The notes under the pieces were generated by a model. That model ran no database searches, was not told the origin of the DNA, and worked only from the letters and a program-made list of their open reading frames with translations. Shown piece by piece: positions 1 through 64,000 of a stretch of 64,000 nucleotides of DNA (positions are counted from its first letter, which is position 1; each line of letters opens with the position of its first letter). The position numbers were made by a program, and so were the translations under genes. Origin of the DNA: an uncultured Porphyromonadaceae bacterium (GTDB lineage: Bacteria > Bacteroidota > Bacteroidia > Bacteroidales > Muribaculaceae); contig CAMWRH010000002.1 in assembly GCA_947176605.1 (NCBI GenBank), positions 39,799-103,798 of the forward strand. Reading direction: 5' to 3'.

Positions 1-540
1 CGCCTCCCGGGCCGTATACTGTCGGCAGAGAAACCATATCTCACGCGCCTTCTTCTGTCCCACGCAGCGGGCCAGATACGACGAACCGAATCCGGCATCG
101 AAACTACCCACCTTCGGACCCGTCTGACCGAAGCGTGCATTCTCCGAAGCAATCGAAAGGTCGCACACCACATTCAGCACATTGCCTCCGCCGATCGAAT
201 AACCGTTGACCATCGCGATTACCGGCTTCGGAAGCGAGCGGATAGCCTTATGCAGGTCGAGCACATTCAGGCGCGGTGTGCCGTCGGCATCGATATAGCC
301 GCCGTGCCCCTTGTAATGCTGGTCGCCGCCGGAGCAGAAAGCCTTATCGCCCGCACCGGTAAGTATCACAACCCGGATTGAATTATCCTCACGGCAGATG
401 CGCATCGCATCAAGCATTTCCTGATTCGTCAGCGGACGGAAGGCATTATAGACCTTCGGTCTGTTGATAGTGATTTTAGCCACACCCTCCTTCTTCTCGA
501 AGAGTATGTCGGTATATTCCTTAATAGTCTGCCAGCTCAT
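1..540 (-). CDS. menB: 1,4-dihydroxy-2-naphthoyl-CoA synthase (MenB), 3' end outside window
   Basis: The reading frame on the minus strand starts at an ATG (538-540) and runs open to the left edge, giving the first 180 residues of a crotonase-fold enzyme. It begins [19 protein letters not shown] and shows the crotonase pieces expected in Men[13 protein letters not shown], an oxyanion region [13 protein letters not shown], and [11 protein letters not shown]. MenB closes the second aromatic ring of the menaquinone precursor, converting o-succinylbenzoyl-CoA to dihydroxynaphthoyl-CoA. It lies 40 nt downstream of menD on the same strand, which fits a menaquinone operon. It is missing from the ORF track because it has no stop in the window. 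The assignment is firm; the C-terminus cannot be judged. Confidence 0.95.
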
Positions 541-580
541 TTGTGGTATATGTTTTTGTAAAATAAGTTTCAGAAAAAAG

Positions 581-2311
581 TCACTCCATCCCCAACGCCC
601 GCCGCAGAATAGTGGCGCTCTCCTCCGGCGGAGTAATCACTTCCACCAGCGCCGAACCCTCAGCACCGGCCAGCCACCGCAGCGCCTCATCAAGCGCATC
701 GGCCGAATCGGCACAACGGTAATCCAGACCGAACGTAGCGGCCAGACTCCGTGAATCCAGATCCGGGTCGGCGCAGAAACAGCGCTCGCGGCATTCAAGT
801 GCCGAAGTAGAGGAGATGAAACGGAATATTCCCCCTCCGGCATTATTGATAAGCACAATCTTAAGGCGGCCTCCAAGCGAGCGGAGTGCCTGCAGGCCGG
901 AGAGATCGTAAGCCCACGAAGTGTCGCCCGTCACGAGCCATGTCTCACCTCCAGCGTAACAGAGCGCTCCCCCGACGGCACTAGACGTAGAGCCATCGAT
1001 ACCCGACACGCCACGGTTGCAATACTCCGCATGAGGGATGCGGCGCTCCAGAATCTGGGCGTAGCGTATGGAAGTGCCGTTGGAGAGCATCAGATTCGCA
1101 TCCGAAGGGATGTGCTTGAGAATCAGCGTGAATGCCCGGAGGTCAGACCATCCGCACTCCCCGGCGATACGCTTCATGCGCTTCATCGCGGCAGTGCGCG
1201 CCTCGTGCCACAGGGGGGCATAGCCCCCGACATCCGACGGCACCGGAGGAGCCACGCGGTCAAGATGGGTCATGCGTCCCGTCAGGGCCGACATAAACCG
1301 ACCCGGATCCGCATTGATACGGCATGACAGAGCCTGAAAGCAATCTACCGTAGTGTGGTTATACCCCACACTCCAATGCTGCATATCAGGATTGCGGCGG
1401 CCACATTCGCGCAGAAACTCCTTAAGCATCCTTGACACAAGCGCTCCCCCGAGTGAAATCACCAAATCCGGTGCCAGCCGCTCCTTCCCCTCCGCGTCAA
1501 GCGTGCAGAAAAGGGTATCGGCTGCATAATCCTCAGCGGGGAGATGGAGATTGGATATCGACTCCGCCACCACGGCCACACCCGGCATACGGCGCATACG
1601 CGCCAGCGCCTTGTTAAGCCGGGCATCCGGCGGCATGAATCCCGCCACCACCAGCACCTTACATCCACGTGCCTCCGCCGCCAGCTCAGTCATTGAGGCC
1701 GCATCCGGCACCGGATCCGGCGAAATCCGCCGGATCACCCTCACCGGAGAGGCGGCGCGGGCATCATCACCGACAGTGGCACCCAACGGCGGCGACAGCC
1801 GCACATTGATATGCACCGGCCCGGGCTTCGGGGCAAGAGCAGTGAGCATCGCATCGTTGACGATACGCGTCTCATACCACCCCGGACGGTCGCATTGCTC
1901 CCGGTCGGAAAGCGAATAACTCCCCTTAACGAAATTACGCAACGCTTCGGGCTGTCGGATAGTCTGCGAGTCATCCTGGTCGATCCATTCCAGCGGACGG
2001 TCGGCCGAAATCACGATCAGCGGGATACCCTGATAATAAGCCTCAGCCACAGCCGGAGCATAATTCAGCAGAGCCGTGCCCGAAGTGCATACGAGCGCCA
2101 CGGGGGTGCGGCTCACCATAGCCATGCCCAAAGCCACGAACGCCGCAGAGCGCTCATCGATCACCACCGATGTGGTCAGCCCCTCGCGGGCATCGGCAGC
2201 CACGAGCAGCGGCGCATTGCGCGAACCGGGAGAGCATACCACCCTGCGCACCCCGTGAGCCTCAAGCAGATCGAAAAGGATCCGCACCACCATCTTGTCA
2301 GTATCAGCCAT
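581..2311 (-). CDS. menD: SEPHCHC synthase (MenD), menaquinone biosynthesis
   Basis: A 576-residue thiamine-diphosphate enzyme, the usual length for MenD. It condenses isochorismate with 2-oxoglutarate-derived succinic semialdehyde. Visible family marks are SPGSRNAP near the N-terminus, DERSAAF with the catalytic glutamate, SADRP and DSQTIRQ, and at the C-terminal end the cofactor-binding GDTSWAYD followed by INNAGGGIF. The ORF track begins at a TTG (2317); the ATG two codons later (2309-2311) is the more likely start. The gene is followed after 40 nt by menB and preceded by fmt with a 72-nt gap, all on the minus strand. The isochorismate synthase that would supply its substrate is not beside it but about 25 kb away in this window. 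Confidence 0.96.
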
Positions 2312-2383
2312 AATCAAATCGAGGAGACAGGGATATCGGATTCATACGCCGCACAGAAGCGCACGGCATACTTTATGGATTCA

Positions 2384-3337
2384 TCATTCAAACCGCTCGG
2401 GGTGATACCCCAAGATAAAGGCATCGGCAGGCATGGACCGCTTCCCGGCCGGCTGCAGCGAAAGAATCTCCACCACGCCGCCATCGGCGGTGCCTGCATA
2501 CAGATGCTTTCCGGCCACACGCGCCTCCCCCGGGGAGAGTGTGAGCCCGGCAGGGATATCATGAAGCGAAGTGGCGAAAATCTTCACATCCGAAGGGCGA
2601 CCGTTCTGCTCCACCATGCGGGTCCAGGCGGCAGGATAGGGGGCGAGTCCGCGCACAAAATCGTGAAGCCGCTTGGCCGGGAGTTGCCAGTCGATGCGGC
2701 AGGTATCCTTAAAGATCTTCGGAGCCGCGATAAACTCACCCTCCGGCTGCGGACGCGTGGAGAGCGTGCCGTCGAGAATAGCATTGACAGTATCCACCAC
2801 AGCCTCCGCGCCAAGCGCCATCAGGCGGTCGTGGATTTCACCGGCATTCTCATCCTCACCGATCGGGATGGAGCGCTGGGTGATCATATCGCCCGTATCG
2901 ATCTCATGCTTAAGGAAGAAAGTGGTGATGCCGGTCTCGGTCTCACCATTCATCACCGCATGATTGATGGGAGCCGCTCCACGGTATTTGGGGAGCAGCG
3001 AGGCGTGGAGATTGAATGTGCCAAGCTTCGGCATGGCCCACACCGCCTCCGGGAGCATACGGAACGCGATCACGATGAAAAGGTCGGCTCCGATGGCGGC
3101 CAAAGCCTCCAGAAACTCCGGAGACTTCAGCTTTTCCGGCTGAAGCACCGGCAGGTCATGCTCAAGCGCATAGCGCTTCACGTCGCTCATCTGAATCTTC
3201 TTGCCGCGTCCGGCGGGTTTGTCGGGCATCGTCACCACGGCTGCCACGTCAAACCCCTCGCGCACCAGCGCATCGAGGCTTGTCACGGCAAATTCCGGAG
3301 TGCCGAAGAATACTATCTTAAGGTCTTTCTTATCCAC
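2384..3337 (-). CDS. fmt: methionyl-tRNA formyltransferase
   Basis: A 317-residue protein matching Fmt in length and layout. It transfers a formyl group from 10-formyl-THF to initiator Met-tRNA. The N-terminal formyltransferase domain shows IVFFGTPEFAV at the start and the active-site stretch NLHASLLPKYRGAAPI, with GDMI further on; residues after about 210 form the OB-like C-terminal domain (FVRGLAPYPAAWT). The start is a GTG (3335-3337), chosen because the family motif begins only seven residues later and no upstream ATG is available in frame. A purine-rich minisatellite on the plus strand (pyrimidine-rich in the mRNA) begins only 7 nt upstream of this start codon. Downstream, menD follows on the same strand. 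Confidence 0.95.
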   Translation of the reverse strand: MDKKDLKIVFFGTPEFAVTSLDALVREGFDVAAVVTMPDKPAGRGKKIQMSDVKRYALEHDLPVLQPEKLKSPEFLEALAAIGADLFIVIAFRMLPEAVWAMPKLGTFNLHASLLPKYRGAAPINHAVMNGETETGITTFFLKHEIDTGDMITQRSIPIGEDENAGEIHDRLMALGAEAVVDTVNAILDGTLSTRPQPEGEFIAAPKIFKDTCRIDWQLPAKRLHDFVRGLAPYPAAWTRMVEQNGRPSDVKIFATSLHDIPAGLTLSPGEARVAGKHLYAGTADGGVVEILSLQPAGKRSMPADAFILGYHPERFE

Positions 3338-3344
3338 GGAATTT

Positions 3345-3407
3345 TAGGAATTAGGAATTAGGAATTAGGAGGGAGGAATTGGGAATTGGGAATTAGGAGG
3401 GAGGATT
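3345..3407. repeat. purine-rich minisatellite A (GGAATTA / GGAGGGAGGAAT units)
   Basis: Plus-strand sequence made of repeated 7-mers GGAATTA and GGGAATT interrupted twice by GGAGGGAGGA. A 33-nt stretch (3347-3379: three GGAATTA units followed by GGAGGGAGGAAT) is identical, by direct reading, to 37438-37470. The array lies in the short gap between the CLC transporter gene and fmt, just upstream of the GTG start of fmt. In the fmt mRNA sense it reads as CCTCC and TAATTCC units. Confidence 0.85.
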
Positions 3408-3414
3408 ATGTAGG

Positions 3415-3432
3415 GTCGCGACCTGTCGCGAC
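3415..3432. repeat. tandem palindrome GTCGCGAC x2
   Basis: Two copies of the self-complementary octamer GTCGCGAC separated by two bases (3415-3422 and 3425-3432), next to minisatellite A and just downstream of the CLC gene stop. It can form a short hairpin on either strand; there is no U-tract, so I do not call it a terminator. Confidence 0.5.
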
Positions 3433-3463
3433 TGTCATTTGGGAAGTATGGGGGGAAGAGGGG

Positions 3464-5263
3464 TCAGTCGTCGGAATAATGGCGGAGTACGCGGCGATAA
3501 GAGTTGAAGATCTTCGACTTCGATACCAGACCGATATACTTGCCGTCCTGCACGACAGGGAGGTTCCAGGCATTCGTGCGGTCGAACGTATCCATCACCT
3601 TCTCCATCGACTCCGTAATCTCGATACGGGCCGGCGGCATCGACATGAAGCGCGATACGGTCATCTTCCGGTACAGGTCGGGGCGGAACATGATGTTGCG
3701 TATATCGTCAAGCAGCACTATGCCCACCAGGCGCCCGTCGGCCTCCGTGACCGGGAAGATATTGCGGTGCGACTCCGAAATCACATCCACCATTTCCTTC
3801 AGACTCATCTCCGGATGCACCACCTTGCAATCCTTCTCGATCAGATTGTCGATCTTCAGCAGCGTCAGCACGGCCTGGTCCTTCTCGTTGGTCATCAGTT
3901 CACCCTTCTTGGCCAGACGCATCGAATAGATGCTGTAAGGCTCGAAGATCTTGATCGTCATATACGACAGAGTCGACACGATAAGCAGCGGGAGGAATAG
4001 TTCGTAGCCGCCGGTCATCTCCGCCGTAAGGAAGATCGCCATCAGCGGGGCGTGCATCACGCCGCTCATCACTCCGGCCATACCCATCAGGGCGAAATTC
4101 TTATTGCTGATATCAATCCCTATGTCAAGATTATTCAATACATAAGCGAATACGAATCCTGCCATAGCCCCCACGAAAAGAGAGGGGGCGAAAGTGCCGC
4201 CCACACCTCCGGCCCCATTGGTGGCCGAAGTGGCAAACACCTTCATCAGCACGATCATGGCGATATATAGCGATATGAACCATACCGAATCGCGGTCGAC
4301 GTAGAAGAACGACCCGTCGACAATCGAGCTCACATTACCTTCCAGCAGATTATTGATCGACGAATACCCCTCGCCATACAGCGGGGGAAAGAGGAAAATC
4401 AGCGAGGCAAGGATAAGGCCGCCAAGCAGAATCTTCTGCCATGAATGGCGGATCTTGCCAAACATCCCCTCCATCGTCATCATCATCCGGGTGAAATAAA
4501 GCGACACGAATCCGGTGACCACACCAAGCAGAATGGCATACGGAATCTTGCGGGTCATGAAAGGTTCGCTCTGGGCGAAAAAGAACTCCGCGTCATACCC
4601 CTCCATCACATAGGCCACCGTAGCTCCGGTGATCGAAGAGATAAGCAGCGGCATCACCGTGGCACCGGTGAAATCAATCATCAGCACCTCAAGGGTGAAA
4701 AGCATACCGGCGATTGGGGCACGGAAGATACCCGCGATACCGGCAGCCGCGCCGCACCCCACCAGAATCATCAGAATCTTGGGCGACAGGCGGAACGCCT
4801 GGCCGATATTCGACCCGATTGCCGCCCCCGTGAACACGATCGGGCCCTCGGCCCCGACCGAACCGCCGAATCCGATCGTAATCGACGAGGCCACGAGCGA
4901 CGCGTAGCAATTCTTCTTCTTCAGTCGCGACTTGCGTTGCGATATGGCGTAGAGCACGCGAGTCACACCGTGCGAGATATTATCCTTCACCACATAGCGC
5001 ACAAACAGCGTCACGATCAGAATCCCCACCACCGGATACACCAGATAGGAGAAATTGGCCGTAGTATTGCTCACATGTGCCGTCAGGAATCCCGATATCG
5101 CATGAATCAGGAACTTCAGCAGCTGCGCGGCAAAACCGCACAGCACCCCCACCACGAGAGCCAGCAGATATATGAACCGGCTCTCCTTAATGTGACGCTC
5201 ACGCCAAGCCACGAGTTTCATCCAGGCGTCGGTGAAGCGGTTATGTGTCTCTTTATATGCCAA
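3464..5263 (-). CDS. CLC-family chloride channel/transporter with C-terminal CBS pair
   Basis: A 599-residue integral membrane protein of the voltage-gated chloride channel family. About ten hydrophobic segments cover residues 30-430 and two CBS domains follow from about 460. The second selectivity motif is GSVGAEGPIVFTG and keeps the gating glutamate of G-x-EGP. The GSGIP-like first motif reads SHGV instead. In the region equivalent to LFIIEEM of the E. coli antiporter the sequence is LFTLEVLM, so the internal proton glutamate appears to be valine. The ORF-track start is TTG; an ATG at 5219-5221 (MKLVAWRERHIKES) would give 585 residues and is equally plausible. It is flanked on the same strand by the sugar transferase gene upstream and fmt downstream. 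Confidence 0.92.
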   Translation of the reverse strand: MAYKETHNRFTDAWMKLVAWRERHIKESRFIYLLALVVGVLCGFAAQLLKFLIHAISGFLTAHVSNTTANFSYLVYPVVGILIVTLFVRYVVKDNISHGVTRVLYAISQRKSRLKKKNCYASLVASSITIGFGGSVGAEGPIVFTGAAIGSNIGQAFRLSPKILMILVGCGAAAGIAGIFRAPIAGMLFTLEVLMIDFTGATVMPLLISSITGATVAYVMEGYDAEFFFAQSEPFMTRKIPYAILLGVVTGFVSLYFTRMMMTMEGMFGKIRHSWQKILLGGLILASLIFLFPPLYGEGYSSINNLLEGNVSSIVDGSFFYVDRDSVWFISLYIAMIVLMKVFATSATNGAGGVGGTFAPSLFVGAMAGFVFAYVLNNLDIGIDISNKNFALMGMAGVMSGVMHAPLMAIFLTAEMTGGYELFLPLLIVSTLSYMTIKIFEPYSIYSMRLAKKGELMTNEKDQAVLTLLKIDNLIEKDCKVVHPEMSLKEMVDVISESHRNIFPVTEADGRLVGIVLLDDIRNIMFRPDLYRKMTVSRFMSMPPARIEITESMEKVMDTFDRTNAWNLPVVQDGKYIGLVSKSKIFNSYRRVLRHYSDD

Positions 5264-5321
5264 AGTAAGATTGATTAAAAATTATTTATTCGGATACGAG
5301 CCGTAGCGTATTAAAGGCCGC

Positions 5322-6752
5322 TTAAAGGCCGCGCCCCATAAGGACGGTCTTGATGGTATGCAGCAGAATCTTGATATCCACACCTACCGACATGTTGGAG
5401 AGATAGATAAGGTCGTAGCGCGTGCGCTCCACCATCTCAGCCACACTGCGAGCGTAGCCAAACTTCACCATACCCCATGACGTGATGCCCGGCTTGACCT
5501 GATGAATCAGCGTGTAATACGGGGCTTCGCGCACGATCTGCTCGATGAAAAAGGCGCGTTCGGGGCGCGGACCGACGAGCGACATCTCACCTTTGAGAAC
5601 ATTCCAGAACTGTGGCAGTTCATCAAGCCGGTACTTTCGCATCACCTTGCCCAACGGCGTGATGCGCGGATCGGTCTCATCGGCGAGCTGCGGGCCATTG
5701 GCCTCCGCATCCACGCGCATACTGCGGAACTTCAGTATGTCGAACGGTTTCTGACGGTAGCCTACGCGCTCCTGACGGTAGATCACCGGCCCCTTCGACG
5801 TAGCCTTCACCGCAATCGCCAGAGCCAGATACACCGGAGAGAGCAGCAGCAGGGCGGTAGCAGAGAAGAGCACATCCATGATACGCTTCGTATTGCGCTG
5901 CAGCTCGTTCATGGCCGGTGAGGTGAGGTCGATCATCGGCTCGCTGATGATGTCGCCCAGACGGATGTGGGAGGTAAGGAACGCCAGCGATGTAGGAGCC
6001 ATACGCACCGGCACACCGGTGCTGAAATATTTGAAAAGGAGCTGCATCACCTTCTCCTCCGAAGTGCCGGGGACGGGCACGAGTACGATCTGGTCGATGT
6101 TATGCGTGCGCACGAGCCGGTCGACCTGACCGTCGTCGAGCACCGTATGCGTCCCTGAAGCCGATGGCTCTCCCGCGATCGGGACATGCCCCACAATATG
6201 ATACCCCAGATTGGTGGGCAGATTCTCAAGACGCGAGGCCGTGGAAAGCGCATGGTCGGAATCGCCTACGATAATCGTATTGAAAAACCAGTCACGCTGC
6301 CGCAGATGGCGTATCGAAGAAGTGGTGAGTATCAGACGCCCCACATACGTAAACAGAAACAGACATCCCCAGAGCACTATAAGTAGCTCGTAGCTCTGCG
6401 TGCGAGCCGGAAGAGGATCGTTGATAAGGAGTCCGAAATATATCAGAGCCGCGCTTACCACCGATGAAATCATCGTAGACTGGAATTCCTCCACACGCGA
6501 GCGGGAGAACGGACTGTTGTAATACCCCGACCACCAGTAGATCCCCAACAGGCCGACCGGAAGCAGTATCTGCTCCGTAATGATGGTGCGCTGTGTAAGG
6601 AACTCGCCGAGCAACAGCCCTCCGCGCTCATGCAACTCCATCAGGAAATAGCGGAAGATATTGAAAGCGAAGATGGCGAGGGCGGTAGTGACCAGGTCGG
6701 TGGCCACGTAACGCATACGCTGTATCGTGATGGAAATCTGATTGCCTCTCAT
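5322..6752 (-). CDS. undecaprenyl-phosphate sugar phosphotransferase (exopolysaccharide initiating enzyme)
   Basis: A 476-residue protein of the polyprenyl glycosylphosphotransferase family (WbaP/WcaJ-type). Four to five hydrophobic segments occupy residues about 10-145, a CoA-binding-like Rossmann region follows (FFNTIIVGDSDHA), and the bacterial sugar transferase domain takes the last 190 residues: KRIMDVLFSATALLLLSP, then YRQERVGY, KFRSM, RLDELPQFWNVLKGEMSLVGPRPE and QVKPGITSWGM. It would attach the first sugar phosphate to undecaprenyl phosphate at the inner membrane. No glycosyltransferases, flippase or polymerase are next to it, so it is an orphan initiating enzyme here. The donor sugar (glucose or galactose) cannot be read from sequence. 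Confidence 0.93.
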   Translation of the reverse strand: MRGNQISITIQRMRYVATDLVTTALAIFAFNIFRYFLMELHERGGLLLGEFLTQRTIITEQILLPVGLLGIYWWSGYYNSPFSRSRVEEFQSTMISSVVSAALIYFGLLINDPLPARTQSYELLIVLWGCLFLFTYVGRLILTTSSIRHLRQRDWFFNTIIVGDSDHALSTASRLENLPTNLGYHIVGHVPIAGEPSASGTHTVLDDGQVDRLVRTHNIDQIVLVPVPGTSEEKVMQLLFKYFSTGVPVRMAPTSLAFLTSHIRLGDIISEPMIDLTSPAMNELQRNTKRIMDVLFSATALLLLSPVYLALAIAVKATSKGPVIYRQERVGYRQKPFDILKFRSMRVDAEANGPQLADETDPRITPLGKVMRKYRLDELPQFWNVLKGEMSLVGPRPERAFFIEQIVREAPYYTLIHQVKPGITSWGMVKFGYARSVAEMVERTRYDLIYLSNMSVGVDIKILLHTIKTVLMGRGL

Positions 6753-6857
6753 TTGCTGCTGTCAGGATTAGGGATTCGTGCCGCCCCGTGCGGGTTGGGG
6801 TGAAGTGCGGCATCTGTATGCCTTCGCATGTAGAGGGGAGGGTGCGGAGGAGTGGTG

Positions 6858-7433
6858 TCAGCGGATTATGGTGAGCGTCTCGCGGTCGGTGACCTTGATT
6901 ATCCCGCTGGGTCGGTGTGGGGTGGTGTCGTCGCGGCGGTAACGCGCCACATAATCCACCCCCTCCAGTATCTCCGGTTCGATCATGCCGAAGAAAGGGG
7001 CCGAAGGGTGTCCGCTGATATTGGCCGAGGTGGATACGAGCGGCCGTCCCAGACGGCGGCACAGTTCGCGCGAGAATCGCTCCGAGGTGATGCGGATACC
7101 CAGCGACCCGTCGGGGGCCAGCATGTTGGGGGCAATGCCTCGCGGAGAATCGTAGATGATGGTAAGCGGGTCGACGGCCACATCGATCAGCTGCAGCGCC
7201 GTCTCCGGCACATTCTCCAGCCATCGGTATAGCGAATCTGCCGAATCCACCAGAGCCAGCATCGACTTCGAGTCGGCGCGTCGCTTAAGCGCGTAGATAC
7301 GGGCCACGGCTTCCGGATTGGTGGCATCGGCCCCGATCCCCCATATCGTATCGGTAGGGTATAGTATTACGCCTCCTTTACGCAGGGTGGCAAGCGCCTC
7401 CTGCAGGTCGGCCTTGAAATCTTCCTGATCCAT
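6858..7433 (-). CDS. tsaC: L-threonylcarbamoyladenylate synthase (YrdC/Sua5 family)
   Basis: A 191-residue single-domain YrdC-fold protein, the short TsaC/YwlC form without the Sua5 extension. It makes threonylcarbamoyl-AMP for the t6A modification at position 37 of ANN-decoding tRNAs. Visible features are GGVILYPTDTIWGIGADATN, KRRADSKSMLALV and the STSANISG motif. It starts with an ATG (7431-7433), 24 nt downstream of nadE on the same strand. tsaD, the partner that transfers the group to tRNA, is encoded 3 kb away on the other strand. Confidence 0.93.
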   Translation of the reverse strand: MDQEDFKADLQEALATLRKGGVILYPTDTIWGIGADATNPEAVARIYALKRRADSKSMLALVDSADSLYRWLENVPETALQLIDVAVDPLTIIYDSPRGIAPNMLAPDGSLGIRITSERFSRELCRRLGRPLVSTSANISGHPSAPFFGMIEPEILEGVDYVARYRRDDTTPHRPSGIIKVTDRETLTIIR

Positions 7434-7457
7434 GTATGTAATCAGATGTAGGTAAAA

Positions 7458-9500
7458 TCATAAGTCGTTGAGTTCCTTCATCCATGCCGCTGAAGAGGCA
7501 TCGGATGGCATGCGCCAGTCGCCGCGCGGAGAGAGGCATACGCTTCCCACCTTCGGCCCGTCGGGCATACAGCTGCGTTTGAACTGCTGCGAGAAGAATC
7601 GGCGGTAGAAATTGCGCAGCCACTTCAGCAGCACTTCATCGGAATAGGATCCGGCAAACGCCTCGCGTGCGAGAATCCACACCTTGCGTGGCGACTCGCC
7701 GTAGCGCAGTGTGTGATAGAGGAAGAAGTCGTGCAGTTCGTAGGGGCCCACGAGATCTTCGGTGCGCTGCGCGATCGTGTCGGCATCATCATCGCAGGGC
7801 ACGAGTTCCGGAGAAATCGGCGTATTCACTATGTCGATCAGCACACGCGAGATCTCCTTATTCTCCTCACGGTCGGCAAACCACTCCACCAGATGCTTCA
7901 CAAGCGTCTTCGGCACCGAGGCATTGACGGCATACATCGACATGTGGTCGCCGTTGTAGGTGCACCATCCGAGGGCGAGTTCCGAGAGGTCGCCCGTGCC
8001 GAGCACGATTCCTCCGCAGCGGTTGGCATAATCCATCAGTATCTGCGTGCGTTCGCGTGCCTGCGAGTTCTCAAACGCGGCGTCGTGGCAATTCGGGTCC
8101 TGCCCGATATCGCTGAAATGCCGGTCGACGGCAGCGCCGATCGGTATCTCAAGGGGTGTGACGCCGAGCAATTCCATAAGTTGCCAGGCGTTGTTGCGGG
8201 TCTTTGATGTAGTGGCCAGCCCCGGCATGGTGATGGCCTTGATTCCGGTACGCGGCAGTCGCATCATGTCAAACGTGCGGCAGGCCACCAGCAGCGCCAG
8301 CGTAGAGTCAAGTCCGCCTGACACCCCGATCACGAGCTCTTTACACCCGATAGCCTTCAGCCTCTGGCGCAGCCCATGGCACTGAATGTCGACGATTTCC
8401 GTGCAGTTCTCATTGCGGCGGGCCGGGTCGGAGGGTACGAACGGATGGCGCTCTACCGAGCGTCCGGCGAGCCGGATCTCCCGGTTTTTGTCCGAAATGA
8501 GACGTGAAACCATCCTGTCTGCGAGGATGTCGATTATCCGGAAATCCTGACGGTCGGCACTTCTTCGGGGCGAACTGAATGTATTTGTATGGCGGCGGTC
8601 GAAAGTGATTTTATGCAGGTCCACATCGGCAGATGTACAGGCCGTGGAGTCACAGAAACGTGTCGACTCCACAAGGATAGCACCATCCTCGGCGATAGCC
8701 GCGTATCCGGAGAAAGCGAGGTCGGTCGACGACTCTCCGGCCCCGGCCGAGGCGTAGGCGTATATGCATCGGCAGCGTGCCGACTGCTGGCGGATAAGGT
8801 CGCGGCGGTAGCGGTGCTTGCCGATTGTCTCGTTGGAAGCGGAGAGATTAAGTATCACATCGGCTCCCGCCATTGCCAGGGCGCCCGACGGGGGCTGGGG
8901 CACCCAGAGGTCCTCGCAGATTTCAGCGCCGATGGTCATCCCGTTGAAACGGAACAGCAGGTCGGTGCCAATCGGCGCTGCCTGAAATGTCTGGAAGTCG
9001 ATGTATTTTTCGATGTTCTCGTTGCGGTATGAATCGAGTAGCGACACGGTGGCTCCGGCGGGAATTTCGGCGCCGGATGCAAACCATCGCTCCTCGTAAT
9101 ATTCAGAATAATTGGGTATATACGTTTTCGGCACGATCCCGCGTATCTGCCCGTCGTATACGAATATCGCGCAGTTGAAGAGCTGATTCCGGTATTCCAC
9201 CGGGGCGCCAACCACCACGAGGGGGCGGGATTTGCCATTCATGTGCAGATTGAAGAGGTAATCGCAGAGATTGCTGATACCGCGTATGGCGTCGTCGAGC
9301 AGGAATTGCTGCCCGAAGAGGTCGGCACAGGAGTATCCGGTGACAGATAATTCCGGGAACAGGATAATGTCGGCGTCGTGATAGGCGTCGATTAATCTGG
9401 TGATAGCGCCGATATTATGGTCAACATCGGCAATTCTGATGTCAGGCACGGCGCAGACAATACGTCGGAACCCGCATGCTATGTAATCAGAGACGTTCAT
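7458..9500 (-). CDS. nadE: glutamine-dependent NAD(+) synthetase
   Basis: The 680-residue two-domain form. The N-terminal nitrilase-type glutaminase domain shows FPELSVTGYSC (Glu, about residue 50), VPKTYIPNYSEYYEERWF (Lys) and GAEICEDLWVP (Cys); the C-terminal synthetase domain has the PP-loop VIGVSGGLDSTLALL. It converts deamido-NAD to NAD with glutamine. The ORF track starts 63 nt upstream (9563), but a full Bacteroidetes promoter (TTTG at 9561-9564, -7 box at 9533-9540 on the minus strand) lies inside that extension, so the ATG at 9498-9500 (MNVSDYIACGF) is the real start. tsaC follows after 24 nt. Confidence 0.95.
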   Translation of the reverse strand: MNVSDYIACGFRRIVCAVPDIRIADVDHNIGAITRLIDAYHDADIILFPELSVTGYSCADLFGQQFLLDDAIRGISNLCDYLFNLHMNGKSRPLVVVGAPVEYRNQLFNCAIFVYDGQIRGIVPKTYIPNYSEYYEERWFASGAEIPAGATVSLLDSYRNENIEKYIDFQTFQAAPIGTDLLFRFNGMTIGAEICEDLWVPQPPSGALAMAGADVILNLSASNETIGKHRYRRDLIRQQSARCRCIYAYASAGAGESSTDLAFSGYAAIAEDGAILVESTRFCDSTACTSADVDLHKITFDRRHTNTFSSPRRSADRQDFRIIDILADRMVSRLISDKNREIRLAGRSVERHPFVPSDPARRNENCTEIVDIQCHGLRQRLKAIGCKELVIGVSGGLDSTLALLVACRTFDMMRLPRTGIKAITMPGLATTSKTRNNAWQLMELLGVTPLEIPIGAAVDRHFSDIGQDPNCHDAAFENSQARERTQILMDYANRCGGIVLGTGDLSELALGWCTYNGDHMSMYAVNASVPKTLVKHLVEWFADREENKEISRVLIDIVNTPISPELVPCDDDADTIAQRTEDLVGPYELHDFFLYHTLRYGESPRKVWILAREAFAGSYSDEVLLKWLRNFYRRFFSQQFKRSCMPDGPKVGSVCLSPRGDWRMPSDASSAAWMKELNDL

Positions 9501-9532
9501 GTCGAGAAATTCAGATGGATGAATCCGGATTG

Positions 9533-9564
9533 CAAATCTAACAAAAAATCCGGAAAAATCCAAA
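9533..9564 (-). promoter_or_regulatory. Bacteroidetes promoter for nadE
   Basis: On the minus strand: TTTG (complement of 9561-9564), 20-nt spacer, TAGATTTG (complement of 9533-9540), a full match to the sigma-ABfr consensus TTTG-N19/21-TAnnTTTG. It decides the nadE start: transcription would begin near 9526, so only the ATG at 9500 is inside the transcript. Confidence 0.8.
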
Positions 9565-9610
9565 CCTGCCGGCGGGGCTTCCTTGCGGTGGTGAGGTAGG
9601 GGAGGGGATA

Positions 9611-9654
9611 AAAAGTCGCGGGGCCGTCAGGTCGGATGACTTGACGGCCCCGCG
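9611..9654 (-). terminator. rho-independent terminator of the rpmB-rpmG-DUF4295 operon
   Basis: A perfect 13-bp stem CGCGGGGCCGTCA / TGACGGCCCCGCG (9617-9629 with 9642-9654). In the minus-strand transcript it is followed by CGACTTTTTATCC, a short U-tract. It lies 39 nt past the stop of the DUF4295 gene. Confidence 0.88.
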
Positions 9655-9692
9655 TATATCGGAGATGCCGATTGGAGGGAGCATGAAGCGTA

Positions 9693-9842
9693 TTACTTCA
9701 GAGCAGCCTGCACAGCGTCGTTGGGCACCATTTCCTCTTTGAAGACATAAGCGCCTGTCTTGGGAGACTTCTCCATTTTGATGACTTTGCTGTAGGTGCG
9801 TCCTTCACCTTTCTGAAGAGACGCCACGGTTTTCTTTGCCAT
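9693..9842 (-). CDS. DUF4295 small ribosome-associated-locus protein
   Basis: A 49-residue basic protein too short for the ORF track. Translation gives MAKKTVASLQKGEGRTYSKV, then IKMEKSPKTGAYVFKEEMVP and NDAVQAALK, stop TAA at 9693-9695. Bacteroidetes carry a conserved DUF4295 protein of this size and sequence directly after L33; its function is not established, although its position suggests a role at the ribosome. It is 11 nt downstream of rpmG and is followed by a strong terminator. Confidence 0.88.
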   Translation of the reverse strand: MAKKTVASLQKGEGRTYSKVIKMEKSPKTGAYVFKEEMVPNDAVQAALK

Positions 9843-9853
9843 AGTTCAGATGC

Positions 9854-10042
9854 TTATTTGATTTCTTTGTGGATGGTCATTTTTTTCAGGATGGGGTTGT
9901 ATTTCTTCAACTCCAGACGTCCCGGGGTGTTTTTGCGGTTCTTTGTGGTGATGTAACGTGACATACCGGGCATGCCGCTTGCCTTATGTTCGGTGCACTC
10001 GAGAATCACTTGCACTCGATTGCCTTTAGCTTTCTTTGCCAT
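9854..10042 (-). CDS. rpmG: 50S ribosomal protein L33
   Basis: A 62-residue protein with the L33 pattern: [38 protein letters not shown] and the terminal HKEIK. The zinc-ribbon cysteine pairs found in some L33 proteins are absent apart from one Cys in LECTEH, so this is the C-minus form. It sits between rpmB and the DUF4295 gene in one operon. Confidence 0.97.
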
Positions 10043-10127
10043 AGTTGGATTATGTGTTTGATTGCTTTATGCGGGAGATGGCGCGGGGTGGTGGAAGCAT
10101 ATTCGCCGCCCCTGCGTGTGGCTCCTA

Positions 10128-10391
10128 TTAGAGTGAAAGGATAGTGATGTTCTTGAAGTCAAGATTGCCTTCAGCCTCAGCCTTCTTGAGGGCTGCGTTG
10201 AGGCCGATTTTGTTGATAGTGCGGAGGGCGTGAGCCGATACGGTCAGCTCGATCCACATATCCTGCTCTACCCAGTAGAATTTCTTCTTGTGCAGGTTAA
10301 CCTCGAATTTGCGCTTTGTGCGGCGCTTGGAGTGAGAGACATTGTTACCCACCTGGGTCTTCTTGCCTGTTATCTGACAAACTTTTGACAT
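10128..10391 (-). CDS. rpmB: 50S ribosomal protein L28
   Basis: An 87-residue protein beginning [20 protein letters not shown], with the basic [18 protein letters not shown] stretch typical of L28. It is the first gene of the L28-L33-DUF4295 operon, with an ATG start at 10389-10391 and a promoter about 130 nt upstream, which leaves a leader of roughly 120 nt. Confidence 0.98.
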
Positions 10392-10520
10392 GGCTGTTTG
10401 GTTTCTGAATTGATTTTAAAAACTCGAAAGGTGAAATCCATGGCCGCCATCTCAGTTCTCATATCGCCCCTAAGTGCATCATTCTCAGAAGCTTTAAAGG
10501 ATGTGCCACAAAAATCGTTG

Positions 10521-10552
10521 CAAAGTTACACATTATCGGTGAATTATGCAAG
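10521..10552 (-). promoter_or_regulatory. Bacteroidetes promoter for rpmB operon
   Basis: Minus strand: CTTG (complement of 10549-10552; one mismatch to TTTG), 20-nt spacer, TAACTTTG (complement of 10521-10528). Good -7 match, acceptable -33. Confidence 0.65.
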
Positions 10553-10628
10553 TGATTGACCGGATTTTTTTTGTTGTGCGGGATGGGATTTACGGCAACA
10601 GTTTATCTCTCGGTTCGGAAAAAAGTAG

Positions 10629-10636
10629 TAACTTTG
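10629..10636 (+). promoter_or_regulatory. -7 promoter element for tsaD
   Basis: TAACTTTG matches TAnnTTTG 71 nt before the ATG of tsaD. No TTTG is found at the expected -33 distance, so only the -7 element is supported. Confidence 0.5.
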
Positions 10637-10707
10637 CATGAATGTATGGAGCCGCCACGGGCGTGACCCGGCTGTGGCGGCTCCCTGTCAGCAAAACGAG
10701 CATCATA

Positions 10708-11721
10708 ATGAACGCAATATTAGGAATAGAATCATCCTGCGACGACACTTCGGCTGCCGTGATAATCGACGGAGTGCTGCGCAGTAATGTCATAGCCGGT
10801 CAGAAGGTGCATGAGGCCTACGGTGGCGTAGTGCCCGAGCTGGCCTCGCGCGCTCATCAGCAGAACATACTGCCGGTGGTGAGCGAGGCAATACGCCAGG
10901 CCGGAATCACCAAAGAGCAGCTTACCGCCATAGCCTACACACGCGGCCCCGGACTGATGGGCTCGCTCCTTGTGGGCACGAGCTTTGCCAAAGGTATGGC
11001 GCTTGGTCTGGGGATACCGCTTATCGACGTCAATCATCTCCAGGCCCATGCACTGGCCCACTTCGTAAAGGAAGAAGAGACCGACGAAGTGCCGGAATTC
11101 CCTTACATGTGTCTGCTCGTATCCGGTGGCAACTCCCAGATCATACTGGTGCGCGGCGCAGATGATATGGAAATCATCGGGCGCACCATCGATGACGCAG
11201 CCGGCGAGGCATTCGACAAATGCGCCAAAGTGATGGGGCTCCCGTACCCCGGCGGCCCGCACATCGACCGCCTTGCAGCCGAGGGTAATCCCGATGCATT
11301 CCACTTCAGCAAGCCCCATATCGAAGGGCTCGACTACTCCTTCTCCGGCCTCAAGACGAGTTTCCTCTACACCCTGCGCGACAACCTTCGCCACGATCCC
11401 GACTTCATAGAGCGTCGCAAAGCCGATCTGGCGGCCTCGCTGCAGCGCACCATAATAGAGATACTGCTCGACAAACTGAAGAAAGCCGTAGCCCTGCACA
11501 AACCGCGCCATCTGGCCATCGGCGGAGGGGTATCGGCCAACTCCGGAGTGCGCGACGCCATAGCCGCATTCTGCCGCGACCGCGGCATCCGCGCCTGGAT
11601 ACCGAAGCGGAGCTTCACCACCGACAATGCCGCCATGGTGGCCATAGCCGGCGCCATGAGGATGCGTCCTGGCGAGCGGGGCGACCTCTCGCTTCCCCCC
11701 TATGCCCGCACCGAGCTTTAA
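10708..11721 (+). CDS. tsaD: tRNA N6-adenosine threonylcarbamoyltransferase
   Basis: A 337-residue protein of the Kae1/TsaD ASKHA family. It transfers the threonylcarbamoyl group from TC-AMP to A37 of tRNA. Family marks are ILGIESSCDDTSAAV at the start, YTRGPGLMGSLLVG, the metal-binding histidines in NHLQAHALAH, the SGGNSQ loop, and GGGVSANSGVR. The ORF track starts at 10642 (MYGAATG...), but the ATG at 10708 places the conserved motif at the N-terminus as in homologues. It is followed by a CinA-type gene after a 90-nt gap. Confidence 0.97.
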   Translation: MNAILGIESSCDDTSAAVIIDGVLRSNVIAGQKVHEAYGGVVPELASRAHQQNILPVVSEAIRQAGITKEQLTAIAYTRGPGLMGSLLVGTSFAKGMALGLGIPLIDVNHLQAHALAHFVKEEETDEVPEFPYMCLLVSGGNSQIILVRGADDMEIIGRTIDDAAGEAFDKCAKVMGLPYPGGPHIDRLAAEGNPDAFHFSKPHIEGLDYSFSGLKTSFLYTLRDNLRHDPDFIERRKADLAASLQRTIIEILLDKLKKAVALHKPRHLAIGGGVSANSGVRDAIAAFCRDRGIRAWIPKRSFTTDNAAMVAIAGAMRMRPGERGDLSLPPYARTEL

Positions 11722-11811
11722 TCCGCGTGAACATCGGCCCCGGAAACGGGCATAATGGCCCGTGGCACGGCCAAAACCAACTCACAGACACAGAATCACA
11801 GAAGCATAATC

Positions 11812-12570
11812 ATGCAGCAGCAGTTTAAAGAAACACGCCATGTGGTGATATATGGCTACACTCATGAGGAATTGCGCCGGGTGCTCAGGCACTTCGAGGA
11901 GCAGCTCCCCGAATACATACGCCTCACCATCGACAACGACCATCTCGTGACGCGTGTCACCCTGACCGGAATCAACAGCGGAGTCGAACTGCTCCGCTTC
12001 AAGATGAACAAATACCACCGCAACCTCAACGATATCTTCACCACCGACATCGTGGCGATGGAAGACCGCACGCCGGCCGAAGTGCTTGGCGGGCTGCTCC
12101 GCGAGCGCGAACTCACCGTGGGATTCGCCGAGAGCTGCACCGGTGGTAACCTGGCCCACCGCATCACACAGGTGCCCGGCTCATCGGCCTACTTCTTAGG
12201 GAGCGTGGTAAGCTACTCCAACGACGTGAAAGCCAACGTGCTCGGAGTGTCGCGCGGCGACCTGGGACAGTACGGTGCCGTCAGCAAGCAGGTGGTGCGC
12301 GAGATGGCCGAAGGAGTGGCACGCCTGATGCACACCGACTGTGCGATAGCCACCTCCGGCATAGCCGGACCCGATGGCGGCACGCGCCAGAAACCGGTAG
12401 GCACCGTCTGGATGGCCGCAAAATTGCAGGACAAGACAGTGACCGAATGCATGCACTTCGGCGGCGACCGCAACAGCGTGATAGAATCGGCCACCAACCA
12501 TGCGCTGGTGATGCTCGTCAACCTGCTGCGCAACTCCTACGAAGCTCCCGAAGACTTCAACGACGAGTAG
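11812..12570 (+). CDS. CinA C-terminal (PncC) amidohydrolase-domain protein with N-terminal KH-like region
   Basis: A 252-residue protein. Residues from about 85 to the end form the nicotinamide-nucleotide amidohydrolase (PncC/CinA-C) domain: TVGFAESCTGGNLAHRIT, SVVSYSNDVKANVLGV, YGAVSKQVVREMA, ATSGIAGPDGG and KPVGTVWMA. This domain deamidates NMN to nicotinate mononucleotide. The first 80 residues (YGYTHEELRRVLRHFEEQLP onward) resemble the KH-like linker that sits between the MoaB-like and amidohydrolase domains of full-length CinA; the MoaB-like domain is absent. The ATG at 11812 was chosen over the ORF-track start (11755) because the earlier residues are low-complexity and lack family similarity. 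It lies between tsaD and tamB on the plus strand. Confidence 0.88.
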   Translation: MQQQFKETRHVVIYGYTHEELRRVLRHFEEQLPEYIRLTIDNDHLVTRVTLTGINSGVELLRFKMNKYHRNLNDIFTTDIVAMEDRTPAEVLGGLLRERELTVGFAESCTGGNLAHRITQVPGSSAYFLGSVVSYSNDVKANVLGVSRGDLGQYGAVSKQVVREMAEGVARLMHTDCAIATSGIAGPDGGTRQKPVGTVWMAAKLQDKTVTECMHFGGDRNSVIESATNHALVMLVNLLRNSYEAPEDFNDE

Positions 12571-12618
12571 CCCCCGATAACAGCAATACACTACTAAAAC
12601 AAGAGTACCCGGCAAGGA

Positions 12619-15600
12619 GTGAGTACCAAGGACAAATGGCTCTGGACATACAGGGTGGTGAGAAGTCTGCTTTTCACCGCCATTGCCGTTGTGGCCGTGC
12701 TGTATGTGGGGCTGTATGTGACACTCTCCGTCCCCTCGGTGCAGGATAAAGTGCGCCGGGTGGCAATCGAAGAACTGTCGGCCCTCGTAGGAAGCCGGGT
12801 GGAAATCGGCGAGGTCACGATCAATCCGTTCAACGAGGTAGTGGTGCGGGGGCTCGACCTCTACCAGCCGCAGCCCGACGGGCGGCAATGCCTTCATGTG
12901 GAAAAAGTAGGGGCCGGAATCAGCATATGGGACCTCCTGGCCCATCGCCGCGTCATCATCACCTATGCCGAACTCATAGGGCTTCAGGCCGACGTATGGC
13001 AGAGCCGTCAGGGAGAGCCGCTCAACATACAGTTCCTCATCGATGCCTTTGCCCCCAAAGACAAAAGCAAACCTCCGGCGAAATTCGACCTCTGCATACG
13101 CAACATAGTGATACGCAAGAGCGCACTCTCCTTCCACCGCCAGTGGCAGCCGGCACGTACCGACCGGGCCATCGACTTCAACCACATCACCCTCACCGGC
13201 CTTAGCGCCGATGTGGCACTCCCCACCCTGTCAGACCACGGCATCGACATCGACCTGCGCCGCCTTGCGCTCACCGTCAACGAATCGCTTGAAATCCGAC
13301 GCCTTGCAGCCAAAGCCTATATAGAGAAAGGCGACATATCACTGACCGACTTCTCGCTTGAGTTGCCCAACACGTCGCTCACCGTCTCCGACATAACCCT
13401 CCCCTTAGGGCATTACGGCGGCGACATGCGCCGGATGCTGCGTGAGCGCTCATTCGACATTGAGGTAAGGGGAGAGCATCTCGTGCCGTCGGAATTCGCA
13501 GGATTCCTCCCGCAGCTCGAATCGCTTCAGACCCCCTTCACACTCATACTCAAGGGATCGGGCAACATTAACGGGGTGACACTCTCAAGGCTGCAGCTCG
13601 ACAACCGATACGAAGATTTTACCCTTCGCGTGGCCGACGCCACACTGCATGGCGCCGGAGAGGGGGCTCCGGAACTGAGTGTGCCCGAACTGCATCTGCA
13701 TGCCGGGCGCCACATAATGTCGACAGTGGCGTCAATCATCCCGGGCCCTGCCGGAATGCAGGAGCGGCTCACCGGTCTGGCTCCTGTTGACATTGAGGCC
13801 GGAGGGGAATGGAATTTCGCACCGAAAACAGGCAACGCGAAGCTAAAGCTTGAGAGTGGCTACGGCCCTCTTGACCTGACGGCCACTGCCGAGGAGGCCG
13901 GTGGCGCGATGCGTCTTCATACGGAATTCGCTACCGACGGGATCGCCATAGGCCGGCTGTTGCCCGACAGCCGTATGGGTAAAGTGGTGCTTCAGGGTCA
14001 CGCGGAAGGTGTGTACGACAGCCATGCCACGGCCTCCGCCACGCCGTCTCAAGGCAAAGTCGGCACCATGATAGAGCGGCTCAACCGGATACTGCCCGAA
14101 GCAAGGGCAGAGATCGATATGGTCTCTGCCGAAATCAACGGATATACACTCAGCGACCTGACAGTAAGCATCGACAAGACGCCTGACTCCACAATAGTCA
14201 TGGCCGGGTGTGATGATGAAAACTTCCGCATATCGCTCAACGGCGAGCTGCACCCCGACGGCGAGGCCACCACACTTCAGCTCGGGGCCGACATACAGCA
14301 TCTGTATCCGCAGGTGCTCGTGCCGATCGGCGGCAAGCTTCGCGACTGCGTGATATCGGGAGAACTGGACATCGATGTGGCCGGACTGTCGGCCGATGCG
14401 CTGCACGGCCGGCTCGACATCGACCATCTGCGGCTACAGCCGGTGACCCATGGACGCGCACCCCTGACGCTCAATCATCTGGGGCTCTTCGCATCCGAAG
14501 ACAGTGGCGACGGCCTGCGCCGGTATACCCTCGACTCCGACTGGATCGACGGCAATGTGGCCGGAAATTTCAATCCATCGCAACTCCCGGCCACAGTGAA
14601 GCGACTGATAGCCGACGTAATGCCCGCCTCATCCGGAATCGCACCGGATGAAGAGAACACCGAAACTGCCCAATCCGATGAAAGCAGACATGTGGCCGCA
14701 GCCACACCCCATAGCCCCCTCTGCCACTCAGAAAGCGCCCCGGCCGAACAGCCGGCCGCATCCCAAGGCAACTGGCTCGAATACGACTTCCGGCTGATGC
14801 GCGGCGGAAGCTGGATGGAATTCCTCGGACTCCCCGTAAAGCTCCTGTATGAAGCCGATATCTACGGCGAAATAAACGAAGCCGAAGGATTGCTGACCTT
14901 CGGTCTGCGCGCCCCCTATATCCAGCAGGGGCGCGACAAACTGATACAGCAGACCCGCCTCGACGCCACTATATCAGGAGGAGAGGGGAAGATGGATTTC
15001 TATTCAAGCATCCCGACCAAAAAAGGGGTGCTCGACCTTGAAGCCGATCTGCGCGCACGCGGTGGCGAATACGACCTGCTGCTCGGATTCAACAAAGAGA
15101 AAAAAGGTGAATTCTACGGCGACCTGCATGTCAGCGCCTCCCTTCACCCCTCGCTCAGCCGCGAGGGGCAGCAGCTCACCGCCACAATACTCCCCACTAC
15201 ACTTTGGCTTAACAATGCCGGCTGGGAGATAGGCAAGGCCGGAATCCGCTATGCCGACCGGCAGATTGACGTGCAGGGATTCTCCGTATCGCATGCCGAC
15301 CAGTTTGTGGCCATCGACGGAGTGGCCTCGGCCGATCCGGAGAGTGAAATCAACGTGCGGCTGCACGACATAGACCTCGACTACATATTCGATACGCTCA
15401 ACATCAACTATGTGGCATTCGGAGGGCATGCATCGGGCGAAGCCGTGGGCAAAGGGCTGCTTTCAGGCAATCCGGAAGCCTACACGCGGTGTCTGCGCGT
15501 AAAAGACCTGAGCTACAATCATGCCGTGCTTGGCGACGGCGACCTTCGCGGCGACTTCGATGCCACAGCAAAGAGGGTAGGGATACGCGCCGACATAGCT

Positions 15601-17472
15601 GAAGCCGGGCACCATGTGGCCCTCATCGACGGCGGCATATGGCTCGGGCGTGACTCACTGTCGTTTGGCGTGGAGGCTGATAAAGTGAGAATCGGCTTCC
15701 TGCAGACATTCATGTCGGCATTCTCCTCAAAAGTGGACGGACGGGCGTCGGGAAATGCCAAGCTCTTCGGCACATTCAAGGATATCGACATGGCCGGGCG
15801 CCTGTATGCCGATACCATAAGCCTGAAGGTGGACTATACCAACGTCACCTACTGCGGCAGCGACTCAGTATGGATAGAACCGGGACGCATCACCATCCCC
15901 TCCTTCCGGCTGCATGACATGGCCGGCAACTCCGCCATACTGCAGGGGACACTGACCCACAACTATTTCCACGATCCGTCGTTCCGCTTCAGTATCAACG
16001 GAGCGCGCAACCTGCTCGTATACGACACCGACGCCACGATGAACCCCATATGGTACGGACGCATCTACGGCACCGGCAGCGGCCAGATCATCGGTCGGCC
16101 GGGATATGTGGGGATATTGGCCGACATGACTACCGTGGGGCAATCAGCCTTCACATTCGTGCTGAGCGACTCCCAGGAGGCCTACGATTATAAATTCCTC
16201 ACCTTCACCGACCGCAGGAAAGAAGCCCGCCTGAAAGAGGAAGCGGAAGCGGCCGATCCGGAGAGTCCGGACGAGATAGTGGCGGCTTTCAACCGCAAAG
16301 TGGCCGAAGAGGCGGCCGATGAATCGGTATTCGCCATGGATATACGAGCCTCAATCACCCCCTCGGCGCGACTCACGATAGTGATGGATCCCATAGCTGG
16401 CGACAAAATCACCGCTCACGGGGCCGGAGCCATGAACCTCACGTACAACTCCGAGTCAAACGACATCAAGATGTACGGCAAATACACCCTCAGCGAAGGC
16501 ACTTACAACTTCTCGCTGCAGGATCTGATACTGAAGGACTTCATCATCAAGCCCGGCAGCAGCATCTCCTTCAACGGCGACCCGCTCAACGGACTGCTCG
16601 ACATCCGGGCCGCCTACCGCGTGAACACCAACCTCACCGACCTTGACAAAAGCTTCGCCACCGACCATGACCTCAACCGCACCAACGTGCCCGTCGACGC
16701 GATGCTTCTTGTAAAAGGGGAGATGACACAGCCCGACATAACATTCGATATAGAATTGCCCACGCTCAATGACGAAGTGGCCCAGAAAGTGCGCAGCATC
16801 ATATCATCCGAAGACATGATGAACCGCCAGATCATCTATCTCCTCGCCCTCAACCGCTTCTATACTCCCGAATACATGGGGAGCGGCAACACCGGTGGGG
16901 AATGGGCATCGGTGGCATCATCCACCTTATCATCGCAGCTCACCAACATGCTCGGCCAGCTGACCGACAAAGTAAATATCGCCCCATCGCTCCGCTCCGA
17001 CAAAGGCGACTTCTCAGATCTGGAGGTAGATCTTGCCCTATCGTCGCGCCTCTTCAACAACCGGTTGCTCATCAACGGCAACTTCGGCTACCGCGACCGC
17101 ACATCAAGCAGCACCACCTTCATCGGCGACTTCGATATAGAATATCTCATCACGCGCAGCGGCAGCGTGCGTCTGAAGGCCTACAATCACTTCAACGACC
17201 AGAACTATTACCTAAAATCCGCCCTCACAACGCAGGGACTCGGTGTGGCCTGGCGCAAAGACTTCGACCGCCTTTTCGGACATCGGCGCCGCAAGGGGGC
17301 AATCCCCCTTCCTGCCCCGGCTCCGGCAGCATCGGGGCAGGGTGCCCCCGGAGCCGGAGAAGCATCTCCTGCCCCCGAGGAAGCGCCGGGGGAGGAGAGT
17401 CCGCTCCCCGAGGATATACCGGCAGGCGCGGCCCTTCCCGAAGAAGAAGAGGAACCGCGACAGGCGGATTAG
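12619..17472 (+). CDS. tamB: TamB-like translocation and assembly module protein (DUF490)
   Basis: A 1617-residue AsmA/TamB family protein. One N-terminal membrane anchor covers about residues 13-33 (SLLFTAIAVVAVLYVGLYV), followed by VGSRVEIGEVTINPFNEV, the usual start of the periplasmic region. A very long beta-rich body follows, and the last 450 residues are the TamB C-terminal domain, ending near SVRLKAYNHFNDQNYYLKSA and then a Pro/Glu/Ala-rich tail (APAPAASGQGAPGAGEASP). Such proteins bridge the envelope and are linked to outer-membrane protein assembly or lipid transport. The start is a GTG. A Ser/Glu/Ala-rich insert sits near residues 670-715. No Omp85/TamA gene is adjacent in this window. 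Confidence 0.9.
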   Translation: MSTKDKWLWTYRVVRSLLFTAIAVVAVLYVGLYVTLSVPSVQDKVRRVAIEELSALVGSRVEIGEVTINPFNEVVVRGLDLYQPQPDGRQCLHVEKVGAGISIWDLLAHRRVIITYAELIGLQADVWQSRQGEPLNIQFLIDAFAPKDKSKPPAKFDLCIRNIVIRKSALSFHRQWQPARTDRAIDFNHITLTGLSADVALPTLSDHGIDIDLRRLALTVNESLEIRRLAAKAYIEKGDISLTDFSLELPNTSLTVSDITLPLGHYGGDMRRMLRERSFDIEVRGEHLVPSEFAGFLPQLESLQTPFTLILKGSGNINGVTLSRLQLDNRYEDFTLRVADATLHGAGEGAPELSVPELHLHAGRHIMSTVASIIPGPAGMQERLTGLAPVDIEAGGEWNFAPKTGNAKLKLESGYGPLDLTATAEEAGGAMRLHTEFATDGIAIGRLLPDSRMGKVVLQGHAEGVYDSHATASATPSQGKVGTMIERLNRILPEARAEIDMVSAEINGYTLSDLTVSIDKTPDSTIVMAGCDDENFRISLNGELHPDGEATTLQLGADIQHLYPQVLVPIGGKLRDCVISGELDIDVAGLSADALHGRLDIDHLRLQPVTHGRAPLTLNHLGLFASEDSGDGLRRYTLDSDWIDGNVAGNFNPSQLPATVKRLIADVMPASSGIAPDEENTETAQSDESRHVAAATPHSPLCHSESAPAEQPAASQGNWLEYDFRLMRGGSWMEFLGLPVKLLYEADIYGEINEAEGLLTFGLRAPYIQQGRDKLIQQTRLDATISGGEGKMDFYSSIPTKKGVLDLEADLRARGGEYDLLLGFNKEKKGEFYGDLHVSASLHPSLSREGQQLTATILPTTLWLNNAGWEIGKAGIRYADRQIDVQGFSVSHADQFVAIDGVASADPESEINVRLHDIDLDYIFDTLNINYVAFGGHASGEAVGKGLLSGNPEAYTRCLRVKDLSYNHAVLGDGDLRGDFDATAKRVGIRADIAEAGHHVALIDGGIWLGRDSLSFGVEADKVRIGFLQTFMSAFSSKVDGRASGNAKLFGTFKDIDMAGRLYADTISLKVDYTNVTYCGSDSVWIEPGRITIPSFRLHDMAGNSAILQGTLTHNYFHDPSFRFSINGARNLLVYDTDATMNPIWYGRIYGTGSGQIIGRPGYVGILADMTTVGQSAFTFVLSDSQEAYDYKFLTFTDRRKEARLKEEAEAADPESPDEIVAAFNRKVAEEAADESVFAMDIRASITPSARLTIVMDPIAGDKITAHGAGAMNLTYNSESNDIKMYGKYTLSEGTYNFSLQDLILKDFIIKPGSSISFNGDPLNGLLDIRAAYRVNTNLTDLDKSFATDHDLNRTNVPVDAMLLVKGEMTQPDITFDIELPTLNDEVAQKVRSIISSEDMMNRQIIYLLALNRFYTPEYMGSGNTGGEWASVASSTLSSQLTNMLGQLTDKVNIAPSLRSDKGDFSDLEVDLALSSRLFNNRLLINGNFGYRDRTSSSTTFIGDFDIEYLITRSGSVRLKAYNHFNDQNYYLKSALTTQGLGVAWRKDFDRLFGHRRRKGAIPLPAPAPAASGQGAPGAGEASPAPEEAPGEESPLPEDIPAGAALPEEEEEPRQAD

Positions 17473-17640
17473 GTTTTTTTAATCATTATGTAAGGATTTT
17501 CACCGAACAGCAGTGGCTATCAATGTGTTTTAATATCGGATTCCGGCAAGAGAGCAGGCACAATGCTTCAAGAGAGAGGCAAAAGAGTGACACTCCGCCG
17601 TCGGGACTCCGCAAAGAATACTATAAAAACACACACTATT

Positions 17641-17949
17641 ATGTCAGACAAAAAATCATATTACGTCAACATGATTGAGGCCAAGGATGGCAAGATGAAA
17701 GAGGTGCTTGATTTCAACTTCGGCGGTCATCATGACATCGCCGAGATGGTAGAAAAGACAAAGGCTGCCGGGCTCTTCGCCAAAGACAAGTATGCCAAAG
17801 AGTTCGTGCTCGCCATGCGCTTCATGCACCACGTAATCAAGAAGAACCCCGATCTGGCGCTCTTCAGCGAGTTCGGTGCCCAGTTCGAGGCCTTCAAGAA
17901 GAACGTCAAGTCACAGCTTGGCTGCGGCTGCGGCTGCTCCGAAAAGTAA
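17641..17949 (+). CDS. DUF3861-like small protein with Cys-rich C-terminus
   Basis: A 102-residue protein starting at ATG 17641 (MSDKKSYYVNMIEAKDGK). The middle, VLDFNFGGHHDIAEMVEKTK to ALFSEFGAQFEAFKKNVK, resembles the DUF3861 family (small alpha/beta proteins of unknown function with an N/G-H-D-I motif and a PLF-like C-terminal helix). It ends in LGCGCGCSEK, three alternating cysteines that could bind a metal or form disulfides; this tail is not something I recall as a standard part of the family. The ORF-track start 78 nt upstream adds a non-conserved basic segment and is unlikely. Function unknown. Confidence 0.7.
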   Translation: MSDKKSYYVNMIEAKDGKMKEVLDFNFGGHHDIAEMVEKTKAAGLFAKDKYAKEFVLAMRFMHHVIKKNPDLALFSEFGAQFEAFKKNVKSQLGCGCGCSEK

Positions 17950-18011
17950 ACAGCTGAATCAGATCCTGCTCCGTCAAGGGGAGCGCATCGACAACGACGA
18001 GTAATATCAAA

Positions 18012-18053
18012 AAGTGCGACCGACCCGTCAGGCATCGTCCTGACGGGTCGGTC
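18012..18053. terminator. long hairpin, probable bidirectional terminator
   Basis: A perfect 15-bp stem GACCGACCCGTCAGG / CCTGACGGGTCGGTC (18018-18032 and 18039-18053) with a 6-nt loop. In the minus direction it is followed by GCACTTTTTG, a U-tract; in the plus direction by only TTCATAA. It lies 70 nt past the DUF3861-like gene. Confidence 0.75.
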
Positions 18054-18182
18054 TTCATAATGTCGGCGCGTGTGTGGGCAGGCGTCGTCGGCCGGTCACT
18101 TTTTTGGGGCAGAGCCGAGGAAAGCCGGTGTGTCGCTCGCCGATATGCGGGTCGCTGCCGAGTGAGCCATAAAAATGAGCCA

Positions 18183-18213
18183 TAAAAAGAGGCGCCCCCG
18201 CGAGGGGAGCGCC
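18183..18213 (-). terminator. rho-independent terminator of prs
   Basis: Stem GGCGC-CCCC / GGGG-a-GCGCC (18191-18199 and 18204-18213) with a GCGA loop. In the minus-strand transcript it is followed by TCTTTTTATG. It lies 37 nt after the prs stop. Confidence 0.78.
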
Positions 18214-18249
18214 TTTATCAGTGACGGGAGGCTGAAGCCTCCGTGCGGA

Positions 18250-19194
18250 TTACTTGAAGAGATACTGCGAAGAGATCGACTGGTTGTTGTGGATGCGGCG
18301 GATGGTGTCGGCGAAAAGCTTTGCCACGGGGAGCACCACAGCCTTGCTGTTCTCCTTCACATAGGGGATAGAGTCGGTGAAGATGATTTCAGTCAGGCCC
18401 GAAGAGAGCACGCGGTCGGTGGCGGGATCCGACATTACCGGATGTGAGCAGAGAGCGCGTACGGACTTTGCGCCGAAGCTCAGGAGCAGGTCGGCAGCCT
18501 TGGTGATAGTGCCGGCAGTGTCGACGATATCATCGATGAGCACCACATTCTTGCCTTCTACATCGCCGATGACGGTCATTTTCTCCACCACATTGGCCTT
18601 TGCGCGCTGCTTGTGGCAGAGCACGAGGGGCACATCGAAGTATTTTGCATAGGAATTGGCGCGTTTCGCACCGCCTACGTCGGGCGAAGCGATCACCATC
18701 TCCTTGAGATGCAGGCTCTCCAGATAGGGGATGAAGATTGAAGAGGCGTACAGGTGGTCGACGGGGACATTGAAGAATCCCTGGATCTGATCGGCATGGA
18801 GGTCCATTGTGATCAGACGGTCGATACCGGCGGTGCTCAGCAGATCAGCCACCAGCTTTGCGGCGATAGAGACACGCGGTTTATCCTTGCGGTCCTGGCG
18901 TGCCCAGCCGAAATAGGGGAGCACGGCGATGATTTTTCCTGCCGATGCGCGTTTGGCGGCATCGACCATCAGAAGGAGCTCCATCAGATTGTCGGAATTG
19001 GGGAAAGTGCTCTGTACGAGATACACTTCCGCACCGCGGATTGATTCCTCAAAACCTACCTCGAATTCACCGTCGGCGAAACGTTCAACTTTCATTTTGC
19101 CGAGTTCGATGCCGAGATCCTTGCAGATCGCCTCGCCGAGATACCGGCTGTTGGTGCCTGCAAACACCTTGATGGGGGGAAGACTATTGCTCAT
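18250..19194 (-). CDS. prs: ribose-phosphate pyrophosphokinase
   Basis: A 314-residue PRPP synthetase. It makes phosphoribosyl pyrophosphate from ribose 5-phosphate and ATP for purine, pyrimidine, His, Trp and NAD synthesis. Visible features are FAGTNSRYLGEAI at the N-terminus, ERFADGEFEV, the flexible-loop region FGWARQDRKDKPRVSI, MDLHADQIQGFF and the PRPP loop VVLIDDIVDTAGTI. The ATG at 19192-19194 is used rather than the TTG two codons earlier. It is the last gene of a patatin-GH13-prs group read leftward, 33 nt after the GH13 stop. Confidence 0.97.
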   Translation of the reverse strand: MSNSLPPIKVFAGTNSRYLGEAICKDLGIELGKMKVERFADGEFEVGFEESIRGAEVYLVQSTFPNSDNLMELLLMVDAAKRASAGKIIAVLPYFGWARQDRKDKPRVSIAAKLVADLLSTAGIDRLITMDLHADQIQGFFNVPVDHLYASSIFIPYLESLHLKEMVIASPDVGGAKRANSYAKYFDVPLVLCHKQRAKANVVEKMTVIGDVEGKNVVLIDDIVDTAGTITKAADLLLSFGAKSVRALCSHPVMSDPATDRVLSSGLTEIIFTDSIPYVKENSKAVVLPVAKLFADTIRRIHNNQSISSQYLFK

Positions 19195-19227
19195 AATCAA
19201 AGAAAAAAATATGATGATGAAAAATTC

Positions 19228-21060
19228 TTACTTGCAGAGAGATGCCGAAGCATCAGAAGAGGGGGAGGAGGAGGGAAGGCGGCGTGCGGCCATTTCGGCG
19301 GGATCGGAGCCTAAAGGCCGTATAGTGACGCCATCGCCACGCAGCGGGAACACCACGGCATTTCGGGCCGGAATGCGCAGCTGCATCGGCTCCGTGCGCG
19401 ACAGCAGCAGGGATGAAGGCTGCTCCCAGAGTATGTCGCGGCTTATCAGATTTCCTTCACGCAGATGGGCCATGTCGAATGCAAGCTGTGGAATCTGCAG
19501 TGTCAGCCCGACCTCCGTATCGGCGAAATTGACACAGATCAGCAGCGCTTCGTCATCGCAGTGGCGCAGGAAGCAGAAGCAGTGATGCGGGTCGAATCCC
19601 TCATGCCCGAGATTGGCATACATCAGGTCGAAGAATGCGCCATGGCGCAGGGCCGGGCGATCGTTGACCATATTGAGCACTCTGGCGTAGAGATTGCGGA
19701 GCCATTTTTCGTGAGCGTTGAGGCGGTCGGTATGGCACTTTCCGTTGTCATACCAGCGGCGCATCGTGTCGTAGCTCCAGTAGTCGAAGATGGTGGAACG
19801 GTTGTTGTAGCCGGCGAAACCTTCGTTTTCCCTTGCCGACTCACCGAGTTCCTGTCCGTAATATATCAATACGGGGCCGGACGAGATCATGGAGCTGACC
19901 ACCAGATGCGGCACCACGCGGGCCGGATCGCCGGCAAACTCCACCGACCCGAAGCGTACTTCGTCATGATTCTCAAGGAAATTGAGCATACGGTCGCCGA
20001 TTCCGTCTACAGTCTGCCAGGCCGAAGTGAGCTGGGCAGCCGAATAGTGCCAGCGTTCGATTCCGACCAGTTTATCGTAGAGATTCACCTTATCGTAGAG
20101 ATAGTCGAAACATCCGTAGTCGAGGAACGGGCGGTATAGCCCCACATCATAAATCTCACCGATGAATATGACGTCAGGATAATCCTGCTTCACCTGGGGG
20201 ATAGCCCAGTGCCAGAACGGGAGGGGCACCATGAACACCATATCGCAGCGGAATCCGTCGACCCCCTTCGAGGCCCAGAAGCGGAGTATATGGAGCATCT
20301 TGAGCCAGGTGTCGGGGAGGGGATCGAAATGGTCGGTATTGTTGCCGAAGTCGTGGCCGTAGTTGAGTTTTACGGTCTCATACCAGTCGTTGCGGCTGCA
20401 GAAAGGAGAGAAGCAGTCGTTGCCGGTGGCCTTGGCCGGGAACTCCACATAAGGCTCGGTGCCCGGGGCTGCAATGTCAAAGCCCGGGGCAAACTGCTGA
20501 TTGGTGGCGTAATAATAATTGTTGGAGGGGAGGAAATGCATCGTCGTGTCGTCGTCGGCACCGAAATCGCGGATTCCGGCCGGAGCCGCATCCGAATGGT
20601 ATCGGCGCGCCGTATGGTTGGGCACGAAATCTATGAGCACTTTCATGCCGGCATTGTGAATGCGCTTCACACAGGCCTCAAATTCCTCCATGCGGCGGTC
20701 GGGGTCGACAGCGATGGCCGGGGCGATGTCATAATAATCCTTGATGGCATATGGCGACCCGGCCTCACCCTTCACCACATTGGGATTATCGGCGGGGATT
20801 CCCCATCTGGAGAAATCCGACTTCGTGGCGTGTTCGATTACTCCGGTGAGCCATATACAGTTAACGCCCAGCTCCTTCAGTGATTTAAGAAGGGTGGGCG
20901 TATAGTCGGCGAGTTTGCCTGACCCGTTGTCGTCGATCGAGCCGGCAAATCTATTGGTGGAATTGGTGTTGGTAAAGATGCGGGGGAATGTCTGGTAGAT
21001 TACCGGACGCTCCTTACCGCGGCCAATCTGAATATCGTCTTTATGCAGTGAGTCGTTCAT
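19228..21060 (-). CDS. GH13 alpha-amylase family glycoside hydrolase
   Basis: A 610-residue (beta/alpha)8 GH13 enzyme without a signal peptide, so probably cytoplasmic. The conserved regions are all present: region I VLIDFVPNHTARR, region II GVDGFRCDM (nucleophile Asp), region III IFIGEIYD (acid/base Glu) and region IV FLENHDEVRFGS. The C-terminal 90 residues form a beta-sandwich-like domain. It begins with MNDSLHKDDIQIGRGKERPV, and VIYQTFPRIFTNTN opens the barrel. Substrate (maltodextrin, trehalose-type or glycogen) cannot be told from sequence. It starts 4 nt after the patatin stop, so these two are almost certainly co-transcribed. Confidence 0.93.
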   Translation of the reverse strand: MNDSLHKDDIQIGRGKERPVIYQTFPRIFTNTNSTNRFAGSIDDNGSGKLADYTPTLLKSLKELGVNCIWLTGVIEHATKSDFSRWGIPADNPNVVKGEAGSPYAIKDYYDIAPAIAVDPDRRMEEFEACVKRIHNAGMKVLIDFVPNHTARRYHSDAAPAGIRDFGADDDTTMHFLPSNNYYYATNQQFAPGFDIAAPGTEPYVEFPAKATGNDCFSPFCSRNDWYETVKLNYGHDFGNNTDHFDPLPDTWLKMLHILRFWASKGVDGFRCDMVFMVPLPFWHWAIPQVKQDYPDVIFIGEIYDVGLYRPFLDYGCFDYLYDKVNLYDKLVGIERWHYSAAQLTSAWQTVDGIGDRMLNFLENHDEVRFGSVEFAGDPARVVPHLVVSSMISSGPVLIYYGQELGESARENEGFAGYNNRSTIFDYWSYDTMRRWYDNGKCHTDRLNAHEKWLRNLYARVLNMVNDRPALRHGAFFDLMYANLGHEGFDPHHCFCFLRHCDDEALLICVNFADTEVGLTLQIPQLAFDMAHLREGNLISRDILWEQPSSLLLSRTEPMQLRIPARNAVVFPLRGDGVTIRPLGSDPAEMAARRLPSSSPSSDASASLCK

Positions 21061-21064
21061 CAGT

Positions 21065-21892
21065 TCAGTTTTTCTTTCGGTTGGGTTTTTCGAGAGCCTC
21101 CTCGATTACCCGGCAAGTGGCATCGTAGCCTACCCTTACGGCTTCACGCAGGGCGGAGAGATCGAAAGTGCCGAATCGGGTGCCCGGAGAGCGCACCACA
21201 TAGTCGCAAAGCTCGAGGTCCTGAAGAGTGTTGGATTTCGACATAAGGCTGTAGGTGCGCATCGTGATGTCGAGCAGCGACCCTTTGTAATGGTAGTCGC
21301 GGTCGAGGGGGGCGCAGTTGAGTCCGTAGAGTATGCGGCAATGCTTTCGGATGGCCCAGGCCGGGAGATTGCGCAGCACGCCACCATCGACGTAGTTGAC
21401 GCCGTTGATCCTTACAGGATGGAAAATGATTGGTATGCTGCATGATGCGATGACACGGGGCACGATTTCGCCTTTCGACCATCCCACGGATTTGCCTGCA
21501 TCGATATCAGTGGCACATACTACGGTGGGGATGGTGAGCTCCTCAAGATTCTTGACCGGGAGCCAGCTGTCGAGGAGCTTGGCGAAGCGGTCCATCTTGA
21601 AGAATCCCGACTTCGGGAGGGTGACCTCGGCGAAAGCTCCGAAGGAATCGTACTCCTCGAAGCAGGCCATCATGTCGTTGGGAGAAAGTCCGGCGGCATA
21701 GAGTGTGCAGGCTATTGAGCCGGCTGAGACGCCCGAGACGATATCGGGCTTCATGCCGAATGTCTCGAATGCCATCATGGCGCCGATGTGGGTGAAGCCC
21801 TTGGCTCCGCCACCGCTGAAAGCTATCCCCAGGCGGGGAGTGCGGCTATTGAGGCCGATACGCTCGAGAAGCCCCTCTATTTTAAATGCCAT
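21065..21892 (-). CDS. patatin-like phospholipase family protein (RssA-type)
   Basis: A 275-residue bacterial patatin. The catalytic Ser-Asp dyad is visible: the oxyanion loop FSGGGAKGFTHIG, the nucleophile elbow GVSAGS and the Asp in YVDGGVLRNLPAW. It has no signal peptide and no C-terminal beta-barrel, so it is the short cytoplasmic RssA/YchK kind; substrate is unknown. It is the first gene of a leftward group with GH13 and prs. A -7 element (TAATTTTG) lies about 105 nt upstream. Confidence 0.94.
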   Translation of the reverse strand: MAFKIEGLLERIGLNSRTPRLGIAFSGGGAKGFTHIGAMMAFETFGMKPDIVSGVSAGSIACTLYAAGLSPNDMMACFEEYDSFGAFAEVTLPKSGFFKMDRFAKLLDSWLPVKNLEELTIPTVVCATDIDAGKSVGWSKGEIVPRVIASCSIPIIFHPVRINGVNYVDGGVLRNLPAWAIRKHCRILYGLNCAPLDRDYHYKGSLLDITMRTYSLMSKSNTLQDLELCDYVVRSPGTRFGTFDLSALREAVRVGYDATCRVIEEALEKPNRKKN

Positions 21893-21996
21893 ATTAATCG
21901 GACGTGATAGTTAATTATCAATTAGCCAATGTATTGAGGATGGAGAGGGGCGCGTATGGGCCGCATGCGGCCCTGCGGGACTCTCCAAATACAATG

Positions 21997-22004
21997 CAAA
22001 ATTA
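21997..22004 (-). promoter_or_regulatory. -7 promoter element for the patatin-GH13-prs group
   Basis: Complement of CAAAATTA, i.e. TAATTTTG, matching TAnnTTTG on the minus strand. No TTTG lies at the standard -33 distance. The implied leader is about 100 nt. Confidence 0.45.
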
Positions 22005-22101
22005 ATAAATCCCTTCTTAAACTGAAAATAAAAGGGGATAATCTTCATGCCGTGAGGGTGAAAAAATCAACAGTTACGTCGGCCGGAGGGCGGGCAGTGG
22101 A

Positions 22102-22109
22102 TAGTTTTG
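22102..22109 (+). promoter_or_regulatory. -7 promoter element for the phage-tail-like gene
   Basis: TAGTTTTG matches TAnnTTTG, 17 nt before the ATG at 22127, so the transcript would have a leader of only about ten bases. The -33 TTTG is not seen. Its position argues against the ORF-track start at 21956. Confidence 0.5.
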
Positions 22110-22126
22110 CATTAAAAAATGAGAGT

Positions 22127-24373
22127 ATGAAGCGTAAGAATGTGATGATTGACCTGATGCGCAGGTCGCTTAAGTCTGACCTCACATGCCGCGACGGCGA
22201 GGTGGCCGATTACCGTGGTGTGACATGGCTGGAGCCCGACAGCGGGTCGCCCGATCCGGAGAATCCCGATGTGCGCGATCCCGTAGGGGAGGGGGGAGCG
22301 GAGGTATGCGTGATGAGTATGCAGCCGGAGCGGGATGTGCAGCTTCCTCCGGGGTGCAGGCTGCTGACGCTGCATTATCCTGACAGTGGGGCGGGTAAAT
22401 GCCATATAGTGGCGCTCCAGAGCAACGGCGCACTGTGCTGGCGTCCGGCCGACGGAGAGTCGGCCACCCGCAATATCGCCATGTGGCCCTCGCGTCTGGG
22501 CAGTCTGCGTGGAGCCTGTCCTTACGGCAGATTGGTGGTGCTGGCCGGAAGCGAGGGGATGGGATGGCTGCTTTATGCCGGAGATGAAGGGGAATACGTA
22601 TTTCTTGATTCCCTGCCCGAGGCTCCGGCAATCAGGGTGTCGGCCGATTCGTGCACGCTCGAAGGATACGTGCGCGTGGCCGGAAATCTGCCCGAAATCA
22701 ATGTCGATGTGAACCTTGACGGACTTCCATGTACAGCCGAAGATATCGGAGGATGGCTCACGTCAGCTGATTCCGGAGGGGTGGAGGCGGCTGTCAGAGA
22801 GAGGGTATACGAGGCCGTGGCAGGCGGAATCGATCTGTACATGTCGGAAGCGAGGGGTGCCGGGATGTGGCTCGTGCCATGCCGTGTGGCGGCAGCCTTC
22901 GGCACCGCCCTGCCGGGGATGCCGATTGATAGCGGCGTGGCCTATGCTCCCCCGTATGCCAGAGTGGCTACATGGGCATTGCGTGGGCAGACTCTGTCGC
23001 TGGGACTTGAATTCTCGCTACGTCCGGTCAGTCTGAGGGTGAGTTATGCCTTTACGGCTAAACAGCGGGAGTGGAGTCCTGTATTTCAGCAACTGTCGGT
23101 CTACGTCTCGGCCGAACCGGAATGGCGCACAGCCGCCGACCGTCAGGGCGCTCCCGTGACATGTGTCACTTCGCTTACCCGTCTGTCAGCATCGGCGTCG
23201 GCAGGCACCGGAGTGGCGTTCCGCATGGCGTCGTGCAGCAGCTCAGAGATGTCGGCCCGCGTGGCGTCATCGCCGGATATGAGGCTAAGTGTGCAGGCTC
23301 CCGTGCAGGGAGTGACGGGTGGCACCGTGACCCTGCGCCGGCCGGCTGCATCCGCCGAAGTGTGGACTCCCGACTACAGGGATTTTCTTGCTGTAGAAGC
23401 CGATGGCGTGGCGCTGACCGATGAGGGTGTGGCAGTGCGCAGCGGAGCGGTGCTGCTCACCCCGATGAAGGAGAACGGAGTAGTATACCGTCATCGCGAC
23501 CGCATTGCCGATTCGCGCATACTTGCCGTCACGCAGGCCACGCTGCGCAAGGGGGTCGGGGCAGATGCCCGCCATGCCCTGTACGTGTTCTGCGCCGATG
23601 GAATACGGCAGGCTACTGCCGATGGCCGGGGGGGCTACCATAATGCGCGGCTTGTAAGCCGGCGTGTGGTGGCTGTGGCCGGCGGTCAGTCGCGTTTCGC
23701 CGGTATGCCGGTGGCTGCGGAGTCGGAATCGGGGATATGGTTTGTGGCCGAAGGGAGATTGTGCCATCTGGCGTTGTCGGGCAGTATTTCGGCTCAGGGA
23801 AGCGTGACTGATGCAGAGGCGCCGGGGAATGTGGAAGGCACACCGATGCGCCTGCTTTACGACGGACTCTCGGCATCGCTGATTCTGATTACGTCGCAGG
23901 GTGAATGGCGTGTGTACGACACGGTCGGGAAGAGTTGGCATGAAGTGGCGGATCCCCCGTTGTCGGCCGAGGCGGTAATGCTTCCGCACGCGGGGCGTCT
24001 TTATTCGATGGGAGCCGACGGGGCGGTGTGCCGGCTGAAAGTGAGCATGATGGCTGCAGATGGCGATGACGGTACGGATGGAGATACGGCAGGGATAGCG
24101 CCTCCGCCCGGGGTGAGTCTGGTGCGCACTCGTCCGCTGAAACTTGGCGATCCGTTCAGGCGCAAGAGGATATGCGGAGTGGCGGTGGCTGCTGCGGCGC
24201 GTCTGCGGGTAGAGGGGAGCGATGATCTGAAGGAGTGGGTATGCGTGGCTGATGGCGACTCGCCGCTACGGGCGCTTCATCCGGCGGCCTTCCGCTTCCA
24301 CCGCATTACGGTGACGGCTGATGAAGAGGATACCGACATGCTGCATACCCTCGGTATCGGGTATCGAATCTGA
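22127..24373 (+). CDS. large protein resembling Bacteroidetes phage tail/virion proteins, standing alone
   Basis: A 748-residue protein without signal peptide or membrane segment. It opens MKRKNVMIDLMRRSLKSDLT, then RGVTWLEPDSGSPDPENPDV. Several stretches match, by my recollection, a protein found in tail modules of Bacteroidetes prophages: an early YGRLVVLAGSEGMGWLLYAG followed by FLDSLPEAPAIRVS, a middle QLSVYVSAEPEW, and a C-terminal TRPLKLGDPFRRKRI, RVEGSDDLKEWVCV and FRFHRITVTADEEDTDM. The middle is likely a beta-propeller-like or beta-rich body. It is flanked by housekeeping genes, with no capsid, terminase or integrase nearby, and codon use looks like its neighbours. It could be a domesticated or remnant virion protein. 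No function should be assigned; family call is moderate. Confidence 0.55.
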   Translation: MKRKNVMIDLMRRSLKSDLTCRDGEVADYRGVTWLEPDSGSPDPENPDVRDPVGEGGAEVCVMSMQPERDVQLPPGCRLLTLHYPDSGAGKCHIVALQSNGALCWRPADGESATRNIAMWPSRLGSLRGACPYGRLVVLAGSEGMGWLLYAGDEGEYVFLDSLPEAPAIRVSADSCTLEGYVRVAGNLPEINVDVNLDGLPCTAEDIGGWLTSADSGGVEAAVRERVYEAVAGGIDLYMSEARGAGMWLVPCRVAAAFGTALPGMPIDSGVAYAPPYARVATWALRGQTLSLGLEFSLRPVSLRVSYAFTAKQREWSPVFQQLSVYVSAEPEWRTAADRQGAPVTCVTSLTRLSASASAGTGVAFRMASCSSSEMSARVASSPDMRLSVQAPVQGVTGGTVTLRRPAASAEVWTPDYRDFLAVEADGVALTDEGVAVRSGAVLLTPMKENGVVYRHRDRIADSRILAVTQATLRKGVGADARHALYVFCADGIRQATADGRGGYHNARLVSRRVVAVAGGQSRFAGMPVAAESESGIWFVAEGRLCHLALSGSISAQGSVTDAEAPGNVEGTPMRLLYDGLSASLILITSQGEWRVYDTVGKSWHEVADPPLSAEAVMLPHAGRLYSMGADGAVCRLKVSMMAADGDDGTDGDTAGIAPPPGVSLVRTRPLKLGDPFRRKRICGVAVAAAARLRVEGSDDLKEWVCVADGDSPLRALHPAAFRFHRITVTADEEDTDMLHTLGIGYRI

Positions 24374-24439
24374 GATGCGGCTGTAAGGGTGTCGGTGAGT
24401 CGGTGCTGCACATGCAGGGTGTATGGGGCGTATGGTAAG

Positions 24440-24473
24440 AGTCAGGCCATCCCGGATTACGGGATGGCCTGAC
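24440..24473. terminator. hairpin between convergent genes
   Basis: A 14-bp stem GTCAGGCCATCCCG / CGGGATGGCCTGAC (24441-24454 and 24460-24473) with a 5-nt loop, located between the phage-tail-like gene (plus) and the M13 peptidase (minus). There is no clear U-tract on either side, so its terminator role is inferred from position. Confidence 0.65.
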
Positions 24474-24519
24474 AGGTTATGCTTCCCGGCATGGGTAGGC
24501 CGGGGTCGGGAAGGAGTGA

Positions 24520-26553
24520 TTACCAGATGATGATGCGCTCAGATTCGGGACGGAACATCGGATCGCCCTCAGTGATGCTGAATGCCTTGAAGAAGGGCTC
24601 AATGTTCTTGAGCGATACGTTGACACGGTTTTTGCCAAGCGAGTGCACGTCGCTGATAGTGAGATTGCGCATTTCGGCATCGCGGATGTTCTGGCCCCAG
24701 AGGTTGGCATAGTTCATGTAGAACACCTGGATCGGGTCGAATCCGTCGATCTTGGCCTCTTCCGAAGTCACATCCACCCCTTTCTTCTTCTGAGAGTCAA
24801 GGAAGGCAGTCATAGCCACACGCAGACCACCCTGGTCGGCGATATTCTCACCCAGAGTGTACTGACCGTTGGCCATCAGGCCGGGGAGCACCTCAACCTG
24901 GCTGAACTGGTCGGCCAGACCCTGAGTCATCGATGCGAATGCCTGTGCATCTTCGGGAGTCCACCAGTTGACCATATTTCCTTCGGCGTCGAAATTGCAT
25001 CCCTGGTCGTCGAAGCCGTGAGTCAGCTCATGGCCGATCACTACGCCGATGCCACCATAGTTTTCCGCATCGCTTGCGTCCGGATCAAAGAAGGGCGCCT
25101 GGAGGATTCCGGCAGGGAATACGATTTCATTGTTGAGCGGATTGTAGTATGCGTTGATTGTCTGGGGAGTCATGCCCCACTCGGTGCGGTCGACGGGTTT
25201 GCCCCATTTCTTGAGGTAGTCGTTGACCTGCCACATGGTGGCATTGTGGATATTGTCGTAGTAGGAGAGCTCCGGGTCGATTTCGAGAGTGGAGTAATCC
25301 TTCCAGTTGTCGGGATATCCGATCTTTACAGTGATTGCGTTAAGCTTCTTGATAGCGTTGAGCTTAGTGTCGTCGCTCATCCAGGGGAGATTGATGATGT
25401 GCTTGCCGAGAGCTACGCGGAGATTCTCCACGAGACCCTCCATATACTCCTTCGACGACTCCGGGAAATACTCTGCCACGTAAAGCTGCCCCACGGCTTC
25501 GCCGAGTTTGCTTTCCACAGCTCCGAGAGAGCGTTTCCAGCGGGGCTGCATCTGCTGCACACCGCTCATCACCTTGTTGAATTCGAAGTTGGCATTGGTG
25601 AAGTCATCGCTCAGTGCGCCGGATGCTCCGCTGAGGAACTCCCAGAGATAGTAGTCCTTGAGTTCGCGTGCGGGGAGTGTGCTGTAGAGCTTGTTGGCCT
25701 GCCCTACGGTGTTCATCTCGGTCACGATAAACTGCTCGGGAGTCTCGATGCCCATGGTCTCGATAAAGAAGCGGTCCCAGGGGAGAGCGGGATACGTCTG
25801 CTTCACCCAGTCGAGAGAGCGCACATTGTTCATGGCGTTGAGGTCGCGGGTCTGTTCGCGTGTCCAGGTGGAGTCGGCGAGAAGAGTCTCTACCTTAAGC
25901 ACATTGGAGGCGATGCGTGAAGCGTCCTTTTTGGAGAATCCGGCCAGCTGCATCTGCTTGCGGATCAGTTCGGTGTAGGCCTTGCGCACTTTCGTGTTCT
26001 CGGCATCATTCTTCAGATAGTAGTCGCGGTCGCCCATGCCGAGGCCGGTGGACCCGATATACATTGCATACTGCGAGGAATTGTTGAGGTCTTCCTGCAT
26101 ACCGATTCCTACGAGCGGCGCGCCGTACTCCTTGTGCATCCAGAGGAAGAGGTCGTCCATCTGTTCGGGAGTTGCGGAATCGATTTTCTTGAGCTGAGCC
26201 TGTACGGGAGAAGCGCCGAGCTTGTTGCGGCGCACGGAGTCCATCGCAGTCTCATAGAGGGCGGCGATTTTGTAGGCCACGGTCCCCTTCTCAGGGTTGG
26301 TTGCGGCCAGATTGGTCACGATGCGGCGCACACGGTTTTTGCTTGAATCGTCGAGGATGTTGAACTTTCCATAGCGGGCGTGTTCCGGAGTGAGCGGATT
26401 GGCGTCCATCCAGCGCTGGTTGACGTGACGGTAGAAATCCTCTTTTGCGGGGATACTGTTGTCGATCTCATCGGCGCTGAGGCTTTTGAGATGTTCTGCC
26501 GATGCTGTCATGCTGACAGTAGCGATAGCAGAAAGCAGTAAAATACTTTTCAT
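24520..26553 (-). CDS. M13 family (neprilysin/PepO-type) zinc metallopeptidase
   Basis: A 677-residue protein with an N-terminal signal peptide (MKSILLLSAIATVSMTASAE), so exported to the periplasm or surface. The M13 marks are the N-terminal YRHVNQRWMDANPL, YYNPLNNEIVFPAGILQ, the zinc motif VIGHELTHGFDDQG (HExxH), the second Glu in GENIADQGG and the C-terminal ending RPESERIIIW. Its length matches bacterial PepO. It has its own promoter 160 nt upstream and lies downstream of the isochorismate synthase gene. It is one of several exported peptidases in the window. Confidence 0.96.
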   Translation of the reverse strand: MKSILLLSAIATVSMTASAEHLKSLSADEIDNSIPAKEDFYRHVNQRWMDANPLTPEHARYGKFNILDDSSKNRVRRIVTNLAATNPEKGTVAYKIAALYETAMDSVRRNKLGASPVQAQLKKIDSATPEQMDDLFLWMHKEYGAPLVGIGMQEDLNNSSQYAMYIGSTGLGMGDRDYYLKNDAENTKVRKAYTELIRKQMQLAGFSKKDASRIASNVLKVETLLADSTWTREQTRDLNAMNNVRSLDWVKQTYPALPWDRFFIETMGIETPEQFIVTEMNTVGQANKLYSTLPARELKDYYLWEFLSGASGALSDDFTNANFEFNKVMSGVQQMQPRWKRSLGAVESKLGEAVGQLYVAEYFPESSKEYMEGLVENLRVALGKHIINLPWMSDDTKLNAIKKLNAITVKIGYPDNWKDYSTLEIDPELSYYDNIHNATMWQVNDYLKKWGKPVDRTEWGMTPQTINAYYNPLNNEIVFPAGILQAPFFDPDASDAENYGGIGVVIGHELTHGFDDQGCNFDAEGNMVNWWTPEDAQAFASMTQGLADQFSQVEVLPGLMANGQYTLGENIADQGGLRVAMTAFLDSQKKKGVDVTSEEAKIDGFDPIQVFYMNYANLWGQNIRDAEMRNLTISDVHSLGKNRVNVSLKNIEPFFKAFSITEGDPMFRPESERIIIW

Positions 26554-26712
26554 TCAGTTGTATTGTTTAAAGGTTCTTAATCGAAGATTGCAGGGCGCCT
26601 TGGCCGACACGTGGGGGCTTCTCAATGTGCCGGAAGGAAGTGGCGGCACATGGCGATTCCCCGGGAGCGGCGCATCAGCGGCATTGGGCTGCCGGATTAA
26701 AACGTTCGGTTG

Positions 26713-26743
26713 CAAAGTTAATCAAATATTTTAAAGCGGCAAA
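26713..26743 (-). promoter_or_regulatory. Bacteroidetes promoter for the M13 peptidase
   Basis: Minus strand: TTTG (complement of 26740-26743), 19-nt spacer, TAACTTTG (complement of 26713-26720). Full consensus match. The predicted transcript has a leader of about 150 nt before the ATG at 26553. Confidence 0.82.
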
Positions 26744-26754
26744 AGATTGACGGC

Positions 26755-27858
26755 CTACATGCAGTCGGCCAAGGTGGAAATCTTACGGCATGTCTCCTCC
26801 CATTCCTCTTCGGGCACCGAATCGCGGGTGATTCCACCTCCGGCATAGAGCCATGCTGTGTGAGTGGCGGCATCGAGGCGTGCGCTCCGCAGATTGACAT
26901 AGGCGGTGGCGGAGCGTGGAGTGTTGAACCCTATTATACCGCCGTAATACCCTCGTGGATTCTGCTCATGGGCGTTGATATAGTCCACGGCCTCCTGCTG
27001 CGGAAATCCGCTGAGAGCAGGCGTAGGCGAGAGCCGGCGCAGAAGGGTATTGATGAGGATGGCATTCTCCTCGCGCCGCGGGTCACGCAGCCTGAGTAGC
27101 CCGGACGACGGTATCTTTGCCGCGATTTTATTGCAGATATGCTCCACCTTTCCTGCCCGGAGAGTGAATGTATCCGAGATTTTCGGGTCGAGTCCCTCTT
27201 CGCGGAGAGTGGAAAGTATGAAATCGGCCACGATCTTCTGTTCGTCGATGTTCTTGCGGTCCCAGGGAGTGCCGGCGGGAGTGCCGGCGGGTCGTGTCCC
27301 GGCCAATGCCACGGTACTGACACGGGAGCCTGACAGGTTGAGCAGCAGTTCGGGGGATGCTCCGATCCAGGTGCCGGTGAGCGGTGTGGAGAAGAGAAAC
27401 ACGCAGGCCTGCGGATATTCGTGGCATAGCCGGTTGTAGATTTGCGTCGGGGATCCTGCCATGTCGTGCCGGCTCACGCGTGCGGCCACGATCTTGCGGT
27501 GTGCCTCCGGAGAGCCGTCATCTGCCCGGCGCAGGTGGGTGCGGATATCCTCCACAAGCTGCAGGTGTGTGGGGCGCGAGGTGGAAGAGAGCTCCGGTGG
27601 GCACAGTGAGTCGTTGGCTTCGCAGATGGCGTTAATGCGGCGGTTGTCGGTCAGCCGCTCGTAGGGTAGGGAGGATTCTGACTTAAGGGGTATGCCGTAG
27701 ATCGGTGCGTCAATGCCGAATCGCGAGAAGAAGAACCCCCTGCGGGGCAACCCCTCGGTGAGTTCTTCAGCCGTGCCGTAATATGAAATGCGGGATTCGA
27801 ATTCGGTCTTAAGGAATCCGGCCCTTGATGTGGGGAATGCTATTCTGAACAGATTCAT
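26755..27858 (-). CDS. menF: isochorismate synthase
   Basis: A 367-residue chorismate-binding enzyme. It makes isochorismate, the first dedicated step to menaquinone. Family marks are KIVAARVSRHD, FLFSTPLTGTWIGASPELLL, STVALAGTRPAG, VEHICNKIAA, LSPTPALSGFPQQEA and YYGGIIGF. An anthranilate or p-aminobenzoate synthase reading is less likely because the protein is shorter and menD/menB are in the same window. It is preceded by rimO with a 40-nt gap and is not in the menD-menB group. Confidence 0.9.
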   Translation of the reverse strand: MNLFRIAFPTSRAGFLKTEFESRISYYGTAEELTEGLPRRGFFFSRFGIDAPIYGIPLKSESSLPYERLTDNRRINAICEANDSLCPPELSSTSRPTHLQLVEDIRTHLRRADDGSPEAHRKIVAARVSRHDMAGSPTQIYNRLCHEYPQACVFLFSTPLTGTWIGASPELLLNLSGSRVSTVALAGTRPAGTPAGTPWDRKNIDEQKIVADFILSTLREEGLDPKISDTFTLRAGKVEHICNKIAAKIPSSGLLRLRDPRREENAILINTLLRRLSPTPALSGFPQQEAVDYINAHEQNPRGYYGGIIGFNTPRSATAYVNLRSARLDAATHTAWLYAGGGITRDSVPEEEWEETCRKISTLADCM

Positions 27859-27898
27859 GGCAACCTGCGTGAATGAATGGTTACAGGGATGGCGGATA

Positions 27899-29257
27899 TT
27901 ATACGTCCGATCCGACCTGATGCCCGATTAGCTCGAATGGTTCGGCCCCGGTGATGAGCACATCGGCAAACTCGCCCGGTGCGGCCGTGCAGTGGCTGAC
28001 GAGCACTTCCGGGTCGACTTCAGGCGAATCCCACTGGGTGCGGCCTATTGCATAACCGTCGGCAGCCTCCGGGTCATTCTTCTCGATGAGCACGCGAAGT
28101 GTCTGGCCGATAAGGGCGGTGTTGAGTTCAAGGGCGATTTCCTCCTGGAGATCCATAAGCTTCTGCAGACGCTCCTGCTTCACCTCTTCCGGGATGGAGT
28201 CGTCAAGATGTCGGGCGCTCCAGGTGTCGTCTTCCTCACAGTATGCGAAAGCCCCCATGCGGTCGAAGCGCTGTGTGCGCACGAAGTCCATCAGCTCCTC
28301 GAATTCCTTTTCACCCTCACCGGGGAATCCGGTCATAAGGGTGGTGCGGATGCGTATGCCGGGCACACGGCGGCGTATCTCGTCGAGCAGGCGCAGGGTG
28401 CCCTCCTTGTCAATATGCCGGCGCATATTTGTGAGCACCGGGTCGGAGATATGCTGCAGGGCAATGTCGAGGTAATTGCAGATGTTGGGGCGTCGGCGCA
28501 TCACGTCGAGGATATCCATCGGGAAGTCGGCCGGGTAGGCGTAATGCAGCCGGATCCACTCCACGCCGGGGATATCGGCCATCTCGTCGAGTAGCTGTGC
28601 GAGTTCGGATCCCCCTGAGAGGTCGAGCCCGTAGGAAGAGAGGTCCTGCGCGATGATATTGAATTCCTTTACACCCTTGGCCACAAGGCTTCGCACCTCA
28701 TCCAGTATTTCCGTGCGGGGGCGCGACTTATGGCGTCCCGTGATTAGGGGTATGGCGCAGAATGCGCAGAAGCGGTTGCACCCTTCCGAGATTTTCAGAT
28801 AGGCGCTCCATGCGGGGGTGGTAAGCTGGCGTTCCCAAGGGCGTGGGGCGGCAGCCGATCCGGATGCGGCGCGGTCGGGGAGTTCGTCGATAAAGAGGTT
28901 CCAGTTGAATTTGCCGTACCAGCGGTCGACTTCACCGATTTCCTCCTTCAGATCGGCCAGATACCGCTCCGAGAGGCATCCCATCACGGCGATATGCCCG
29001 ATGCGTCCTTCTTCCTTTGCCTGAGCCAGCTGCAGGATAAGGTTTATGGATTCCTCCTTGGCATCACCGATAAAGCCGCAGGTATTGACCATGACCCATT
29101 CGCCGCAGGGGGCATCGGAGTCATGCACCGTGTGGTACCCCTTTGCCTGTAGCCGGCGCAGGAGGCGTTCGGAGTCAACGAGATTCTTGGAGCAGCCCAT
29201 GGAAATTACGTCCACGCGCCCCGGGGTGAAGAGAGGCTCTGAAGCCGATTCAGCCAT
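27899..29257 (-). CDS. rimO: ribosomal protein S12 methylthiotransferase
   Basis: A 452-residue radical-SAM methylthiotransferase. It thiomethylates an aspartate of S12. The N-terminal UPF0004 domain has its three cysteines in SMGCSKNLVDSE, VNTCGFIGDAKEES and AVMGCLSERY; the radical SAM motif is CNRFCAFCAIP; a TRAM domain closes the protein. The ATG at 29255-29257 overlaps the ftsY stop by 8 nt, indicating translational coupling. Confidence 0.97.
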   Translation of the reverse strand: MAESASEPLFTPGRVDVISMGCSKNLVDSERLLRRLQAKGYHTVHDSDAPCGEWVMVNTCGFIGDAKEESINLILQLAQAKEEGRIGHIAVMGCLSERYLADLKEEIGEVDRWYGKFNWNLFIDELPDRAASGSAAAPRPWERQLTTPAWSAYLKISEGCNRFCAFCAIPLITGRHKSRPRTEILDEVRSLVAKGVKEFNIIAQDLSSYGLDLSGGSELAQLLDEMADIPGVEWIRLHYAYPADFPMDILDVMRRRPNICNYLDIALQHISDPVLTNMRRHIDKEGTLRLLDEIRRRVPGIRIRTTLMTGFPGEGEKEFEELMDFVRTQRFDRMGAFAYCEEDDTWSARHLDDSIPEEVKQERLQKLMDLQEEIALELNTALIGQTLRVLIEKNDPEAADGYAIGRTQWDSPEVDPEVLVSHCTAAPGEFADVLITGAEPFELIGHQVGSDV

Positions 29258-30224
29258 TTGATGATTTAAAGAGTGATTTTACGAATTCCTTGGGTTCGAA
29301 GATCTGCAGATCATCGATTTTCTCACCCAGGCCGATGTATTTGATTGGGATATTCAGCTTATTGGAGATGCCGATCACTACGCCACCCTTGGCGGTGCCG
29401 TCGAGTTTGGTGACGGCCAGATCGGTGACTTTAGTGACCGAGGCAAACTGCCGGGCCTGCTCGTAGGCATTCTGACCGGTCGAGCCGTCGAGCACGAGCA
29501 GCACCTCCTGCGGGGCATCGGGCACGACTCTCTGCATGACTCTCGACACTTTTTCGAGCTCCTTCATAAGGTGCACCTTATTATGGAGTCGGCCGGCGGT
29601 ATCCACGATTACCACGTCGGCGCCCTGTGCTTTTGCGGCATTGACGGTGTCGAAAGCCACTGCGGCGGGATCGGAGCCCATTTTCTGGCAGATTACGGTC
29701 ACACCGGCCCGTTCGCCCCAGGTCTGGAGCTGCTCGATGGCGGCGGCACGGTAAGTGTCGGCGGCAGCGAGGAACACCTTGTTGCCGGCCATGGCATACT
29801 GATGGGCCAGCTTGCCGATGGTAGTGGTCTTGCCCACACCGTTGACACCGACCACGAGAATCACATACGGCTTTGAGTCTGCGGGCACTTCGAAATCACC
29901 GAGTCCCTGCTCATTGCGGCCGGAGGGGGCAAGCATGTCTGCCACCTCTTCGGCAAGAAGATTGTGGAGTTCGGAAGTAGAGACATATTTGTCGCGTGCC
30001 ACCCGGTCCTGGATCCTCTTGATTATGTCGAGGGTGGTGTCGACACCTACGTCGGAGGTGATGAATACCTCTTCGAGATTGTCGAGCACCTCATCGTCAA
30101 TCGTGGATTTGCCGGCGACAGCACGGGTAATTTTCTCCCATACGCCCTGCTTGGTCTTTTCAAGGCCTTGGTCGAGCTTCTCCTGTTTCTTTTCACGAGA
30201 GAAAAGTTTGTTGAATAGTCCCAT
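29250..30224 (-). CDS. ftsY: signal recognition particle receptor FtsY
   Basis: A 324-residue SRP receptor GTPase with a short N-terminal basic region instead of the long acidic A domain of E. coli. Marks are MGLFNKLFSREKKQEK, the P-loop VVGVNGVGKTTTIGKLA, ADTYRAAAIEQL, VDTAGR and VTKLDGTAKGGVVI. It docks ribosome-SRP complexes at the inner membrane. The ORF track begins at 30254, but that codon lies in the -7 box of a consensus promoter, so the ATG at 30222-30224 is used. It heads the ftsY-rimO-menF group. Confidence 0.97.
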   Translation of the reverse strand: MGLFNKLFSREKKQEKLDQGLEKTKQGVWEKITRAVAGKSTIDDEVLDNLEEVFITSDVGVDTTLDIIKRIQDRVARDKYVSTSELHNLLAEEVADMLAPSGRNEQGLGDFEVPADSKPYVILVVGVNGVGKTTTIGKLAHQYAMAGNKVFLAAADTYRAAAIEQLQTWGERAGVTVICQKMGSDPAAVAFDTVNAAKAQGADVVIVDTAGRLHNKVHLMKELEKVSRVMQRVVPDAPQEVLLVLDGSTGQNAYEQARQFASVTKVTDLAVTKLDGTAKGGVVIGISNKLNIPIKYIGLGEKIDDLQIFEPKEFVKSLFKSSNG

Positions 30225-30251
30225 GGTTATTCGGTTTTTGTTTGTTTGTTG

Positions 30252-30283
30252 CAAAATTACTTCAAAATACCCGGATATGCAAA
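30252..30283 (-). promoter_or_regulatory. Bacteroidetes promoter for ftsY-rimO
   Basis: Minus strand: TTTG (complement of 30280-30283), 20-nt spacer, TAATTTTG (complement of 30252-30259). Full consensus match, with a leader of about 20 nt to the FtsY ATG. Confidence 0.82.
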
Positions 30284-30353
30284 TTCAATGGGTCCGATGG
30301 GTCGGAGCGGGCCGATGGCGTATGAGCGTCGGCCCCCGTTCGGGAAGATTGAT

Positions 30354-30836
30354 TTACGTGGTGTGGAGACGGCGTTTGTGCAGGTCAATGATGCGCTGGT
30401 TGGACGAGCCTCTGAACAGCAGGTCGGGATCCCGCAGGTCGCGCATGAAAGGGCCGTCGACGATGGTGTCGGCTTCCTTCACGGCATCCCATAGCTTCGG
30501 ATCGGCCTCTATCTGCTCTATGGTATATCCGGTGTATACCCATACGTTTTTACCCCTCTCCTTGATTGCATGTATCAGGATCGGCAGTGTGTCGGGATGC
30601 ATCAGCGGGTCACCACCTGAGAGGGTCACATCGAAGTCCTCATCGTCCACTACCCGGAGAATCTCCTCCAGTGTCATTGGCGAGCCGGCGTTGAAATCCC
30701 AGGAGTCGGGGTTATGGCACCCCGGGCATGCATGTCGGCATCCGGCAAGATAGATGGAAGTGCGAAGTCCCGGACCATCCACCGTGGTGCCACGGCGGAT
30801 GTCCAGGACATTAAACGTTATCTGGTTGCTATTCAT
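30354..30836 (-). CDS. nrdG: anaerobic ribonucleotide reductase activating protein
   Basis: A 160-residue radical-SAM activase. It installs the glycyl radical on NrdD. The cluster motif is GCRHACPGCHNPDSWD; TVDGPGLRTSIYLAG precedes it and LSGGDPLMHPDTLP follows. The ATG at 30834-30836 shares one base with the TGA of the malic enzyme gene (TGATG), so it is very likely translated by termination-reinitiation; the ORF-track TTG one codon upstream is less likely. nrdD is 2.5 kb upstream on the same strand with malic enzyme in between. Confidence 0.95.
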   Translation of the reverse strand: MNSNQITFNVLDIRRGTTVDGPGLRTSIYLAGCRHACPGCHNPDSWDFNAGSPMTLEEILRVVDDEDFDVTLSGGDPLMHPDTLPILIHAIKERGKNVWVYTGYTIEQIEADPKLWDAVKEADTIVDGPFMRDLRDPDLLFRGSSNQRIIDLHKRRLHTT

Positions 30837-33127
30837 CAATTACGCTGTGATATGATGGCGTCGAGGGCGGCGAGAGTGGCGATATCGACAATCTCCTCGA
30901 CCGTGGCGCTGGCACCGGTGAAGTACACGGGTTTCTTAAGCCCTACCTGCACCGGACCGATGACCTTGCCTACCCCCATGCCGAGCAGCAGCTTATAGCT
31001 GATGTTGGCAGAGCTGAGATTCGGGAAAATGAGGGTATTTACCTTTTTCCCCTTGATGGTGTTGAAGGGATAGGTGGCGTCGCGCAGTGCGGCATTGAGG
31101 GCATAGTCGGCCTGCATTTCACCGTCTACATGGATTTCGGGATACTTCTCGTGGAGTATCCGTACCGCTTCGGCCACCCGCGAGGGCTCCGGGTCGGTGC
31201 TGTTGGAGCCGAAGTTGGAGTAGGAGAGCATTGCCATGACCGGCTCGTGGTTGAAGTAGCGCACGGCGCGGTCGGTGAGGCGTGCTATGTCGACCAGAGC
31301 CGGGGTGTCGGATACGGGGTTTACCGCCGTGTCGGCCAGGAAGAACATTCCGGCACGGGTGTTCATGATATGCAGGGTGGCGAAATGGTCGAAACCGTCC
31401 TGCATCCCTACGATTGATACGGCACGTTCGGCCATCTTGTTGGCCGCCGAGTAGCAGTTGGTCATGAAGGCGTCGGCATCGCCGGCCTCTACCATCATCA
31501 TTCCGAAATAAGAGCGGGCGTACATGCGGTCGAGCGCCTCCTCGAATGTGACGCCCTGGCGCTCCTTCTTGCCGCTCAGGATGCGTGCGTAGCGCTGTCG
31601 GCGTTCGTCCTCGCGGTCGTGGCGTGGGTTGATGATCTGGATGTCGGATATGTCGATGCCCAGTCGGTCGGCATGGCGGTTGATCATCTCCGCATTGCCG
31701 AGGAGCACGGGTATGAGTGTCCCCTCGTTCTGAAGGCGTGCGGCTGCGCGTATCACGTTCTCAAGATTGCCTTCGCCGAATACGACTTTCTTCTTGTTCT
31801 GGGCAGCGTGTTCGGTGATTGACCGCATGAACTTGCCGTCGTCGCCCATGAATTCCCGCAGGCGGAGGCGGTAGTTGTCCCAGTTTTCGATGGGTCGTGA
31901 GGCGATACCGCTTTCCATAGCGGCTCGGGCCACTGCGGGAGCCACACACAGGAGCAGGCGCGGGTCGAGGGCTTTTGGCAGGATGTAGTCGGGACCGAAC
32001 TTAAGGTCAGACAGGCCGTAGGCTTCATCCACCACACTGGGCACCGGTTCCTTTGCCAGTGCCGATATGGCGTATACGGCCGCGATTTTCATGGCCTCGT
32101 TGATTGCTGAGGCGCCGCAGTCGAGAGCTCCGCGGAAAATGTAGGGGAATCCGATTACGTTGTTGATCTGGTTGGGGTAGTCGCTGCGTCCGGTGGCCAC
32201 GATTACGTCAGGAGCGGCTTCTTTGGCCGCATAGTAGTCGATTTCGGGATTCGGGTTGGCCAGTGCGAATACGATAGGGCGCGGAGCCATCGAGCGCACC
32301 ATGTCGGGAGTGACTACTCCGGCCACACTCAGGCCGAGGAATACGTCGGCTCCCTGCATCGCTTCGGCGAGCGTATGGATGTCGCGGTCGGTGGCAAACT
32401 CCTTCTTCTGCTCTGTCAGTCCCTGACGGTCGGAGCGGATGACCCCCTTGGAGTCGCACATCACGATATTCTCCGGGCGCACGCCGAGCTCCTTGTAGAG
32501 TCGGGTGCAGCTTACGGCTGCCGCTCCGGCGCCGTTGACCACGAGTCGGATTTCGCTGATTTTCTTTTTCTGGATTTCCAGGGCGTTTAGCAGCCCGGCT
32601 CCCGAGATGATTGCCGTGCCGTGCTGGTCGTCGTGCATCACGGGTATGTCGCATTCCTTCTTTAGGCGGTCTTCGATAAGGAAGCATTCCGGCGCCTTGA
32701 TATCTTCCAGATTGATGCCTCCGAAAGTGGGGGCGAGTGATTTCACTATCTCTACGAACTTGTCGGGGTCGGTCTCGTTGATTTCGATGTCGAATGCGTC
32801 AAGTCCGGAGAAGATTTTGAAGAGCAGGGCCTTCCCCTCCATCACGGGTTTGCCGGCCAGAGCGCCGATGTCGCCGAGACCGAGCACGGCAGTGCCATTG
32901 GAGATTACGGCCACGAGGTTTCCCTTGTTGGTGTAGCGGTAGGCGTCATGGGGATTCTGCTCGATTTCGAGGCAAGGGTAGGCCACACCCGGCGAATAGG
33001 CGAGCGAGAGGTCGCGCTGTGAAGCGTAGGGTTTGGTCGGAGTGATTTCGATTTTACCGGGCCGTCCTTCTTCGTGGTAGTCGAGGGCGGCTTTCTTAAG
33101 GTCGTTTGACTTAGCGTCGGTTGCCAT
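30836..33127 (-). CDS. maeB: NADP-dependent malic enzyme with C-terminal phosphotransacetylase-like domain
   Basis: A 763-residue MaeB-type protein. The malic enzyme part (about 1-430) decarboxylates malate to pyruvate with NADP; LAYSPGVAYPCLEI, DDQHGTAIISGAGLLNAL, VVNGAGAAAVSC and FALANPNPEID are visible. The last 330 residues are the phosphotransacetylase-like domain (KKVVFGEGNLENVIRAAARL), thought to be regulatory in this family. The ATG at 33125-33127 (MATDAKSND) is preferred; the ORF-track start 75 nt upstream adds an unrelated segment. Its stop overlaps the nrdG start by one base. I see no consensus promoter upstream. Confidence 0.95.
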   Translation of the reverse strand: MATDAKSNDLKKAALDYHEEGRPGKIEITPTKPYASQRDLSLAYSPGVAYPCLEIEQNPHDAYRYTNKGNLVAVISNGTAVLGLGDIGALAGKPVMEGKALLFKIFSGLDAFDIEINETDPDKFVEIVKSLAPTFGGINLEDIKAPECFLIEDRLKKECDIPVMHDDQHGTAIISGAGLLNALEIQKKKISEIRLVVNGAGAAAVSCTRLYKELGVRPENIVMCDSKGVIRSDRQGLTEQKKEFATDRDIHTLAEAMQGADVFLGLSVAGVVTPDMVRSMAPRPIVFALANPNPEIDYYAAKEAAPDVIVATGRSDYPNQINNVIGFPYIFRGALDCGASAINEAMKIAAVYAISALAKEPVPSVVDEAYGLSDLKFGPDYILPKALDPRLLLCVAPAVARAAMESGIASRPIENWDNYRLRLREFMGDDGKFMRSITEHAAQNKKKVVFGEGNLENVIRAAARLQNEGTLIPVLLGNAEMINRHADRLGIDISDIQIINPRHDREDERRQRYARILSGKKERQGVTFEEALDRMYARSYFGMMMVEAGDADAFMTNCYSAANKMAERAVSIVGMQDGFDHFATLHIMNTRAGMFFLADTAVNPVSDTPALVDIARLTDRAVRYFNHEPVMAMLSYSNFGSNSTDPEPSRVAEAVRILHEKYPEIHVDGEMQADYALNAALRDATYPFNTIKGKKVNTLIFPNLSSANISYKLLLGMGVGKVIGPVQVGLKKPVYFTGASATVEEIVDIATLAALDAIISQRN

Positions 33128-33207
33128 AATAAAAATAGGTATCGTTACGGTATTAGAGTCATTCTGCCAAGGTTTGGAGTCAGTAGAAGGGCTCTTATTC
33201 ATCAGCG

Positions 33208-33266
33208 GGCATACACTCTGCCGTTCTCCTCCGCAGTGTGCGGAGGAGAGCCGGGGAGCGTATGCC
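33208..33266. other. 59-nt imperfect stem-loop between nrdD and malic enzyme gene
   Basis: Inner perfect stem CTCCTCCGCA / TGCGGAGGAG (33226-33235 and 33239-33248) and outer stem GGCATAC / GTATGCC (33208-33214 and 33260-33266), joined by partly paired sides. It lies 81-139 nt upstream of the malic enzyme ATG and about 90 nt after the nrdD stop. No U-tract follows it in the minus direction, so it may be a leader structure or an RNA-processing site rather than a terminator. Confidence 0.6.
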
Positions 33267-33351
33267 GACCGGAATGGTTAAAACTTCAGGTTACTTATAT
33301 TGGTATAACGTTGCCGGAATGAAAAAAGATACCCGGTGGGAGTAAAAAAAA

Positions 33352-35556
33352 TCACTTGTGGGTCACGCGGTCGTGGAGTTCGGCGAGTTTGCCGGAGTTC
33401 CATCGGTCGGTGGTGCCTACGAGGTAGCCCGTGATGCGCTGTATGGTCTCGAAGCGTACGCCGCACTTTGGGCAGAGCGTCTGGTCGGTGTCGGCGTTTT
33501 CGTATCCGCAGCGGGGGCAGTGGTTGCGGTTGTGGTTGACGCTTCCGTATCCGATGTTGTGCCGGTCCATGAGGTCCACGATCTGTGCGATTGCCTCTTC
33601 GTTGTGGGTGGCGTCGCCGTCGATTTCCACATAGAAGATATGTCCGCCGCGTGTCAGGTCGTGGTAAGGCGCCTCGATGCGGGCCTTATGGCGCGGGGAG
33701 CAGTGGTAGTATACGGGCACGTGGTTGGAGTTGGTATAGTAATCCTTGTCGGTCACGCCGGGGATTTCGCCGAAAGTCTTGCGGTCGCGTTTGGTGAATC
33801 GTCCGGCCAGCCCTTCGGCGGGAGTGGCCAGAATTGAATAGTTGTGCTCGTAGCGGTCCGAGAATTCCAGTGCGCGGTCGCGCATGTGGGTCACGATGCG
33901 GAGTCCGAGCTGCTGGGCCTCCTCGCTTTCGCCGTGATGATGCCCTGTGAGGGCAATGAGGGCTTCTGCCAGACCGATGAAACCGATGCCGAGGGTGCCC
34001 TGATTGATTACGGGTTCGATCGTCTGGTCGGGTCGCAGTGAGGATGCGCCGTTCCAGAGGGCGGTCATCACCATCGGGAACTGTTTTGCCAGGGCTGTCT
34101 TCTGGAACTGGAAGCGCTCATCGAGCTGACGGGCGGTCAGTTCGAGCACCCGGTCGAGTTTCTGGAAGTATTTTTCGATGCGTTCCTGCGGGTCGGCGAT
34201 ATTCATCACCTCTATGGCGAGGCGCACGATATTGATTGTGGTGAAAGAGAGGTTGCCGCGACCTACGGAAGTCTTTTCGCCGTATCGGTTTTCGTATACA
34301 CGGGTGCGGCATCCCATTGTGGCCACCTCGTGGAGGTAGCGTTTGGGGTCGTCGGCTCGCCACGCCTCATCCTGATTGAAAGAGGCGTCGAGATTGAGGA
34401 AGTTGGGGAAGAAACGTCGTGCCGACACTTTGCAGGCCAGGCGGTAGAGGTCGTAGTTGCGGTCGGCGGGGAGATAGCTTACGCCGCGCTTCTTTTTCCA
34501 TATCTGTATGGGGAAGATTGCGGTGGAGCCGTTGCCCACACCTTCATAAGTGGTCTGAAGGATTTCGCGTATCACGCAGCGCCCTTCTGCCGAGGTGTCG
34601 GTGCCGTAGTTGATTGAGGAGAATACCACCTGGTTGCCACCGCGGGAGTGGATGGTGTTCATGTTGTGTATGAACGCCTCCATGGCCTGGTGCACACGTC
34701 CGACGGTGCGGTTGATGGCGTGCTGTTTGAGTCGGGCCTCGTCGTCGAGTCCGTCGAGGTCGCGGCGCAGATAGTCGTCAATTTCCGCTTCATAAAGGTG
34801 GCTGAGGTCGCGTCCGGTGAGGGCCTCGAGGGTCTTGACCTCTTCTACAAACGAAGCGCGGACGAATGGAGCCAGATAGAAGTCGAAAGCCGGGATTGCC
34901 TGTCCGCCGTGCATTTCATTCTGGGCTGTCTCCAGTGAGATACACGCCAGCACTGCGGCGGTCTCGATGCGCTTGGCGGGACGAGACTCGCCATGGCCTG
35001 CGATAAATCCGTTTTCGAGAATGCGGTCGAGCGGATGCTGCACGCATGTGAGGGATTTGGTGGGGTAGTAGTCTTTGTCGTGAATGTGGATGTAGTTGTT
35101 CTTTACAGCCTGTTTTGCTTCGGCTGAAAGGAGATAGTCGTCGACAAAGGGCTTCGTGGTCTCGCTTGCGAACTTCATCATCATTCCGGCCGGGGAGTCG
35201 GCGTTCATGTTGGCGTTCTCGCGAGTGATGTCGTTGCTTTTAGCCTCGATGATTTCGAGAAATACTTCGCGGGTCTTGGCCCGGCGGGCTATGGAGCGCT
35301 GGTCGCGGTAGGCTATATATCGTTTGGCCACATCCTTACGAGCGGATTTCATGAGTTCAAACTCTACGCGGTCCTGGATTTCCTCCACGGTCATTCGGTC
35401 GGTACCGGAGCAGCCTACTCGGTCGGAGATGCGCTGTATGAGCGCTTCATCTTCGCCGGATTCGGTCTGCAACATGGCTTTTCTGATGGCGGCCTTTATC
35501 TTCTCTTCGTTATAGCCTACCACACGTCCATCGCGTTTTTCTACGAGTTGTATCAT
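33352..35556 (-). CDS. nrdD: anaerobic ribonucleoside-triphosphate reductase
   Basis: A 734-residue class III ribonucleotide reductase. It makes dNTPs without oxygen. An ATP-cone fills the N-terminus (VEKRDGRVVGYNEEKIKAAI); the body carries HDKDYYPTKSLTC and the C-terminal zinc-ribbon CPRCGYENADTDQTLCPKCG; the glycyl-radical loop is RITGYLVGTTDRWNSGK close to the end. The ATG at 35554-35556 (MIQLVEKRDG) is chosen because the ORF-track start lies upstream of a promoter-like element. It is the first gene before malic enzyme and nrdG on this strand. Confidence 0.97.
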   Translation of the reverse strand: MIQLVEKRDGRVVGYNEEKIKAAIRKAMLQTESGEDEALIQRISDRVGCSGTDRMTVEEIQDRVEFELMKSARKDVAKRYIAYRDQRSIARRAKTREVFLEIIEAKSNDITRENANMNADSPAGMMMKFASETTKPFVDDYLLSAEAKQAVKNNYIHIHDKDYYPTKSLTCVQHPLDRILENGFIAGHGESRPAKRIETAAVLACISLETAQNEMHGGQAIPAFDFYLAPFVRASFVEEVKTLEALTGRDLSHLYEAEIDDYLRRDLDGLDDEARLKQHAINRTVGRVHQAMEAFIHNMNTIHSRGGNQVVFSSINYGTDTSAEGRCVIREILQTTYEGVGNGSTAIFPIQIWKKKRGVSYLPADRNYDLYRLACKVSARRFFPNFLNLDASFNQDEAWRADDPKRYLHEVATMGCRTRVYENRYGEKTSVGRGNLSFTTINIVRLAIEVMNIADPQERIEKYFQKLDRVLELTARQLDERFQFQKTALAKQFPMVMTALWNGASSLRPDQTIEPVINQGTLGIGFIGLAEALIALTGHHHGESEEAQQLGLRIVTHMRDRALEFSDRYEHNYSILATPAEGLAGRFTKRDRKTFGEIPGVTDKDYYTNSNHVPVYYHCSPRHKARIEAPYHDLTRGGHIFYVEIDGDATHNEEAIAQIVDLMDRHNIGYGSVNHNRNHCPRCGYENADTDQTLCPKCGVRFETIQRITGYLVGTTDRWNSGKLAELHDRVTHK

Positions 35557-35940
35557 GACTTTCTGGGGGATTTGGGTTGTTGTCTTGAGGGGCGCCCGGA
35601 GGGAGGGCGCGGTTGCCCGGGAGCGGGTGCTTCCGGAAGGCTCTGCAAAGTTAGAAAGTAACTCCAATTTATGCAATAAAATGGGCGATAAAATTTGAGC
35701 TGACGGTGTTAAAATTTTCTTTTTGGAAAACTTTTTTCGTCGCTCTGATTTGCAATACGTTGATTTACAGTGTATTGAAATTTAAAACGGAAAACTTTAA
35801 GAAAAATTCGGAATTAAAATTAATCCTGTTTATGGGATAAATGCAACGTTTTGAATCATGGTCGGTTAGCTGTCTGAGGCGTGCGCCGGGGGGTGTGGAC
35901 CCGGGGGAATTTCATGCATTCCGGTAGAGGATGCGCGGGG
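35557..35940. promoter_or_regulatory. AT-rich regulatory region upstream of nrdD
   Basis: A 384-nt gap without a gene between trkH and nrdD (both minus). From about 35690 to 35870 it is strikingly AT-rich compared with all neighbours. It holds a direct repeat GGAAAACTTT (35725-35734 and 35789-35798) and an inverted repeat CAATAC...GTATTG (35753-35758 and 35772-35777), all upstream of the nrdD promoter. These could be operator sites for an oxygen- or nucleotide-responsive regulator; no known box is an exact match by eye. Confidence 0.5.
35646..35677 (-). promoter_or_regulatory. Bacteroidetes promoter for nrdD
   Basis: Minus strand: ATTG (complement of 35674-35677; one mismatch to TTTG), 20-nt spacer, TAACTTTG (complement of 35646-35653). 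Leader of about 80 nt to the ATG at 35556. Confidence 0.68.
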
Positions 35941-37419
35941 TCATTTTTTCCAGAAGGCGGGAGTGAAGATAAGCAGGATTGTGTAAAGTTCCAGACGCCC
36001 GGTGAGCATCAGAAACGACAGGAGCCACTTCGCCGGGTCGGCCACGTGCGAGAAGTTGCCTTCAAGTCCGGTGATGTCGGTGCCGAGTCCGGTATTGCTC
36101 ACAGCCGACAGGGCGCAGAAGAAACCGTCCTTAAGCGGCAGTCCGCACACCATGAGACCGATTGCGCCGGCAATTATTACGATGATGTACAGAAACAGGA
36201 AGGCGAGAGTGCGCATCACGATCGGAGAGGGGGTCCCTTTGCCGTTGATTACCACAGTGCGGATGGCATGGGGATGCATCATGCGGTAGAACTCATTGCG
36301 CAGGAACTTCACCAGAATCATGAACCGGTCGATTTTCGCGCCCCCCGAGGTGCTTCCGGCGCAGGCTCCCATCACCATCATGATGATTAGCAGGATTACG
36401 CTTACGGGACCCCAGTCGTTGAAGTCGGGTTCGGTGATGCCGGTCGAGGATAGGATTGACACGGCCTGGAACAGGGGATCGATCGTATAATCGGTCCAGT
36501 CGGTGCCGAGGCGGCGGAAGGCGATATTGAGGGTGAATGCTGCGAAGCAAGTGAGTATTATCCATACATAGACCCTCAGGGCCTCATTCTGCCAAAGGTC
36601 TTTCCACTGGCCGTTGACGGCGCGGAATATCAGCGAGAAATTGACTCCTCCGAGAAACATGAATACCGTCATCACGATCTTGATATAATTGCTGTCCCAG
36701 CGGCCGAGCGACATGTCGGATGTGGCAAATCCGCCGGTCGACATTGTGGAGAGCCCGTAGCACAGGGCGTCAAAGAAATCCATGTCGGAGCAGAGCAGCA
36801 GCAGTATCAGCACGACAGTCAGGCAGATATAAACCATCCATAGCCCTTTCGATGTATTACCGATGCGCGGTCGCAGCTTATCGTGAGTAATGCCGGTGAC
36901 TTCGGCATTGAATAGCTGTATCCCTCCGCGGTAATTGAGCATCGGCACTATGGCGAGCGTAAAGAGTATGATTCCCAGTCCTCCGATCCACTGAGCGATG
37001 CATCGCCATATCAGGATCGAGTGTGGCACTCCGTCGAGGGTGTCGAGCACCGAGGCACCCGTGGTGGTGAATCCGCTCATCGTCTCGAAGAAGGCATCGG
37101 ATATTGAGAAATGTGTGCCGCAGATCAGGAACGGGAGCATCCCGAAGAGCGAAAGGATGATCCAAGTGAGTCCGGTAAGCAGCACGGCCTCGCGTTTGCC
37201 CATGTCGCGCGACTTGGGGCGCAGGCTCATGAGTCCGAATCCGCAGGCGGCCGTGATGCCGATGCATATCAGAAAATGCAGGGCCGATCCTTCGCGATAC
37301 AGCATCCCCACGAGGCAGGGGACGGTCATTATGCCTGCCTCAGTGAGAAGCAGCCACCCGATGACGCGGAGCAGCATCGGGAAGTTGATGTAGGCTTTAT
37401 GTCGGAAGAATGTAGGCAC
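35941..37419 (-). CDS. trkH: TrkH-family potassium uptake membrane protein
   Basis: A 492-residue potassium transporter subunit with four P-loop-bearing membrane repeats. Filter-like glycines are seen in SGFTTTGASVLDT, STMSTGGFATS, SSTGITEPDFND and SNTGLGTDI, each in front of a membrane helix. It forms the channel part of the Trk/Ktr system in the inner membrane. The start is a GTG (37417-37419); an ATG 14 residues later (MLLRVIGWLLLTEAG) is the alternative. Minisatellite B begins four bases upstream of the GTG. It follows trkA, its cytoplasmic gating partner. Confidence 0.95.
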   Translation of the reverse strand: MPTFFRHKAYINFPMLLRVIGWLLLTEAGIMTVPCLVGMLYREGSALHFLICIGITAACGFGLMSLRPKSRDMGKREAVLLTGLTWIILSLFGMLPFLICGTHFSISDAFFETMSGFTTTGASVLDTLDGVPHSILIWRCIAQWIGGLGIILFTLAIVPMLNYRGGIQLFNAEVTGITHDKLRPRIGNTSKGLWMVYICLTVVLILLLLCSDMDFFDALCYGLSTMSTGGFATSDMSLGRWDSNYIKIVMTVFMFLGGVNFSLIFRAVNGQWKDLWQNEALRVYVWIILTCFAAFTLNIAFRRLGTDWTDYTIDPLFQAVSILSSTGITEPDFNDWGPVSVILLIIMMVMGACAGSTSGGAKIDRFMILVKFLRNEFYRMMHPHAIRTVVINGKGTPSPIVMRTLAFLFLYIIVIIAGAIGLMVCGLPLKDGFFCALSAVSNTGLGTDITGLEGNFSHVADPAKWLLSFLMLTGRLELYTILLIFTPAFWKK

Positions 37420-37422
37420 TTT

Positions 37423-37476
37423 GGGAATTAGGAGGGAGGAATTAGGAATTAGGAATTAGGAGGGAGGAATCAGGAA
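37423..37476. repeat. purine-rich minisatellite B (same family as minisatellite A)
   Basis: GGAATTA units flanked on both sides by GGAGGGAGGA. Bases 37438-37470 are identical to 3347-3379. It fills most of the 64-nt gap between trkA and trkH and ends four bases before the trkH start codon. Confidence 0.85.
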
Positions 37477-37483
37477 TGGCGGG

Positions 37484-38818
37484 TCAGGCAAACCATTTCT
37501 CAACCTTGGAGAATGTGCCCGTCAGACAGAACACCACCACATAATCGCCCGGCTGGATGCGGGTCATGCCGGATATCAGTTCACAGTGGTCGCCGCGCAC
37601 CAGCGCCGCCAGAGTCATCCCGAAGGGGAGATGCAGGTCTTTGACCGGGGCGCGTGTGATTTTCGAATGATTCGCGGCCTGCATTTCGGCCACCTCAGCA
37701 TCCGCAAGCACCAGAAACTTCGCATTGCTCTCATCGGCATCGAGCAGAATCTTGAAGATTCGTGAAGATGCGAGGAGCTTCTTGTTGAGGATAGTGCCGA
37801 TGTTGAGGTTCTCGGCCTGGGAGAAGAACTGGAGGTTCTCTACATCGGCAATCGTCTTCGGCACACCGAATTCCTTGGCCGTCAGGCAGGAGAGTATGTT
37901 GGTCTCCGACGAGTCGGTAAGGGCGAGGAATGCGTCATACTGATAGATATTGTTCTCACGCAGCACTTCGATGTCGCGCGGGTCGCCGCATACGAGTTCG
38001 CAATCCGGGAATCGGGTTGCGAAGCGTTCGCACACGTTGCGGTCGGGGTCGATGATCCGGATGTCGTACTTGTCGCTGTACAGCTGGGCGAAACGCGATG
38101 TGATGCGGGTGGCACCGGCTATCAGGGCGCGTCGGATGATGCGTTTCCGCTTTCCGCAGAGTTCTCTCACCTCATCGATAAAAGGAGGTGTAGTGATGAA
38201 ATACACAATATCGTCGCGGCGCAGCACATCGTGGCCTGTGGGGATGATGGTCTCATTGTTGCGCTTGATGGCCGCCACGTGGAAGTCATGCCGGGCCGAC
38301 GTGATATCCTTCAGCTGCATGTCGATGAGCGAATTATTGTCGCGCAGCTTCACTCCGATCAGCACCAGCCGGCCATCGTGCAGCTCACCCCAGTAGCGGG
38401 CCCAGTTGTGGGTCATGGCCTGGTTGATTTCGGTAGCGGCGAGATTTTCCGGATAGATAAGGAAGTCGGCGCCTACCTCTTTAAGTATGCGGCCATTCTC
38501 GGGCTTAAGGAATTCCGAGTTATCGATGCGGGCCACAGTCTTTTTTGCTCCCAGGCGCTTGGCTATGGAGCAGGAAGTGAGATTGCGGGTCTCGAAAGGG
38601 GTGACGGCGATATAGAGGTCGCATTCATCCACTCCTATTTCGCGCAGGGTGCTGAACGAAGAGGTGCTTCCGCAGTAAGTCATCAGATTGTAATTACTGT
38701 CGATGGCATCGAGCTTTTCCTGCTCGCTGTCGAGCAATATGATGTCCTGCTCCTCATTGGAGAGCATCTTGGCCAGGTGTGTGCCCACCTCACCCGCTCC
38801 GGCTATAATTATCTTCAT
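37484..38818 (-). CDS. trkA: Trk system potassium transporter TrkA
   Basis: A 444-residue protein made of two RCK halves, each a Rossmann domain plus a TrkA-C domain. The first half opens MKIIIAGAGEVGTHLAKM, a standard GxGxxG with Asp at LLDSEQ; the second opens RALIAGATRITSRFA, in which the glycine pattern is degraded although the acidic IDPDRN remains. It binds nucleotides and gates TrkH. The ATG at 38816-38818 overlaps the dxs stop by four bases (ATGA), so dxs and trkA are translationally coupled. trkH follows after 64 nt. Confidence 0.96.
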   Translation of the reverse strand: MKIIIAGAGEVGTHLAKMLSNEEQDIILLDSEQEKLDAIDSNYNLMTYCGSTSSFSTLREIGVDECDLYIAVTPFETRNLTSCSIAKRLGAKKTVARIDNSEFLKPENGRILKEVGADFLIYPENLAATEINQAMTHNWARYWGELHDGRLVLIGVKLRDNNSLIDMQLKDITSARHDFHVAAIKRNNETIIPTGHDVLRRDDIVYFITTPPFIDEVRELCGKRKRIIRRALIAGATRITSRFAQLYSDKYDIRIIDPDRNVCERFATRFPDCELVCGDPRDIEVLRENNIYQYDAFLALTDSSETNILSCLTAKEFGVPKTIADVENLQFFSQAENLNIGTILNKKLLASSRIFKILLDADESNAKFLVLADAEVAEMQAANHSKITRAPVKDLHLPFGMTLAALVRGDHCELISGMTRIQPGDYVVVFCLTGTFSKVEKWFA

Positions 38819-40842
38819 AGATTGCTGGTTATGGTGGCGGCGATGGATTCCGCATCGATTCCGGCTATGGCGCGGAGCTGGGCCACGGAGCCCTGTGCAA
38901 TCCATCGGTCGGGTATGCCGACTGTAAGATGTCGAGGGTCGGGGCGATCGGGATGAGCGGCATGGCGTGAGTTAAGCCATTCCGCCACAGCCGATCCGAA
39001 CCCTCCGCTTGACGCGCCGTCCTCGACGGTGACGATAAGCGGATAGCGTGAGGCTATCTCCTCAAGCATATCGGTATCGAGCGGTTTCAGCCAGATCATG
39101 TCGTAGAGGTCGGCCTCGATATCCTTCTTGGCCAGAATCTCCACGGCTTTCAGAGCCTCGTTGCCGATTTCGCCGATGGAGAGTATCGCGACGCGGGGAT
39201 TCACGGCATCGGTGATTTTGCGCCCTTTCCCGGGGTGCAGTACGGAGGGTTGCGGCGCAGGATCGTTTTCAGCCGGAGCCTTCCCTCTGGGATACCGTAT
39301 TGCCATCGGCCCGTCATGCCGGGAGGCCGTGAGCATAAGCGAGCGCAGGGTAGGGGCGTCCATCGGTGCTGCCACGGTGATATTCGGGATGCATCGCAGA
39401 TAAGCGAGGTCAAACAGGCCGTGATGCGTCACGCCGTCCTCGCCGACCAGACCGGCGCGGTCGATGCAGAAAGTGACCGGAAGATTCTGTATGCACACAT
39501 CATGGATGATATTGTCGTAGGCGCGTTGCAGAAACGAAGAATAGATTGCCACAAACGGGTGCTTGCCGGCGGCGGCCAGACCTCCGGCGAAAGTGACGGC
39601 ATGTCCTTCGGAGATACCCACATCAAAAGTGCGTTGCGGCATGGCTCGGAGCATACGTATCATGGAGGTGCCGGATGGCATCGCGGCCGTGATACCCATG
39701 ATTTTCGGGTCGTCCTCGGCAAGGCGTACCAGATATTTGCCGAAGACTTCCTGCCACAGTTCGCGGTTATCATCCGAAGGGGCCGCGAGGCGTCGTCCTG
39801 TCGCGGCGCAGAACTTGCCCGGAGCATGCCACGTCGTAGGGTCGGCCTCGGCTTTCTCGAAACCTTTCCCCTTCGTGGTGTGCAGATGCAGAATGCGGGG
39901 CCCCTTCATATCCTTTATTTCCTGAAGCACCTTCACCACCTTCGTCACGTCATTGCCGTCGAACGGTCCGAAATACCTGATGTTTAGCCCTTCGAAAATA
40001 TTCTGCTGCTTCGAGATAAGCGCCTTGACCGAATTATTGAAACGCAATATGCGCCCCTTGCCACCTTCGCCGATATACCCTTTGGTGCGGAAAAAGTCGT
40101 AGAGTCTCTTCCGCACACGGTTGTAATGCAGAGAAGTGGAAAGTTCCGACAGATACTTATGCAGCGAGCCGACATTGGAGTCGATGCTCATCTCATTGTC
40201 GTTGAGAATTATAAGCAGGTCGTTGGGGTTGTTGGCCGCATTATTAAGCCCTTCGAAAGCGAGGCCTCCGCTGATGGATGCGTCGCCGATTACGGCCACC
40301 GTCTTGCGCTGCTCGCAACCCGGGGTGAGCTTATCGGCGATAGCCATCCCCAGAGCGGCGGAAATGGAATTTGAGGCATGTCCGGCCATAAACGTATCAT
40401 AAGGTGACTCCATCGGATTGGGGAAACCGCTGAGTCCACCCAAAGTGCGCTGCGTCTTAAAGAGGTCGCGTCGGCCTGTAAGCAGCTTATGGGCATAAGC
40501 CTGATGGCCGACATCGTAGACGATGCGGTCATCGGGTGTGTTGAAGACATAGTGCAGAGCCACGATTATATCGACGGCTCCCATGCTTGAGGCGAAATGC
40601 CCCGGGTTTTCCGCCAGCGAGTCAATCAGGAATCCGCGCAGCTCCCGGCATATCTCCGGGAGCACCTCAACGGGGAGCTTGCGGAGGTCGGATGGCGAAT
40701 TGATTCGCGCCAGCAGAGGGGGTACCCCCTTGCAGTCGGCCTCGGCCGAGGGGTCCGGCAGAAGCTGGGCATAGCTTCCGAAAGCGGATTCCTCTACTTC
40801 TTGCAACGCTTGGCCAGGATTGGCTGCAGGTATCTCTTCCAT
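38815..40842 (-). CDS. dxs: 1-deoxy-D-xylulose-5-phosphate synthase
   Basis: A 675-residue ThDP enzyme of the MEP isoprenoid pathway, condensing pyruvate and glyceraldehyde 3-phosphate. Marks are INSPSDLRKLPVEVLPEI, YDVGHQAYAHKLLTGR, VIGDASISGGLAFEGLNNA with NDNEMSID, GPFDGNDVTKV, DRAGLVGEDGVTHHGLFD and the C-terminal transketolase end VEDGASSGGFGSA. The first ATG near the conserved part is at 40842 (MEEIPAANPG), which overlaps the upstream membrane-protein gene by 49 nt; a TTG at 40806 is the only later option before the domain. It lies in a chain small ORF-dxs-trkA-trkH. Confidence 0.94.
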   Translation of the reverse strand: MEEIPAANPGQALQEVEESAFGSYAQLLPDPSAEADCKGVPPLLARINSPSDLRKLPVEVLPEICRELRGFLIDSLAENPGHFASSMGAVDIIVALHYVFNTPDDRIVYDVGHQAYAHKLLTGRRDLFKTQRTLGGLSGFPNPMESPYDTFMAGHASNSISAALGMAIADKLTPGCEQRKTVAVIGDASISGGLAFEGLNNAANNPNDLLIILNDNEMSIDSNVGSLHKYLSELSTSLHYNRVRKRLYDFFRTKGYIGEGGKGRILRFNNSVKALISKQQNIFEGLNIRYFGPFDGNDVTKVVKVLQEIKDMKGPRILHLHTTKGKGFEKAEADPTTWHAPGKFCAATGRRLAAPSDDNRELWQEVFGKYLVRLAEDDPKIMGITAAMPSGTSMIRMLRAMPQRTFDVGISEGHAVTFAGGLAAAGKHPFVAIYSSFLQRAYDNIIHDVCIQNLPVTFCIDRAGLVGEDGVTHHGLFDLAYLRCIPNITVAAPMDAPTLRSLMLTASRHDGPMAIRYPRGKAPAENDPAPQPSVLHPGKGRKITDAVNPRVAILSIGEIGNEALKAVEILAKKDIEADLYDMIWLKPLDTDMLEEIASRYPLIVTVEDGASSGGFGSAVAEWLNSRHAAHPDRPDPRHLTVGIPDRWIAQGSVAQLRAIAGIDAESIAATITSNL

Positions 40843-41012
40843 AACGGTACGAATATGATGATCCCCGAGAATGCGGCGATGAGAATGTTTTTCAAATCGA
40901 AGCCGCCACGCGAGAAAAGCATGTACACCAGCCAAACCCATATGAGAGCCAACAAGATAAGGCCGGCGATTTTTCCGGTGTCATTGCCCGAGGGGGAAAT
41001 ATTGTGTTTCAT
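40794..41012 (-). CDS. small two-helix membrane protein of unknown function
   Basis: A 72-residue protein, MKHNISPSGNDTGKIAGLIL..., with two predicted membrane helices (IAGLILLALIWVWLVYMLFS and ILIAAFSGIIIFVPLWKRYL) and a basic C-terminus (ILAKRCKK). The ATG at 41010-41012 is preferred; another ATG is 13 codons upstream. Its end overlaps the start of dxs by 49 nt in a different frame. The hydrophobic pattern and basic end argue it is real. No family is recognised; coupling to dxs is inferred from overlap. Confidence 0.65.
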   Translation of the reverse strand: MKHNISPSGNDTGKIAGLILLALIWVWLVYMLFSRGGFDLKNILIAAFSGIIIFVPLWKRYLQPILAKRCKK

Positions 41013-41069
41013 TGATGCGAAATTAGCAAAAAATACTGAATCTCTCGCCATAAATTGTCAAATTCTTAC

Positions 41070-41077
41070 TATCTTTG
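41070..41077 (+). promoter_or_regulatory. -7 promoter element for the L,D-transpeptidase gene
   Basis: TATCTTTG matches TAnnTTTG, 94 nt before the ATG at 41171. No TTTG at the standard upstream distance. It also excludes the ORF-track start at 41075. Confidence 0.5.
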
Positions 41078-41170
41078 CACTCAGAAGCGGGTCGTCGGGG
41101 CATGTCGGGCTCCCCGGAAGGGGGCGGCTCCCCCGCACGTTGCCGGCATATACTTGCAGATTTTGAGAGA

Positions 41171-42193
41171 ATGGACACCAAAGGTATCAGATTATACGGA
41201 TTCGTTCTGGCCGGGGTGCTGTCGCTGCTGGCGGGATGCCATCGCAGAGAGGCTGCCGCGCCTGAGGCGGATGTGGAGATTCCGGCCGAGATGCCCGATA
41301 CTCTTGTAGCTGACGACAGTGGGGCGGAGCCGGAGGCAGAGCCCGTGGTGCTTCACACCACGGATGAGATACTGCATGCCATGGCCGAGTCGCCCGACAG
41401 CGCCAGATACGCCGAAGGGATCCTTCCGCAGATGGCCAGGGATGTGCCGGAATATGCCGGCCGGCTCCTTGCCAATGAAGAAGACGGCTTCCTTATAGTA
41501 GACAAAGCCACTATGAAACTCTACCGTTATGACCGCTTCGGAGTGGAGCAGGAGCGTGTGGGAGTGGCTGTGGCCAAGCCTTACGGCACAAAGCATAAGC
41601 GACGCGACAACCGCACCCCCGAGGGGTACTTCACAATCGAAGGGATCTACAACTCCACCGACTGGCTGTATACCGACGACGACGGCAACACCTCGGATGT
41701 AAAGGGGCAGTTCGGCCCCCGGTTCATGCGTCTGCGCACTCCGGTGTCGTCGCAGATCGGTATCCACGGCACGGTGGCTCCCTGGAGCATCGGGGGGCGG
41801 CGTTCGCATGGCTGCATACGCATGACCAACGAAAACATACTGCGCTTCGCCGAAATCTGTAAGCCCGGCTGGCCGGTGATTGTGTCGCCCGGCCCGAAGG
41901 ATATGGCCGTCAACGAAGAAGAGGGGTACGACGTGCCGTCGGTAGCGGTAATCCCCGGGCGCCCCCGCTGCAAGGCGGCTGCCGTCTCACCGGCGTCCGC
42001 ACAGGCCGGGGCTGTCTCCCCGGAACCGGCCTCCGACACGCAGCCTTCATCCGACACGCAGCCTTCATCCGGCATCCATGAAGCCGACACAATATCGGCC
42101 GACCCGTCCGACCATCCTCACGATTCCGCCGACCCGGCGGGGGAGCCCGCCAATGTGGCTGACCCTGACCCGGCCGACCCGTTGTTCAATTGA
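41171..42193 (+). CDS. L,D-transpeptidase (YkuD) lipoprotein
   Basis: A 340-residue envelope protein. A lipoprotein signal (GFVLAGVLSLLAGC) ends in the lipobox LLAGC at about residue 20. The YkuD catalytic domain spans about 100-245: DGFLIVDKATMKLYRYDR, TPEGYFTIEG, IGIHGTVAPWSIG and the active-site RRSHGCIRM. Such enzymes make 3-3 crosslinks in peptidoglycan or attach proteins to it. The C-terminal 90 residues are Ser/Pro/Asp-rich and contain an exact 18-nt tandem duplication (SDTQPSSDTQPSS), probably a flexible tail. ftsK starts 8 nt after the stop. Confidence 0.9.
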   Translation: MDTKGIRLYGFVLAGVLSLLAGCHRREAAAPEADVEIPAEMPDTLVADDSGAEPEAEPVVLHTTDEILHAMAESPDSARYAEGILPQMARDVPEYAGRLLANEEDGFLIVDKATMKLYRYDRFGVEQERVGVAVAKPYGTKHKRRDNRTPEGYFTIEGIYNSTDWLYTDDDGNTSDVKGQFGPRFMRLRTPVSSQIGIHGTVAPWSIGGRRSHGCIRMTNENILRFAEICKPGWPVIVSPGPKDMAVNEEEGYDVPSVAVIPGRPRCKAAAVSPASAQAGAVSPEPASDTQPSSDTQPSSGIHEADTISADPSDHPHDSADPAGEPANVADPDPADPLFN

Positions 42194-42201
42194 AACATAC
42201 G

Positions 42202-45171
42202 ATGACAGACAACACCAACAACAATCAGCGTTACGACGATACATACAGTCCGGTATTCGATATCGAAGAACGGAGTAATTCACGCGAAACCTCACCCCTT
42301 GAGCCTCTGCCCGAGCAACCCGCCGAGCCGGCTCCCCGCACCGACAAGGGGCGTCCGCGCACCGTAAAACCGGTCAGAAGGCGACAGAAAGTCAAAGAAC
42401 AGGCTCCCCCCAGGCAGCCGGCGAAGCCGTCGGCCTCCCCCCAGGCGCGTCCGCAGGTATCGCTCGGAGGCGTGTGGCAACGCATAAAGGATGCCCTCAC
42501 ATCGCAGACATGCCATTGGCTCGTAGGTCTCTTTATCGGAGGCTTTGCCATTTATCTCCTGGTGGCATTCATATCATACTTCACCAACTGCATAGCCGAC
42601 CAGGCTGCAATATCCAATACACCGGTCGGCGGACTTCCTCCCGTAGGCAATGCCGGAGGCGAAGGGGGTGCGCGTCTGTCGGAGCTCCTGATCAACGAAT
42701 CCTTCGGACTCGGGTCGTTCGTCATAATCGTATGGCTCGTGGCCGTGGCGCTTAAGCTCCTGTGCGGACGTCCGCGCTTCAAGACAGTAAATTTCTCGAT
42801 AAAGTGCCTGGTGGCCCTGATTACGGTATCGCTCATTATCGGATTGCTTACCGTGTCGCTTGATACGGTAGTCAACTGGGGCGGATATCACGGCCGCTAC
42901 GTCAACGAATTCATCATCGGATTCGCCGGGTGGTCGGGCGCAGTGATACTGTGCCTGTTCCTTGTAGCCACCTTCTTCGTGATATGCCTCCGTGATTTTG
43001 TCAACTGGGTGCTCCGCAAGCGCGCTCAGCTGGCCGAAAAGCGCCGGCAGGCCGCCGAGGAAAAGGCGGCGCGCCTGCGTCGCGACCGCGAAGTGGAGCA
43101 GATGCGATATCAGGAGCGTCTGGATGCCATTCGCGCCGGCGACGAGAAGGGGACCGAAGAACCCGACGAGGATGAAAGCATAGTGACATTCTCAGCCTCC
43201 GATTCAGCCATGGACTCCACCATACGTGCCTACGACATTGAGGACGAGGAGCCGGGTGAGTCGGCCATGTCCGGAGCGGCAGCCTCACGCCTTCCGCTGC
43301 AGGGTGGCCCTGCCGTGTCGCCCGTCGGGTCGCCTGCGGTATCACCCGTGGCGTCGCCCGGAGAGGGGGGAATCGGATACGAAGCCTCCCCGGCGCCCCC
43401 CCGCACCGCTGACACCGTGCAGCCGGCTCCTTCGGCCGACTCCATGTCGCGCCCCGAGCCTTCATATGCTCCGGCTGCCTCATCCCCCTCCCAGGATATC
43501 CCGGCTGCTCCCGCATCTCCGGCCGCTCCCGCCACCCCGGCGCCTCCCGCAGACGAGGCCGATCCGATCGACGAGGGAGAGAAGGAAGATGATCTCGGGA
43601 TGGTGGTCAACGTCAACACCATCTCCCAGACCGATAAAAAGACCCTTCAGGACAACCGCACCTCCGCCGCTCCGCAGGGAGGCTCCATAAAGCATCTCTA
43701 CAAATTCCCCTCACCGCTGCTGCTTCGCGAAGGGGAGCAGAAAGTGAGCGTAGACGTAGAGGAGCAGCAGGCCAACAAAGACCGCATCCGCGAGACCCTC
43801 AAATACCACGGCATACCGATCACCAGCATCGAGGCTACCGTGGGCCCGACCGTGACGCTCTATGAGATACGCCCCGGTCATGGCATCAAGATATCGAAAA
43901 TCAAGAACCTCGCCGACGACATTGCCCTCTCGCTCGCCGCACGCGGAGTGCGTATCATCGCCCCCATCCCGGGGCGCGGCACTGTCGGCATCGAGGTGGC
44001 CAACAGTGAGCCGCAGACCGTATCGATGCGCTCCATCATCATGAGCCGCAAATACAACGAGTCGCATTACAAGCTCCCTGTGGCAATCGGCTCCACTATC
44101 GGCAACGACGTGTATATGGCCGACCTTACGAAAATGCCCCACCTGCTCGTGGCCGGTGCCACGGGTCAGGGAAAATCCGTGGGTCTGAACGCTATCATTG
44201 CCTCGTTGTTATATAAGAAGCGCCCCGATGAACTGAAGTTTGTGATGATCGACCCCAAAGAGGTGGAATTCTCGCTCTATGCCAAGATAGAGCAGCACTA
44301 TCTCGCCAAACTGGAGGATTCCGACGCCATCGTCACCGACATGTCGAAAGTGGTGGATACGCTCAATTCGCTTTGCGTCGAGATGGACAACCGCTACAAA
44401 CTGCTCCGCACCGCCCAGGTGCGCAACATCGAGGAGTATAACGGCAAACTTGCCCAGAATCTGCTTCGCGAAGAGGATGGCCACCGCTTCATGCCCTACA
44501 TCGTGCTGGTGGTCGACGAGTTTGCCGACCTTATCATGACAGCCGGCAAGGAGGTAGAGACCCCCATTGCGCGTCTGGCGCAGAAGGCACGTGCGATCGG
44601 CATCCACGTGATTATCGCCACACAGCGCCCGTCGACCAACGTCATCACCGGTATCATCAAGGCCAACTTCCCGGTGCGCATAGCCTTCAAGGTGTCGTCG
44701 GGCATCGACTCCAAGACCATCCTTGATGCCACAGGCGCCCAGGCACTGATAGGACGCGGCGACATGCTTATCTCCTACAATTCGGAGATGGTGCGTGTGC
44801 AGTGCGCCTTTATCGACACTCCCGAGGTGGAGGCCATATGCGAATACATAGAGCGTCAGCCCTTCAATGCAGGCCCCTACATACTCCCCGAGCCGCTCAC
44901 AGCTGCCGACGGCGACGGTGCCGGAGGCGCACAGATGGCCGGAGGAGAGCGCGACCCGCTCTTCGAGGAAGTGGCCGAACTCGTAGTGACCTCCGGAGTA
45001 GGAAGCACCTCCGGCATACAGCGCCGCTACTCGATAGGCTACAACCGCGCCGGAAAAATCATGGACCAGCTCGAGCACTACGGAGTGGTGGGACCGTCGC
45101 TTGGCGGCAAACCGCGTCAGGTGCTGATGGACATGTACGGACTTCAGGAACTTCTGCGCACTCTGGGGTAA
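42202..45171 (+). CDS. ftsK: FtsK/SpoIIIE DNA translocase
   Basis: A 989-residue DNA translocase. Four membrane helices lie within about residues 105-270, followed by a long charged and Pro/Ala-rich linker (EEKAARLRRDREVEQ, then ASPAAPATPAPPADEAD), the alpha domain, the RecA-like motor with Walker A VAGATGQGKSVGLN and Walker B VVDEFADL, and a C-terminal gamma winged helix (RYSIGYNRAGKIMDQLEHYG) that reads orienting DNA motifs. It clears chromosome ends at the division septum. The ATG at 42202 is used; the ORF-track TTG overlaps the upstream stop. Confidence 0.97.
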   Translation: MTDNTNNNQRYDDTYSPVFDIEERSNSRETSPLEPLPEQPAEPAPRTDKGRPRTVKPVRRRQKVKEQAPPRQPAKPSASPQARPQVSLGGVWQRIKDALTSQTCHWLVGLFIGGFAIYLLVAFISYFTNCIADQAAISNTPVGGLPPVGNAGGEGGARLSELLINESFGLGSFVIIVWLVAVALKLLCGRPRFKTVNFSIKCLVALITVSLIIGLLTVSLDTVVNWGGYHGRYVNEFIIGFAGWSGAVILCLFLVATFFVICLRDFVNWVLRKRAQLAEKRRQAAEEKAARLRRDREVEQMRYQERLDAIRAGDEKGTEEPDEDESIVTFSASDSAMDSTIRAYDIEDEEPGESAMSGAAASRLPLQGGPAVSPVGSPAVSPVASPGEGGIGYEASPAPPRTADTVQPAPSADSMSRPEPSYAPAASSPSQDIPAAPASPAAPATPAPPADEADPIDEGEKEDDLGMVVNVNTISQTDKKTLQDNRTSAAPQGGSIKHLYKFPSPLLLREGEQKVSVDVEEQQANKDRIRETLKYHGIPITSIEATVGPTVTLYEIRPGHGIKISKIKNLADDIALSLAARGVRIIAPIPGRGTVGIEVANSEPQTVSMRSIIMSRKYNESHYKLPVAIGSTIGNDVYMADLTKMPHLLVAGATGQGKSVGLNAIIASLLYKKRPDELKFVMIDPKEVEFSLYAKIEQHYLAKLEDSDAIVTDMSKVVDTLNSLCVEMDNRYKLLRTAQVRNIEEYNGKLAQNLLREEDGHRFMPYIVLVVDEFADLIMTAGKEVETPIARLAQKARAIGIHVIIATQRPSTNVITGIIKANFPVRIAFKVSSGIDSKTILDATGAQALIGRGDMLISYNSEMVRVQCAFIDTPEVEAICEYIERQPFNAGPYILPEPLTAADGDGAGGAQMAGGERDPLFEEVAELVVTSGVGSTSGIQRRYSIGYNRAGKIMDQLEHYGVVGPSLGGKPRQVLMDMYGLQELLRTLG

Positions 45172-45213
45172 AATCCCAAAGTGCGCCTAATGACCAGAAT
45201 ACATTTAAAAACC

Positions 45214-45834
45214 ATGACACATTACACGACCCCAAGATACCTGCTGTCTCTGCTGACGATGATGCTGGTGGCACTCACAGCCTCGGCATCCGGCACGGCT
45301 GCCGACGAGCTCGAGACTGTGGCCCACACCCTACGCCAAGCCTCCGGCATAACAGCTGACTTCACCCTGACCTCCGGCGGCCACTCCGTAAAAGGCACCC
45401 TTCAGGCCCAAGGAAAGAAATTCGCCCTGCTCACCCCCGCCACATCCACATGGTACGACGGGGCCACCATGACCGTCTACAGCTCCGCATCACGCGAAGC
45501 CACCGTATGGACACCCACCGAAGCCGAACTCGCCGAGTCCAACCCACTGCTCTACATCAGCATGACCAAAGACTTCAACGTAAGCTACGGCAAAGTGGGC
45601 GAAAATGAGAAAGAGCTTGTGCTCACCCCGCGCCGCCGGGGCGGAAGTGTAAAATCAGTCCGCATCACCATCGGCACCATGACCGGACTCCCCAAGGCAA
45701 TCGCCATAGAGGCCGGAGGCGGAAGTACGAAAATAAGCATCAGCAAACTCAATGTAGGCAATAAATTTGCCGCCGGGGTATTCACATTCCCCAAAAGCAA
45801 GTACCCGGGAGTGAAAATCACCGATTTACGGTAA
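45214..45834 (+). CDS. lolA: LolA-like outer-membrane lipoprotein carrier
   Basis: A 206-residue periplasmic protein with a signal peptide (PRYLLSLLTMMLVALTASAS). The body follows the LolA pattern in an abbreviated Bacteroidetes form: ADFTLTSGGHSVKGTLQAQG, KKFALLTPATSTWYDGATMTVY, VWTPTEAELAESNPLLYI and the C-terminal FTFPKSKYPGVKITDLR. It would ferry lipoproteins across the periplasm. The ATG at 45214 is preferred to the GTG 33 nt upstream. It follows ftsK, as lolA often does in Bacteroidetes. Confidence 0.85.
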   Translation: MTHYTTPRYLLSLLTMMLVALTASASGTAADELETVAHTLRQASGITADFTLTSGGHSVKGTLQAQGKKFALLTPATSTWYDGATMTVYSSASREATVWTPTEAELAESNPLLYISMTKDFNVSYGKVGENEKELVLTPRRRGGSVKSVRITIGTMTGLPKAIAIEAGGGSTKISISKLNVGNKFAAGVFTFPKSKYPGVKITDLR

Positions 45835-45857
45835 GGACGTGTTAAAATAGAAACGAC

Positions 45858-45899
45858 AGCAAGTGAAAGGAAATCCCGTATGCAATCCCGACACTTGCT
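45858..45899. other. 8-bp stem-loop between lolA-like gene and trxB
   Basis: AGCAAGTG / CACTTGCT (45858-45865 and 45892-45899) with a 26-nt loop, in the 102-nt gap before trxB. There is no U-tract. It may be a weak terminator or leader structure. Confidence 0.4.
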
Positions 45900-45936
45900 T
45901 AACCATACAAAATAATAATACACAATCTAAACTATC

Positions 45937-46875
45937 ATGGAAAAGAACACAGTAAAAGTGTTGATAATCGGTAGCGGCCCCGCCGGATATACCGCAGGCA
46001 TATACGCATCGCGCGCCAATCTCAACCCCCTCATCTACGAAGGCAACCAGCCCGGCGGCCAGCTCACGCAGACCACCGAAATCGAAAACTTCCCCGGCTA
46101 TCCCGAAGGAATCCAGGGCCCCGAGATGATGGAGCAGCTCCGCCAGCAGGCACTCCGCTTCGGCGCGCGCATCGAATCGAAGACCATCGCCAAAGTCGAC
46201 TTCTCAAGCCGCCCCTTCCTCTGCGTCGACGAGGACGGCAACGAGGTTCTGGCCGAGACAGTAATCGTAAGCACCGGAGCCTCGGCCAAATATCTCGGCC
46301 TCTCCGATGAAGAGAAATACCGCGGACTCGGTGTGAGCGCCTGCGCCACATGCGACGGCTTCTTCTACCGCAAGAAGAACGTGGCCGTAGTAGGCGGCGG
46401 CGACACCGCCTGCGAGGAAGCCCTCTACCTCTCCACACTGGCAAAGAAAGTATACCTGATAGTGCGCAAGGACTATCTGCGTGCCTCCGAGGTGATGCAG
46501 AAGCGTGTGCGCGAGAAAGAGAATATCGAGATCCTCTTCAACTGCAACACCGTGGGCCTCTTCGGCGACGACGGAGTGGAAGGCGCAAAAATAGTGGAGC
46601 ACAAGGGCACGGAGCGCGAGCAGGTGTTTGACATCGCCATCGACGGCTTCTTCCTTGCCATCGGCCACAAGCCCAACACCGACATCTTCCGCGGCCAGCT
46701 CGACATGGATGCCGAAGGCTACCTCATCACAGCCGCTCCCACCACACGCACCAACGTAGAGGGAGTATTCGCCGCCGGCGACTGCGCCGACCCGATCTAC
46801 CGTCAGGCCGTATCCGCGGCCGGCACCGGATGCCGTGCCGCCCTTGATGCCGAACGCTTCCTGATGGAACATTAA
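45937..46875 (+). CDS. trxB: thioredoxin-disulfide reductase
   Basis: A 312-residue flavoenzyme of the low-molecular-weight type. It reduces thioredoxin with NADPH. FAD site IIGSGPAGYTAGIYASRANL, redox-active CATCDGFFYRKKNV, NADPH site VVGGGDTACEEALYLS, and the C-terminal FAD-contact GVFAAGDCADPIYRQ are all present. The gene starts 102 nt after the lolA-like gene and is followed 23 nt later by a dCMP deaminase gene. Confidence 0.98.
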   Translation: MEKNTVKVLIIGSGPAGYTAGIYASRANLNPLIYEGNQPGGQLTQTTEIENFPGYPEGIQGPEMMEQLRQQALRFGARIESKTIAKVDFSSRPFLCVDEDGNEVLAETVIVSTGASAKYLGLSDEEKYRGLGVSACATCDGFFYRKKNVAVVGGGDTACEEALYLSTLAKKVYLIVRKDYLRASEVMQKRVREKENIEILFNCNTVGLFGDDGVEGAKIVEHKGTEREQVFDIAIDGFFLAIGHKPNTDIFRGQLDMDAEGYLITAAPTTRTNVEGVFAAGDCADPIYRQAVSAAGTGCRAALDAERFLMEH

Positions 46876-46898
46876 CCCCCCGGATTACCCTTACGATT

Positions 46899-47339
46899 AT
46901 GGATTCAGAGAAACAACGCGTGCTCGATACCCGCTATCTGCGCATGGCGCGGATATGGAGCGAAAACTCCTACTGCCGCCGCCGCAAGGTAGGAGCGCTG
47001 ATTGTAAAAGACAAGATGATAATCTCCGACGGCTATAACGGCACACCCTCCGGATTCGACAACGTCTGCGAGGGGCCGGGCGGAGATACGCTCCCCTGTG
47101 TGCTTCACGCCGAGGCCAACGCCATCACCAAAGTGGCGCGAAGCAACAACTCGTCGGAAGGGGCCACACTCTACGTCACCGCCTCACCCTGTATGGAATG
47201 CTCCAAGCTGATAATACAGGCCGGGATACGCCGCGTGGTCTTCTCCGAAATGTACAGAATCACCGATGGCCTCGACCTGCTGCACGACGCGGGGGTCGAG
47301 ACCATCTACCTCCCCTTTGAGAGTATAGAAAATGAGTAA
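46899..47339 (+). CDS. dCMP deaminase family protein
   Basis: A 146-residue zinc-dependent deoxycytidylate deaminase. It converts dCMP to dUMP, feeding thymidylate synthesis. The zinc and catalytic residues are seen in CVLHAEANAITK (HAE) and SPCMECSKLIIQ (PCxxC), with RRRKVGALIVKD ahead. The stop overlaps the start of the S41 protease gene by 8 nt, so the two are coupled. ComE-type competence roles are described for some homologues, but nothing here suggests it. Confidence 0.94.
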   Translation: MDSEKQRVLDTRYLRMARIWSENSYCRRRKVGALIVKDKMIISDGYNGTPSGFDNVCEGPGGDTLPCVLHAEANAITKVARSNNSSEGATLYVTASPCMECSKLIIQAGIRRVVFSEMYRITDGLDLLHDAGVETIYLPFESIENE

Positions 47340-49002
47340 GACGAAACGCACCCCCGCCATGCTCCTTCTGCCGCTGCTTTTCGCAGTGGGGATCGCGGGC
47401 GGCATCCTTATGGGAAAATACTTCTTCACCACGCGCCTTGATCCGCGCGAGCAGAAGCTGCATACCATGCTTGAGATGATAGAGGAGCAATATGTGGATG
47501 AGGTGGATATGGACTCGCTGCTCGAGCAGCTGTATCCCAAACTCCTCTCACTGCTTGATCCTCATTCGGCCTACATCCCGGCCTCCGAGCTGCAGGCAGT
47601 GACCGAAGACCTTGAAGGATCATTCAGCGGGGTGGGGGTGTCGTTTCAGATACTCAACGACACGGTCAACATCATTGAGGTCGTGTCAGGAGGCCCGGCA
47701 GAAAAAGTGGGGCTTCTCCCCGGCGACCGCATACTGATGGCCGACAGTGTGGACCTCACAGGCAAAGGGGCCACCAACGAAATGGTGTTCAAAAACCTGC
47801 GCGGACAGAAAGGGACTTCGGTCAAGCTGCTTATCGACCGCTCCACCTCGAAGCAGCCGCTCACCTATGATGTGGTGCGCGGCGATGTGCCCGTCAACAG
47901 TGTGGATGCGGGATATATGATCAACGACTCCACCGGCTACGTAAAGGTCAGCAAATTCGCGCGCACCACCTACAACGAGTTCCACCAGGCCCTCGCCGGG
48001 CTGCGGCTCGACGGCGCACGCAGCTTCGTGATCGACCTCCGGGGCAACTCCGGCGGCTACATGGAGCAGGCCATACTCATGGCCCAGGAATTCCTGCCAA
48101 AAGGGAGGATGATAGTGTATACGAAAGGGAAGATGCCCGAGTTCCAGTCGGTGGCCATCACCGAAGAGAGCGGACAGTTCCTCAACTTCCCCATAGTCGT
48201 GCTGATGGACGAATACTCTGCCTCGGCCTCCGAGATTTTCGCCGGAGCCATACAGGACAACGACCGTGGCCTCGTCGTAGGGCGCCGTTCATTCGGCAAA
48301 GGGTTGGTGCAGAACCAGACCATACTTCCCGACAGCAGCGGCGTGCGACTCACCATCGCCCGCTACTACACCCCCTCAGGGCGTTCCATACAGAAAGACT
48401 ACAAGGCCGGAGAGACCGAAAGCTATGACCTCGACATCTCCAACCGCTTTGCCCACGGCGAATTCTACAGCCGCGACAGCATCCGGCTCGACGAGTCACG
48501 CATCTTCTTTACAGGCACCGGACGCAAAGTCTACGGCGGCGGCGGGATCATGCCCGACCTCTTCGTGCCCGAAGACACCACCGGCCTGACCAGCTACTAC
48601 CTCCAGGTGGTAAATGCCGGACTGATACAGAAATATGCCTACAAAGTGGCGCAAAGCTACCGTGAAGTGCTTCAGAACGCCAAGACCATAACGCAGTTTA
48701 AAAAAGTGCTTCCCCGCGACAACACTCTGCTTGAGGGATTTGTTGAATATGCAGCAGCCAATGGTGTGCCGGCCCGATGGTACTATATCCGTAAGAGCCG
48801 CCAGCTGATACTCAGTCAGCTCAAAGCCATCATAGCACGCGACACACTCGGGTATTCAGCCTTTGTGGAGATGCTCAACGAGACAGATCCCGCAGTGGCG
48901 GAAGCCTTGCGTGCCCTCGGTGCCGGAGAATCTCCCATACTGATACTCCCCGCCGAAGAGGAATTTAAGGAAGCGGCTGCGCAAAAGAAGCAGAAAACCT
49001 AA
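47332..49002 (+). CDS. S41 family C-terminal processing peptidase
   Basis: A 556-residue exported serine protease of the CtpA type. An N-terminal membrane/signal segment (MLLLPLLFAVGIAGGILMG) anchors it; a PDZ domain covers about residues 85-170 (SGVGVSFQILNDTVNIIEVV, PAEKVGLLPGDRILM); the catalytic Ser and Lys are in DEYSASASEIFAGA and GRRSFGKGLVQNQ. It likely trims envelope proteins in the periplasm. It overlaps the dCMP deaminase gene and is followed after 12 nt by the 5-formyl-THF cyclo-ligase gene. Confidence 0.95.
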   Translation: MSKTKRTPAMLLLPLLFAVGIAGGILMGKYFFTTRLDPREQKLHTMLEMIEEQYVDEVDMDSLLEQLYPKLLSLLDPHSAYIPASELQAVTEDLEGSFSGVGVSFQILNDTVNIIEVVSGGPAEKVGLLPGDRILMADSVDLTGKGATNEMVFKNLRGQKGTSVKLLIDRSTSKQPLTYDVVRGDVPVNSVDAGYMINDSTGYVKVSKFARTTYNEFHQALAGLRLDGARSFVIDLRGNSGGYMEQAILMAQEFLPKGRMIVYTKGKMPEFQSVAITEESGQFLNFPIVVLMDEYSASASEIFAGAIQDNDRGLVVGRRSFGKGLVQNQTILPDSSGVRLTIARYYTPSGRSIQKDYKAGETESYDLDISNRFAHGEFYSRDSIRLDESRIFFTGTGRKVYGGGGIMPDLFVPEDTTGLTSYYLQVVNAGLIQKYAYKVAQSYREVLQNAKTITQFKKVLPRDNTLLEGFVEYAAANGVPARWYYIRKSRQLILSQLKAIIARDTLGYSAFVEMLNETDPAVAEALRALGAGESPILILPAEEEFKEAAAQKKQKT

Positions 49003-49014
49003 ACAGAGAAAGCT

Positions 49015-49563
49015 ATGGAGAAATCGGAAATCCGGCGGAAAATAAATTCCATGCGCCGCATGCTCTCGGAAGAGGAGCGGATGGCGGCTGCCGATGATGT
49101 GTTTGCGCGTCTGGAGCAGACGGCCGCCTTCCTGATGGCCGACAAGGTGCTGATGTATCACTCACTCCCCGATGAGCTGTCGACCCGCAGCTTCCTGCGC
49201 AAATGGGGCGACAGAAAGCACTTCTTCCTGCCGCGCGTAAATGGGGTAGACCTCGACATACTCCCGTATGAAGAATCGCGTCTCGAACTCGGCTCCTTCC
49301 ATATCGAAGAGCCCACAGGGTCGGATACCGTAGACCCGGCCGACATCGAACTGATGATCATCCCCGCCGTGGCCTACGACCGGCGCGGCAACCGCCTGGG
49401 GCGCGGCAAAGGATTCTACGACCGGCTGCTCGGCAGCGTCGGAGCCACCAAGATCGGTATAGGCTACGAGTTTCAGCTTATCGACGAGCTCCCCGTCGAA
49501 GAGCACGATGTGCCGATGGATATGGTAATCACCCAATACACCACCATCACCGTAAAGCACTGA
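49015..49563 (+). CDS. 5-formyltetrahydrofolate cyclo-ligase
   Basis: A 182-residue protein of the YgfA/MTHFS family. It converts 5-formyl-THF to 5,10-methenyl-THF with ATP. Marks are the N-terminal KSEIRRKINSMRRMLSEEER, VLMYHSLPDELSTR, IIPAVAYDRRGNRLGRGKGFYDR and the closing PMDMVIT. It is the last gene of the run starting at trxB and is followed by a strong terminator. Confidence 0.94.
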   Translation: MEKSEIRRKINSMRRMLSEEERMAAADDVFARLEQTAAFLMADKVLMYHSLPDELSTRSFLRKWGDRKHFFLPRVNGVDLDILPYEESRLELGSFHIEEPTGSDTVDPADIELMIIPAVAYDRRGNRLGRGKGFYDRLLGSVGATKIGIGYEFQLIDELPVEEHDVPMDMVITQYTTITVKH

Positions 49564-49642
49564 TCCCCCATACCCTCCGGCTTAGGCCGGAGCTGACGTA
49601 AGGGAAGCGGTCTAAAACTCCCCGAATTTACAGACAATACAC

Positions 49643-49692
49643 CGGATTCACCCGCACTTCACAAAGAAAAGTGCGGATGAATCCGTTTTTTT
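49643..49692 (+). terminator. rho-independent terminator after the cyclo-ligase gene
   Basis: Stem CGGATTCA-c-CCGCACTT / AAGTGCGG-a-TGAATCCG (49643-49659 and 49669-49685), 16 of 17 pairs, immediately followed by TTTTTTT (49686-49692). It is the clearest terminator in the window. Confidence 0.92.
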
Positions 49693-49704
49693 ATGATTTC
49701 AATG

Positions 49705-49735
49705 TTTGAACAATGACAAAAATTACTTAACTTTG
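49705..49735 (+). promoter_or_regulatory. Bacteroidetes promoter for the M16 peptidase
   Basis: TTTG (49705-49708), 19-nt spacer, TAACTTTG (49728-49735): full consensus match, just downstream of a terminator. Confidence 0.85.
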
Positions 49736-49861
49736 AAGCACCCAAAGTAAAGAGAATGCCGATTCTACCATAAAGCGTATGGTGCCACCCCCTCCGCATG
49801 GGGAGGGACACGCGAGATATCCGACCGGAAAAATAATAAAAACAACTATATCCGACACATT

Positions 49862-52687
49862 ATGAAGAAAAGAGTCTTATCACTTCTCCTGATGGCACTT
49901 ACAGTCATCATAGGAGCCACTTCAGTAAGTGCCCAGGGTATGCCCCAGCTCACCCCGCTGCCTGAAATGCCGGGGCTGCGCACAGGCAAGCTCCCCAACG
50001 GCCTTACTTACTATGTGCTGCATAATGAAAAGCCCAAAGGGCGTGCCAACTTCTACATCGCTCAGAAGGTAGGCTCCACCCTTGAGACTCCCGAGCAGCT
50101 CGGTCTGGCCCACTTCCTGGAGCACATGGCCTTCAACGGCACAAAGCACTATCCCGGCAAGACGATGCTCAACTATCTCCAGAACAAAGGTATCCGCTTT
50201 GGTGACGATATCAACGCCTATACCGACTTCGACGAGACAGTCTACCACATCGACAACATCCATACCTCAGATGTTGCGCTTATGGACAGCGTGCTGCTCG
50301 TGCTCCGTGACTGGAGCTGCGACCTTCTGCTTGAAGATGCCGAAATCGAGGCCGAGCGCGGTGTGATTCAGGAAGAGTGGCGTATGCGCAATGATGCCAT
50401 AACCCGCAGGAACCAAGCGATGCTCCCCGTAATCTTCGAAGAGTATCAGTACAAGCAGTCGCCCATCGGCACGATGGAGGTGGTGATGAACTTCAAGCCC
50501 GATGTGCTGCGCGACTACTACCACAAATGGTATCGCCCGGACCAGCAGGGTATCGTAGTGGTAGGCGACTTCGACGCAGCCGAGATGGAGAAGAAGATCA
50601 TCGACCTCTTCTCACCCATACCGATGCCCGAAAACGCACCCGAGCGCACCTACGCCCAGGTAAGCGACAACAAAGAGCCCATCTACTTCGAGTTTGAAGA
50701 TCCCGAACTCAAGAATCCCATGATCATGACTGCATTCAAGACTGACCGCGTCCCCTTCGAGATGCGCAACACGCTTGAGATGTATGTCAACAACGATCTC
50801 ATGGAAGAGGTAATCGCCCGGCTGCTCAACAACCGCCTCGAAGAGTTTGCCATGAGTCCCGACTGCGACTATCAGACGGCAGGATGTTATTTCGGTCGGT
50901 ACTTTATTGCCAAGACAAAGGATGCATTCAACTGCAACGTCGTACCGAAGACCGATCCCGTGGCAGCCTACAAGGACATGATGTCGATTGTGGCCCGCGC
51001 CTGTAAGACCGGATTTACCGATTCAGAGCTCGAGCGCGTAAATTCAGAACTCCTCTCCAAGCTTGAGAGTGCATACAAGGAACGCGACAATAATTATACC
51101 TCCACACGCGCTGAGGAAATCATCCGTCACTTTGTAGAAAACATCCCGGCCCCCGGCATCGAGGCCGAGTATCAGATCGCAAGTGCCATCCTGCCTCAGA
51201 TACCCGTGGAGCAGATCAATATGATTGCCTCCACGCTCCTCACCCCCGAGAACCAGGTGATCGTAGTGTCGCAGCCTAAGGCTGATGGATTCAAGCTCCC
51301 CGGCAAAGAGACTATGCTCAGCGCCCTCAACGAAGTGCTCAACATGGATTATGAGGCATATGTCGACGAGGTAATCACCGACCCGCTGCTCACTTCAGAG
51401 CCCGTAGCCGGAAAGATCACTGCCGAAAAGGCCGGTGAGTTTGACACCACAGAGTTCACACTCTCCAACGGCATGAAGGTAATCCTGAAGCAGACCGACT
51501 TCAACGCCGACCAGATCCTGATACAGTGCTGGAGCAACGGCGGTAAGGTGTTCTATCCCGCATCCCAGGCTGCCAATATCGATGCCCTCGAACTCGCATA
51601 TGATTCGAGCAAGCTCGGTAACTTTAACCAGAAGACCCTTTCAAAATACCTCAAAGGGAAGCAGCTTGCGCTTGGGGTCAACATGGGTATGCAGAGCTTC
51701 TTCTTCTCCGGCGAATCCACCGTCAAGGACTTCCCGACACTGATGGAGCTTCTCTACGCCTCCATGACACAGGTAAGCCCCGATGCAGAGATGTTTGAGA
51801 CCAACCGCAGCAACTACGTGCGCCAGTACGAAATTGCAGCCACCACCCCCGACTTCGTTTTCAGCCAGCATCTCAATGCTACTGAATGGGACAACAACGC
51901 CATGATGGAAGTGGCTACAGCCAAGACCTTCAGTGAGGTGAAATACGATGAGGTACTCGCTCTTCTGAAATCAGCCACAGCCAATGCCGCCGACTTCACC
52001 CTCTCCGTAGTAGGCAATGTGGATGCAGCCACACTGCGTCCGCTCCTTGAGAAATACGTGGCATCGCTCCCCTCGCTCGGCAAGCCCAACAAGGCCGCCG
52101 TGCTCACTCCGATCGCATTGGCTTCGGGTCGCCCCTCCGACGTGTTCGACCTTCAGATGCAGGCTCCGCAGGTCAAGGTGTTCGGCGCATTCAGCGGTGA
52201 GCTTCCCTATACAATGGCCAACTCAGCGCAGATCGGCCTGCTCGGCGACGTGCTCTCCAACATCTATACCCTCACGCTCCGCGAAGAAGAGGGTGGCACA
52301 TATAGCCCCGGTGCCTTCGGCACACTCTACCCCTTCTCCAAGCAGTGGATGCTCGCCTATATCTTCATCACCAACTCCGAGGTGGGCGACCACCTGCAGG
52401 AGCGCGCCTATAAAGAGGCTAACGAGCTTTTTGCCAACGGTGCGAAAGAGGAGATGTTCAATCAGGTGAAAGAGGCCGCCATCAATCAGTACACCATCCG
52501 GGAACGCACCAACGGATTCTGGATCAGCGCGCTGATGAACAAAGAGCGTGGTCTTGAACCTGGCGTAGGTGTCGACACATTCCTGCGTGGTCTGACAATC
52601 GACCAGTTCAACACATTCGTAAAGGGAATCAACAACGGCGGCAGCAACTACATCAAAGTAGTGATGAACGGCGTTCCCGTAGAATGA
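49862..52687 (+). CDS. M16 family (insulinase/pitrilysin) zinc metallopeptidase
   Basis: A 941-residue exported protease. Signal peptide MKKRVLSLLLMALTVIIGATSVSAQ; the inverted zinc motif is LAHFLEHMAFNGT (HxxEH) near residue 80 with the downstream Glu in EAERGVIQEEW. The two halves correspond to the M16 N- and C-terminal domains (FTLSNGMKVILKQTDFNAD begins the second half). It has its own promoter and terminator-bounded 5' end. It is followed 131 nt later by an M3 peptidase gene. Confidence 0.95.
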   Translation: MKKRVLSLLLMALTVIIGATSVSAQGMPQLTPLPEMPGLRTGKLPNGLTYYVLHNEKPKGRANFYIAQKVGSTLETPEQLGLAHFLEHMAFNGTKHYPGKTMLNYLQNKGIRFGDDINAYTDFDETVYHIDNIHTSDVALMDSVLLVLRDWSCDLLLEDAEIEAERGVIQEEWRMRNDAITRRNQAMLPVIFEEYQYKQSPIGTMEVVMNFKPDVLRDYYHKWYRPDQQGIVVVGDFDAAEMEKKIIDLFSPIPMPENAPERTYAQVSDNKEPIYFEFEDPELKNPMIMTAFKTDRVPFEMRNTLEMYVNNDLMEEVIARLLNNRLEEFAMSPDCDYQTAGCYFGRYFIAKTKDAFNCNVVPKTDPVAAYKDMMSIVARACKTGFTDSELERVNSELLSKLESAYKERDNNYTSTRAEEIIRHFVENIPAPGIEAEYQIASAILPQIPVEQINMIASTLLTPENQVIVVSQPKADGFKLPGKETMLSALNEVLNMDYEAYVDEVITDPLLTSEPVAGKITAEKAGEFDTTEFTLSNGMKVILKQTDFNADQILIQCWSNGGKVFYPASQAANIDALELAYDSSKLGNFNQKTLSKYLKGKQLALGVNMGMQSFFFSGESTVKDFPTLMELLYASMTQVSPDAEMFETNRSNYVRQYEIAATTPDFVFSQHLNATEWDNNAMMEVATAKTFSEVKYDEVLALLKSATANAADFTLSVVGNVDAATLRPLLEKYVASLPSLGKPNKAAVLTPIALASGRPSDVFDLQMQAPQVKVFGAFSGELPYTMANSAQIGLLGDVLSNIYTLTLREEEGGTYSPGAFGTLYPFSKQWMLAYIFITNSEVGDHLQERAYKEANELFANGAKEEMFNQVKEAAINQYTIRERTNGFWISALMNKERGLEPGVGVDTFLRGLTIDQFNTFVKGINNGGSNYIKVVMNGVPVE

Positions 52688-52746
52688 TACGCTTCAATCG
52701 TCATATCTGAAATGGCCAACAACCATAAAAAGTAAGCTAATATGTA

Positions 52747-52790
52747 ACAGACCTTCAGTGGTGCCCGTCGTGGCAACCCTGAGGGTCTGT
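52747..52790. terminator. hairpin between M16 and M3 peptidase genes
   Basis: ACAGACC / GGTCTGT (52747-52753 and 52784-52790) with further pairing TCAG/CTGA inside. It is followed by CACTTGTTG, a poor U-tract. Position 60 nt after the M16 stop suggests a terminator. Confidence 0.6.
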
Positions 52791-52818
52791 CACTTGTTGA
52801 TACTAATACCTTGAATTA

Positions 52819-54990
52819 ATGAAAAAACAGATTATCCGCGGTCTCGCCGCATTATCAATCATGACATTCGCTTCAGTATCGCAGAGTTTTGCCGAATACA
52901 CCGGCACCAACCCTCTGCTTCAGACCGAACTCCTCCCGTACGGCGCGGTACCCTTCGACCGCCTGACTCCCGAACTCTACGAGCAGGCAGTCAAAGAGGC
53001 CATCGCCCTGCAGAACCACAATATCGACGTGATAGTAAGCAACCCGGCTCCCGCCACATTCGAGAACACGATCGTGGCCTACGAGCGTTCCGGTGCCGAA
53101 CTCAACCGCGCCGTGCTCGCCCTTGGCAATATCGAGCATGCCGTAGGCGACCCGGCAATGATGCAGGTGCTCGCCGATGTGACCCCGCTTCTCTCCGAGC
53201 ATGAGGCCGCCATCACCCTCAACGAAAAGCTCTGGCAGCGCATCAAGGCTGTCTACGACCAGCGCGAGGCCCTCAAATCGCAGCTCACACCCGAAGACCT
53301 CCGACTGCTCGACGAGACCTACAAAGGATTCGCCCTCAACGGTGCGGCCCTCCAGGGTGCCGACCGTGAGAAATACCGCAAACTCATGGCCGAGCTTTCC
53401 GACCTCAACGTGAAATTCTCGCAGAACGTGACCAACGGCATGGCCGACCCCGCCCGCCGCGTATGGCTCACCGCCGACAAGCTCGAAGGAGTGCCCGCCG
53501 ACATCATGCAGGCCGCCCGCGAAGAGGCCAAGAACGCACTTGCCGCCGACGGGAAAGCCGACGACGAGTCGCTCTACCTCTTCACCGTATATGCTCCCTC
53601 ATACTCACCTTTCATCAAGTATGTCAAAGACCGCGACCTGCGCGAACAGATGTACCGACTCTACACCACCCGCAACACCGACGGCGAATACAACAACATC
53701 CCCGTGCTCATCGACATCGCCAACGTGCGCCGCGAGATAGCCAACCTCATGGGCAAGGATAACTTCGCCGAGTATCAGCTGCAGCACACGATGGCCGAGA
53801 CTCCCGAAAACGTCTACGCCATGCTCAACGAGCTCCGTGAGGCATACACCGAGCCGATGAAAGCCGAAATAGCCGAAATCCAGGAATACGCCCGCCGGAC
53901 CGAAGGCCCCGACTTCCAGCTCCGCCCCTGGGACTATTCCTACTGGAGCGACAAGCTCAAATCGGATAAATACAGCTTCAACGACGAAGACATGAAGCCC
54001 TACTTCGAGCTCAACAACACGATAAAGGGTGTATTCGGACTCGCCACCAAACTCTACGGCTACACATTCAAAGAGAACAAAGAGATACCCGGCTACCACC
54101 CCGACGTGAAGATCTACGACGTCTACGGCCCCGACAAGAAACTGCTCGGCATACTCTATGCCGACTTCTTCTATCGTCCCGGCAAGGCCCCCGGCGCATG
54201 GATGACCGAATATCAGACCGAAGTGAAAGACGACCAGGGCAACCGCACACTGCCGCTGATCTCCATCGTCACCAACTTCTCCAAGCCCGTAGGCGACAAG
54301 GAAGTGCTCCTCACTCCCTACGAGGTAGAGACATTCCTGCATGAGTTCGGTCACGCACTGCACGGCCTCTCGGCCCAGGCCAAATATGCATCCATATCCG
54401 GCACCAACGTATATCACGACTTCGTGGAGCTCTTCTCACAGTTCAACGAAAACTACCTCACACAGCAGGAGTACCTCGACGGCTTCGCCCGCCATTACAA
54501 GACCGGCAAAAAGATGCCCAAAGAGCTGCTTGACCGCTTCATCAAATCCTCGCAGTTCGGCGCCGCCTACAACTGCATGCGCCAGCTCAACTTCGGCTTC
54601 CTCGACATGGCCTACCACATGATCGAAAATCCCCTCCGCGCCTCCGACGACATCGAGGCATTCGAAATCAAGGCCATCGAACCCGTACAGATCTTCGAGC
54701 CCGAGAAAGGATGCCTTATTTCTCCGGCATTCGGCCACATCTTCTCCGGAGGATACGCAGCCGGCTACTACGGCTACAAATGGAGCGAAGAGCTCGACGC
54801 CGATGCCTTCGCCGCATTCAAGGAGACAGGCAACATCTTCGACAAAAAGACAGCCGACCGCTTCCACAAGATGCTCGAAGCCGGAGGCACAGTCGACCCG
54901 ATGACGCTCTACATCGAGTTCCGCGGCAAGAAGCCCACAGTCGATGCCCTCCTGGTGCGCGACGGCATAAAACCCGAACCTAAAAAGTAA
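52819..54990 (+). CDS. M3 family (oligopeptidase / dipeptidyl carboxypeptidase) metallopeptidase
   Basis: A 723-residue zinc peptidase with a signal peptide (MKKQIIRGLAALSIMTFASVSQSFAE), so periplasmic, as Bacteroidetes Dcp-type enzymes are. The zinc motif is FLHEFGHALHGLSAQ (HExGH), with the third ligand downstream in YHDFVELFSQFNENYL, and YADFFYRPGKAPGAWM before it. It removes dipeptides or cleaves short peptides. It is separated from the M16 gene by a hairpin; no consensus promoter was found. Confidence 0.95.
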   Translation: MKKQIIRGLAALSIMTFASVSQSFAEYTGTNPLLQTELLPYGAVPFDRLTPELYEQAVKEAIALQNHNIDVIVSNPAPATFENTIVAYERSGAELNRAVLALGNIEHAVGDPAMMQVLADVTPLLSEHEAAITLNEKLWQRIKAVYDQREALKSQLTPEDLRLLDETYKGFALNGAALQGADREKYRKLMAELSDLNVKFSQNVTNGMADPARRVWLTADKLEGVPADIMQAAREEAKNALAADGKADDESLYLFTVYAPSYSPFIKYVKDRDLREQMYRLYTTRNTDGEYNNIPVLIDIANVRREIANLMGKDNFAEYQLQHTMAETPENVYAMLNELREAYTEPMKAEIAEIQEYARRTEGPDFQLRPWDYSYWSDKLKSDKYSFNDEDMKPYFELNNTIKGVFGLATKLYGYTFKENKEIPGYHPDVKIYDVYGPDKKLLGILYADFFYRPGKAPGAWMTEYQTEVKDDQGNRTLPLISIVTNFSKPVGDKEVLLTPYEVETFLHEFGHALHGLSAQAKYASISGTNVYHDFVELFSQFNENYLTQQEYLDGFARHYKTGKKMPKELLDRFIKSSQFGAAYNCMRQLNFGFLDMAYHMIENPLRASDDIEAFEIKAIEPVQIFEPEKGCLISPAFGHIFSGGYAAGYYGYKWSEELDADAFAAFKETGNIFDKKTADRFHKMLEAGGTVDPMTLYIEFRGKKPTVDALLVRDGIKPEPKK

Positions 54991-55021
54991 CTCTGCAACA
55001 TAGTTGTGCAACCGTAAATAT

Positions 55022-55063
55022 CCCGCTTTCACCCATCGGAACACTCCGATGGATGGAAGCGGG
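55022..55063. terminator. near-perfect 19-bp hairpin after the M3 gene
   Basis: CCCGCTTTCA-c-CCATCGGA / TCCGATGG-a-TGGAAGCGGG (55022-55040 and 55045-55063), one mismatch, ACAC loop. U-tract weak (GTAATCT). It separates the M3 gene from the citrate lyase operon. Confidence 0.7.
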
Positions 55064-55115
55064 GTAATCTATTATAAGAAGTGCAAAAACACGCTTCCAT
55101 ATTCAAAAAAATAGC

Positions 55116-55123
55116 TAAATTTG
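55116..55123 (+). promoter_or_regulatory. -7 promoter element for the cit operon
   Basis: TAAATTTG matches TAnnTTTG, 31 nt before the citD ATG. The -33 TTTG is not seen. I find no obvious operator repeat. Confidence 0.55.
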
Positions 55124-55154
55124 CGCTCAAATCTACATACCTAAAGCACAAATT

Positions 55155-55436
55155 ATGCAACTGAAAGAATCATTTGCGGGCACCCTTGAATCGGGCGACA
55201 TCCACATACGGCTGCTCCCGAGCGATAAGCCGGGGCTTACGATTAATCTGGAGAGCTCGGTAGCCTATCAGTTTGGCGACCAGATCCGCAGAGTCATTAC
55301 CGAGAGCCTCACCGACTTCGGGATTGACTCGGCCGAAGTCAACGCCACCGACAAGGGAGCGCTCGACTGCACCATCCGCGCAAGAGTGACGGCAGCCGCC
55401 GTGAGGGCCACAGGCAAAGATGTCTGGGCCGACTGA
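55155..55436 (+). CDS. citD: citrate lyase acyl carrier protein (gamma subunit)
   Basis: A 93-residue protein that carries the phosphoribosyl-dephospho-CoA group of citrate lyase. The attachment serine is expected at about residue 13 in AGTLESGDIHIRL. The rest follows CitD: IRRVITESLTDFGIDSAEV and KGALDCTIRARVTAA. It is the first gene of citD-citE-citF-citX-citCG. The unit is normally led by citC; here citC has moved to the end as a fusion. Confidence 0.95.
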   Translation: MQLKESFAGTLESGDIHIRLLPSDKPGLTINLESSVAYQFGDQIRRVITESLTDFGIDSAEVNATDKGALDCTIRARVTAAAVRATGKDVWAD

Positions 55437-55475
55437 CCTTCCACCTCCCAACACCAACCTACATCAGAAATTACC

Positions 55476-56363
55476 ATGGAAAGACTACGACGGACGATGA
55501 TGTTCGTGCCGGGCAACAATCCCGGAATGATGGCCGATGCCCATATCTACGGGCCCGACTCCATCATGCTCGACCTTGAAGACTCAGTGACATTGGCCGA
55601 GAAAGACACTGCCCGGCTCCTGGTCTACAATGCCCTGAAAAGCGTAGACTACGGCGACACCGAGATGGTGGTGCGCATAAATCCCCTCAACACCCCTTAT
55701 GGCAAAAAAGACATAGAAGCCGTGGTGAAAGCCGGCGTCGACGTGATCCGTATGCCGAAGACGGAGACCGCCGAAGAAGTGGTGGAAGTGGAGCGCGAAA
55801 TAGAAAGGGTAGAGCGTGAACTGGGATGCGTAGGGCGCACTCAGATAATGGCGGCCATAGAAAGCGCCTTAGGAATCTGCAACGCCTACGCCATCGCCAC
55901 AGCCTCACCCCGCATGATGGGAATCGCCCTCGGTGCCGAAGACTATTGCGCCAACCTCAAGACACAACGCACCCCCGACGGCGATGAACTCCGCCTGGCA
56001 CGCGAGACAATCGTAGTGGCAGCCCGCGCCGCCGGTATCGCCGCCCTCGACACCGTCTACTCCAACCTCGACGACATGGAGACGTTCCGCAAAGAGGTGG
56101 AATACATCCACCGCCTCGGCTTCGACGGCAAATCCATCATCAATCCCAGGCAGATAGAGGTGGTCAACGAAGTGTTTGCCCCCACCGAAAAGGCCATCGA
56201 AAAGGCCCGCACCATACTGGCCGCCATCCGAGAGGCCGAAAAGAAGGGATCGGGCGTGATTGCCGTCAACGGCAAGATGGTAGACCGTCCGGTAGTGATC
56301 CGCGCACAGCGCACCATCGACCTTGCAATAGCATCAGGAATTTTAAAAGAGGAGGACGTGTAA
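55476..56363 (+). CDS. citE: citrate lyase beta subunit
   Basis: A 295-residue HpcH/HpaI-fold enzyme that cleaves citryl-ACP to acetyl-ACP and oxaloacetate. RRTMMFVPGNNPGMMADAHI, the metal-binding DSIMLDLEDSVTLAEKD, VRINPLNTPYG, IRMPKTETAEEV and AAIESALGI are visible. It starts 39 nt after citD and is immediately followed by citF with no gap. Confidence 0.97.
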   Translation: MERLRRTMMFVPGNNPGMMADAHIYGPDSIMLDLEDSVTLAEKDTARLLVYNALKSVDYGDTEMVVRINPLNTPYGKKDIEAVVKAGVDVIRMPKTETAEEVVEVEREIERVERELGCVGRTQIMAAIESALGICNAYAIATASPRMMGIALGAEDYCANLKTQRTPDGDELRLARETIVVAARAAGIAALDTVYSNLDDMETFRKEVEYIHRLGFDGKSIINPRQIEVVNEVFAPTEKAIEKARTILAAIREAEKKGSGVIAVNGKMVDRPVVIRAQRTIDLAIASGILKEEDV

Positions 56364-57902
56364 ATGAGCAGCATAACCCAACGGGCGCCCCTCGCCGAGA
56401 AGGCGGCCGAAAAACTCAATAAGAAAGTAAGTCATCCCGAAACCATCGTTAAGGACCCGACTCCGCGCATGGAGCTTCAGAAAGAGTCGCCCAAACTGGC
56501 GACCCTCGACGAGGCAATACGCCGCAGCGGCCTGAAAGACGGGATGACGATATCATTCCATCATCATTTCCGTGGCGGCGACAAGGTGGTCAACCTCGTG
56601 GTAGGGCGACTTGCCGAAATGGGATTCAAAGACCTTCACCTCGCAGCCTCCAGCCTCTCCGACGTACATGCGCCACTGATAAAGCATATCGAGAACGGCG
56701 TAATCACCCGTATATCCACCTCCGGACTGCGTGGCCAGCTGGCCGACCGCATATCGCGCGGCCTCATGCAGGAGCCGGTGATATTCCGCAGCCACGGCGG
56801 ACGTGGCAGCGCCATAGCCTCGGGCGACCTGCACATCGACGTGGCATTCCTCGGGGCCTCCTCCTCCGACCCTCTTGGCAACGCCTGCGGATATTCCCGC
56901 TCCGAAAACGCCAAATCCATATGCGGCTCACTGGGGTACGCCCTTCCCGACGCACAGTATGCCGATAAGGTGGTGGTGCTCACCGACGACCTCGTGGCAT
57001 ATCCCAACACACCCTGCTCCATATCCGAACGTCAGGTAGACTACGTAGTGGAAATCGACTCCGTGGGCGACAGCTCAAAGATATCCTCCGGAGCCATACG
57101 CGACAGCAAGAACCCCCGCGACATACTCCTGGCACAGAAAGCCGCCAAAGTCATCATCAACAGCGGATACTTCAAGGATGGTTTCTCGATACAGACCGGC
57201 ACCGGAGGCGCCTCCCTGGCCGCAGTCAAATACATCCGCCAGAGCATGATCGACCGGGGCATCAAAGCCTCTTTCGCATTAGGCGGCATCACCGCCCATA
57301 TGGTAAAACTGCATGAAGAGGGACTTATCGAAAGGCTTATCGACGTGCAGTCGTTTGACAAAGTAGCCGCCGAATCACTCAAGACCGACATGATGCACAA
57401 AGAAGTGAGCGCCAACGAATACGCCTCGGCCGACGAGCCGGGTTCGGCAGTGCACTACCTCGACATCGTGATACTCTCGGCACTCGAAGTAGACGTCAAC
57501 TTCAACGTCAACGTACTCGTAGGCAGCGACGGCATAATCAGAGGCGCCATCGGCGGCCATCCCGATACGGCAGCTGACTCGGCCCTGTCGATAATCGTGT
57601 GTCCGCTGCTGCGCGGCCGCATCCCCTGCGTGGTGGATGAAGTCACCACGCTTATCACCCCCGGATCATCGGTCGACGTGATAGTGACCGAATACGGCAT
57701 CGCCGTCAATCCGCGCCGTCCCGAACTGGCCGAGCGTCTGCGCGCGGCCGGACTCGACGTGACCGAAATCACCGCCCTGCGCGACAAAGCCCTCTCCGTC
57801 ATCGGCACCCCGGCGCCGCTGCCGTTTGGCGACAGGGTGGTGGGCGTGGTGATGAACCGCGACGGCAACGTGCTCGACGTAATCAGAAACATAGCCGACT
57901 GA
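56364..57902 (+). CDS. citF: citrate lyase alpha subunit
   Basis: A 512-residue acyl-transferase subunit that exchanges acetyl-ACP and citrate to form citryl-ACP. Seen are GMTISFHHHFRGGDKVVN, HLAASSLSDVHAPL, RSHGGRGSAIASGD, FLGASSSDPLGNACG and GIAVNPRRPELAERL. The ATG at 56364 directly follows the citE stop codon. It is followed after 8 nt by citX, which has a GTG start. Confidence 0.97.
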   Translation: MSSITQRAPLAEKAAEKLNKKVSHPETIVKDPTPRMELQKESPKLATLDEAIRRSGLKDGMTISFHHHFRGGDKVVNLVVGRLAEMGFKDLHLAASSLSDVHAPLIKHIENGVITRISTSGLRGQLADRISRGLMQEPVIFRSHGGRGSAIASGDLHIDVAFLGASSSDPLGNACGYSRSENAKSICGSLGYALPDAQYADKVVVLTDDLVAYPNTPCSISERQVDYVVEIDSVGDSSKISSGAIRDSKNPRDILLAQKAAKVIINSGYFKDGFSIQTGTGGASLAAVKYIRQSMIDRGIKASFALGGITAHMVKLHEEGLIERLIDVQSFDKVAAESLKTDMMHKEVSANEYASADEPGSAVHYLDIVILSALEVDVNFNVNVLVGSDGIIRGAIGGHPDTAADSALSIIVCPLLRGRIPCVVDEVTTLITPGSSVDVIVTEYGIAVNPRRPELAERLRAAGLDVTEITALRDKALSVIGTPAPLPFGDRVVGVVMNRDGNVLDVIRNIAD

Positions 57903-57910
57903 ACCCTGAC

Positions 57911-58417
57911 GTGATAACCCTCGACCAGCTTCTTGCCGCACGCGACCGCCGGCGCGAACTTCAGCTCCGGCTTCTGGAAGCACATCCGGAACTCACCCTG
58001 ATCGTGCTCACAGTCAATATCCCCGGCAATATCAAGCAGACACCCGAAAGCCGCGACATCGGCAACGAGGGTGTGCGCGTATTGCGCGAGCGCCTTGGCA
58101 CGAAGCTGCAAGAGCTCACCGTCAATGACCTTCCTACAGGATTCGAGGCCTTCCTCCTCGTGGATTGCGACGAGGAGGAGGCCAAGACCCTATCGGTAGA
58201 GATAGAAGACACGCACCCCCTGGGGCGCCTTATGGATATCGACGTCATAGGGCACGACGGAGTCCCCCTGAGCCGCATGGCCCGTGGCCACGGCGCCCGG
58301 CGATGCCTGCTTTGCGGCGACGACGCCCGAGTCTGCATGCGAAGCGGACGCCATACGATAACCGAACTTACTGACGAAATCCACAGATTGCACGATGGAT
58401 ACTTCAAGAGGATTTGA
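57911..58417 (+). CDS. citX: apo-citrate lyase phosphoribosyl-dephospho-CoA transferase
   Basis: A 168-residue holo-ACP synthase for CitD. Marks are AARDRRRELQLRLLEAHPEL, IPGNIKQTPESRDIG, HPLGRLMDIDVIG and RRCLLCGDDARVCMRSGRH. The start is GTG at 57911. Its last 23 nt overlap the start of the citC-citG fusion gene, so the two maturation proteins are translationally linked. In some bacteria CitX is fused to CitG; here CitX is separate. Confidence 0.93.
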   Translation: MITLDQLLAARDRRRELQLRLLEAHPELTLIVLTVNIPGNIKQTPESRDIGNEGVRVLRERLGTKLQELTVNDLPTGFEAFLLVDCDEEEAKTLSVEIEDTHPLGRLMDIDVIGHDGVPLSRMARGHGARRCLLCGDDARVCMRSGRHTITELTDEIHRLHDGYFKRI

Positions 58418-60161
58418 ATTGTGCCAGATCCCCCTCTCGCTCCCCTTCATGCGGAAGCGGCGCGATGAGTTGCTGGCCCGTTGCGGACTGCGTGGCGAAC
58501 CGGCCGATTACGCCGTCGGGGTCTACGACCGGTCTGACCGGCTCGTGGCCACCGCTTCGCTGAGTGGAGATGTGATAAAATGCGTGGCCACATTACCCTC
58601 CGCCAGAGGAGAGGCGCTCACTCCGGCCATGGTGACTGCCATCATGGGATATGCCTCGCAGCAGGGGATCACAAACCTGCGCGTGTTCACCAAACCCGAC
58701 TATGAGGATACATTCGCCTCAATGGCATTCCGGAAGATAGGGGAGGGGACAGGATGCGTGCTGATGGAGCAGTCGACACACCGGCTGAAGCGTTATTGCG
58801 ACTATCTGGGGCAGCTCGAGCGCCACGGGCGGGTGGGGTGCATCGTGGTCAACGCCAATCCGATGACCATAGGCCACCTCTATCTGATCGAAAAAGCGGC
58901 AGCCGAGACCGACACCCTGTTCGTCATCCCGGTGGCCGACGACACTGACGGAGGCTTCAGTTACCGCTGCCGCGTCAGAATCCTGCGGCGCGCCACGGCG
59001 CATCTGCCATCGGTGCAGGTGGTGGAAGGGAGTCCGTATGCGGTAAGCCGCGCCACATTCCCCTCATATTTCATAAAGGAACTCAGCGATCTCACAACCG
59101 CCCACATAAGTCTTGACCTCGACATATTCCTGCGCCATATCGCTCCGGCTCTCGGCGCCACCGTACGCTTCGTGGGCACCGAGCCCACCGATGCCCTTAC
59201 GGCAGCCTACAACGAAGAGATGCGCCGCTTACTCCCGGCGGCCGGAATCGAGCTCCGCGAGATAGCGAGGCTCACCGAGCCGGGCGCTCCGCGCCGCCCT
59301 GTGAGCGCCTCGCGGGTAAGGGAGCTTGTGGAGTCGGGACACTGTTCAGAAGCATTGCCTCTTGTGGTGGAGGCCGCCATACCCAACCTTCTGGCCCGTG
59401 CCGCATCGGCAGCTCTGCGTGCCGAACTCAATCTGACACCAAAGCCCGGACTGGTGGACCGTGCCAACTCCGGCGCCCATACCGACATGGACTATCCGAT
59501 GATGATGCGCAGCATCGAGGCCCTTGAACCCGTATTCGCGCATCTCGCAGAGATCGCCGAGGGGAGCGAGCCCGATCCCGCCGAACTCAGGGCAATCGGG
59601 ATCGAAGGAGAGAGGCGCATGGCGCAAGCCACGGGAGGAGTCAATACCCATCGCGGAGCACTGTTCTCGCTGGGACTTGCCGTAGTGGGAGCGGCCCATA
59701 TCCATTCGCTCGGGCAGCCCGTCACGATCCCGGCCATAAGGGATATGATAAGTTCGATAGCCTACCGGATGCCCCGCCCCGAAGGGACTCACGGACAGGG
59801 CGTCCACGCACGCTACGGCATCCCCGGTGCCCTTGAGGCCGCCCGCGACGGTTATCCGGAGGCCGCCCATGTGGCTGCCATGACCGATTCCTACCGGATG
59901 CTGATCTTCCTGATGAGCCGGATAGAAGATTCCAACGTATGGCACCGCGGCGGAGCCGAAGCGGCCGCCTACGTGAAAAGCGTAAGCCGTAAGGCCCTGA
60001 AAGCCACCGAATCCGAATTGCCGCGACTCCTCCGGCAGCTCGATGCAGATTTCACGGCACGCGGCATATCCCCCGGCGGAGCCGCCGATATGCTTGCCCT
60101 CGCATTCTTCCTGAAGTCGGTAAGCCAAGGCTCAGCCACCCACAGACCTGACAATCTGTAA
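58395..60161 (+). CDS. citCG: fused citrate lyase ligase (CitC) and triphosphoribosyl-dephospho-CoA synthase (CitG)
   Basis: A 588-residue two-part protein. Residues 1-115 look like the GNAT-type N-domain of CitC; about 130-320 are its adenylyl-transferase domain, with VGCIVVNANPMTIGHLYLIE and RRPVSASRVRELV, which acetylates holo-CitD. Residues 330-588 are CitG: LTPKPGLVDRANSGAHTDMD, TGGVNTHRGALFSLGL and RPEGTHGQGVHARYGIPG, which makes the prosthetic-group precursor from dephospho-CoA and ATP. No stop or frame shift separates the parts. The gene symbol is a composite. It overlaps citX by 23 nt and is the last gene of the operon. Confidence 0.9.
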   Translation: MDTSRGFELCQIPLSLPFMRKRRDELLARCGLRGEPADYAVGVYDRSDRLVATASLSGDVIKCVATLPSARGEALTPAMVTAIMGYASQQGITNLRVFTKPDYEDTFASMAFRKIGEGTGCVLMEQSTHRLKRYCDYLGQLERHGRVGCIVVNANPMTIGHLYLIEKAAAETDTLFVIPVADDTDGGFSYRCRVRILRRATAHLPSVQVVEGSPYAVSRATFPSYFIKELSDLTTAHISLDLDIFLRHIAPALGATVRFVGTEPTDALTAAYNEEMRRLLPAAGIELREIARLTEPGAPRRPVSASRVRELVESGHCSEALPLVVEAAIPNLLARAASAALRAELNLTPKPGLVDRANSGAHTDMDYPMMMRSIEALEPVFAHLAEIAEGSEPDPAELRAIGIEGERRMAQATGGVNTHRGALFSLGLAVVGAAHIHSLGQPVTIPAIRDMISSIAYRMPRPEGTHGQGVHARYGIPGALEAARDGYPEAAHVAAMTDSYRMLIFLMSRIEDSNVWHRGGAEAAAYVKSVSRKALKATESELPRLLRQLDADFTARGISPGGAADMLALAFFLKSVSQGSATHRPDNL

Positions 60162-60203
60162 CACAGACCTGACAATCCGTAACACAAACCTGATAAATTC
60201 AGA
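60141..60203. repeat. 21-nt tandem repeat spanning the citCG stop codon
   Basis: Two near-identical 21-nt units CACAGACCTGACAATCTGTAA and CACAGACCTGACAATCCGTAA (60141-60161 and 60162-60182; one difference) followed by a degenerate third. The first copy encodes the C-terminal THRPDNL and the stop. Confidence 0.75.
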
Positions 60204-60287
60204 GCCATCGGCGCCTTCCGGATTCACAGTCACGGACTAAGCCGCGCCCGGCTCACACCACCAACCTTAACCTAAATACCTGACACC

Positions 60288-62534
60288 ATGGTTGAAGTAA
60301 TCGACAAGGGGGTATACCTCCTCGACGGCGAACGTATCGCCACCGACACCACCGGGCTTCCCACACCCTCCGAGGCCCGCGAAAACACCATCACCTACGG
60401 CATACTCCGCGCCCATGATGCCGACGGCTCCACAGGGGAGACAATGCGCATAAAGTTTGACGCCATGATGAGCCACGACATCACCTACGTGGGCATTATC
60501 CAGACCGCACGCGCCTCGGGACTCGAAAAATTCCCCATCCCCTACGCCATGACCAACTGCCACAACTCCCTCTGCGCCGTAGGAGGCACAATCAACGAAG
60601 ACGACCACGTATTCGGCCTCTCGGCAGCCAAGAAATACGGCGGTATCTACGTGCCCGCCAACCAGGCCGTAATTCACCAGTATGCCAGAGAGATGATGGT
60701 GAAATGCGGCAACATGATACTCGGCTCCGACAGCCATACACGCTACGGCTCGCTGGGCAACATGGGTGTGGGCGAAGGTGGCGGCGAACTCGTGAAGCAG
60801 CTCCTCAACAACACCTGGGACATCAAGGCCCCCGAAGTGGTGCTCGTATGGCTCGAAGGAGCTCCGCGTAAGGGTATCGGTCCGCACGACGTGGCCATAT
60901 CACTCGTAAAGGCCGTATTCGACAGCGGATTCGTAAAGAACAAAGTACTCGAATTCGCAGGCCCCGGCGTGAAGAACCTCCCCATCGACTTCCGCAACGG
61001 CATCGACATCATGACCACCGAGACCACCTGCCTCAGCTCCATCTGGGTGACCGATGAAGAGGTGCGCCATCATTACGAGATACACTGCCGTCCCGACGAC
61101 TACCGCGAGCTTCGCCCCGGCGCCGTGGCATACTACGACGGGATGATACGCATCGACCTCTCCAGCCAGGAAGCCATGATAGCGCTCCCGTTCCACCCCT
61201 CCAACGCCTATACCATCCACGAACTGCAGGCCGATCCCGAGCGCATACTCCGCGAAGTGGAGGAAGACGCACGCAAGCGATTCGGCGACAAGATAGAGAT
61301 TGACCTCGTAGGGAAAGTGCGCGACGGCAAAGTATACGCCGACCAGGGTATCATAGCCGGCTGCTCCGGCGGCACCTACGACAACCTGGCCGAAGCCGCC
61401 TCAATCCTCAAGGACAAGAGCGTAGGCAACGACTACTTCACCATCTCGGCCTATCCGCAGTCTACCCCCGTATACATGGCCACCACACGCGACGGCATAG
61501 CCACCGAACTGCTCGAGGCCGGCGTAGTGATCAAACCCGCATTCTGCGGCCCCTGCTTCGGTGCGGGCGACGTGCCGGCCAACAACGGCCTCTCCATCCG
61601 CCACACCACCCGCAACTTCCCCAACCGCGAAGGCTCCAAGCCCGGCCAGGGGCAGATATCGCTCGTGGCCCTCATGGATGCCCGCTCAATTGCAGCCACT
61701 GCCGCCAACGGAGGTGTGATCACCGCCGCCACAGATGTAGACTACACCAACGAGCATAAACCTTACGAATATGATCCCAAGATTTACGAGCGCCGCGTAT
61801 ATCAGGGATACCGCAAGGAAAATCTTGACGAAGAACTGCGCTACGGCCCCAATATCAAGGACTGGCCACGCATGTACCCCATGCAGGACAACATGCTGCT
61901 CGAACTTGCCGCCGTGATTCACGACCCCGTCACCACCACCGACGAACTTATCCCCTCCGGCGAGACTTCCAGCTACCGCTCCAACCCCCTGAAACTCTCC
62001 GAATTTGCCCTCTCGCGCCGTGTTCCCGAATATGTAGGGCTCAGCAAGCGGATACAGAAAGAAGACCTTGAGCGCCGCGAAGGGCATTGCCCGGCACGCA
62101 TCGAGGAGGTGCTCGCCAAGGTAGGGGCCAAGAGCGCCGACACTTCATTCGGCTCATGCGTATTCGCCAACCGTCCCGGCGACGGCTCCGCCCGCGAGCA
62201 GGCCGCAAGCTGTCAGAAAGTGCTCGGCGGCGATGCCAACATCTGCTACGAGTATGCCACCAAACGCTACCGCTCCAACTGCATCAACTGGGGTATCGTG
62301 CCCTTCACGATTGATAAGGACGTGGTGTTTGACTGTCAGCCCGGCGATTACGTATTCGTACCCGGAATCCGCGAGGCCATCCTCGGCGGCAGGGAAGAAG
62401 CCGATGCCAAGGTAATCAAGGCCGACGGCACGGTGACCGACCTCCGTCTCCACTTCAGCCCGCTGACAGCCGACGAGCGGCAGATCCTGGCCGACGGCTG
62501 CCTGATGAACTACTACGCCGCCCGTAATAAATAA
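60288..62534 (+). CDS. acn: aconitate hydratase
   Basis: A 748-residue aconitase of the large Bacteroidetes kind. It isomerises citrate and isocitrate. The [4Fe-4S] cysteines appear in IIAGCSGGTYDN and FCGPCFGAGD; other marks are ILGSDSHTRYGSLGNMGVGEGG, RHTTRNFPNREGSKPGQGQI and CFANRPGDGSAREQAA near the end. It starts 126 nt after the citCG gene and precedes isocitrate dehydrogenase. The acnA/acnB subtype was not resolved. Confidence 0.94.
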   Translation: MVEVIDKGVYLLDGERIATDTTGLPTPSEARENTITYGILRAHDADGSTGETMRIKFDAMMSHDITYVGIIQTARASGLEKFPIPYAMTNCHNSLCAVGGTINEDDHVFGLSAAKKYGGIYVPANQAVIHQYAREMMVKCGNMILGSDSHTRYGSLGNMGVGEGGGELVKQLLNNTWDIKAPEVVLVWLEGAPRKGIGPHDVAISLVKAVFDSGFVKNKVLEFAGPGVKNLPIDFRNGIDIMTTETTCLSSIWVTDEEVRHHYEIHCRPDDYRELRPGAVAYYDGMIRIDLSSQEAMIALPFHPSNAYTIHELQADPERILREVEEDARKRFGDKIEIDLVGKVRDGKVYADQGIIAGCSGGTYDNLAEAASILKDKSVGNDYFTISAYPQSTPVYMATTRDGIATELLEAGVVIKPAFCGPCFGAGDVPANNGLSIRHTTRNFPNREGSKPGQGQISLVALMDARSIAATAANGGVITAATDVDYTNEHKPYEYDPKIYERRVYQGYRKENLDEELRYGPNIKDWPRMYPMQDNMLLELAAVIHDPVTTTDELIPSGETSSYRSNPLKLSEFALSRRVPEYVGLSKRIQKEDLERREGHCPARIEEVLAKVGAKSADTSFGSCVFANRPGDGSAREQAASCQKVLGGDANICYEYATKRYRSNCINWGIVPFTIDKDVVFDCQPGDYVFVPGIREAILGGREEADAKVIKADGTVTDLRLHFSPLTADERQILADGCLMNYYAARNK

Positions 62535-62728
62535 GCAGAACCAGAAATCAACAGAATCTGATCAACGGAACCTGATCAACAGAACCCGAAATCAACAGAA
62601 CCCGCGCAAAGACGCGGCAACCTGACCAAACCTGAATCTACTCATATCAACCTGAATCCCTGCGGGGGTGGGGGAGAGATACCACAGTACCCTCCCCGCA
62701 GGGATCCCCAAAACACCAAACCTATACC
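62535..62728. other. repeat-rich gap with 12-bp hairpin upstream of icd
   Basis: The first half holds imperfect repeats of AATCAACAGAACC-like words (62543-62600). The second holds a perfect 12-bp stem ATCCCTGCGGGG / CCCCGCAGGGAT (62656-62667 and 62694-62705) with a 26-nt loop, 23 nt before the icd ATG. The hairpin could be a terminator after acn without U-tract or a leader structure for icd. Confidence 0.55.
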
Positions 62729-63937
62729 ATGGACAAAATCAAGATGACCACTCCGCTCGTGGAGATGGATGGCGATGAAATGACCCGCATCCTCTGGAAG
62801 ATGATCAAAGACGAACTCATACTTCCCTACGTCGACCTCAAGACAGAATACTACGACCTCGGTCTGCCCGAACGCGACAAGACCGACGACCGCATCACCG
62901 TAGAAGCCGCCGAGGCCACAAAGAAATACGGCGTGGCCGTGAAATGCGCCACCATCACCCCCAATGCCCAGCGCATGACGGAGTATAACCTCCACCAGAT
63001 GTGGAAGAGCCCCAACGGCACCATCCGCTCGCTGCTCGACGGCACCGTATTCCGCACCCCCATCACCATACCCACCATCAAACCCGCCGTAAAATCATGG
63101 GAGAAACCCATCACCATAGCCCGTCACGCCTACGGCGACGTATACAAAAACGTGGAAATCCGCGCCGAAGAGGCAGGAGTGGCCAAGCTCGTGTTCGAAG
63201 GTGAGTCGGGCAATCGCGAAGAACTCGTGATACATGAGTTCAAGGGCCCCGGAGTGCTCCAGGGTATGCACAATACCGACAAATCAATCACCTCCTTCGC
63301 CCATGCCTGCTTCAAATTCGCCATCGACACGCGTCAGGACATATGGTTCTCTACCAAAGACACCATCTCAAAGAAATACGATGCCCGCTTCCGCGAGATA
63401 TTCGAAGCCGTGTACGAAGAATACCGTAGCGACTTCGAGCGCCTTGGCATAGAATACTTCTACACCTTGATCGACGATGCCGTGGCACGCGTGATCCGCA
63501 GCCGCGGAGGGTTCATCTGGGCCTGCAAGAACTACGACGGCGACGTGATGAGCGATATGGTATCCACCGCCTTCGGCTCACTGGCCATGATGACCTCAGT
63601 ACTCGTATCGCCCGACGGCAAATACGAATACGAAGCCGCCCACGGCACAGTGACGCGCCACTACTACAAGCATCTCAAAGGAGAAGAGACCTCCACCAAC
63701 CCCATGGCCACCATCTTCGCATGGAGCGGCGCACTGCGCAAACGCGGCGAGCTCGACGGGCTGCCCGAACTCGTAAACTACGCCAACCAGCTTGAAGATG
63801 CCTGCTTCGACACCCTTGGCGACGGCATCGTCACCAAAGACCTCGTCAGCCTCATGGAAGGAGTAGAGCCCAAGGCCGTCAACTCAGCCGACTTCCTCCA
63901 CGCCATCCGCGAACGCCTCGACCGCCGCATGGCCTGA
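62729..63937 (+). CDS. icd: NADP-dependent isocitrate dehydrogenase (eukaryotic-type)
   Basis: A 402-residue homodimer-type enzyme that makes 2-oxoglutarate and NADPH. It starts [20 protein letters not shown], the pattern of the eukaryotic-like subfamily. [50 protein letters not shown] and [18 protein letters not shown] are visible. With acn it forms the citrate-to-2-oxoglutarate branch needed for glutamate synthesis. Confidence 0.97.
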
Positions 63938-63972
63938 CACCCCGAGCCTGCGCCTTAAACAAATACAAACCC

Positions 63973-64000
63973 ATGGAAAGACCGACAGCGCGACAACTGT
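63973..64000 (+). CDS. start of an unidentified gene, cut by window end
   Basis: An ATG at 63973 begins MERPTARQL and runs off the edge. Position after acn-icd suggests citrate synthase, as in other Bacteroidales, but nine residues cannot show it. Confidence 0.3.

Follow-up and report, generated by a model that had tools for sequence, protein, structure and literature searches.

A chromosomal podovirus-type tail nozzle gene and dispersed companion virion genes suggest a gene transfer agent in Bacteroidales

Described gene transfer agents and related phages

RcGTA, which has a long-tailed particle, is encoded for the most part by a single cluster of about 15 kb. The gene set described here shares with RcGTA and its alphaproteobacterial relatives the use of domesticated virion genes, vertical descent, placement at several loci and a non-replicating character (PMC12946183). 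By comparison, the set here comprises a short-tailed nozzle, an SU10-type capsid and a P22-type portal, and is found in Bacteroidota. FpGTA of Faecalibacterium also comes from a gut commensal; this element is GTA-like and resembles a podovirus, includes terminase, portal, scaffold and capsid genes and is near-universal in its genus (PMC12946183). Compared by description, FpGTA belongs to a different phylum and its main operons span 10.5 and 5.5 kb (PMC12946183), whereas the present genes occupy several housekeeping loci in several Bacteroidales families. The Bacteroides phages BKO1-TP3, BS-TP4 and BF1-TP2 carry related nozzle, portal, terminase, capsid, scaffold-like and adaptor genes but, unlike the chromosomal set, have genomes of 64–68 kb with integrase, recombination and regulatory genes.

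No GTA of Bacteroidota was found in the literature searched, a search with preprints outside its scope. The study of FpGTA saw only lateral transduction in Bacteroides (PMC12946183); according to a statement cited in that paper, gene exchange in Bacteroidales runs at some of the highest rates of any gut bacteria. In the mouse gut, 46 contigs show generalised-transduction or GTA-like patterns, and among the transduction-pattern contigs with a phylum assignment the majority, 83 contigs, are Bacteroidetes (PMC7667829); as support for a GTA in this phylum these patterns are suggestive only. A conserved host-encoded particle system, if true, would add a transfer route that helps to explain gene exchange in Bacteroidales.

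The nozzle gene and its locus

The window, the whole stretch of 64,000 nucleotides that was analysed, contains one open reading frame of interest (Table 1). The gene lies on contig C2, and the nearer contig end is about 39 kb away. The product carries all the motifs quoted in the initial annotation. Upstream of the ATG at 22127 the same frame stays open to position 21956, and the homologue alignments begin at this ATG. The gene has a GC content of 62.5%, versus 57.3% for the window. Its neighbours encode PRPP synthetase, an amylase-like enzyme, a patatin-like protein, an M13 peptidase, a chorismate-binding enzyme, RimO and FtsY, some of these names being assigned by reading the sequence, and no other phage gene was seen in the examined parts of the window. 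The initial description of a lone gene amid housekeeping genes, with a −7 element of its own 17 nt before the ATG and a strong hairpin behind it, was thus accurate at this locus. The predicted RNA fold of the 137 nt 3′ of the gene (24374–24510) has an energy of −66 kcal/mol (z = −3.98). The inverted repeat within this segment is probably a bidirectional terminator, a role that is only inferred because a T-run is absent.

Table 1. Features of the nozzle locus (positions in the window)
Feature	Position	Strand	Basis
Tail-nozzle-like protein, 748 aa	22127..24373	+	AlphaFold model and Foldseek; relatives match phrog_32516; orthologs at the same locus
Predicted Bacteroidetes-type −7 promoter element TAGTTTTG (TAnnTTTG)	22102..22109	+	Script pattern; consensus match only
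14-bp perfect inverted repeat	24441..24473	.	Intergenic; the nozzle and M13 peptidase genes converge here

In sister species (L022, L023 and L024), orthologs of the gene occupy the corresponding locus, with the patatin-like gene on one side and the M13 peptidase on the other; L023 has three additional genes ahead of the peptidase. The L022 ortholog shares 60% amino-acid identity with the window protein, at a dN/dS of about 0.24, so the window ORF is more than a chance reading frame. The proposal of a domesticated virion protein is borne out. In addition, ftsY–rimO lies near the nozzle gene both in the window and in family f22; the nozzle is on opposite sides of the block in the two cases, and the shared nearness may therefore be coincidence.

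The window protein gave no family match in Pfam, NCBIfam or PHROGs and, searched alone, no match among phage records and viral contigs, so that the sequence similarity to phage families suggested by the initial annotation was not borne out for this gene. By comparison, its AlphaFold model (pLDDT 84.4, from an alignment of 15 homologues of genus g1) matched podovirus tail nozzles in the PDB, with HRP29 (4e-10), T7 gp12 (9e-9) and P22 gp10 (2e-8) at the top of the Foldseek results and E1004, SU10, Pa223 and Sf6 gp8 as further nozzle matches. Among viral models, the best match was a podovirus protein of 978 aa, followed by a protein annotated as P22 gp10. The TM-scores of the nozzle matches are modest (0.2–0.3 for the top PDB matches, 0.2–0.5 overall) and therefore indicate an architecture in common with podovirus nozzles, not a close superposition. 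On the basis of this model, with its predicted beta-propeller nozzle fold, the window protein is the tail nozzle of a podovirus (short-tailed phage). The protein is thus a virion tail protein, as had been proposed, although of a more specific kind than a generic tail-module protein. Weak PDB sequence matches to eukaryotic WD40 proteins were rejected, as they reflect beta-propeller repeats only. In contrast to the nozzles of P22 and T7, which are among its best solved fold matches, the window nozzle is chromosomal, stands apart from phage context and has no sequence match to a curated nozzle family.

The link to phages by sequence is made through relatives. A profile from the first homologues found relatives of 850–960 aa in other Bacteroidales families, and diverged members of the nozzle family, as distinct from the window protein itself, match phrog_32516, a PHROG family with no assigned function. 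To this family belongs a protein of 898 aa encoded by phage BS-TP4, and BKO1-TP3 and BF1-TP2 have proteins related to it. Several of the 850–960-aa relatives adjoin a P22-type portal (PF16510, E = 2e-39), an arrangement found at L068, L070, L072, L073, L133 and other loci. A neighbour of about 680 aa at several relatives, considered as a portal, proved to be methionyl-tRNA synthetase. Some nozzles are short, at about 410–480 aa.

The companion virion genes

The genome that contains the window holds two genes of the portal family and two of the SU10-type capsid family. On contig C29, capsid (489 aa), scaffold-like protein (273 aa), terminase and portal (498 aa) genes form a compact run, after which come polysaccharide biosynthesis, CotH-type kinase and GH3 genes, and no recognised mobility or replication gene was found beside the virion genes there. 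The terminase was recognised by its position beside the portal and by homology to phage gp51; a search of this genome with Terminase_6N (PF03237) found nothing. The adaptor gene was not seen because C29 ends just past the capsid gene. The nozzle locus is thus solitary, as first described, and is so in related genomes too, but the genome keeps capsid, portal and terminase genes elsewhere, which contradicts the suggestion of a lone new cell-encoded use of a tail fold. Contig C19 of the same genome (G000; loci L150, L093 and L151) is a prophage-like region with terminase, capsid and portal, whose terminase is 63% identical to that of BKO1-TP3. This region is related to BKO1-TP3 and BS-TP4 and contains giant ORFs of more than 3,000 and more than 4,000 aa.

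Strong matches to the large terminase (TerL; E < 1e-70) were found in 48 of 61 genomes of genus g1 (31/37 plus 17/24), most of them incomplete drafts, and 41 of these matches are of the full-length type. With a wider nozzle profile, a nozzle was found in 28 of 30 TerL-bearing g1 genomes, most of which had been picked because a first nozzle search came up empty there. Outside g1, the 19 genomes that bear a nozzle, drawn from nine genera, all contain both TerL and capsid, and their virion genes are single-copy except where a prophage-like copy coexists. The genomes are species representatives, mostly draft MAGs, and the gene maps are simple longest-ORF calls. A second, prophage-like copy of the virion genes accompanies the dispersed one in two genomes of family f22 (L075, G195:C32; L069, G292:C77).

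The modules contain varying subsets of nozzle, portal, terminase, a protein of about 140 aa beside the terminase (phrog_27246), scaffold-like protein, capsid, a small protein and an adaptor-like protein of about 200 aa. Profiles of these families have T4 gp17 (terminase), the phage GP4 portal and the VP1 capsid as PDB relatives, and the adaptor was assigned by a weak fold match to the crAss001 tail barrel protein (best E 2.7e-3). Among the proteins of three related phages, recurrence across many chromosomal loci is confined to virion or packaging proteins, and no such recurrence was found for the integrase, recombination or replication genes of these phages. The sampled flanking genes of the modules are chromosomal.

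The genes lie together in some genomes and far apart in others. In G021, the module genes are within about 12 kb, whereas they are dispersed in other g1 genomes. The nozzle and terminase of G045 are 39 kb apart on one contig, and nozzle, capsid and TerL of G319 lie within about 50 kb. By comparison, the nozzle, capsid and TerL genes map to 1,132, 1,395 and 1,427 kb in G352 and to 831, 604 and 1,560 kb in G295, so that in finished or long assemblies the virion genes are tens to hundreds of kb apart. Since the genes are scattered singly, prophage finders that seek clusters could miss the set.

The g1 portals (L094:5540-7036, L034:15709-17016 and others) are without the C-terminal ~140 residues found in phages and in other families. 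In one g1 clade, which comprises G033, G027 and G004 (L147, L155 and L156) as well as G018, G029 and G040, the terminase match covers the ATPase part only, and a smaller capsid of about 407 aa lies beside portal and nozzle. This clade carries a derived or decaying form; the ATPase-only matches and the short nozzles mean that parts may be lost or repurposed. At the module ends of L133, L135, L144 and L160, two to three copies of genes for proteins of about 155 aa are present, related to phage gp35–37 (phrog_35482).

No lysis gene, receptor-binding protein or regulator tied to the gene set was noticed in the modules read. An S24-type (CI/LexA-like) repressor gene lies inside only three of them, all in g1 (L133:15334-16095, L135:4735-5391 and L144:4462-5103), and is a possible regulator of the set.

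Descent, selection and function

The set has long been inherited vertically, as our comparison of trees reveals, and is under purifying selection. The TerL tree follows rpoB (Mantel r = 0.80, p = 1e-4, 37 taxa), with 21 of 34 splits in common against a chance mean of 0.14, and 12 of 18 within g1. The nozzle tree also follows rpoB (r = 0.74, p = 2e-4), some of its joins being unsure on long branches. Since the deep split that separates the families contributes to the Mantel correlations, the within-genus value of r = 0.68 is more telling. The gene neighbourhoods are shared across families: within g1, the module lies beside rimP–nusA–infB (G007 and G034) or, in further genomes, beside suf genes, and in families f28, f60 and f68 the neighbours of nozzle and portal are again infB and suf genes. 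For close pairs with measurable dS, dN/dS is 0.02–0.13 for capsid, 0.05 for portal, 0.05–0.13 for terminase and 0.09–0.26 for nozzle (0.24 between the window gene and UBA7141), the nozzle being the fastest-evolving part of the set; the more distant pair G000–G007 gives a nozzle value of 0.40 with dS near saturation. Of 58 terminase sequences, 56 have an intact Walker A and 57 an intact C-motif, and almost all retain the nuclease carboxylates.

These observations fit best with a dispersed, vertically inherited, podovirus-derived GTA of Bacteroidales; we give this reading a probability of roughly 0.7. The virion genes of a domesticated podovirus would have become chromosomal genes at several loci, forming a set of nozzle, portal, large terminase, capsid, scaffold-like protein, tail adaptor and the small terminase-linked protein. 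The terminase would thread chromosomal DNA through the portal into capsids, adaptor and nozzle would seal the head and make up the exit tube, and particles, once produced and released, would deliver the DNA to related cells. A GTA is the simplest function because it calls for a motor, portal, capsid, adaptor and nozzle and for no phage replication or integration genes. The genomic traits of such an agent are present: hosts keep phage-derived capsid, portal and terminase genes, these are dispersed (in G352, G295, G319 and G045, and between C2 and C29 in the window's genome), no replication or integration gene is linked to them among the annotated flanks, and long vertical inheritance and purifying selection accompany intact terminase motor and nuclease motifs. 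We consider it moderately probable that this short-tailed-phage GTA is ancient, predates the split of several Bacteroidales families, is encoded by scattered single genes and drives DNA exchange among these gut bacteria and their relatives; Bacteroidota would then have their first GTA, one of the most fragmented known.

The main rival is a cell-encoded particle that packages host DNA without transferring it, for PBSX-like killing or another use of the domesticated podovirus. It fits the same genomic evidence, and the fastest evolution in the tip-proximal nozzle (dN/dS at most 0.26 in close pairs) is as expected under conflict. However, a toxin or immunity gene was not noticed beside the modules, and a killing device would not need the complete head-packaging set that is here under strong constraint; we regard this explanation as unlikely.

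That the genes are pieces of old podovirus prophages, persisting by chance or still mobile, is largely refuted and very improbable. In its favour, the genome does have the prophage-like region of this phage group on C19. In the TerL tree, however, the prophage copies of G000 and G007 fall with BKO1-TP3 and BS-TP4, whereas the dispersed genes are near-universal in the genus, are congruent with rpoB, occupy loci conserved across families, have dN/dS values far below 1 and retain intact catalytic motifs. Neither decay or neutral evolution nor sporadic presence, as in a defective prophage, was found in the dN/dS values or the distribution, and the prophage scar that the initial annotation had offered as an alternative is excluded by purifying selection and vertical descent.

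Recruitment of the nozzle alone to an unrelated cellular role is the least probable reading, and only barely credible: the nozzle is distant from the remaining virion genes of the window's genome, evolves more rapidly than these and is matched in the TerL-negative G028, but it co-occurs with terminase in 28/30 and 19/19 genomes and adjoins the portal or the whole module at L133, L068, L147 and L155. The window nozzle probably still contributes to a particle, because capsid, portal and terminase are kept at another locus of the same genome.

The chromosomal families also suggest functions for PHROG families that have none: nozzle for phrog_32516, capsid for phrog_26635 and, probably, adaptor for phrog_22135. 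In the phage records, PQ571269 gp51, PQ571277 gp7 and PQ571263 gp60 are annotated as tail spike, a product name that looks wrong because these proteins align with T4 gp17-type terminases and carry the Walker A motif KARQWGGST.
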